DNA of 22,822 nucleotides, from positions 1 through 22,822 of the IMG/VR virus record IMGVR_UViG_3300024433_000059. One strand, given 5' to 3'. The notes beneath the pieces are model-generated. The model ran no database searches and had not been told where the DNA came from. It saw nothing but the letters and a program-made list of their open reading frames with translations. The first letter of the stretch is position 1; the number at the start of each line of letters is the position of its first letter. A program made the position numbers and the translations under genes. Positions 1 through 22,822 of the stretch are shown here, piece by piece. Source of the DNA: a virus.

Positions 1-54
1 GTATAAAGAAATCCACATCAATACTATACAAACCATCATCTTTTTAGGCGTCAT
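1..54 (-). CDS. Partial unknown gene with hydrophobic N-terminus (runs off left edge)
   Basis: Only 18 codons are visible, starting at an ATG at 52-54 and remaining open to base 1. The peptide begins MTPKKMMVCIVLMWISLY: two lysines followed by a hydrophobic run, which fits a signal peptide or membrane anchor. A modest purine-rich site (AAAGAG) lies about ten bases upstream. The gene follows the hexamer-repeat ORF in the same direction, 27 bases after its stop. A signal-bearing small gene here could belong to a lysis or superinfection group, but the visible part cannot decide this. It may also not be a gene at all. Confidence 0.4.
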   Translation of the reverse strand, partial: MTPKKMMVCIVLMWISLY

Positions 55-81
55 TTAACAATCTCTTTAATCTAAAGCTCC

Positions 82-107
82 TTAATAAACAGCGTTTTTG
101 TGCATAG
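82..107. repeat. 26-bp direct repeat, copy 1
   Basis: Identical over 26 bp to 678-703, with both flanks diverging immediately. On the minus strand both copies encode the same end, MHKNAVY followed by TAA. Here it forms the C-terminus of the Ser-x repeat ORF. The two copies bracket the 109-aa gene and the hexamer array. Confidence 0.97.
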
Positions 108-336
108 ACCAAGATTCAGACCAAGACCCAGACCAAGACCAAGACAAAGACCCAGACCAAGACCCAGACCTAGACCAGGACCCAGACCTAGACCCAGACC
201 AACATTCAGACCAAGACCTAGACCCAGACCTAGACCCAGACCTAGACAAAGACCTAGACCTAGACCAAGACAAAGACCTAGACCAGGACCCAGACCTAGA
301 CCTAGACCTAAGCGAAAATAAAGGCTTTGAAATCAT
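82..336 (-). CDS. Ser-x dipeptide-repeat ORF, coupled to the 109-aa gene
   Basis: An 84-aa ORF whose ATG overlaps the TGA of the upstream 109-aa gene as ATGA, the arrangement expected for translational coupling. After a short unique start (MISKPLFSL) it is almost entirely serine alternating with Arg, Gly, Trp or Leu, because it is encoded by a hexamer repeat (TCTNGG on this strand). It ends with the unique heptapeptide MHKNAVY, which lies in one copy of a 26-bp direct repeat. Hexamer repeats leave several frames open, so openness alone proves nothing. The plus-strand frames (Asp-x and Arg-Pro repeats) lack a convincing ribosome site or context. I do not recognise a family. It could be a real low-complexity peptide or an accident of repeat expansion at the end of the preceding gene. 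Confidence 0.35.
   Translation of the reverse strand: MISKPLFSLRSRSRSGSWSRSLSWSRSRSLSRSGSRSGSRSWSECWSGSRSGSWSRSGSWSGSLSWSWSGSWSESWSMHKNAVY
104..310. repeat. Hexamer tandem array AGACCN (about 34 units)
   Basis: About 205 bp of imperfect tandem AGACCN, where N is A, C or T and essentially never G. A few units diverge, for example AGATTC, ACATTC, AGGACC and AGACAA. Because the unit is six bases, each frame gives a dipeptide repeat: Ser-x on the minus strand, Asp-x or Arg-Pro on the plus strand. The array abuts the 26-bp repeat copy at 82-107. Variation falls almost only at the sixth base, which changes the residue in the minus-strand and Asp-x frames. That fits slippage expansion plus point substitution. 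Confidence 0.95.
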
Positions 337-662
337 ATCTGATCCCTCAAAAGTTTCTCAACAATAGTTGCATCAATTAACGCGCCCCTACCAATAATAA
401 CATCATTATGATACGGCTCTACTTCCATTGTATCGCTATAATCACCTTTTAGAAAATTACTAAATCTTCCAGTGTCCGCTATCCAAGACGCTTTTGAAAA
501 AAGAAATTCGTTTTCATTAATAGATTTTAGTTCTCCAATAATGCTCATCGTAACAGTTCTTACAAAGTAATTTTTTCCAATTTCAAAATAACTACCAACC
601 GATGTTTCTTTTTTTTCATCTATTAAATCTACTAATTTTAAAATACTTTCTAACTTATTCAT
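333..662 (-). CDS. Conserved phage protein of unknown function (109 aa)
   Basis: A 109-aa protein. The segment from about residue 30 to 100 (NYFVRTVTM, GELKSI, ASWIADTGRFSNFLKGD, EVEPY, IGRGALIDA) resembles a small beta-rich family that I recall as common in phages and prophages and annotated hypothetical. The DTGRFS.FL core is the recognisable part. No membrane segment or signal peptide is seen. The start is supported by AGGGA about nine bases upstream. Its stop overlaps the start of the Ser-x repeat ORF as ATGA. It lies inside the region bounded by the 26-bp direct repeats, so it may have arrived as a cassette. No biochemical role can be given. Confidence 0.85.
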   Translation of the reverse strand: MNKLESILKLVDLIDEKKETSVGSYFEIGKNYFVRTVTMSIIGELKSINENEFLFSKASWIADTGRFSNFLKGDYSDTMEVEPYHNDVIIGRGALIDATIVEKLLRDQI

Positions 663-677
663 TACATTATCCCTATA

Positions 678-703
678 TTAATAAACAGCGTTTTTGTGCA
701 TAG
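678..703. repeat. 26-bp direct repeat, copy 2
   Basis: Second perfect copy of the 26-bp element, 596 bp from the first. It lies 15 bp upstream of the 109-aa gene (minus strand) and forms the end of a small open frame at 678-752. A perfect 26-bp repeat in a window this size is not expected by chance, so it marks a duplication or insertion event. Confidence 0.97.
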
Positions 704-752
704 TACGCTGACAACTATCTTCTACAGTAACGAGTGATTCCACTGTAGGCAC
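678..752 (-). CDS. Possible 24-aa remnant ORF ending in MHKNAVY
   Basis: A GTG-initiated frame between the 65-aa gene and the 109-aa gene. It reads V(M)PTVESLVTVEDSCQRT and then the repeated MHKNAVY tail. The only ribosome-site candidate (AAGGA) is 12 bases before the GTG, farther than ideal. Its interest is that it shares its last seven residues and stop, at the DNA level, with the Ser-x repeat ORF. It may be the undisturbed original of the C-terminus that was copied downstream. It could equally be untranslated spacer. Confidence 0.2.
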   Translation of the reverse strand: MPTVESLVTVEDSCQRTMHKNAVY

Positions 753-759
753 GGCCTGG

Positions 760-957
760 TTAACTTCCTTGTTTTGCTAACTGATCTATTTCGCTCTTTT
801 TAACAATGTATACTCTTCCATGTTCAGACATCTTCACCGTCTTAAGAGTTTTATTTGAAGCCATTGTTTTTACAGTTCTTAAAGTCACCGTCTTATCTTT
901 ATATAAGAACCCGCTCTTTATTAAAACTGAAGCTGCTTCTCTTAACGTGTAATACAT
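760..957 (-). CDS. Small excisionase/MerR-like DNA-binding protein (65 aa)
   Basis: A 65-aa protein that looks like a small winged-helix DNA-binding domain of the excisionase/HTH_17 type. It begins with a helix (YTLREAASVLIKSG). A second basic helix follows (TLRTVKTMASNKTLKT), then a beta hairpin or wing (VKMSEHGRVYIVKKSEI) and a terminal helix. The order of helix, helix and wing ending in a 'K.EID.L' helix is typical of that fold. In phages such proteins act as excisionases, or as transcription or DNA-bending factors. No integrase is visible in this window, so a regulatory role is more likely here. The gene sits five bases after the coiled-coil gene in the same operon. Confidence 0.6.
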   Translation of the reverse strand: MYYTLREAASVLIKSGFLYKDKTVTLRTVKTMASNKTLKTVKMSEHGRVYIVKKSEIDQLAKQGS

Positions 958-962
958 ATATT

Positions 963-1265
963 CTAAACCTTACTTAAAAATTCAGTTATTTGCTCATTAA
1001 CAACAGTCATTAAATCAGTGCAATCACATCTTACTTCGTCACACCTGTTACCGCTAATGTCCATCCTACTAATATCGCCTTCTAAAGATTTTATCTTGAT
1101 CTTTAAACCTTCATTGTTAAATTCCAATACAGTACACCTACCTTTTAAATTGCTTATTGTCTTTAAGTGTTCTGAGATCTCGCTTTTTAAAGCTCTAACC
1201 TCTTTCTCTAGTTCTTTTTGATTGCTACTTTTCCACAAATTTTTCCACCACTTTTTAAGACTCAT
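963..1265 (-). CDS. Coiled-coil protein of unknown function (100 aa)
   Basis: A 100-aa protein with a basic, tryptophan-rich amphipathic start (MSLKKWWKNLWKSSNQK). A long heptad-like coiled coil follows from about residue 17 to 70 (KELEKEVRALKSEISEHL and onward), then a short segment with three cysteines (residues 74-82: CDEVRCDC) and a helical end. The amphipathic start could touch a membrane, but there is no transmembrane segment. Its ATG overlaps the TAA of the upstream 71-aa gene (TAATG), so the two are probably coupled. The cysteine cluster could bind metal, though it is too short to assign. I do not recognise a family. Confidence 0.7.
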   Translation of the reverse strand: MSLKKWWKNLWKSSNQKELEKEVRALKSEISEHLKTISNLKGRCTVLEFNNEGLKIKIKSLEGDISRMDISGNRCDEVRCDCTDLMTVVNEQITEFLSKV

Positions 1266-1480
1266 TACCTAACCCTGACTCTGTACTCACATACCCCGTC
1301 ATCACCTTCGAAAGCATCTACATTCTCACTCCAAAGGCTCTCTAACTTGTCTGATATTCTATTCTTACTTATGATTCTAACCAAATCATCACTAACCTTG
1401 AAATGCTTACAAAGATAATCCATGACTTTCTTGTCACAATCGAAAGTTAGGTACTTGTTGTTTACTACTAGCTTTAACAT
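1265..1480 (-). CDS. Unknown early phage protein (71 aa)
   Basis: A 71-aa acidic protein with no recognised domain. The N-terminus is beta-like (MLKLVVNNKYLTFDCD), followed by helices and a C-terminal strand (CEYRVRVR). It is the first gene after a strong promoter at 1515-1543 and has a good ribosome site (AGGGAG, about seven bases upstream), so it probably heads a transcript with the 100-aa and 65-aa genes. Its stop is shared with the next start (TAATG). Small, acidic, first-in-operon phage proteins often modify host processes, but nothing here shows a target. Confidence 0.7.
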   Translation of the reverse strand: MLKLVVNNKYLTFDCDKKVMDYLCKHFKVSDDLVRIISKNRISDKLESLWSENVDAFEGDDGVCEYRVRVR

Positions 1481-1488
1481 TATTGACT

Positions 1489-1512
1489 CCCTATCAATTA
1501 ACTACTATAGGG
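1489..1512. promoter_or_regulatory. Inverted repeat over start site of the 71-aa operon
   Basis: CCCTAT at 1489-1494 pairs with ATAGGG at 1507-1512 across a 12-bp centre. One arm includes the Shine-Dalgarno bases of the 71-aa gene. The 10-mer TTGATAGGGA (minus strand, 1488-1497) recurs at the start of the rep frame (3507-3516). Confidence 0.45.
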
Positions 1513-1514
1513 AT

Positions 1515-1543
1515 ATGATAACAAGCACTAATCGTCTTGTCAA
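1515..1543 (-). promoter_or_regulatory. Sigma70-type promoter for the 71-aa operon
   Basis: On the minus strand a perfect -35 (TTGACA, 1538-1543) and a -10 (TATCAT, 1515-1520) are separated by 17 bp. The start would be near 1508. An inverted repeat CCCTAT...ATAGGG at 1489-1512 overlaps the start and the ribosome site, which suggests an operator or a 5' leader hairpin. Confidence 0.75.
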
Positions 1544-1571
1544 CCGTTTCGACTCACTTGTCGTTAATAAG

Positions 1572-1982
1572 CTATAGTTCGCTGATTTTAATGTTAATTA
1601 AGTCTTTATCGTTGTATAGTCTATTGAAGTGGAACTGGACGACTTGTTTATCGTCAACATAAGCAACACCATTTAGCCCGTCCAGTACCGCTTTTAATAT
1701 ATTATCACCATCCGGAGTTCTAACAGGCCGTAATTTGCCTGATAAGGCCTGCTGTTTCTTTTTTTTAGACCAACTGGCTGGAACTCTATTGTAGACAGTC
1801 ATATCAACGCACACAGGCCCCTCTTCCGTTATGTAGCCATGCTTTCTCATATACACAGAGAAGTGTGCAGCAATAGCGGCTTCAAAGTCTTTAGTCTTCT
1901 TAGGAGTGTATGCGTATTTAAACTGAGGATGAAACCGTGGCCTCTCCTTTCCAACAGCTTTAATGGGTATAGTTAAATCCAT
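1572..1982 (-). CDS. rusA: RusA-family Holliday junction resolvase
   Basis: A 136-aa protein of the RusA family, homodimeric endonucleases that cut four-way DNA junctions. In phages they resolve recombination or replication intermediates before packaging. The N-terminal KERPRF (residues 12-17) and the core TPDGDNILKAVLDGLNG followed by VAYVDD (residues 89-111) are diagnostic. D91, D93, K97 and D110/D111 match the spacing of E. coli RusA D70, D72, K76 and D91. Length is close to the usual ~120 aa. The start is set by GAGG seven bases upstream, giving a 23-bp overlap with the preceding small gene, so they share a transcript. It probably works with the Sak4-like and SSB-like proteins encoded at 4964-6144. 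Confidence 0.95.
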   Translation of the reverse strand: MDLTIPIKAVGKERPRFHPQFKYAYTPKKTKDFEAAIAAHFSVYMRKHGYITEEGPVCVDMTVYNRVPASWSKKKKQQALSGKLRPVRTPDGDNILKAVLDGLNGVAYVDDKQVVQFHFNRLYNDKDLINIKISEL

Positions 1983-2250
1983 TTATATACCTCTTTAAAT
2001 CCTTTTTAGATAGTTTGCTAGTTAATAAGTTTTTGTACTTATACATAACCCAATCAGGATTTAACCCGGCTAAAAAACAAACATCCCTGAAACCACGGCT
2101 ATTAGAGGTTAGATAGTCCTTCCCCTTCCGTATGTCTAAATAAAAAGGGTTTTCAACATATTTACCCTCCCTTTTGACCTTGTCTGGCCTAAGGGCATCA
2201 AAAAAAGCTCCGTGGATTACTGATATCCACAAATCTTGTTCACCAATCAT
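1960..2250 (-). CDS. Small helical phage protein upstream of rusA (96 aa)
   Basis: A 96-aa, mostly helical, basic protein. It resembles a loosely conserved group of small phage proteins with the pattern 'LW..VI..A..DAL' then 'A..YL.S.SR.F..VC.LAGL.PD'. Here these appear as LWISVIHGAFFDAL, DYLTSNSRGFRDVCFLAGL and NPDWV. The second half looks like a helix-turn-helix, but I cannot assign a function. The ATG at 2248-2250 is preferred over an in-frame GTG two codons upstream because AAGGAGG lies six bases before it. It is the first gene after the promoter at 2373-2401 and overlaps rusA by 23 bp. Confidence 0.75.
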   Translation of the reverse strand: MIGEQDLWISVIHGAFFDALRPDKVKREGKYVENPFYLDIRKGKDYLTSNSRGFRDVCFLAGLNPDWVMYKYKNLLTSKLSKKDLKRYINGFNYTH

Positions 2251-2311
2251 AATCACCCTCCTTGGATTGTTTGGTAGCGCTATCGATAATTGGAGATGTT
2301 ACATACATGCT

Positions 2312-2393
2312 CTATGATAGGGAGAATAGGTGCATCTATGTTGTGTTAATAACTATGATAGCGCTTGTGTGAATACTACACATATTATCATAG
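2312..2393. promoter_or_regulatory. CTATGATAG operator-like sites (three)
   Basis: CTATGATAG occurs at 2312-2320 and 2353-2361 (41 bp apart, about four helical turns). It occurs inverted with one mismatch at 2385-2393, inside the promoter spacer. The second site is fused to GATAGCGCT (2357-2365), whose reverse complement is at 2276-2284. An inverted pair CATCTATG (2333-2340) and CATAGATG (2389-2396) adds further symmetry. Binding protein unknown; the repressor, Rep and the 65-aa HTH protein are candidates. Confidence 0.5.
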
Positions 2394-2401
2394 ATGGTCA
2401 A
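2373..2401 (-). promoter_or_regulatory. Promoter for the 96-aa/rusA operon
   Basis: On the minus strand TTGACC (2396-2401) and TAGTAT (2373-2378) are separated by 17 bp. A CTATGATAG-like site (2385-2393) lies in the spacer and two exact copies lie downstream (2353-2361 and 2312-2320), so the promoter is probably controlled by a protein binding that 9-mer. Confidence 0.55.
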
Positions 2402-2418
2402 TTCTTTTATGGTTTAAC

Positions 2419-2460
2419 ATTGTGAAGTTGTAATTCACAATATGTGAAGTAAAGCCTCAC
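2419..2460. repeat. TGTGAA iteron-like cluster
   Basis: A perfect inverted repeat ATTGTGAA (2419-2426) / TTCACAAT (2434-2441) is followed by a second direct TGTGAAGT (2443-2450, 22 bp from the first at 2421-2428) and a looser inverted CTCACA further on. Spacing near two helical turns suggests a protein-binding array, possibly for Rep. Confidence 0.5.
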
Positions 2461-2462
2461 AA

Positions 2463-2502
2463 AGCGAAAAATCCTATTATTTAAAAAATTACTTTTTTCG
2501 CT
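2463..2502. other. AT-rich inverted repeat in origin region
   Basis: AGCGAAAAA (2463-2471) pairs with TTTTTCGCT (2494-2502) around a 22-nt loop that is almost all A and T. It could be a DNA-unwinding element of the origin. It could instead act as a rightward terminator-like hairpin, although no T-run follows the stem. Confidence 0.4.
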
Positions 2503-2541
2503 CGATTATTCTTTACCTTCCTGAATATGCAATAAGCGTTT

Positions 2542-2561
2542 TAAATAACAGTAAATAACAG
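2542..2561. repeat. Tandem 10-mer TAAATAACAG x2
   Basis: Two perfect back-to-back copies, one helical turn each, 34 bp from the DnaA box on the side away from rep. AT-rich tandem units at this place suit Rep binding or duplex opening. Confidence 0.7.
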
Positions 2562-2595
2562 GACAGTTAATGGCTTTACCTCAGGACACTTGTTC

Positions 2596-2604
2596 TGTGG
2601 ATAA
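2596..2604 (-). promoter_or_regulatory. DnaA box (TTATCCACA)
   Basis: The minus strand reads exactly TTATCCACA, the high-affinity E. coli DnaA box. It lies 138 bp beyond the rep stop and reads in the same direction as rep, as in R1 oriR. Confidence 0.8.
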
Positions 2605-2710
2605 GTTTATAACGTGGATTTGTGCGCTGATATGAGTGGGTTTTTCTAATGACTGTGTTATTATTTGTTTATAATATGAACTTTAATATGAATCGCACAT
2701 AGTTATACGA

Positions 2711-2722
2711 CCGTGAACACGG
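2711..2722. other. Short palindrome after the rep gene
   Basis: CCGTG-AA-CACGG, a perfect 5-bp-arm inverted repeat 20 bp beyond the rep stop. No T-run follows, so an intrinsic terminator is not supported. It may be part of the spacer between rep and the origin. Confidence 0.4.
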
Positions 2723-2742
2723 AACGGGATAATAGGTAGGGT

Positions 2743-3489
2743 TTATTGTTTGCTGACAAGCTCTCTGTAGACGTCCATTGCATTTTCACCTGTCTTGGCT
2801 GCTCTCTCTGAAGCTTCATGCAATAAGTTGGCTGTGTCTCTAGTAGAGATGTTCTGCGTGGGGTAAGGCATTGTCTTGTAGACTCTGTTTTTTGGGACTG
2901 CTTTTTCTAATGCTTTCTTGAAAACTTGGTTAACTTTACCAATTCCCTGTAAACATTTTGTGGTCGCCTTCTTATTATAGTATGTCATCTCGTTCTTCTT
3001 ACGTTTCCAAGCTTTAGTTGTTTCTATTGTTCTATTCTTGAATCCTAACTCTCTGAAGAACTTATGTGTGAATGTACGCAATGAGAAATGGCGTATCGCT
3101 TTACCTGCTTTACCCATTCCTTCTGAACGCTGAACTTTAAGGTAACCACACTTCTCTAGGTCGGATAGTGCCCTGCATACCGTCTTATGGTTCATACCGG
3201 CCTTCTCAACTAGATAATCAAGCCCCCTTGTATAAAAGTCAGTTTTACCATCATGCCTTGTGAAGAATTGTCCCCACGTAAGTGTGTCCAAATCGATTTG
3301 AGGCAAGACAACTTGTAATACATTGATGATGTTCGCTCTACGGTCTGCTCTCTTCTGTTTAGTACGACCAGTAACCTCACAGAAGTGATGTAAAGAGGGG
3401 AGTAGGGCGCCTTGTTTGTTGGTCCTAGACAGATCCAATCTTTGAAGACTGTTTGTAATAAGTGAAGGTAGCTGTTTTTTAGTTTCCAT
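2743..3489 (-). CDS. IncFII RepA-like replication initiator
   Basis: A 248-aa basic protein. The family pattern of IncFII RepA (as in plasmid R1) can be followed by eye: RADRRANIINVLQ (residues 47-59) against 'LRRRAIDALLQ'; a winged-helix recognition segment LVEKAGMNHKTVCRALSDLEKCGYL (93-117) against '..ITRATRALTFLSELGLI'; and SLRTFTHKFFRELG then TTKAWKRKKNE (136-167) against 'ITFTSALFAAL' and 'SRVEWENKQRKK'. These proteins bind their origin in cis and load the replisome. The ATG at 3487-3489 is preferred (GAGA about eight bases upstream). An in-frame TTG at 3514-3516 overlaps the stop of a possible leader peptide. The origin-like region follows directly. A DnaC/O-type phage initiator is less likely, since no helicase or loader motif is present. 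Confidence 0.75.
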   Translation of the reverse strand: METKKQLPSLITNSLQRLDLSRTNKQGALLPSLHHFCEVTGRTKQKRADRRANIINVLQVVLPQIDLDTLTWGQFFTRHDGKTDFYTRGLDYLVEKAGMNHKTVCRALSDLEKCGYLKVQRSEGMGKAGKAIRHFSLRTFTHKFFRELGFKNRTIETTKAWKRKKNEMTYYNKKATTKCLQGIGKVNQVFKKALEKAVPKNRVYKTMPYPTQNISTRDTANLLHEASERAAKTGENAMDVYRELVSKQ

Positions 3490-3512
3490 AATTTCTCTCG
3501 TTAATGTCCCTA

Positions 3513-3557
3513 TCAACGATTAGTGTATGGCGAAAATCTTAAGTTGACTTTGGCCAT
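3513..3557 (-). CDS. Possible 14-aa rep leader peptide
   Basis: ATG at 3555-3557 opens a short frame, MAKVNLRFSPYTNR, whose TGA (3513-3515) overlaps the TTG of the extended rep frame (TTGA) and lies about two dozen bases before the preferred rep ATG. In IncFII plasmids a short leader peptide (Tap) must be translated for repA to be expressed, and the antisense RNA acts by blocking that step. Position and overlap fit, but the ribosome site here is weak (TGAG, six bases upstream) and a 14-codon frame can occur by chance. Confidence 0.35.
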   Translation of the reverse strand: MAKVNLRFSPYTNR

Positions 3558-3572
3558 ATGCTCAGGTATTAT
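3544..3572 (+). promoter_or_regulatory. Strong promoter for antisense RNA, divergent to rep
   Basis: TTGACT (3544-3549), a 17-bp spacer and TATTAT (3567-3572) match the sigma70 consensus at ten of twelve positions. It points away from rep, and no protein frame follows before the terminator at 3658-3684. A 15-bp palindrome (3565-3579) covers the -10 and the start. Confidence 0.7.
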
Positions 3573-3579
3573 TAATACC
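3565..3579. promoter_or_regulatory. Palindrome GGTATTA-T-TAATACC
   Basis: Perfect 7-bp arms around a single base, overlapping the -10 and start of the rightward RNA promoter and sitting just upstream of the leader-peptide ATG on the other strand. It is a good operator candidate for copy control. Binding protein unknown. Confidence 0.55.
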
Positions 3580-3684
3580 GTTATCGTTAATTAGAAACCA
3601 CAAATTCCGTTAATGTAACAAACCTAGTTATTTAACTTACATTCTATAACTAAAACCAAAGGGCCTCTAATACGGGCCCTTTTT
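3579..3684 (+). ncRNA. Putative CopA-like antisense RNA (~105 nt)
   Basis: A short non-coding transcript is predicted from the promoter at 3544-3572 to the terminator at 3658-3684. It has no credible ORF. It can form an internal stem AATGTAA (3612-3618) / TTACATT (3637-3643) with an 18-nt loop, then the GC-rich terminator hairpin. It is transcribed against the upstream leader of rep if rep mRNA begins at or before 3684, for instance as a continuation of the repressor transcript. Size, two-hairpin shape, place between regulator and rep, and opposite polarity all match CopA/IncFII antisense RNAs, which bind the rep leader and set copy number. No sequence identity to CopA is claimed. Confidence 0.5.
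3658..3684 (+). terminator. Rho-independent terminator
   Basis: AAAGGGCC (3658-3665), a nine-base loop and GGCCCTTT (3675-3682) lead into TTTTTATTA on the plus strand, a textbook terminator for the rightward RNA. In the minus direction the hairpin is followed by the poorer TTTGGTTTT, so termination of the repressor transcript may be partial, leaving some read-through into rep. Confidence 0.85.
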
Positions 3685-3693
3685 ATTAGCATA

Positions 3694-3996
3694 CTATTTA
3701 TCCTCTAAACATTCAATAAGGCCATTTGCCATAACTGATAATGACCTTGCGTAAGCTAAGATCTTATCTTTATCTTTGAAGTCATTTTCACCATCTCCAG
3801 TAAAATGGTTAAGCATATGTGGAAAGTTGTTTTTTATATACTCTTCAACTCGCCCCAGAAACTTGATGTATTCAGCTCTGCTTGAATTGTTTCTTCCGTT
3901 CTCATAAGTGTTGTATGTCCCTCTCGAAACTCCCAATCTTTTTGCAAACTCGTGCTGGCTCAATTCAGCGTAATTTCTTACTAATCTTAAATCCAT
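3694..3996 (-). CDS. Cro/CI-type (XRE) transcriptional repressor, short form
   Basis: A 100-aa protein with one XRE helix-turn-helix at residues 12-35 (LSQHEFAKRLGVSRGTYNTY and the following ENGR). A helical C-terminal part follows (residues 41-100) that probably dimerises. There is no peptidase S24/LexA-like domain, so it cannot be inactivated by RecA-stimulated self-cleavage as lambda CI is. The ATG at 3994-3996 is chosen because GAGG sits nine bases upstream; a longer frame from 4044 has no such site and covers the promoter and operator. It probably represses both its own promoter (4027-4056) and the divergent early promoter (4116-4144). It occupies the position of copB relative to rep in IncFII plasmids. 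Confidence 0.85.
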   Translation of the reverse strand: MDLRLVRNYAELSQHEFAKRLGVSRGTYNTYENGRNNSSRAEYIKFLGRVEEYIKNNFPHMLNHFTGDGENDFKDKDKILAYARSLSVMANGLIECLEDK

Positions 3997-4017
3997 TGTC
4001 TGTTTCCTCTTTATTAC

Positions 4018-4070
4018 TATAGATACATAATAATCTAAATTCATCTAACTTATCAACCTATGTATCTATA
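4018..4070. promoter_or_regulatory. Paired repressor operators (12-bp inverted repeat)
   Basis: TATAGATACATA (4018-4029) and its exact reverse complement TATGTATCTATA (4059-4070) are 41 bp centre to centre, about four helical turns. They straddle the repressor's own promoter: one arm overlaps the -10 and the other abuts the -35. This suggests co-operative binding and autoregulation. Confidence 0.65.
4027..4056 (-). promoter_or_regulatory. Repressor promoter
   Basis: On the minus strand TTGATA (4051-4056), an 18-bp spacer and TATTAT (4027-4032). The transcript would start near 4020, just inside the left operator arm, and reach the repressor ATG about 25 bases later. Confidence 0.55.
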
Positions 4071-4115
4071 TTAACTGCAACTATGACAAATGTAAAAGTT
4101 TTTATTAAATACTTG

Positions 4116-4144
4116 TTGACAGAATGTATTAACTGCGTCATTAT
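4116..4144 (+). promoter_or_regulatory. Early rightward promoter
   Basis: Perfect TTGACA (4116-4121), a 17-bp spacer and CATTAT (4139-4144), followed by a good ribosome site (GGAG, 4171-4174) and the ATG at 4183. The spacer contains TATTAACTGC (4127-4136), a perfect repeat of 4069-4078 next to the repressor operator. It may be a second regulator-binding sequence. Confidence 0.7.
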
Positions 4145-4182
4145 GTACGAGTAAGTTAAGTAAACATTTAGGAGAAATTAAC

Positions 4183-4413
4183 ATGTATGTGACACAAGAA
4201 GATTATTATGACTTAAGGGGCGACTTCGAAACGGTATACGCAGCTGCAATGGATCTAGATGACATGGATCTATTAAAGAAGTTGCTGAACATATCTTCAA
4301 CTCTAGATGGACAAGAAATTAGCAAATATGCTAGAATTGTACAAAACATAGCAATAAAGCAAAACCGATGGGACATAGAGCAGAATCTTAGATTTGGCGG
4401 TTTAGTTTATTAA
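4183..4413 (+). CDS. Unknown acidic early protein (76 aa)
   Basis: A 76-aa acidic, largely helical protein and the first gene of the early rightward operon, in the place where lambdoid phages carry cro. It shows no helix-turn-helix, so I do not call it Cro. Features are an Asp-rich stretch (DLDDMDLL, about residues 24-31) and a longer C-terminal helix. GGAG eight bases upstream supports the start. Acidic first-in-operon phage proteins often act as anti-host or DNA-mimic factors, but that is speculation here. Confidence 0.7.
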   Translation: MYVTQEDYYDLRGDFETVYAAAMDLDDMDLLKKLLNISSTLDGQEISKYARIVQNIAIKQNRWDIEQNLRFGGLVY

Positions 4414-4434
4414 AGGTTAAAGGAGTAACTAGCT

Positions 4435-4869
4435 ATGAAATTTTTTAAAATTCAAAATAATTCAGTTTCAGACTATAAAAACTTATTAAGTATTTTCGCA
4501 GAGATAAATGTTCAATCATTTAATGAGCTTTCAGAATGTCAAAAGAAGGAGCTCGTTGGGGCTTGGATGTCTGAAGACAAAAATGAAGATGAGGTTTTAA
4601 ACTGCTTACTAGACATTAAAAACTCTGGCGTACTTGCCGAGGCAATGTACGAAAGCGTTAAGCCTAGAGATCTCGGAGAAATCATCATTGAAAAATTTAT
4701 GAGCGGTGATGTAATCAGGTCTATCAACTTAGATATGGATGAAGCTTTTGGTGATCATATAATGTCTTTAGATGACTACAGTAGCGATGAAGAAGAGCTT
4801 AGAGAAGCTGATAACGCAGCTAGAGCAGTAGGTTTAGATAAAGTTACACACCAAAGGATGGGTCTATAA
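4435..4869 (+). CDS. Unknown acidic early protein (144 aa)
   Basis: A 144-aa helical, acidic protein with no recognised domain. It has a basic start (MKFFKIQNN), a central helical region, and a strongly acidic stretch near the end (SLDDYSSDEEELREADN, about residues 111-127). An AGGAG site lies upstream of the ATG. Its TAA overlaps the next gene's ATG (TAATG), so it is coupled to the 31-aa membrane peptide and, through that, to the ATPase. The context points to a role in early replication or recombination. Confidence 0.7.
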   Translation: MKFFKIQNNSVSDYKNLLSIFAEINVQSFNELSECQKKELVGAWMSEDKNEDEVLNCLLDIKNSGVLAEAMYESVKPRDLGEIIIEKFMSGDVIRSINLDMDEAFGDHIMSLDDYSSDEEELREADNAARAVGLDKVTHQRMGL

Positions 4870-4964
4870 TGAAAAACAATTCAACACTAGAAACAACAGC
4901 GTTCTTGTTTGCGCTAGCAGGGATTATTTACGCTAATTTTTATATCATCGGAGGGATAGTTTAA
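4869..4964 (+). CDS. 31-aa single-pass membrane peptide
   Basis: A 31-codon gene starting inside the stop of the 144-aa gene (TAATG) and ending inside the start of the ATPase gene (TAATG again). After a polar start (MKNNSTLETT) it is one hydrophobic helix (AFLFALAGIIYANFYIIGGIV). The overlaps at both ends argue that it is translated, since it bridges ribosome flow between the two larger genes. Its last codons carry the GGAGG ribosome site of the ATPase gene. Function unknown: it could be a membrane effector or chiefly a coupling frame. Confidence 0.55.
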   Translation: MKNNSTLETTAFLFALAGIIYANFYIIGGIV

Positions 4965-5680
4965 TGTCACAACCAGTGCTAATCATAGGTCCTTCTGGAA
5001 CAGGCAAAAGTACTTCGCTTGAAAAGCTTGACCAGAAAGAAACATTCATAATCAAAACCACGGATAAGCCTATGCCATTCCGTGGTAGCAACAAAAAGTA
5101 TAGAGAGCTAAGCAAGGAAAATCCATCTGGTAATATGACTGTCCTAAAAAAAGAGTTGGCATCGGATAGGTACGCTGAATTGTTATCAATGATAAAGGCT
5201 GTCGATGAAAGAAGGCCTGAAATAAAAAACTTAGTCATTGATGACTTTCAGTATCTAATGGTTGATGAGTACATGTCGAGATCACAGGAGAAAGGGTTCG
5301 ATAAGTTTGCGATAATGGCAACAAACATGTGGAAGGTTCTGGATAAGATCTCTAGATGCCGAAGTGATTTAGTTATAATGATACTTTGTCATAACGATGT
5401 AGGAGACGATGGGATATCTACTATGCAAGTAATGGGGAAAATGTTAAGGAATACTGTTAAACCAGAGGGTAAGTTTACAGTTATATTGCACACGTATGTT
5501 AATGATGGAAAATATAAGTTTCTAACGCAATACAGGACAATTGGAGGAAAAGATCTGCAAGCCAAGTCTCCAAAAGGGATGTTTGAGGAAGAGTTTATAG
5601 ATAATGATCTTGGGTATGTTGTGCAGAGAATGCATGATTACTACGATGAAGAGTTCGCAGACGATACAGTTAATTTATAA
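4964..5680 (+). CDS. Sak4-like / AAA_24 phage ATPase (putative recombinase)
   Basis: A 238-aa RecA-fold ATPase. Walker A is GPSGTGKS (residues 9-16), Walker B is LVIDD (90-94), and a third strand with a polar end, VIMILCHND (137-145), fits a sensor. Family members of this size are annotated as phage nucleotide-binding (AAA_24) or Sak4-type single-strand annealing proteins. Sak4 proteins typically sit beside an SSB-like gene and work with it in recombination. Here the next gene is exactly such a protein, 14 bp downstream. The start overlaps the stop of the 31-aa peptide and has GGAGG upstream. A DNA-packaging or partition ATPase is less likely given the neighbours. Confidence 0.8.
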   Translation: MSQPVLIIGPSGTGKSTSLEKLDQKETFIIKTTDKPMPFRGSNKKYRELSKENPSGNMTVLKKELASDRYAELLSMIKAVDERRPEIKNLVIDDFQYLMVDEYMSRSQEKGFDKFAIMATNMWKVLDKISRCRSDLVIMILCHNDVGDDGISTMQVMGKMLRNTVKPEGKFTVILHTYVNDGKYKFLTQYRTIGGKDLQAKSPKGMFEEEFIDNDLGYVVQRMHDYYDEEFADDTVNL

Positions 5681-5694
5681 ATAGGAGAAACACA

Positions 5695-6144
5695 ATGCCT
5701 TGGGATAATTTTACACCGATGACAGATGAAGACATTCAGAACGAGCTTGAAGATCGCCAGAAGGACTTTCTTTTAGAGGAAGGAACTTATGACATCAAAG
5801 TATCTAAGTGCGTTGAGCGCCAATCAAAGAGCGGTAACGACATGTTTGAAGTATCTATAGAGCTGATCAATCCAAAAGGAAAGAACAGGACTGTATTTGA
5901 ATATATTCTGCATGACCAAAAATGGATGCATAAACTAAAATCGATTTGTGATTGTTTAGATATGTCAGAAGCTTATAACAAAGGTAGCGTTTCTAGTGCT
6001 GACTTTGAATTGAAAACTGGTAAAGCGCATGTTGAAAGGTTCAATGACAAGTTATACGGATGGAAAAATAAAATTTCTAAGTATATACCTTCAAGAGAAA
6101 AACAAGAATCTGAAGATATTATCGATGATGATATACCATTTTAG
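5695..6144 (+). CDS. DUF669-type protein with SSB C-terminal tail
   Basis: A 149-aa protein of the DUF669 type: EEGTYDIKVSKCVERQSKSG then FEVSIEL (residues 28-57) forms the beta core, followed by the helix around KLKSICDCLDMSE. The end is acidic and finishes DDDIPF, identical to the last residues of E. coli SSB, the docking peptide for RecO, RecQ, Exonuclease I, PriA and other partners. This supports a single-stranded-DNA-binding role that recruits host repair and replication enzymes. It follows the Sak4-like ATPase in the same operon (AGGAG before the ATG), matching the known recombinase-SSB pairing. OB-fold membership is inferred, not shown. Confidence 0.8.
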   Translation: MPWDNFTPMTDEDIQNELEDRQKDFLLEEGTYDIKVSKCVERQSKSGNDMFEVSIELINPKGKNRTVFEYILHDQKWMHKLKSICDCLDMSEAYNKGSVSSADFELKTGKAHVERFNDKLYGWKNKISKYIPSREKQESEDIIDDDIPF

Positions 6145-6215
6145 AAAAATTTAAGATATAGTTGGCGTCTATATGGCGCCTTTCCTACAAACTTTTGAGA
6201 GATAGGCGGCATATA

Positions 6216-6362
6216 ATGATAGAAGATATAAAAAACATACATAAAGAAATAAACGAGGAAGAACTTATGGCTATACTTGATCATTGGTGGGAAAATGACA
6301 ACATCAGAATGCGTCACTGGTGGGTTACTAAAGAAAATAATACGAATGAAAACGAATCGTAA
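6216..6362 (+). CDS. Unknown 48-aa early protein
   Basis: A 48-aa acidic, tryptophan-rich helical peptide (…ILDHWWENDNIRMRHWW…). A TTG-initiated longer frame exists from 6162, but the ATG at 6216 has AGGCGG upstream and is preferred. It overlaps the next gene by 17 bp. No family is recognised. Confidence 0.5.
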   Translation: MIEDIKNIHKEINEEELMAILDHWWENDNIRMRHWWVTKENNTNENES

Positions 6363-6717
6363 AATTTTAAATATTTTTAAATATTTAGCGTGGATATACC
6401 TGGCATCTAGAATGCTGGGTATCTATCCATTAGATCTACTGCACAAAGATACTTTAAAAATTAACATCACTAATGTTGAAGGTGCTCCTGGACTTTTGAA
6501 TGGTGAATACCATGTTTATTCTGACAAGGGAGAGTTCGTCAACAGGGACTCTACATTGATGGGGAAGTTTAACTCTCACGATATTCAAAACTATTTATTC
6601 CTAGTCCATGAAAGATCAGAAAGCGTTCATTGTGAAGCTGAAATAGCTGGATACCGTATATACGGAGCTGGAAAATTATCATTCTTACCGAACATTATAA
6701 AGATAAAATGTAATTAG
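6346..6717 (+). CDS. Membrane-anchored unknown protein (123 aa)
   Basis: A 123-aa protein with a basic start (MKTNRKILN), one hydrophobic segment (about residues 8-26, ILNIFKYLAWIYLASRMLG) acting as a signal anchor, and a beta-rich domain probably outside the inner membrane (TLKINITNVEGAPGLLNGEY and onward). The domain has a cysteine near residue 95 and a second just before the end. The start at 6346 is chosen over 6277 because the extra N-terminal part overlaps the 48-aa gene in another frame. The ribosome site is weak, so translation may depend on coupling. It is the last gene of the rightward operon, and its stop overlaps the stop of a convergent gene. A superinfection-exclusion or envelope role is possible but unproven. 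Confidence 0.65.
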   Translation: MKTNRKILNIFKYLAWIYLASRMLGIYPLDLLHKDTLKINITNVEGAPGLLNGEYHVYSDKGEFVNRDSTLMGKFNSHDIQNYLFLVHERSESVHCEAEIAGYRIYGAGKLSFLPNIIKIKCN

Positions 6718-7112
6718 TGATTTATATAACCCTTCATTTCCTTCGTAGATTTTTGATCTATCGTCTTATAGGAAAATCCAACTACGAAACATAGAGAACA
6801 TGCAACAACCCCTAAAATGGAAAACAAAGATCTTTGTATTAATGGGTTGGTGATAGTTTTTTTGATATCGTCTCTACGGTTGCTGTCATAAACAAGCTTT
6901 GTAACCTTCTCATTCATTGAGATATACCTGTCTTCTAAGGCATCAGTTCTTTTTTCTAATTGCAGAACAAGTCCTTTATGACTGCGCAAGTCATTCATTG
7001 ACTCGGTCATTTTGTCGAGACGCTTATTTATATCTTTAGTAGATTCAGCGAACTGCTCAATGAAATGCTTTAAGATAAGCTCTATATTCCCCCCGGAATC
7101 ACTACCAGACAT
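6714..7112 (-). CDS. Coiled-coil protein with C-terminal membrane segment
   Basis: A 132-aa protein with a long amphipathic or coiled-coil part (about residues 10-85, containing KDINKRLDKMTESMNDL) and one transmembrane helix near the end (about 93-116, LFSILGVVACSLCFVVGFSY). A short basic tail follows. It comes after the holin-like gene and overlaps it by 11 bp. The order 'coiled coil then one membrane helix' next to a holin recalls XhlA-like lysis or membrane-anchoring proteins, but sequence similarity is not evident. The ATG at 7112 is preferred over a TTG at 7124 (GGCGG site upstream). This is the last gene of the late operon in this window and meets the early operon head-on. Confidence 0.65.
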   Translation of the reverse strand: MSGSDSGGNIELILKHFIEQFAESTKDINKRLDKMTESMNDLRSHKGLVLQLEKRTDALEDRYISMNEKVTKLVYDSNRRDDIKKTITNPLIQRSLFSILGVVACSLCFVVGFSYKTIDQKSTKEMKGYINH

Positions 7113-7527
7113 TTTTACCGCCAAAGTATAGAGTCCACGTCAATGATGCTAGATACGTCTGCTCAGGACTCATTACATAGCCTCTAACGCTTTCCCAGTG
7201 CACTGTTGTCATTCCGTAGAAGAGGCTAGCTAACCAGCCGTTAGATTCTGTATATGCTGAAAATACGGGTATACCCCACCATGCAGCAAGTGCTGGACCA
7301 GCGAAGATATACATGCCAGTCATTATTGCTAGTATTCTTCTGGTAAATAAGAAAGGTTTGCTCTTTGCATTTCGAGCACTTTCGATATCTTTTAGATACG
7401 TATCTGATTTTAAGTGCTTTAACTTGTATTTATAGTCAAGCCACTTACTAGCTAAGCTTCCTACTTGTCCTTGTAATGCACCAAATATTGCAGCGCTTAA
7501 GGATAACGCCGTCCCTGGCATATCCAT
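7102..7527 (-). CDS. Holin-like membrane protein (141 aa)
   Basis: A 141-aa protein with up to three hydrophobic segments: ALSLSAAIFGALQGQVGSLA (about residues 6-25), ILAIMTGMYIFAGPALAAWW (about 66-85), and a weaker one near GWLASLFYGM (about 97-106). Between the first two lies a charged linker (LDYKYKLKHLKSDTYLKDIE). This resembles three-helix holins of phages and gene-transfer agents, which form lethal holes in the inner membrane. A TTG at 7533, seven bases after an AAGG, is an alternative start. No endolysin is seen in the window; it may lie in the unseen part of the genome. Family assignment is tentative. Confidence 0.6.
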   Translation of the reverse strand: MDMPGTALSLSAAIFGALQGQVGSLASKWLDYKYKLKHLKSDTYLKDIESARNAKSKPFLFTRRILAIMTGMYIFAGPALAAWWGIPVFSAYTESNGWLASLFYGMTTVHWESVRGYVMSPEQTYLASLTWTLYFGGKNVW

Positions 7528-7535
7528 AATCAATA

Positions 7536-7694
7536 CTACGCCTTAGCTTCTTCAGCTTCAACTGGTTTCAGTTGACTTAGCTGAATGTACGATTGATGCA
7601 ACTGAACGCCATGAGCAGTGCTCTTAGAGTCAGCGCCACCAACGGCAGCCATTAACATGTTGTACAAGTTTTCGCTAATTAAGTAATCTCTCAT
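7536..7694 (-). CDS. Small late protein of unknown function (52 aa)
   Basis: A 52-aa frame (MRDYLISENLYNMLMAAVGG at the start, ending in an Ala/Glu/Lys-rich tail) with a very good ribosome site (AGGAG, seven bases before ATG). It lies between the large tail-spike gene and the holin-like gene in the late operon and leaves only short gaps. It is helical and without a membrane segment. No family is recognised. The strong ribosome site and the fit between neighbours make it a likely real gene. Confidence 0.7.
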   Translation of the reverse strand: MRDYLISENLYNMLMAAVGGADSKSTAHGVQLHQSYIQLSQLKPVEAEEAKA

Positions 7695-7760
7695 TTCAAT
7701 CTCCTAAGTTAAAGAACAAAAATTTAACATATAACCCATATATAGTCAAGATTTTAATAT

Positions 7761-10700
7761 TTAGTATGTTTTTCCTAAAGTTGACAAAAGAGTTTCTATT
7801 GAGTTATTACCTGAGTTGCTAGAAAATTGTGCAGTAATATCAAGCTCGTTTAAAGTTGTTGTATCAAAAGTTGTGTTATTTACTTCGCATTTTCTCTCGC
7901 CCTGAAAATTTCCGCCAGAATTTTGATTATAAGAAAAATCATAATTTGCGACGATATCAGCAACGCCAGCCGAGCCGACAGCTCGAATTACAAAGTTAAT
8001 TTCTAGCTCGTAAAAGGTTGCGCTGCTTGAATTTAGTGGAACTGTAATTTCGCTTAAAATCGTTGTTGATCCTGTGCCGCCTTTTAATCGCAAAGTTAAG
8101 GTATCACCGTTTGCACTAGAAAAATTTCCGGCTAGCACTGCTACAAAAGCATCACCGACTTGAAAAGTGTTTGCGGGTGCTTGTCGATTACCAACAAACG
8201 TTGCGCTTGAAATTGATTGCTCAGCTGTTGAAGCGGTTAAAATTGCGCTGTTAGATGTTCCGCTTGATAATCCGCCGACAGGTGTTAGATTGTTAATCAA
8301 ATTTGTCCAAACATTGGCAGCTTTAACGGTAGGCGCACCTAATTCTGATAAATTGTTAACATCAAACAATATATCGCCGCCAGTGTAGATATTGCCAGCG
8401 TTACCAAAACCGCCGTTATTGATTAAACTACCTGTTGTGACAGATGTAGATGCTGTTGTCGTTGTAACATTTGTATCAGTTAGCTCGAGAGTATCTGTAG
8501 AACCAACGTACTGAAGAAAGTTTGTAAGAACGCCCGCAGAAATACCTGTAATTGTTATGGTTGATTCCTCTGAGCCAGGCGCTGCTAAAGTAGCATCAAC
8601 ATTAATATCACCATATGTAACAGAGTCTCCTAGAACGCATATTCTTCCAATTGTTCCAGAAACAGTATTGTTATTTTCCATTCTAATTATAGAAGCGTTA
8701 CTATCTGTCCTCATTAAAAACAATGCTTGACCTACACCTGTATTAAATTCAAAGTTAGTTAATGGGTTAGGGCCAGAAAATTTTAGGTTCGTATTAAGGG
8801 AAATCTCATTTCCAGGAGCACTATTATTGTAAACAGTTTGTAGATCAATAGAATCAAAGTCAATCAATGTTGCTACTTCATCTAAAATACCAGATGTAGA
8901 ATTAGGGACTTTAATAGTATCAGCCAAACCATCTATTTCAATGTATGTAGTAGACGTTCCTGCGCTCATTGAGTTTACAGTTAAAAGTCCACTTTCCGCC
9001 GTATCTGTAGGATCTTGCAACACACAAGTAATATCGGAATATACTTGTCTAGGATTTAGAGCTGTAGTATTGTTAGCATCAAATGTAAACTGCCCTATTT
9101 CTGTTAATGCAGTTTGCGTTGGGAGATATGTGCTTAATTTAGGTGAAACAGCGCCATTAACAGACAACCTGTCAGTAGCATTTGTTTCTTTTAACAGATA
9201 GACAAATTTTTCAGTAGCATCTAATGAAATGTATGGTACCAATGCGCCGTCATCTGTTGGTGCAAGTTGGACAATCCCGTTCTCTAAACCAGCAGTTCCA
9301 TCTAACAGTGTTCCCGCAATTGCGCCAGTAATGGTTCTTGCAGCAGAGTCATTATTAGCGCTAAATAAAATGGAATTAACTCCATTCGCAACTGGCGTGT
9401 AAAAACTCATACTACCAGTATCAGTGTTATCTATACCGGTTATTTCAAAAGGTTTACCAGCTGATAACGTTATGTTTCCATCAACACCATTATCATAAGC
9501 GGTTTGCAATGTATCTGCTAAAGAAGATATAGAGACATTTGAAACAGCTGTAATACGTCCTTTTGAATCGACAGTTACCTGAGAAACATTATTAGCATCG
9601 CCAAAAGTACCTACATTTAAATTTACTGTTGATAGTGTTGTAAATAATGAATTGTTAGTAGTAACATCACCGCTTAAATTGCCAGAAACCACATTTTTAA
9701 AACCATCTGTTGACAATAAAGTATTTGCAGTAGATGTACTAATATTAAGAGTGTCGGTTAGAACATTTTGTCCGCTGACAGTATCTGTTGCTGTTAGATC
9801 TTGAGCGCTTACAGTATTTAAAGCAGAAAGACCATTTGCGTTAATATTTCCAGCTGCAACAATGCCGTTCCCCTTCATGTCAAAAGTTTTATAAAATTCA
9901 ATTTGGCCAATGCCGTCGAATTCCATATATTTTGTTTCAATGCCGTTTTGATAAGAATTGAAAAATTGGCTCACGCTGTAATTGCCAGGCGATGCGTCTA
10001 TTACTTCGTGATTAATTGCATTAAATGATCGAAAACTTGTGTCGCTTGCTAAACCTGACACGCTTACAGTACCAAGCTCAGTGCCGACCTGTCCGATCGA
10101 GCTATTATTCAATTCAAAAAATGGCCCGGAAATTGAGTTATCAGTAACGACACCTTTTCGATAAATTACAGTATTAGAGTTTGCACCATCTTCTACAACA
10201 TCGAAAACAAGATCGCCTAAGCTGTCTGAGATCGTTAAATTTCTTTCTGATGTTAGTTGTATTGTGTTACCTGCGTCATAAGTAATTTGCAAGGTTGCAT
10301 TAATGCCAAGTTCTGCATCAATTCCAACAAGATGACCATTTATTGAATCATCAGATGGCGTATAATTTGCGGGCGTATAATTGGCTAGCAAGCCATTAGA
10401 TAAGTTCCTCAAGTTATAGATTGCGCCGTTTGTCAAATTGGGTATTGATGACAAACTATCAGTTATAAATAAAAGACCTGTACCGTCCAAGTTAATGGCT
10501 GATAATCTGTCTCCTTGTGAGTTCCAGTTTAACGTGGCTGTTCCCGTCGCACAGGTAAAATTACTATCGCCATCAACTAAACAGTTAGCTGTGTCAATTA
10601 CTAAGCTTTCTATACCTGTAGAATTTTGATTGACTGTTAATAATCCGTTAACTGTACTGCTTTTTAACTGTACGCCATAACTTGGGAAAGTGTTATCTTT

Positions 10701-11378
10701 TGTGATAGTTACGTTGCTAAAAATTTGATTTTGTAAAATTGACGCTACATTATTTAAAGTTAATTCAAAACCTATCAGATCATCAGAAATAAAATAAGTA
10801 AAATTTGTTGATCCACTTATTTCTATATTTGTATTGCTAAAAGTTCTACAATTTTGCATAAAAATTATTGATTGTGGAGAATTTAAAATGTCAAAATCTA
10901 GTGCTATACCTGAGATCACATCTAAAATACCGAAATCGTAAATTCTTAAGTTACCGCCTGCGCTGTAACTTGAATCTAAAGCTATAGAACCTGAAACCTG
11001 CACTTGTGAGTTGCCGCCGTCAAGACTTACGTACGGCTTTAGCAATAAATTAGTCTCAAAATATTGGCCCGTTACAATTTTTATAGTATAGGGTTTTGTT
11101 TGTGATGAATCTGTGATTTGAGTTAGTGCGTATTCAATCGTTTGATAGGGGAAAGCAATTGTGCCGTTTCCCGTTAAATCATTACCATCATTGCTCACGT
11201 AAACATTTTGCTCTGGTGAGCTATTTAAGCTATCTAAAACTGATATCCAGCCCGATGATACATTAACCTGCAACTCGTCAGAATCCGTGTTAAATATTAG
11301 CGACCCTTTTTGGACCGAAGTTAAATCTGTATCTCTTTCAACATCAGTTACATTTGGGATTGTATTAATTGCTGTCAT
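7761..11378 (-). CDS. Tail spike/fibre with beta-helix domain (1205 aa)
   Basis: A 1205-aa, Asn/Thr/Ser-rich protein, very likely a trimeric tail fibre or spike that recognises the host surface. Residues 1-50 carry a fibre-type start (GSLIFNTDSDELQV). From about 58 a pectate-lyase-like beta-helix begins with VYVSNDGNDLTGNGTIAFPY and TIEYAL and runs to about 300. NYTPSDDSINGHLVGIDAEL (338-357) is a linker motif common in fibres. Repeats of the type LQTAYDNG...I.LS follow (for example LQITYDAGNTIQL and LQTVYNNSAPGNEISL). The last ~185 residues form a beta-rich tip (FQVGDAFVAVLAGNFSSANG) resembling modules of the 811-aa fibre. No S74 chaperone motif is seen. The ATG at 11378 has AAGGAA upstream; a longer frame from 11468 overlaps the previous gene and is rejected. 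Confidence 0.85.
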   Translation of the reverse strand: MTAINTIPNVTDVERDTDLTSVQKGSLIFNTDSDELQVNVSSGWISVLDSLNSSPEQNVYVSNDGNDLTGNGTIAFPYQTIEYALTQITDSSQTKPYTIKIVTGQYFETNLLLKPYVSLDGGNSQVQVSGSIALDSSYSAGGNLRIYDFGILDVISGIALDFDILNSPQSIIFMQNCRTFSNTNIEISGSTNFTYFISDDLIGFELTLNNVASILQNQIFSNVTITKDNTFPSYGVQLKSSTVNGLLTVNQNSTGIESLVIDTANCLVDGDSNFTCATGTATLNWNSQGDRLSAINLDGTGLLFITDSLSSIPNLTNGAIYNLRNLSNGLLANYTPANYTPSDDSINGHLVGIDAELGINATLQITYDAGNTIQLTSERNLTISDSLGDLVFDVVEDGANSNTVIYRKGVVTDNSISGPFFELNNSSIGQVGTELGTVSVSGLASDTSFRSFNAINHEVIDASPGNYSVSQFFNSYQNGIETKYMEFDGIGQIEFYKTFDMKGNGIVAAGNINANGLSALNTVSAQDLTATDTVSGQNVLTDTLNISTSTANTLLSTDGFKNVVSGNLSGDVTTNNSLFTTLSTVNLNVGTFGDANNVSQVTVDSKGRITAVSNVSISSLADTLQTAYDNGVDGNITLSAGKPFEITGIDNTDTGSMSFYTPVANGVNSILFSANNDSAARTITGAIAGTLLDGTAGLENGIVQLAPTDDGALVPYISLDATEKFVYLLKETNATDRLSVNGAVSPKLSTYLPTQTALTEIGQFTFDANNTTALNPRQVYSDITCVLQDPTDTAESGLLTVNSMSAGTSTTYIEIDGLADTIKVPNSTSGILDEVATLIDFDSIDLQTVYNNSAPGNEISLNTNLKFSGPNPLTNFEFNTGVGQALFLMRTDSNASIIRMENNNTVSGTIGRICVLGDSVTYGDINVDATLAAPGSEESTITITGISAGVLTNFLQYVGSTDTLELTDTNVTTTTASTSVTTGSLINNGGFGNAGNIYTGGDILFDVNNLSELGAPTVKAANVWTNLINNLTPVGGLSSGTSNSAILTASTAEQSISSATFVGNRQAPANTFQVGDAFVAVLAGNFSSANGDTLTLRLKGGTGSTTILSEITVPLNSSSATFYELEINFVIRAVGSAGVADIVANYDFSYNQNSGGNFQGERKCEVNNTTFDTTTLNELDITAQFSSNSGNNSIETLLSTLGKTY

Positions 11379-11389
11379 TTTAAAATTCC

Positions 11390-13825
11390 TTATTGAATTA
11401 TTAATCTTTCGATCACGAGACTTCTTGGCACAAAATTTAAAAACCCTGGTTGCGAAGTCAATCGCCATTCGAGTTCAAAAAGTTGTGAGCTTGGCGTATA
11501 GCTTTGAAAAATTGGGGTTAAAGTCATACCCCATTGTTTCCAAGTCTCAAAAGCATCAAAATAACCGCCTCCGATTGAGGTCATAACAAGCCCACCACCA
11601 ACATTGGCGATGTTAATTGTCATTTCAAAAGGTCTAATTAAATTTGCGCCGGTGATTAAAATTTGCGGGCTTGTAGAAACTACTGTATTACCAAAAGTCA
11701 TTCGAACGTTACCAAATCCGCCGCCGGTACTTGTCGTAGTGAAAACACCGCTTACGCGCATTTGTACAGAATCACCTACGGCTAGTGCTGGCACATTGTT
11801 TAACGGACCGCCTGCAGGTCCTGTCAGTGAATTCCATGCGGTTTCATATGTGTTTGTTGGTGAATAGGTTTGACGCGGACTAAGACAAATTGCATCTAAA
11901 ATATATTGTTGAAAAGTTCCTGGCCCTGTTGCGCTGATTACACCCGAGCTTATTGCGATACCTGAACCCGCACTAAGTGCTGTCGGCGTTGTTACACCTT
12001 CGACGCTTGTAACAACATTTTGTTCTGCGCTTGTGCTAATCGAGCCATTCGTGATTGTCATTAAATTTCCGGCCGTGACTTCAACATCTTGAGTTGACCC
12101 ATCCCATCGCGTAACAATACCCCCGCCTGAGCCGCTGCCTTCTCTTGATGTGTGTTGCTCGACGGTGTTGTTAATCGCTTCCACACCTAAATATTGTTGA
12201 GCGGTTCCTTGATTTGGCCTATATTCAATTTCCATCAAATAAGTGTTGTTTGCGTTGTAACTGAAAGTGTTTGGCACTAAACCTGGGTTACCGAGAAGCG
12301 GTACAAATTCACCAGCTGAATTAACATAATATCCGTTCACATCTATACTTACTTCATTTTGATTTATTCGTGTAACTGTATATTTTAATGTACCGCTTCG
12401 CGTTGTTATTGGGTTGCCTATTATCATGTCAGATAATTCATAAAGATAGGTGCCAAAAGTCCATCTAAACTGGCCAGAAATTTGCGTTACTGTAGAAATA
12501 TTCACTGGCACAAGCTCAAAGGTAAATTCCATTATTGCCTGCTCGCCGATTTCAAGCTGGTTTGGGTTGATAAATTTGTCACCCTGAGCGGTATTTGTAA
12601 CACTTAGCCATGAGCCTAAAGTATAATTTGCCGGCAAAGTTGGCGACGTCATTTCCCATAGCTGAAAATTTCCATTCGGGCCAGTAACAGCGCCGCCGCC
12701 TGTATAACTAATAATTCCGTTTGTGATGTCAATGTCGGTCCCTGCGGTTACATCAACAGGCAAAGTGCTGCCATCCCAAGACACAACTACATTGTCGCCA
12801 GAAGTACCTATATATGATATTACACCACCTGTTATGTCTATATCTGTTCCAGCTGCTACACTAACTGGGTTAGTAGAGTTATCCCATGCTATTACAACTT
12901 GATCAGCTAAGTTGCCAATAGCGCCACCAACTGTTGAAACATTTAAGTTCAAATCTTTTACAGTTATATTGTCTGTTGAAGTATTGTTTTTCACAAAAAC
13001 TTCTACAATATCGCCAGTATTAATCTCAACAAGAGCGTTTACACTTGTAGATTGAAATCCAGGGGTTGTGCTACCTGTGAATGTTCCTTGCTCTGTTTTA
13101 GCTAAAGCAGTTCCATTAATAAAAACGATTACAGAAATATCCGCAGTACTTAAATTTAAAGTTGTAGTCAAGGATAAGTTAATGGCAAATTCTTTTGTTT
13201 CTAATCCCGTATAGGTAAGAAGCCCAGAACCGTTTGTGAAGTTTAGCAAGTCACCTGGGTTGTATACGCCATCAACTTTTGCAGGAACACCTAATGCTGA
13301 TATTACGGTTTCAACTGAATTACCTTGGAAATACACTTCACCGAACGCCGTTGTATCTTGTGGAATATCATTAAAATAAGCAAGTTCATCATAGTTAGGA
13401 ACGCCAGGAAATCCTTTGTTAACTCTAAAACGATTAGAGCTTTGTGACCAAGCAACAAGACCATTTTCTGGCGTTGGAATAGCGTCAAACTCAACTGTGG
13501 TCATTCTTGGCATTAAGAAACCAGCTGTATTCGATGTCAGCGTCATTGTTTCAAAAGTTGGAGATGCCGTTAAATCAATGTTCTGTATTGTGTTAATCTG
13601 GTTAGCAGTAAACTGAAGGTTATTTGCATTTATATCAGCAGAAACAGTGTTTGTTACTGAGTCATAAGCGATACCATCACCGTAATTAACACCAATATCC
13701 GCAACAAAATTAGCAATATCATCAGCGGTGGTTGAAACGGAAACGCCGCCTTGAACCATTGCGAAAATTTCCGGCCCAACCAGGTCAGCGCCAGCCGGTA
13801 ATTGTGTAAACTTTATATTAGCCAT
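11390..13825 (-). CDS. Tail fibre protein (811 aa)
   Basis: An 811-aa beta-rich fibre. The start MANIKFTQLPAGADLVGPEI then FAMVQGG is typical of fibre N-termini that attach to the virion. ANQINTIQNIDLTASPTFET (74-93) and GFLMPRMTT (102-110) are common fibre shaft motifs. A 30-35 residue unit recurs four times: VVIAWDNSTNPVSVAAGTDI from 310, VVVSWDGSTLPVDVTAGTDI from 346, IVTRWDGSTQDVEVTAGN from 570, and a degenerate copy from 602. Two ~175-aa beta domains (about 386-560 and 638-811) follow the repeat pairs and look like duplicated receptor-binding modules. AAGGAG lies upstream of the ATG. It is followed after 11 bp by the larger spike gene. Confidence 0.85.
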   Translation of the reverse strand: MANIKFTQLPAGADLVGPEIFAMVQGGVSVSTTADDIANFVADIGVNYGDGIAYDSVTNTVSADINANNLQFTANQINTIQNIDLTASPTFETMTLTSNTAGFLMPRMTTVEFDAIPTPENGLVAWSQSSNRFRVNKGFPGVPNYDELAYFNDIPQDTTAFGEVYFQGNSVETVISALGVPAKVDGVYNPGDLLNFTNGSGLLTYTGLETKEFAINLSLTTTLNLSTADISVIVFINGTALAKTEQGTFTGSTTPGFQSTSVNALVEINTGDIVEVFVKNNTSTDNITVKDLNLNVSTVGGAIGNLADQVVIAWDNSTNPVSVAAGTDIDITGGVISYIGTSGDNVVVSWDGSTLPVDVTAGTDIDITNGIISYTGGGAVTGPNGNFQLWEMTSPTLPANYTLGSWLSVTNTAQGDKFINPNQLEIGEQAIMEFTFELVPVNISTVTQISGQFRWTFGTYLYELSDMIIGNPITTRSGTLKYTVTRINQNEVSIDVNGYYVNSAGEFVPLLGNPGLVPNTFSYNANNTYLMEIEYRPNQGTAQQYLGVEAINNTVEQHTSREGSGSGGGIVTRWDGSTQDVEVTAGNLMTITNGSISTSAEQNVVTSVEGVTTPTALSAGSGIAISSGVISATGPGTFQQYILDAICLSPRQTYSPTNTYETAWNSLTGPAGGPLNNVPALAVGDSVQMRVSGVFTTTSTGGGFGNVRMTFGNTVVSTSPQILITGANLIRPFEMTINIANVGGGLVMTSIGGGYFDAFETWKQWGMTLTPIFQSYTPSSQLFELEWRLTSQPGFLNFVPRSLVIERLIIQ

Positions 13826-13838
13826 ATGGCTCTCCTTT

Positions 13839-14012
13839 CTATTCGATTATGAAGTTGATGCCAGACTCAGTTATATAAGGTTCTGGTGTCTCAGTAGATA
13901 AAAACATAAAATCAGCAGGTGGGGTCTTAGAGCCTGCATCCTCGTCTAAAACGGTGTACAGTCCAGACCCAAGAGGTGTATTTATGTTGTTGAAAAGTCC
14001 AAATTGACTCAT
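13839..14012 (-). CDS. Small late protein (57 aa)
   Basis: A 57-aa frame (starts MSQFGLFNNINTPLGSG, ends GINFIIE) whose ATG overlaps the stop of the 119-aa gene (TGATG) and whose stop is 13 bp before the fibre start. It fills an otherwise empty gap and is read in the operon direction. The sequence is polar with beta character and resembles short virion-associated proteins, but no family is recognised. Coupled translation from the 119-aa gene is likely. Confidence 0.65.
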   Translation of the reverse strand: MSQFGLFNNINTPLGSGLYTVLDEDAGSKTPPADFMFLSTETPEPYITESGINFIIE

Positions 14013-14371
14013 CAGCCTGTTTCCTTATCAGTGTAGAAAGCTACAGAAACAATATCCCCATTTGTACTAGATGATCTAAAGAACAATGTCTCACCTTCCG
14101 CTACCCTTGCAGCTGGAGGATTGATACGCGCTTGGCTGTCAGTAAATGCTGCGCCTAATATTGGAGTAGCCTCTGGAGAAGACCCAGTGTTAACAATTAC
14201 ATTAGGACCTGAGCTATATGAGAAAATAGCTAAGTTACAGCCACCAGGAACCGTAACAGATTGAGGTAAATCGGTATCAAGAAACGCAGTTTTCGCCAAC
14301 AAAGGAAAGTCTATACCCCAAGTAGGTACGCTATTCGTTGATTTGGCAATATTTAGTTTTTTGCTTGGCAT
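14012..14371 (-). CDS. Beta-rich virion-associated protein (119 aa)
   Basis: A 119-aa protein rich in short strands (SVTVPGGCNLAIFSYSSGPN, FTDSQARINP, ETLFFRSSSTNGDIVSVAFY). This suggests a compact beta-sandwich, possibly a tail or decoration component. Only a short basic start precedes the domain (MPSKKLNIAK), with no signal peptide. It lies between the collar-domain tail protein and the fibre genes, and its stop overlaps the 57-aa gene. I do not recognise the family. Small proteins in this place in podoviruses are usually virion parts, which is the basis for the call. Confidence 0.65.
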   Translation of the reverse strand: MPSKKLNIAKSTNSVPTWGIDFPLLAKTAFLDTDLPQSVTVPGGCNLAIFSYSSGPNVIVNTGSSPEATPILGAAFTDSQARINPPAARVAEGETLFFRSSSTNGDIVSVAFYTDKETG

Positions 14372-14380
14372 AATAAATTC

Positions 14381-16390
14381 CTATGTTTTAATAATGAAAA
14401 TGAATGCAGTATTTACGGCTCTGGTTTCAGTGGATATCCTAGCTTCGTTTCCTACTGGCAGAGCTGGGTTTATAAGCCCTGTATTTGTATTGACGATATT
14501 GGTATCGAGACCGTTCGTCGATATAAGGTTAGAGCCGCCAAATCCTTGCGTAGGATGCTGATGGTCTTGAACAGCGTCATTCTGAACAGAGCCTAAAACG
14601 TCCCCAACGACATTCGTAAACGTTGGGTCAAGACGCGCAGCCGCATCTGGGTCAAGGCCTCTACCATCATCCCATCCACGCAAGAACATGCCTCTAAGGT
14701 CAGGTGTCTGCACCTGAGTCACAGTATTGGCAATAATCGCATCAGCAACATCCTGAGCCGTATCCGTGCTGTTTAGAGCAATCATCTTAACAAGAGACGT
14801 CGGAAATCCAGTTGGCGCCGAGCCTGCTCCATTGATCTGAAACCAATAAACAGAAGACGTTCCTGATGGGGCGAAAATCTGAAAATAAGATCCTGCCGGA
14901 ATAGAGGCGGCGACTATGGTGTCAACGGTCACTATTTGATAGGTTGATCCATCACCTGGAGTAGTAATGCTAATTGTTAACCCTGTCGTATAAGGGTTTG
15001 GAGCAATCGCTGTACCGAATCGACTAGCAGTCATCAGTGTTTGGTTTGGTACGCCAGGAGTTGAAATGAATGTGTTTTCACCAAAACCATATTGCGTTCC
15101 GATTATGTTGAATAATCTAATGAAGTTATCTGAGGAATTTGCCCCAACTAAATCATAAGATGACCCGTCACAAGGTAAGAACCCAACAGGAGCAGCGGCA
15201 TTAACGTATGGAAATATTGCTCCAACAGGAACTGCTGGCTGCCATACAACAGCGGCTAATGGAGTACCAGTTTGGCCAACTGCTGTAGTTGTGATACCAC
15301 CAAGCGTTGCAACATCACCTTCCTGGCTGTTGTCAAAATCAGGGCCCTGCATAGAGCTAGAGATTGAGTTAAGCACAGATTGGTAATGAGAAACATCCGG
15401 ATGGTCCATTACTTCAAATTCACCTTCAGCTAACACAAAGTTAACCAGAGACATATCAAAAGAAACGTCAGAAGGGAATCGAACTATGAACCGTATCTCG
15501 TCATCATCGTCAGGACCAATAGTCTTGGCAAGATTGTTAGAAAGAGTGAATGATACTGTGTACTTAGCCCAGTCAGTAGGTATAACAGTGAACGAGCCAA
15601 CAAACGTTTCGTCAGTAGCACTTCCGCCAGTACCGTATACTTTCTGGTAAAAAACCTCTACGTTGGTTTCCTGCCCATTATTCGACAGCGCTTCAAACTG
15701 TAATGACACCGTCTTCTCTGCAAGAAAATTCACATTGTTATTAACCCATACCAAATCTTTAAATGCTTCAGCAGGGTTAGGATTGAAAGAAGATACCCTT
15801 GCAGCATATCTTGGGCTGACAGTAGGGTTCTCTACGTAATCAGGGAATCTCTCAAAAACTACACTGTTGTTAGATGTGTACCCAGAAGGAAGCATAAACA
15901 CCCAGCCACCATAAGCTAGGTTTGTAGTATCTAAAGATAGCTCTCCATTATTAGGGACATCAAGATGATTCAAGAACTGGCTGTTTTGATAAAAGTTTTC
16001 AACAAATGTTAATGTTGTATCTGAAGCCGTATTAATCTGCTCAGGCCAACTAGCACGTGTGAACTGAAGAACGCCTGACTCATTGAATACTTCAATGAAA
16101 TAAAGCTCTTCGTCTCCATTCTTGTCAAATGGATTATAATAAATTTTAATGTCATTACCAAAGCCATCACTAGTTGACCCAACACCTGTAAGTGGAAGTG
16201 GGTTAGCCAGTGGAACATAAACAGGATCATCTGGAGCGCCTGTTATTGCATAGACGGGCTTTGGTTCAGTGCGAGCCTTATCTTTCCAAAAGAATATTTC
16301 TCCATTAGATAACGGTAAGCCAGTGTCTTTATCTCTGAATAACTCTTGTAAGCTCGGTTCTACAAAAAATTGAAATACATTCTGTGCCAT
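14381..16390 (-). CDS. Tail protein with phage tail-collar domain
   Basis: A 669-aa tail protein. Residues 1-120 form a fibre-type N-terminal domain (FFVEPSLQELFRDKDTGLPL, GEIFFWKDKART). About 130-325 look like a carbohydrate-binding-type beta-sandwich (YGGWVFMLPSG, VSLQFEALSNNGQ, WAKYTVSFTLS). The tail-collar domain starts near 388 (PVGAIFPYVNAAAPVGFLPC then DGSSY, FIRLFNIIGTQYGFG). It is split by an insertion of ~100 residues (about 460-560) and resumes at TPDLRGMFLRGWDDG (562-576). The C-terminal end GSVQNDAVQDHQHPTQG … ETRAVNTAFIFIIKT is typical of tail-fibre tips. It probably contacts the receptor or host glycans. The start is one base after the stop of the ejection-protein gene (TAACATG). 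Confidence 0.9.
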   Translation of the reverse strand: MAQNVFQFFVEPSLQELFRDKDTGLPLSNGEIFFWKDKARTEPKPVYAITGAPDDPVYVPLANPLPLTGVGSTSDGFGNDIKIYYNPFDKNGDEELYFIEVFNESGVLQFTRASWPEQINTASDTTLTFVENFYQNSQFLNHLDVPNNGELSLDTTNLAYGGWVFMLPSGYTSNNSVVFERFPDYVENPTVSPRYAARVSSFNPNPAEAFKDLVWVNNNVNFLAEKTVSLQFEALSNNGQETNVEVFYQKVYGTGGSATDETFVGSFTVIPTDWAKYTVSFTLSNNLAKTIGPDDDDEIRFIVRFPSDVSFDMSLVNFVLAEGEFEVMDHPDVSHYQSVLNSISSSMQGPDFDNSQEGDVATLGGITTTAVGQTGTPLAAVVWQPAVPVGAIFPYVNAAAPVGFLPCDGSSYDLVGANSSDNFIRLFNIIGTQYGFGENTFISTPGVPNQTLMTASRFGTAIAPNPYTTGLTISITTPGDGSTYQIVTVDTIVAASIPAGSYFQIFAPSGTSSVYWFQINGAGSAPTGFPTSLVKMIALNSTDTAQDVADAIIANTVTQVQTPDLRGMFLRGWDDGRGLDPDAAARLDPTFTNVVGDVLGSVQNDAVQDHQHPTQGFGGSNLISTNGLDTNIVNTNTGLINPALPVGNEARISTETRAVNTAFIFIIKT

Positions 16391-16391
16391 G

Positions 16392-18449
16392 TTATTTGTT
16401 CCTGTTGTTTCCTGAGAATGGTAAACCCATAAGAGCGGCCCTTCCGACTTTTGGCGCTTGTTTCGCTTCTTGTAAAGATTTTAGATATAGCGCTTTAAGC
16501 GCATCTGACATAGCTAAAGACTTAGCGGCACGACCAGCCGCTGTAAGTCCGCCTACTGTAGCTGCCCCAAGTAACGGACCTCCGGCAGCGGATCCAGCGC
16601 CGAAAGCAGCTACTGGAAGATAGTGACCAACCTTAGACCCTGTGTCGGCAACAAACATCTGGTTGAACTCATTCTTTCCGATGTGTTTCTTAACGTTTAG
16701 CATGTCATCAAATACTTGCTTATCTTCGGGGCTGAATAACTCTGATCTTTGGCCTGCTTGTAAATTTTCATACTCATCAATCATAGATAACAGCCCTTTG
16801 TCTTTTGGGCCAACAAGCTGGCTGTGCGCTAACTTGTCTTTTGTTGATTGAGGAAGGAAATCAGTTACTTCTTTTAATATTTGAATCTTAGGCTGCTGCC
16901 CACTTTTCTTTAAGAATAGAGATTGAACCTCATCAGCTCTAGTCTTAGGATTTATGATCTTACCTAAGATAGATCCTTTCTTATCGAACGGAACAATGTT
17001 TTCTTTATAATAGTCTTTAACTCCAGTCCATTTTTTGCTTATCTCTGGAGATCCAACTCTATCAACAGTTGCGTCAAGATCTTTTAAGTTTGCAGATTTG
17101 AACCTATTGAAATATTTCAGTTCTCTTTTGCCTTCTCTGTCACCTAGAGAAGCTTTAGATCTAGCGTCTCCGATAAACTCATTAATAATCTCATCCTGCC
17201 TCAATGCAGAGTTAAGATTCTTAGGAGACTTGCTAATTTCATTAATAAAGTTTTCAACAGATTTAGGAGCTTTAACAGATCCACCGGCAAGCTTTTTAAA
17301 CTCATTAAACTCACTTGTTATGGCGTTAGCTTCCTTGAGCATATTATCTGATTTATGTATATCTCCAGGAGCAACCATAGAAATATGATCTCCTAGGTCG
17401 TCATACATGTCACCAACAGCACTCATGGAGCTTCTGTATCTATCGTTAAGAATATCTTGCGTCTCTTGGCCTGCATGAACATTCCCAGGATTCAGTTTTT
17501 GATTCATTTTCTCAAGCTGCCCAGATAGGCCTTCAGATATATCGCTATAAGCCTGAGACATCCCAGATCCCGGTATATTCTTAAGACCAGTCTTCTGTAC
17601 TTTAGCAGCACCTCTAGATCCTATGGTTTCAGCTATAGGCGCCTTGATTCCCAATCTATCTAGCGACCCCATGAACGATTTAACAGGTTCAGCCAACTTT
17701 GTTCCACCTAGAAGCTTGCCAGCCAATTTAGGGATATACATACCCCCCTGAATTAAACTCTCAAGACCTACGCCTCCAGCACCAAGAGCGGCACCTTCCA
17801 TCATACTTGTGGATAGGTTGGTATCTGGCTGATACACAGGAGCAGTCGCCGCTCCAACAGCAGCACCTTTTCCAACTCTACCAGCAAATTTTAGCAGCGC
17901 CTGTAACATCTCTGGAAGCGCCTCTATTCCTCTAGCAGCCATCTTAAGCTCACCACCTGGTAAAGCCAACAGAGGGGCTGTTTCACCCGCAAACTCACCA
18001 ACGGAAGCGCTCTTTGGATATTGCTGCATAACACTTTGCATTGCTTGCGGCATCTGAATCTTAGGAGCTTTCCCAGCAAACTTAGATCCAGTAAGCCAAT
18101 CAACGCCTTTAGCTTCAAGCTTTCCGACATTAGCCGCTAGATCCAGCAGTCCTTTAGACGCTCCAAACATTGCAGAAGCCCCCGCTCCAACAACCGGTCT
18201 CGCCTTGTACATTAAGTAGTCCTTCATAAGCTGAGACAGCATCTCCATTTTACCGCCCTGCCCTTCTCCGACGCCCTGTGTAGGCACTTCTGGAGTCATT
18301 CCAGAGGGGGAGTGGGGTGCAATACCCGTTATTTTGTACAGCTCTTCATCACTCATTGAAGAGAAGTCAGAAGTGCCTTTTTCCTGCTTTGGCTTAATTC
18401 CAGCCATCTTGTAAAGCTCTTCATTGCTCATCTTGCTAAAGTCTTGCAT
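16392..18449 (-). CDS. Large internal virion / DNA ejection protein (685 aa)
   Basis: A 685-aa protein in the place of the P22 ejection proteins. The N-terminus holds a duplicated 16-residue unit (DFSKMSNEELYKMAGI at 3-18 and DFSSMSDEELYKITGI at 28-43). Hydrophobic, Gly/Ala-rich stretches follow (about 83-110 and 190-230, GKGAAVGAATAPVY), then a long helical middle, and a second Gly/Ala-rich segment near the end (GHYLPVAAFGAGSAAGGPLL). Such amphipathic segments suit a protein that leaves the capsid and forms a channel across the envelope during infection. Its ATG overlaps the stop of the Gln-rich gene (TAATG). No lytic transglycosylase motif is seen. Confidence 0.75.
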   Translation of the reverse strand: MQDFSKMSNEELYKMAGIKPKQEKGTSDFSSMSDEELYKITGIAPHSPSGMTPEVPTQGVGEGQGGKMEMLSQLMKDYLMYKARPVVGAGASAMFGASKGLLDLAANVGKLEAKGVDWLTGSKFAGKAPKIQMPQAMQSVMQQYPKSASVGEFAGETAPLLALPGGELKMAARGIEALPEMLQALLKFAGRVGKGAAVGAATAPVYQPDTNLSTSMMEGAALGAGGVGLESLIQGGMYIPKLAGKLLGGTKLAEPVKSFMGSLDRLGIKAPIAETIGSRGAAKVQKTGLKNIPGSGMSQAYSDISEGLSGQLEKMNQKLNPGNVHAGQETQDILNDRYRSSMSAVGDMYDDLGDHISMVAPGDIHKSDNMLKEANAITSEFNEFKKLAGGSVKAPKSVENFINEISKSPKNLNSALRQDEIINEFIGDARSKASLGDREGKRELKYFNRFKSANLKDLDATVDRVGSPEISKKWTGVKDYYKENIVPFDKKGSILGKIINPKTRADEVQSLFLKKSGQQPKIQILKEVTDFLPQSTKDKLAHSQLVGPKDKGLLSMIDEYENLQAGQRSELFSPEDKQVFDDMLNVKKHIGKNEFNQMFVADTGSKVGHYLPVAAFGAGSAAGGPLLGAATVGGLTAAGRAAKSLAMSDALKALYLKSLQEAKQAPKVGRAALMGLPFSGNNRNK

Positions 18450-19711
18450 TAAAGTAGGCCTCTCTTCTTTAGCTCTTCCATAGCTCTAGACTGTTGAGAA
18501 TTAGGCTGAGGTTGAGAATTATGAACATTATTGCTAAGGATGTTAGAAAGAATCTGCTCGCTAGATTTTTGTTGTCCAGGTTGATTGTTCTGGTTGCTTT
18601 GTGTTCCACGTGGAACATTTTGACCAAACAAGGCTCTTCCTTCCTCAATTTGCTGAGCTGGAGTCTTCAGTAATGTCTGACCAACTTTGTCTAGAAGACT
18701 GCCAACAGACTCAAAGTTAGCCATGATTTGTTTAGGCTGACCAAACGATGATGGGTCTATATATTTTTCAAATTCCCTGTATGCCTTTTCAGCTGTTGGA
18801 ACGCCAAAACCTGGTCCCATTTCCTTAGCAAGACCTTTTATCGTTTTATTAAAAAATGTATTTATCTTAATCGTAGCCTCTGAAAGAGGGATGCCTGTAG
18901 AGGAAGCCATGTTCTCAGCGGCTCTCTCAATTGACTGCCCTGTCTTGAGGTATGGAGCAATTTCTTTTAGCTCAGTCTTAGCTTGGTTATAAGCTTTCTT
19001 AGCGGGGATAATTCTTGATATCCTGTTAAGTTCGTCAGGAGTGTATTGCTCCTTGAGCATCTTGCCTTCCTGAGCTTTCTGAGCGGCCTGTATTGACTGA
19101 AGATACTCTGGGCTAAGCTGAGGCCTTATTTGTTCTTGAGGGGCTGCTTGAAGCTGCATTGCTCCAGATAAGTTCCCAAGGCCTGATTGAGATGGGTCAA
19201 CTTGTTGCTGTCCTTGCATAGGCTGTTGCATCTGAGGTCCTTGCTGCATTTGCTGTGGTTGCCCTCCACGCATGTTTCCAATAAATGAATTCTGTATCTG
19301 CATTGCTTGAGCTAACGATTGTTGGTTTGCTGGGTCTTTTGAAAAGTTTGGATCTGCTGCATTAGCCTTCAAAACATTTTGAGCCCACCCAAGAGCCATC
19401 TTAGCTTGCTGCTGTTGTTGAGCTTGCTGCTGTTGCATAGGATATCCAGAAGCTTTCGCTTCAGCTAACCCAGTCTCTGCCTGTAACTTCCTTTGCTGGA
19501 AAGGAGCCATCGCTTGAGATTGCTCAAACTGCTGTTGCTGTCTTTGGTTCTGCATTTGAGCCAGCTGCTGTTGTAGACCCATTTGCTGTTTCTGCATCTG
19601 CTGCTGTTGGGCTTGCTGATACGCAGGCATGAAGTTTTTCATAGCCGCATATAACGGACTAGCTTCTTCCGGGCTGACAGGTCTGAATTGTGGTATGCTT
19701 GATAGTGCCAT
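18449..19711 (-). CDS. Gln-rich internal virion / ejection protein (420 aa)
   Basis: A 420-aa protein with very high glutamine and methionine content between about residues 33 and 170 (QQAQQQQMQKQQMGLQQQLA and similar runs). A helical, less biased region follows (about 215-350, LNRISRIIPAKKAYNQAKTE, GFGVPTAEKAYREFEKYI), then a Gln/Asn-rich tail. Low-complexity, helix-prone proteins encoded between gp10-like and tail genes in podoviruses are usually ejected with the DNA. It lies 3 bp after the 210-aa gene and overlaps the 685-aa gene, so all three are probably co-translated. The DNA shows CAG/CAA-type codon repetition that could undergo slippage. Confidence 0.7.
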   Translation of the reverse strand: MALSSIPQFRPVSPEEASPLYAAMKNFMPAYQQAQQQQMQKQQMGLQQQLAQMQNQRQQQQFEQSQAMAPFQQRKLQAETGLAEAKASGYPMQQQQAQQQQQAKMALGWAQNVLKANAADPNFSKDPANQQSLAQAMQIQNSFIGNMRGGQPQQMQQGPQMQQPMQGQQQVDPSQSGLGNLSGAMQLQAAPQEQIRPQLSPEYLQSIQAAQKAQEGKMLKEQYTPDELNRISRIIPAKKAYNQAKTELKEIAPYLKTGQSIERAAENMASSTGIPLSEATIKINTFFNKTIKGLAKEMGPGFGVPTAEKAYREFEKYIDPSSFGQPKQIMANFESVGSLLDKVGQTLLKTPAQQIEEGRALFGQNVPRGTQSNQNNQPGQQKSSEQILSNILSNNVHNSQPQPNSQQSRAMEELKKRGLL

Positions 19712-19714
19712 TAG

Positions 19715-20347
19715 TTATGCTCCAAAAAAGTTTCCTGCAGAATTTCCAACCTGTCCGCCAAACATTCCACCCATTGGTCCACCAAGAGCGAATCCAGCTC
19801 CCATGCCCAAGGCACCTAGAAGACCAGACATCCCAGCTTGATCCGCTTGTCTAGCTTGAGCTTCAAGCCCAGCCTGTTGATATCTAGCATTTGCTAATTG
19901 GTCAGCAAGACCTGAGCTAGCTTGATACCCCATTCCGGTGAGGCCTTGAAGTCCTTGAACGCCCTGTCCGTACATACCCATCATATTCTGCATGTAGTTT
20001 CCATAGTCTTGATCAGCCATACCGCTAATTTGACCCGCCAATGCTTGTTGCTCTGCAGGTGAGCCTAGCTGTCCGCCTGCTGCAGCCGCTCTATTAGCTG
20101 CTTGCGTAGCAGACTGAACATTGTGCTGGTAACCTGGAGACTCTCTGTATCCGGCTCCTAGCTGGTCATACAGCGCAGATGGATCTTGATACATTCTGGC
20201 TAGCTGCTCTTGAAGGCCACCCAAACTATCTGTTCCAGCGTCCACATAAGGCTGATAGTATGGAGTGGCTTCCGCCTTCACAGGTCCATAAACATCAGCT
20301 ACATCACTGCTGCTGCCACCACCAAAAATGCTGCTAAGTAATCCCAT
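19715..20347 (-). CDS. Gly/Ala-rich DNA transfer protein-like (210 aa)
   Basis: A 210-aa protein that starts MGLLSSIFGGGSSSDVADVY, a hydrophobic glycine-rich opening often seen in small podovirus internal virion proteins. It continues as a helical region rich in Gln, Ala and Gly (residues ~40-170) and ends in a strongly glycine-rich hydrophobic stretch (GLLGALGMGAGFALGGPMGG) that could insert in a membrane. P22 gp7 is the functional comparison: a small ejected protein encoded upstream of two larger ones. Direct sequence similarity to gp7 is not evident. AGGAAG precedes the ATG. Confidence 0.7.
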   Translation of the reverse strand: MGLLSSIFGGGSSSDVADVYGPVKAEATPYYQPYVDAGTDSLGGLQEQLARMYQDPSALYDQLGAGYRESPGYQHNVQSATQAANRAAAAGGQLGSPAEQQALAGQISGMADQDYGNYMQNMMGMYGQGVQGLQGLTGMGYQASSGLADQLANARYQQAGLEAQARQADQAGMSGLLGALGMGAGFALGGPMGGMFGGQVGNSAGNFFGA

Positions 20348-20360
20348 AACTTCCTTCCTA

Positions 20361-20621
20361 TTAAGTCAATATGTTCTCGAATGTCCCACTGTTATTAATC
20401 ATCATTCTCGCAGTGGTCGTGTTATATAAAATTTTCCCAATATTATCTGAATTGTCTATCTGTGCTATTTCGCTAGCCTCAAGAAAAGGGACTACGTAAC
20501 CTTCATCTGATAAGTTCAATCTCATCTGGGTCATCAAGTTTTGAAAGTAAGCTGCCCACGTTGGGCTAATTCTTCCGTCAGTGCTAGATAACTTATCAAT
20601 AGGGACGTTTGGTATTCTCAT
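20361..20621 (-). CDS. Small conserved podovirus protein (86 aa)
   Basis: An 86-aa protein: MRIPNVPIDKLSSTDGRISP followed by TWAAYFQNLMTQMR, with a beta-like second half (NIGKILYNTTTARMMINNSG). Its ATG overlaps the TGA of the gp10-like gene (ATGA). The 'G.ISP.W..YF..L' pattern recurs in small proteins encoded beside stabilisation or ejection genes in podoviruses, where the C-terminal half resembles fibre or adaptor strands. It may be a minor virion part or chaperone. P22 has the tail needle gp26 at this position, but this protein is far shorter and lacks the long coiled coil. Confidence 0.65.
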   Translation of the reverse strand: MRIPNVPIDKLSSTDGRISPTWAAYFQNLMTQMRLNLSDEGYVVPFLEASEIAQIDNSDNIGKILYNTTTARMMINNSGTFENILT

Positions 20622-22027
20622 GAGTACACATCCATCGTTCCATTTGTAACAACAAACCTTTCTTTGGAGTAAAACCTGAACTGGAACGTCATAACGTCAG
20701 CCCTTCCCATTCTCCAAAAGTCGACCTGACCTCTGCGTAATCCTTGTTTCTTCAGTTCTTCAGTGACAACATTTCCGTACGTCACACCACTATCCTTAGA
20801 AAGTGACAACTCAACTTTGCTGACAGTAGCGTTGTTACCGGTCTCCATCTGAACGTTCAATCGGTTAACGATAAATATGTCAGAGTTTGGAGATCTATAA
20901 TGTGGCGTAACACGTACCCTAGGTATTTCTTTACCATCGTACGTTGTTATGTCAGTTCCCATCTCATATAGCTTAGAGTCGATAAAGCTAATGAAATACA
21001 ACTTATTTCCAAATAGAACTACCTGTTTAGCGATATGCCTATTACGACACTCGTCTGTAACGGTGTAAAACATCTTTGTATTAAAATCATATACGATAGA
21101 AAAATTATCGCTATCGAATGTGATCTGATAAAAAATATGTCCATCTTGTTGAAACAAGAATCCAACAGAATCTTCAGGCTTTTCTAATTGTGAAAGGATA
21201 AAATCCAATCCCTCTGTGGATATATGCTGAGGTTTTCCGCCAGTAGTGAATACGATATTCGGTTGAGACTTCTCATTCTTAGCAAGCCAGACAAGCATTC
21301 CAAAGCCTTCAGCAATTGTCTCTCTACTAAGTGCGCCATAATCTATAGCCAAAGAGTTCTCTCTGACATAAGGGAATATAGCAAGACCTTGGTCATACCA
21401 TATCTCAGCCGCCTTCTCTCCCATAATCCATAGCTGTCTATCTAAAACAACAGCAGCCTGAAGGATGTCTGCTTTAGTTTGAAGCGTTTGCTTATCCAGA
21501 GGAGGCCATACCAACCCATCATTTGGCGCAGACAAGTGCCAGCTACCAGAATCGTCAGTAGCGATGAAGTAACTATCCTGGAAATCTATGAATACAGGGA
21601 TAAAGTCAGTAGTAACAGGAGTAAAAATTGAGTTTGCGTAATCATAAATGTAAATCTTATTACCATCTTCGATAGCAACCTGACTGTTGAAGTTTTCAGA
21701 TATATGAACTGGGCCGCTAGTACTGTCTAGTCGACCAACTCTACGAGTTCCTAAGAAGTTGGTAACTACAAACACACCGCTTCCCATGACAACAATAAGC
21801 TCATTAAGCCTTGTTGAAACGAAAATACCGCGTGCTTCGCCACGACCAAAATCTAAAACTTCCTTGTAGCCAGAGAACGGTACAAGAGCGGGTACGCCAC
21901 TGTCTTGTCCAGTAACCATTAAGTTCATGGTTTCTTCAGTCGTCATCTGCTCATAGCGAGAAAACTTAGTTCCCCCGATGATATCTAATGGTACTGTCTG
22001 TTTTTGTTTGTGTTTGAATATAGGCAT
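20618..22027 (-). CDS. P22 gp10-like packaged-DNA stabilisation protein
   Basis: A 469-aa protein, close to the 472 residues of P22 gp10, and directly downstream of a gp4-like gene as in P22. The sequence has the character of a beta-propeller-like tail-hub protein: repeated short strands with aromatic ends (VHISENFNSQVAIEDGNKIY, FIPVFIDFQDSYFIATDDSG, AAEIWYDQGL). A gp10-type C-terminal beta domain follows (RLNVQMETG … VELSLSKDSGVTYG … FQFRFYSKERFVVTNGT). In P22, gp10 binds gp4 and closes the portal after packaging. The start is one base after the gp4-like stop. I recognise family features and context; alignment was not run. Confidence 0.8.
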   Translation of the reverse strand: MPIFKHKQKQTVPLDIIGGTKFSRYEQMTTEETMNLMVTGQDSGVPALVPFSGYKEVLDFGRGEARGIFVSTRLNELIVVMGSGVFVVTNFLGTRRVGRLDSTSGPVHISENFNSQVAIEDGNKIYIYDYANSIFTPVTTDFIPVFIDFQDSYFIATDDSGSWHLSAPNDGLVWPPLDKQTLQTKADILQAAVVLDRQLWIMGEKAAEIWYDQGLAIFPYVRENSLAIDYGALSRETIAEGFGMLVWLAKNEKSQPNIVFTTGGKPQHISTEGLDFILSQLEKPEDSVGFLFQQDGHIFYQITFDSDNFSIVYDFNTKMFYTVTDECRNRHIAKQVVLFGNKLYFISFIDSKLYEMGTDITTYDGKEIPRVRVTPHYRSPNSDIFIVNRLNVQMETGNNATVSKVELSLSKDSGVTYGNVVTEELKKQGLRRGQVDFWRMGRADVMTFQFRFYSKERFVVTNGTMDVYS

Positions 22028-22720
22028 CTATGGTGTCCATCCTCTGCCAAGGTTGGCTTGGCCATAACCAAAATAGTTATTACGGAACATGCTATCTCTA
22101 GTGATAGAAAGATCCGTTCCAACCATTTTATCCAACTGAGCTTCAAGACCTTTATAAGTAGGCTCGAGCTGTGGAGGATAAGAGTTACCAAAGAAGTCAC
22201 ATATTCTTTTTGCTAGGTGATACTTAAGATAAGATACATAAAATCTATCTAGTATAGTGTCTATGTCGTCAAAAAGTTCTAACTGCTGTAAGGCATACTT
22301 ACCAGTTATCTTCATCTCATATGGCTCATTTGGAATGAAGTACAAGTAAATACGCATTGCGCCAAGCTGACGTTCAGCGTAGTAATGAAATGGTAAATTC
22401 TGTAGATCGTCGACACGACCAGCACCGAAGTACCGTTTCTGTGTGTCTCTAACCATTGGGTATCTAACGTCATCAATGTTAAACGTTAGCTCCCTAATGT
22501 CCATCAGGCCAGGAATATCATAAATCTCCTGGCCTGGAACAGCATTAAACGTAGCGTGGGTATAATACGGTATAAGCGCAGTGCTCATAGATTTCTCGGC
22601 TAAGATATCATTCAACAGATCTAACCCGTCGGATGTCTGTTCAGCTGAAATCGTTTCAAACCCTCTAGCTAATATTCCAGATAGGTAATAAGCCTTAGTT
22701 ATGAGCTCAAGCGTATTCAT
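22028..22720 (-). CDS. P22 gp4-like tail accessory factor
   Basis: A 230-aa protein. The start MNTLELITKAYYLSGILARG, then 'SAEQTSDGLDLLNDILAEKS', has the helical layout of gp4-type head-completion proteins (a 'GL..LN.ML..W' style region). A beta-rich middle (GQEIYDIPGLMDIRELTFNI, RIYLYFIPNEPYEMKITGKY) and a helical end follow. P22 gp4 (166 aa) binds the portal ring and forms the seat for gp10; this homologue is longer. The ribosome site GAGGG lies within an inverted repeat with the end of the upstream gene, so translation may depend on ribosomes finishing that gene. Confidence 0.8.
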   Translation of the reverse strand: MNTLELITKAYYLSGILARGFETISAEQTSDGLDLLNDILAEKSMSTALIPYYTHATFNAVPGQEIYDIPGLMDIRELTFNIDDVRYPMVRDTQKRYFGAGRVDDLQNLPFHYYAERQLGAMRIYLYFIPNEPYEMKITGKYALQQLELFDDIDTILDRFYVSYLKYHLAKRICDFFGNSYPPQLEPTYKGLEAQLDKMVGTDLSITRDSMFRNNYFGYGQANLGRGWTP

Positions 22721-22722
22721 AT

Positions 22723-22759
22723 TGTACCCTCAATTGTTTAATGACCTAAAGAGGGTACA
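22723..22759 (-). promoter_or_regulatory. Hairpin sequestering the gp4-like ribosome site
   Basis: TGTACCCTC and GAGGGTACA are perfect 9-bp arms around 19 bases (22723-22731 and 22751-22759). On the mRNA the 5' arm lies in the last codons of the upstream gene, and the 3' arm contains the GAGGG Shine-Dalgarno of the gp4-like gene, four bases from its ATG plus spacer. Reading of the upstream stop would open the stem. Confidence 0.6.
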
Positions 22760-22822
22760 CAACTCGCATCGCGTATTCGTCAACTAATGTTGAACCCCAA
22801 ATACAGTCATTAACAAAGCCGC
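22746..22822 (-). CDS. C-terminus of an upstream late gene, probably capsid (partial)
   Basis: An open frame enters from the right edge and ends at TAG (22746-22748). The visible end is GFVNDCIWGSTLVDEYAMRV then VYPL. It is directly upstream of the gp4-like gene in the same direction, the position of the coat protein in P22-like phages, and the 'WG..LVDEYA.RVV.P' end is plausible for a capsid subunit. Twenty-four residues are not enough to prove that. The complete gene lies outside the window. Confidence 0.55.
   Translation of the reverse strand, partial: GFVNDCIWGSTLVDEYAMRVVYPL

Follow-up and report, generated by a model that had tools for sequence, protein, structure and literature searches.

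Where on its genome does a tailed phage with a plasmid-type initiator gene begin replication, and with which DNA elements? The DNA analysed here, called the window, is an entire IMG/VR virus fragment of 22,822 bp. A preliminary description had placed a compact plasmid-like origin, made of a DnaA box, tandem 10-mers and an A/T-rich hairpin, in a gene-free stretch after its rep gene. The stretch is indeed gene-free, as positions 2257-2742 (486 bp) contain no ORF of at least 60 aa. The cumulative GC skew over the window had no clear minimum near 2500, where one had been proposed as a check; because the fragment spans 22.8 kb, GC skew is uninformative. From gene order, motifs and comparison with relatives, we consider it very likely that a theta origin dependent on Rep and DnaA lies downstream of rep, with its core at 2559-2604 and A/T-rich DNA beyond it.

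Table 1. Features of the replicon in the window (coordinates of the window), and box and repeat positions in four relatives (nt after the rep stop)
Feature	Position	Strand	Remarks
rep, winged-helix replication initiator	2743..3516	-	257 aa from TTG; intact ORF
C-rich, G-poor spacer, rep stop to origin	2605..2742	-	34 C, 15 G on rep strand; proposed CIS-like segment
DnaA box TTATCCACA	2596..2604	-	exact match; same strand as rep
Proposed Rep site 1, AAGTGTCCTG	2582..2591	-	from repeat analysis; same decamer in viral locus L031
Proposed Rep site 2, AACTGTCCTG	2559..2568	-	23 bp from site 1; TTAACTGTC variant also in L087
Tandem CTGTTATTTA units (TAAATAACAG on +)	2542..2561	-	A/T-rich; 3-base overlap with proposed Rep site 2
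9-bp inverted repeat, A/T-rich loop	2463..2502	none	DNA fold -6.3 to -6.7 kcal/mol
Drgb7	box +132, repeats +176/+198
pRA2	box +138, repeats +153/+175
Stutzerimonas	box +145, repeats +163/+186
B. glumae	box +161, repeats +178/+201

Chance expectations for the box, the tandem units and the inverted repeat were taken from first-order shuffles of the 486-bp stretch. As described, a perfect box stands in rep orientation 138 bp after the rep stop (at 2743); it is the only exact copy in 22,822 bp, and an exact box arose in 179 of 20,000 shuffles. DnaA-like 9-mers with one mismatch allowed were no commoner than chance (8 in the window, 6.5 expected). The two exact 10-mers were also confirmed, with TAAATAACAG head to tail at 2542-2551 and 2552-2561; none of 2000 shuffles gave a tandem exact 10-mer, and these units are a possible melting region. 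The inverted repeat exists too, with perfect arms AGCGAAAAA (2463-2471) and TTTTTCGCT (2494-2502) and a 22-nt loop containing 19 A/T. It is weak evidence, because a 9-bp inverted repeat with a loop of 3-25 nt appeared in 124/2000 shuffles (~6%). Of the three features, then, the DnaA box and the tandem 10-mers exceed chance expectation, and the hairpin by itself does not.

The start of rep is likelier to be the ATG at 3489, with an upstream GAGAG (248 aa), than the TTG. The best PHROG matches of Rep were to replication initiation (E 2e-5), and an HTH_36 match lay below Pfam's cut-off. As a single query, Rep found no relatives in phage records, viral contigs or species genomes; tblastn against plasmids returned Aquicella lusitana (33.6%, E 1e-10), Drgb7 RepA, Legionella antarctica, P. 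luteola and pRA2, and hhalign against a 12-plasmid alignment gave a probability of 97% (E 2.8e-11). By both methods Rep is homologous to the initiators of RepA-RA2-type replicons, and its relatives include annotated plasmid RepA proteins. Further relatives were reached from the plasmid matches and then by using relatives and alignments as queries, which located the family in 52 viral contigs (6 + 46) and in 10 phage records, from Aeromonas phages and Pseudomonas phage PARCL1pr. Judged from these matches, Rep is distantly related both to the initiators of pRA2-type plasmids and to the Reps of numerous phage contigs. An AlphaFold2 model (window and viral rows) has a winged helix and a mean pLDDT of 79. 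Fold comparison was set aside as a guide to initiator identity: it recovered the common winged helix only (best Z 7.7), and the initiator entries 4pt7 and 4pql, at Z 6.5, were tied with many unrelated rows.

The sequence that follows the rep stop was read in 62 relatives, comprising 23 from annotated records (22 loci plus Aquicella, hand-picked from the match lists) and 39 non-redundant viral contigs (52 loci minus 4 in which rep runs off the end and 9 that are redundant). TAAGT occurred on the rep strand at +101..300 in 60/62, compared with 8/62 on the other strand and 3/60 on the rep strand at +301..500. TAAGT pairs 20-23 bp apart were present in 34/62. An exact TTATCCACA, counted up to 400 nt past the rep stop, was present in 14 of the 23 annotated records (controls 0/2785) and missing in the other 9; among viral contigs it was present in 10 of 38 (controls 14/6241). 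The combination of a DnaA box with two TTAAGTGTC repeats 22-23 bp apart was seen in many plasmids (Table 1); in two Legionella replicons the repeat pair precedes the boxes. Comparison with the 62 relatives therefore supports a compact plasmid-like origin after rep. Among the parts previously assigned to it, the DnaA box recurs, whereas the tandem TAAATAACAG and the 9-bp hairpin were not seen to recur in the relatives' downstream stretches that we read.

Only two relatives, L006 and L016, lacked TAAGT. In L006, a P. luteola plasmid, rep is followed from 3715 on by other genes, including a mercury operon, with box and repeats missing, and this replicon may be broken. Viral locus L029, whose Rep is similar to that of L006, has kept a TTAAGTGTCGG repeat. 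In the window, the A/T-rich part of the origin is spanned by a large nested imperfect dyad (2445-2583; RNA fold -40.3 kcal/mol, z -3.9, 0/200 shuffles) that neither Aquicella nor L031 shares. Folding of the origin stretch was rejected as a family trait: neither Aquicella nor L031 shows it, and the overall effect is weak (mean z -1.30, n=62; control segment -0.62, n=61).

The recurrent element, overlooked in the preliminary description, is a direct-repeat pair right after the box, at 2591-2582/2568-2559 in the window. On the rep strand the order is stop, 138 nt, TTATCCACA (+139), AAGTGTCCTG (+152), AACTGTCCTG (+175) and the tandem CTGTTATTTA units, and the positions of box and repeats fall on those of Stutzerimonas and pRA2. 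On neither strand does the window hold a second pair of AAGTGTC-like repeats (at most one mismatch each) with a spacing of 22-23 bp; the units of the pair that follows rep are identical at 9/10 bases. When the 486-bp stretch was shuffled 20,000 times, an equally good pair arose in 8 of the shuffles, and in none of them at 100 nt or less from a box. In the window, the first 700 nt downstream of rep contain no exact TAAGT core, and the sites read CAAGTGTC and TAACTGTC. A matrix built without the window ranked the window site first; as proof over the whole window the scan was discarded, not being significant alone (40 of 200 random window-length sequences scored as high). Because the TAAGT core is missing and the matrix score was matched by 40/200, we base the identification on place and combination rather than on the motif.

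A search for the box-plus-pair pattern matched 0 viral contigs and gave 7 matches in species genomes with the box in rep orientation, and found 7 viral contigs with the box in the other orientation. A Rep-family ORF lay upstream in only 3/14 of these matches; the other 11, the surroundings of 7 of which were inspected, we take as other replicons or chance. In the viral contigs L079 (9527-9588), L083 (1550-1612) and L085 (846-907), a DnaA box precedes two AAAAGTGTCATAC repeats spaced by 23 bp. The stretches examined in these three contain no Rep of the window's family, and the sites perhaps represent another replicon type with a similar site. A literature search, beyond whose reach the original pRA2 papers lay, did not recognise the TTAAGTGTC pair as a described origin element.

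The window replicon would work like those of pRA2 and IncFII plasmids, as a divergent form, in a tailed phage, of a known kind. RepA-RA2 plasmids (pRA2, Drgb7), a family named after pRA2 in PMC5304414, share with it a homologous Rep and a C-rich spacer; in both, a DnaA box and two direct repeats spaced by 22-23 bp lie at 130-200 nt beyond the rep stop. That article reports sequences after rep to be essential in RepJ and pRA2 replicons. The window differs in that Rep identity is ~18% over the whole alignment, its repeats lack the TAAGT core, its box has the opposite orientation to that of pRA2, and its replicon is phage-borne. Because the TAAGT core was sought and is absent, we regard the window as a divergent relative of the RA2 type and not as a member.

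An IncFII replicon (L078, E. coli p503440_78) has the same order as the window, namely repA, a C-rich spacer and TTATCCACA in rep orientation, with the box at +176 in IncFII and +139 in the window. The Rep proteins have weak similarity (hhalign probability 64%, P 6.7e-5), and the Pfam IncFII RepA family matched 0 of 24 aligned proteins at E 0.01, window Rep included. The tap and copA elements of IncFII replicons were not recognised in the window (Rfam: none). Because none of the 24 proteins matches the Pfam family and the profile link is weak, the window is not an IncFII member. For R1, PMC5883639 reports an effect of the oriR box on copy number. Phage-borne relatives (PARCL1pr, Aeromonas phages Ahp2 and AhyVDH1, and IMG/VR contigs L026-L077) share with the window the Rep family, at 16-25% identity to window Rep, and a box and/or repeats after the rep stop codon, which in their case carry TAAGT. 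The other window proteins had no match in the regions of these relatives that were compared, except for one tail-fibre stretch in L032 and L038. A partition gene beside the replicon would be a mark of a phage-plasmid; a search for one found no ParA-type Walker motif in the window, itself a fragment, and found such a motif in 5/39 viral relatives within the region examined.

The C-rich spacer is a further shared trait. Over the first 130 nt after rep, C-over-G skew averaged 0.32 in the relatives (n=62) and -0.02 after other long ORFs of the same loci (n=317); the p value of 7.5e-31 is overstated, because related loci are not independent. The skew is 0.38 in the window and 0.33 in L078, whereas Aquicella, the closest relative, is without a C-rich spacer (-0.12). 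Because the spacer is a family-wide feature, the origin should be extended to the rep stop. RepA acts in cis in IncFII and IncB plasmids through a rho-sensitive CIS segment that separates repA from the origin.

In the arrangement that we propose, which pRA2-type and IncFII plasmids also show, the origin follows its own initiator gene and would occupy the DNA between the rep stop and about 2460. Rep would bind the two direct repeats (AASTGTCCTG); their spacing of 23 bp is about two helical turns, so that they would lie on one helix face. Host DnaA would bind the adjacent TTATCCACA, and the A/T-rich DNA past the second repeat would then melt, with the helicase loaded there. The 138-nt spacer probably acts like the CIS of IncFII/IncB plasmids, so that the rep transcript would end in it and newly made Rep would be passed to the origin on the same molecule. 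By this analogy, we rate preferential loading of Rep in cis as slightly better than an even prospect.

Could the initiator instead bind inside its own gene, leaving the intergenic box and repeats incidental? The lambda O protein binds iterons inside its own gene and lambda-like phages initiate in this way, and Rep has weak O-like PHROG matches (E 0.03). The preliminary description had named an origin inside rep as the case that would speak against its proposal. This case found no support, since rep holds no iteron array, only one imperfect 16-nt pair 140 bp apart, and the relatives' repeats stand after the gene; we consider an intragenic origin very improbable. It is also very unlikely that the gene-free stretch is no more than the promoter and operator region of a leftward RusA operon (1960-2256), with "Rep" being a regulator. 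The C-terminal part of Rep does match an anti-repressor PHROG (E 0.001), and 2276-2451 contains promoter-like sites and short inverted repeats (AGCGCTATC/GATAGCGCT, TCTATGATA/TATCATAGA and TACTACACATATT/AATATGTGAAGTA). However, these elements lie to the left of the core, which fits the initiator family in order and spacing, and the protein has annotated plasmid RepA proteins among its relatives. The promoter/operator reading is likely true of the left half only, and 2276-2451 is probably the control region of the RusA operon.

A decayed plasmid origin is a very improbable third reading: the phage would replicate by another module, and Rep would have ceased to use the diverged repeats. In its favour are the departure of both repeats from the TAAGT core and the fragmentary record, outside which such a module could lie. 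Against decay, the units still agree at 9/10 bases, the rep ORF is intact, and the TTAACTGTC variant is found in a second replicon, L087, where a Rep-family ORF ends 161 nt upstream. An origin downstream of rep, bound by Rep and DnaA, thus remains the reading that we prefer. Two other repeat regions were noted in the window: a tandem array of 12/18-bp units (AGACCT/AGACCA hexamers; ~10.6 copies of 18 bp) at 118-308, near the contig's left end, and inverted 16-mers (TTACTATAGATACATA / TATGTATCTATATTAA) at 4014-4074, upstream of an XRE regulator, which are probable operators.

RepA-RA2-type plasmid replicons have a control leader with antisense RNA (REx-C module) upstream of rep. In the window, the leader of rep (3490-3693, minus strand) is unusually foldable (z -3.4 to -3.7), but 11/302 window tiles have a z of -3 or lower. 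Antisense to it, on the plus strand, lies a promoter-like TTGACT-17-TATTAT at 3544-3572, and ~85 nt past this site a G/C-rich hairpin (3658-3682) is followed by TTATTAG. Positions 3544-3687 (plus) are a candidate gene for an antisense RNA against rep, the RNA itself being predicted at about 3579-3687; the leader/antisense region had no Rfam match.

What began as a guess from motifs is now a replicon open to testing, with a precisely delimited 46-bp core (2559-2604). The comparison also gives a rule, TAAGT pairs and a C-rich spacer after rep, by which origins are located in plasmids and tailed phages, most of whose Rep genes carry the annotation "hypothetical". A more speculative proposal, which we put forward as doubtful, is that a broad, largely unnoticed lineage of tailed phages uses one cis-loaded plasmid origin type, with C-rich spacer, DnaA box and TAAGT pairs after rep, and that the window phage carries a plasmid-style antisense RNA brake on rep and so persists as a copy-number-controlled plasmid. 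If that were true, the two altered Rep sites would represent a new specificity that is compatible with RA2-type plasmids sharing the cell. The interest of the replicon lies in its phage setting and its breadth among phages, which bear on the movement of plasmid replicons between plasmids and phages.

Follow-up and report, generated by a model that had tools for sequence, protein, structure and literature searches.

The closest described counterparts of the locus analysed here are plasmid replicons of the RepA type. In plasmid R1 the order of genes is copB-copA-tap-repA, and origins of the R1/IncFII type are found downstream of rep, together with a DnaA box. The Inc RNA of the IncI plasmid ColIb-P9 is an established antisense RNA, and both this and RNA I of the IncL/M plasmids (pMU604/pCTX-M3) are directed against the leader-peptide part of a RepA gene, as is proposed below for the present RNA. 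Among phages, lambda has its OOP RNA located between a regulator and the replication initiator. RNA I of IncM is about 77 nt long and acts on the repB leader (PMC8125031). A further arrangement, the REx-C module, has been described in the Pseudomonas RepJ, RepA-PFP, RepA-RA2 and RepA-Pa plasmid replicons (PMC5304414). It has three leader stem-loops, stem-loop 1 being the putative terminator of an antisense RNA whose promoter is inside stem-loop 3, and a short leader ORF that is apparently coupled to rep; incompatibility was mapped to the antisense stem-loop (PMC5304414).

Here, we describe a comparable arrangement in a linear IMG/VR virus record, IMGVR_UViG_3300024433_000059, the 22,822 bases of which are referred to as the window. 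Judged from its sequence, the + strand of 3544-3687 probably encodes a constitutive antisense RNA of about 105 nt, which would control the copy number of a phage-borne theta replicon of the RepA type (Table 1). The parts are in the same order as in REx-C, although no sequence similarity was detected between the two control regions, and the window module is AT-rich, has a shorter leader ORF and is carried by a phage. As in R1 with its CopA RNA (IncFII), the regulator gene comes first, followed by the antisense RNA, the leader ORF and rep, and a probable origin with a DnaA box lies downstream; the differences are that the regulator in the window is an HTH protein beside a divergent phage early operon, and that the RNA has no Rfam CopA match. 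Compared to RNA I of IncL/M and Inc RNA of IncI, the predicted RNA is longer (about 105 as against about 70-77 nt), has extra stem-loops, and is without the UUGGCG/CGCCAA pseudoknot pair. A first-pass annotation of this DNA had proposed an undescribed copy-number antisense RNA. The functional part of this proposal is supported by the comparison with plasmid RepA relatives, with ColIb-P9 as a control, and with REx-C (PMC5304414). The word undescribed holds for the RNA of the window, which is new, but not for copy-control antisense RNA as a kind of element, which is already known.

Table 1. Positions of the features of the replication module in the window.
Feature	Position	Strand	Evidence or remark
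Candidate replication origin	2257..2742		AT-rich non-coding DNA downstream of rep; DnaA box
Rep, winged-helix plasmid-type replication initiator, 248 aa	2743..3489	-	HTH_36 E 8e-5; PHROG replication initiation 2e-5
Rep leader stem-loop 3	3506..3598	-	-29.9 kcal/mol, z -4.54; surrounds antisense promoter and leader ORF
Candidate leader-peptide ORF MAKVNLRFSPYTNR	3513..3557	-	14 codons; weak ribosome-binding site
Antisense RNA promoter TTGACT-17-TATTAT	3544..3572	+	10/12 consensus matches
Perfect 15-bp palindrome GGTATTATTAATACC	3565..3579		covers -10 and start site; unique in window
Predicted antisense RNA, about 103-110 nt	about 3579..3684-3688	+	start from promoter, end from terminator
Stem-loop SL1 of antisense RNA	3580..3619	+	MFE and centroid structure
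Stem-loop SL2 (TAGTTAT/ATAACTA) of antisense RNA	3625..3652	+	MFE and centroid structure
Intrinsic terminator AAAGGGCC-TCTAATACG-GGCCCTTT then TTATT	3658..3687	+	3/20000 gap shuffles
HTH repressor (HTH_3/HTH_31)	3694..4044	-	Pfam HTH_31 1.5e-8; co-oriented with rep, upstream of rep

The replication gene and its setting

The window carries P22-like genes for head closure (Hc3), a DNA ejection protein and a collar-type tail fibre, and a contig that overlaps it over 1136 bp at 100% identity (L038) contributes the terminase, a large portal protein and the coat. The - strand has, in order, the HTH repressor, a gap of 204 bp, Rep, and AT-rich non-coding DNA. On the + strand, divergent from the repressor, are two small genes, a Sak4-like ATPase and SSB. 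Rep sits behind the repressor and is therefore outside the divergent early operon, and the repressor itself occupies the place of copB in R1 and of repC in the IncL/M plasmids. A DNA search gave phage matches that are confined to the Sak4 gene. Between the repressor and the divergent early operon, at 4014-4074, there is a near-perfect inverted repeat, TTACTATAGATACATA...TATGTATCTATATTAA (94%, arms 29 nt apart), with an exact TAGATACATA present on both arms; this is likely to represent the operators of the repressor.

A tblastn search of plasmids with Rep matched an Aquicella plasmid (1e-10), the RepA of plasmid Drgb7 (8e-4) and a Legionella plasmid (5e-3), and a profile made from four Rep sequences reached viral contigs as well as contigs of Legionella, Pseudomonas and Marinobacter. 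Three of the Legionella proteins found with the profile (L053, L042 and L043) match the NCBIfam family RepA_IncFII_LM at 3e-8 to 7e-7, which is below the curated cut-off. The window Rep itself has no convincing NCBIfam match and none to RepA_IncFII_LM directly, and its alignment to ColIb RepZ by hhalign is weak (probability 1.4%, E 0.037). Its identity to the relatives found with the profile is only 19-29%, and membership of the RepA family is therefore by a chain of similarity and not direct. The phage collection contained no close relative of Rep. Searches of viral and genome contigs for close relatives of both Rep and the repressor likewise yielded none, and Rep was undetectable in the contigs that share tail genes with the window (L028-L037). 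The viral contigs that encode related Reps lack a detectable terminase (PF03354), and these were therefore not counted as phage evidence. AlphaFold gave a pLDDT of 39 from the single sequence and of 73 for a model based on an alignment, with an HTH/wing region. The alignment-based model has winged-helix matches in the PDB, none of them at E<=0.001, and it matches phage helix-turn-helix proteins in a viral library.

The AT-rich DNA downstream of rep is the probable origin, as suggested by its place and by a perfect DnaA box, TTATCCACA, at 2604-2596 on the - strand. Iterons were considered and set aside: the CGTTAAT repeats are short, and no direct-repeat array stands out. Near to the DnaA box, at 2374-2465, there is a cluster of inverted and direct repeats resembling TGTGAAG/CTTCACA, which are possible Rep-binding sites of the origin.

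Antisense promoter, terminator and predicted RNA

The near-consensus promoter described in the first-pass annotation (TTGACT, 17 bp, TATTAT) is exact, with the -35 at 3544-3549 and the -10 at 3567-3572. It is located 54-83 nt upstream of the rep ATG and points away from rep. By itself it is unremarkable and constitutes weak evidence: there are 13 promoter-like sites in the 2.8-kb region compared to 10.0 +/- 3.1 in shuffles, and a promoter of the same quality (10/12) arises in 7% of shuffled gaps (1450/20000).

The terminator provides a stronger signal. The same annotation ended the gene-free stretch in a GC-rich hairpin with a T-run, and this is real, the hairpin occupying 3658-3682, with the stem AAAGGGCC/GGCCCTTT, a loop of 9 nt, and a + strand T-run of TTTTTATT, counted from the last paired Ts of the hairpin. 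A stock terminator scanner overlooked it because of the 9-nt loop. The distance of 86 bp that had been given from start to terminator is loose, since the hairpin begins about 79 nt and ends about 103 nt past the start. Such a terminator occurs in 3, and a promoter plus terminator pair in 1, of 20000 shuffles of the 216-bp gap, and both the terminator and the pair are the only ones of such strength in the window (both strands, all 22,822 bases); the thresholds were chosen with the feature already seen, and these shuffle and uniqueness rates are therefore optimistic.

In the main rival explanation there is no antisense RNA. The hairpin would be a bidirectional terminator serving to stop the repressor transcript ahead of rep, and the promoter would have arisen by chance, the DNA being rich in AT. 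The hairpin does satisfy the terminator test on the - strand also, about 12 bp past the repressor stop, and the frequency of 10/12 sites in shuffled gaps, together with the lack of enrichment of promoter-like sites in the region, fits with chance. However, the + strand has the better T-run (TTTTTATT as against TTTGGTTTT), no + strand gene requires a terminator at this place, and related rep genes are preceded by the antisense pair about 30 times as often as background windows (see below). On balance we consider the explanation rather unlikely.

An antisense RNA made from this promoter and terminator would have the length given in Table 1, consistent with the approximately 105 nt originally suggested. 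The + strand RNA has an MFE of -23.6 kcal/mol and a z of -4.87 (-2.45 without the terminator), and is predicted to form two weak stem-loops, SL1 and SL2, followed by the terminator. An additional stem at 3612-3643, which had been proposed previously, is not part of the MFE structure, SL1 and SL2 being preferred. Over 3570-3656 the complementary - strand shows no such folding advantage over shuffles (z 0.33). The stretch has no ORF of at least 50 aa on either strand, in agreement with the claim that nothing in it codes for protein. No Rfam covariance model, including those for CopA and other plasmid copy-control RNAs, matched at the gathering score, the only sub-threshold hit being STnc100, with 18 bits compared to the 47 required. 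RNA sequence patterns, both exact and gapped, found nothing in IMG/VR, and no close homologue of the RNA/rep region was found in the searches made.

On the sense strand, the complement of the terminator 3658-3687 is stem-loop 1 of the rep leader. The candidate leader ORF starts 68 nt and ends 23 nt upstream of the rep ATG, and its stop codon, TGA, shares bases with a TTG (3516) that is in frame with rep. In the sense direction, this ORF begins about 10 nt past the antisense -10. The corresponding ORF starts at -77 in ColIb-P9 and at -74 to -101 in Pseudomonas-type relatives; in these relatives the antisense -10 and the start codon of the leader ORF overlap. Both of the hexamers UUGGCG and CGCCAA are absent from the window leader. 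A pseudoknot between the loop of stem-loop 1 and the leader (a 5-nt AUUAG/CUAAU match) was set aside, as being by eye probably within chance.

The palindrome that covers the -10 could possibly be an operator, or merely the inner hairpin of leader stem-loop 3, to the fold of which it belongs. Another explanation is that the conserved elements are DNA sites rather than RNA, namely operators for Rep or for the repressor formed by the palindrome and the CGTTAAT repeats. The perfection of the palindrome would fit this, as would an inverted repeat at 3512-3528/3575-3591. Against it, both the palindrome and the inverted repeat are part of stem-loop 3, whose z of -4.54 is for the sense RNA strand, and the terminator is left unexplained. 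We consider this explanation very improbable.

No strong rep promoter was found in the gap, the best - strand candidates having only 8/12 matches. One of these, TTGAAT-17-TATGCT, is inside the end of the repressor gene, and a message made from it would begin at stem-loop 1. Alternatively, the rep message may be produced by read-through from the repressor promoter, as for copB-repA in R1. Any overlap of the antisense RNA with the rep transcript depends on where the rep promoter lies.

The same layout in distant relatives

One fixed detector was used for all of 19 relatives, with 1551 random windows from the same loci as background. Among the 19, which are not independent of one another, 9 have an antisense promoter and terminator in the 330 bp that precede rep, the positives being partly related to each other, and the same pair was found on the sense strand in only one; the background rate is 23/1551 windows (1.5%). 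The positives are from Legionella, the Pseudomonas/Marinobacter/Stutzerimonas group, Aeromonas and Paraburkholderia, and a detectable antisense pair is missing in several of the 19. The hairpin of the window is symmetric, and for this reason both strands of the window score positive. The DNA ahead of the related rep genes repeatedly has a GC-rich hairpin in the antisense orientation, in many cases accompanied by an antisense promoter, and the predicted RNAs in the relatives are about 50-92 nt long, most of them about 70-92 nt. The signals and the folds are seen in the window, and the layout recurs in relatives. In the control, ColIb-P9, the antisense promoter TTGAAT-17-TATACT is 54-83 nt upstream of the repZ start, which is identical to the position in the window.

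Three Legionella RepA relatives (L053, at about 3671-3697, L056 and L040) have an antisense hairpin upstream of rep, and these are apparently copy-control RNAs of the IncL/M-like type. The Legionella hairpins have CGCCAA or CGTCAA in the loop, followed by a long T-run. The loop in L053 is CGCCAA, which is complementary to UUGGCG, the target loop of IncI and IncL/M, and UUGGCG itself is present in one Legionella relative, where it lies in the sense loop of the hairpin. The RepA-Pa plasmid pP27494_2 is a tblastn match of a Legionella relative.

A further comparison is provided by the Pseudomonas phage-plasmid pHN2 (NZ_CP085886, L072), which encodes ParA and a related RepA alongside a large set of phage genes. 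It has a GC-rich antisense-oriented hairpin upstream of RepA, and no antisense promoter at the threshold used. It differs from the window phage in being contractile-tailed (sheath, baseplate) rather than P22-like, and in having an integrase. In its 82-kb record a unit of about 41 kb is apparently repeated, which looks like a dimer or an assembly duplication.

Proposed mechanism and phage lifestyle

We infer that the RNA is transcribed, that it pairs with the rep message, and that the leader ORF is translationally coupled to rep. The rep message would run on the - strand, first through stem-loops 1-3, then through the short leader ORF and on into rep. Since the two RNAs would come from one stretch of DNA, each from a different strand, the antisense RNA has full complementarity to stem-loops 1 and 2, and most probably it would pair with the rep leader through its loops. 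Such pairing would keep the leader ORF from being translated, and with it Rep, to which the ORF would be coupled. As gene copies increase in number, antisense RNA would rise and Rep would fall, so that the frequency of initiation would vary inversely with copy number.

The locus also resembles lambda in having a phage antisense RNA between a regulator and a replication initiator gene, and an OOP-like RNA would occupy just this relative place. On this explanation the RNA would serve lytic replication only, tuning the regulator or replication, and there would be no plasmid stage. In its favour, cells that contain plasmids with a portion of the lambda replication region are reported to inhibit related phages (PMC3349717). 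However, OOP overlaps the 3' end of cII, while the T-run of the antisense terminator ends at about 3687, short of the repressor stop codon (3694-3696), so that there is no OOP-like overlap. In addition, lambda O is not a plasmid RepA, whereas the window Rep is of plasmid type and is outside the divergent early operon. An OOP-like role is accordingly very improbable.

A copy-number brake of this kind is found in many plasmids, and its probable presence here suggests that the phage is able to exist in its host as a plasmid. A plasmid-type rep together with P22-like head and tail genes suggests that this may be such a phage-plasmid, the replicon presumably being used by a plasmid prophage. The genes scanned in this incomplete genome record include none that could be recognised as a partition or an integrase gene. 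The eight phage-plasmid groups that have been tabulated are all sipho- or myophages (PMC11652158), and a P22-like phage-plasmid, if true, would be unusual, since this morphology is absent from them.

The first-pass annotation had also suggested that the RNA might act in trans to exclude related phages. Exclusion, or incompatibility, would follow from how such antisense RNAs work, and if the RNA does act in trans then plasmid incompatibility would double as superinfection exclusion. A more speculative proposal, which we think doubtful, is that the position of CopB in an IncFII-like replicon is held by the immunity repressor of a plasmid-living P22-like phage. A unit of about 500 bp would then couple lysogeny to copy control, with the antisense RNA being a second, RNA-based immunity against the replication of related phages.

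With the proposed RNA, copy control by antisense RNA would be known for RepA replicons of one more lineage, in which the control region yields nothing in sequence searches; further members could therefore be sought by their layout (antisense promoter, hairpin, leader ORF, rep, DnaA box). It is worth adding that near the left end of the record, at 118-308, there are tandem 12/18-bp units, the 18-mer being present at 10.6 copies, and the frames of this array encode repeats of the D-P-D-Q or R-P-R-P type.
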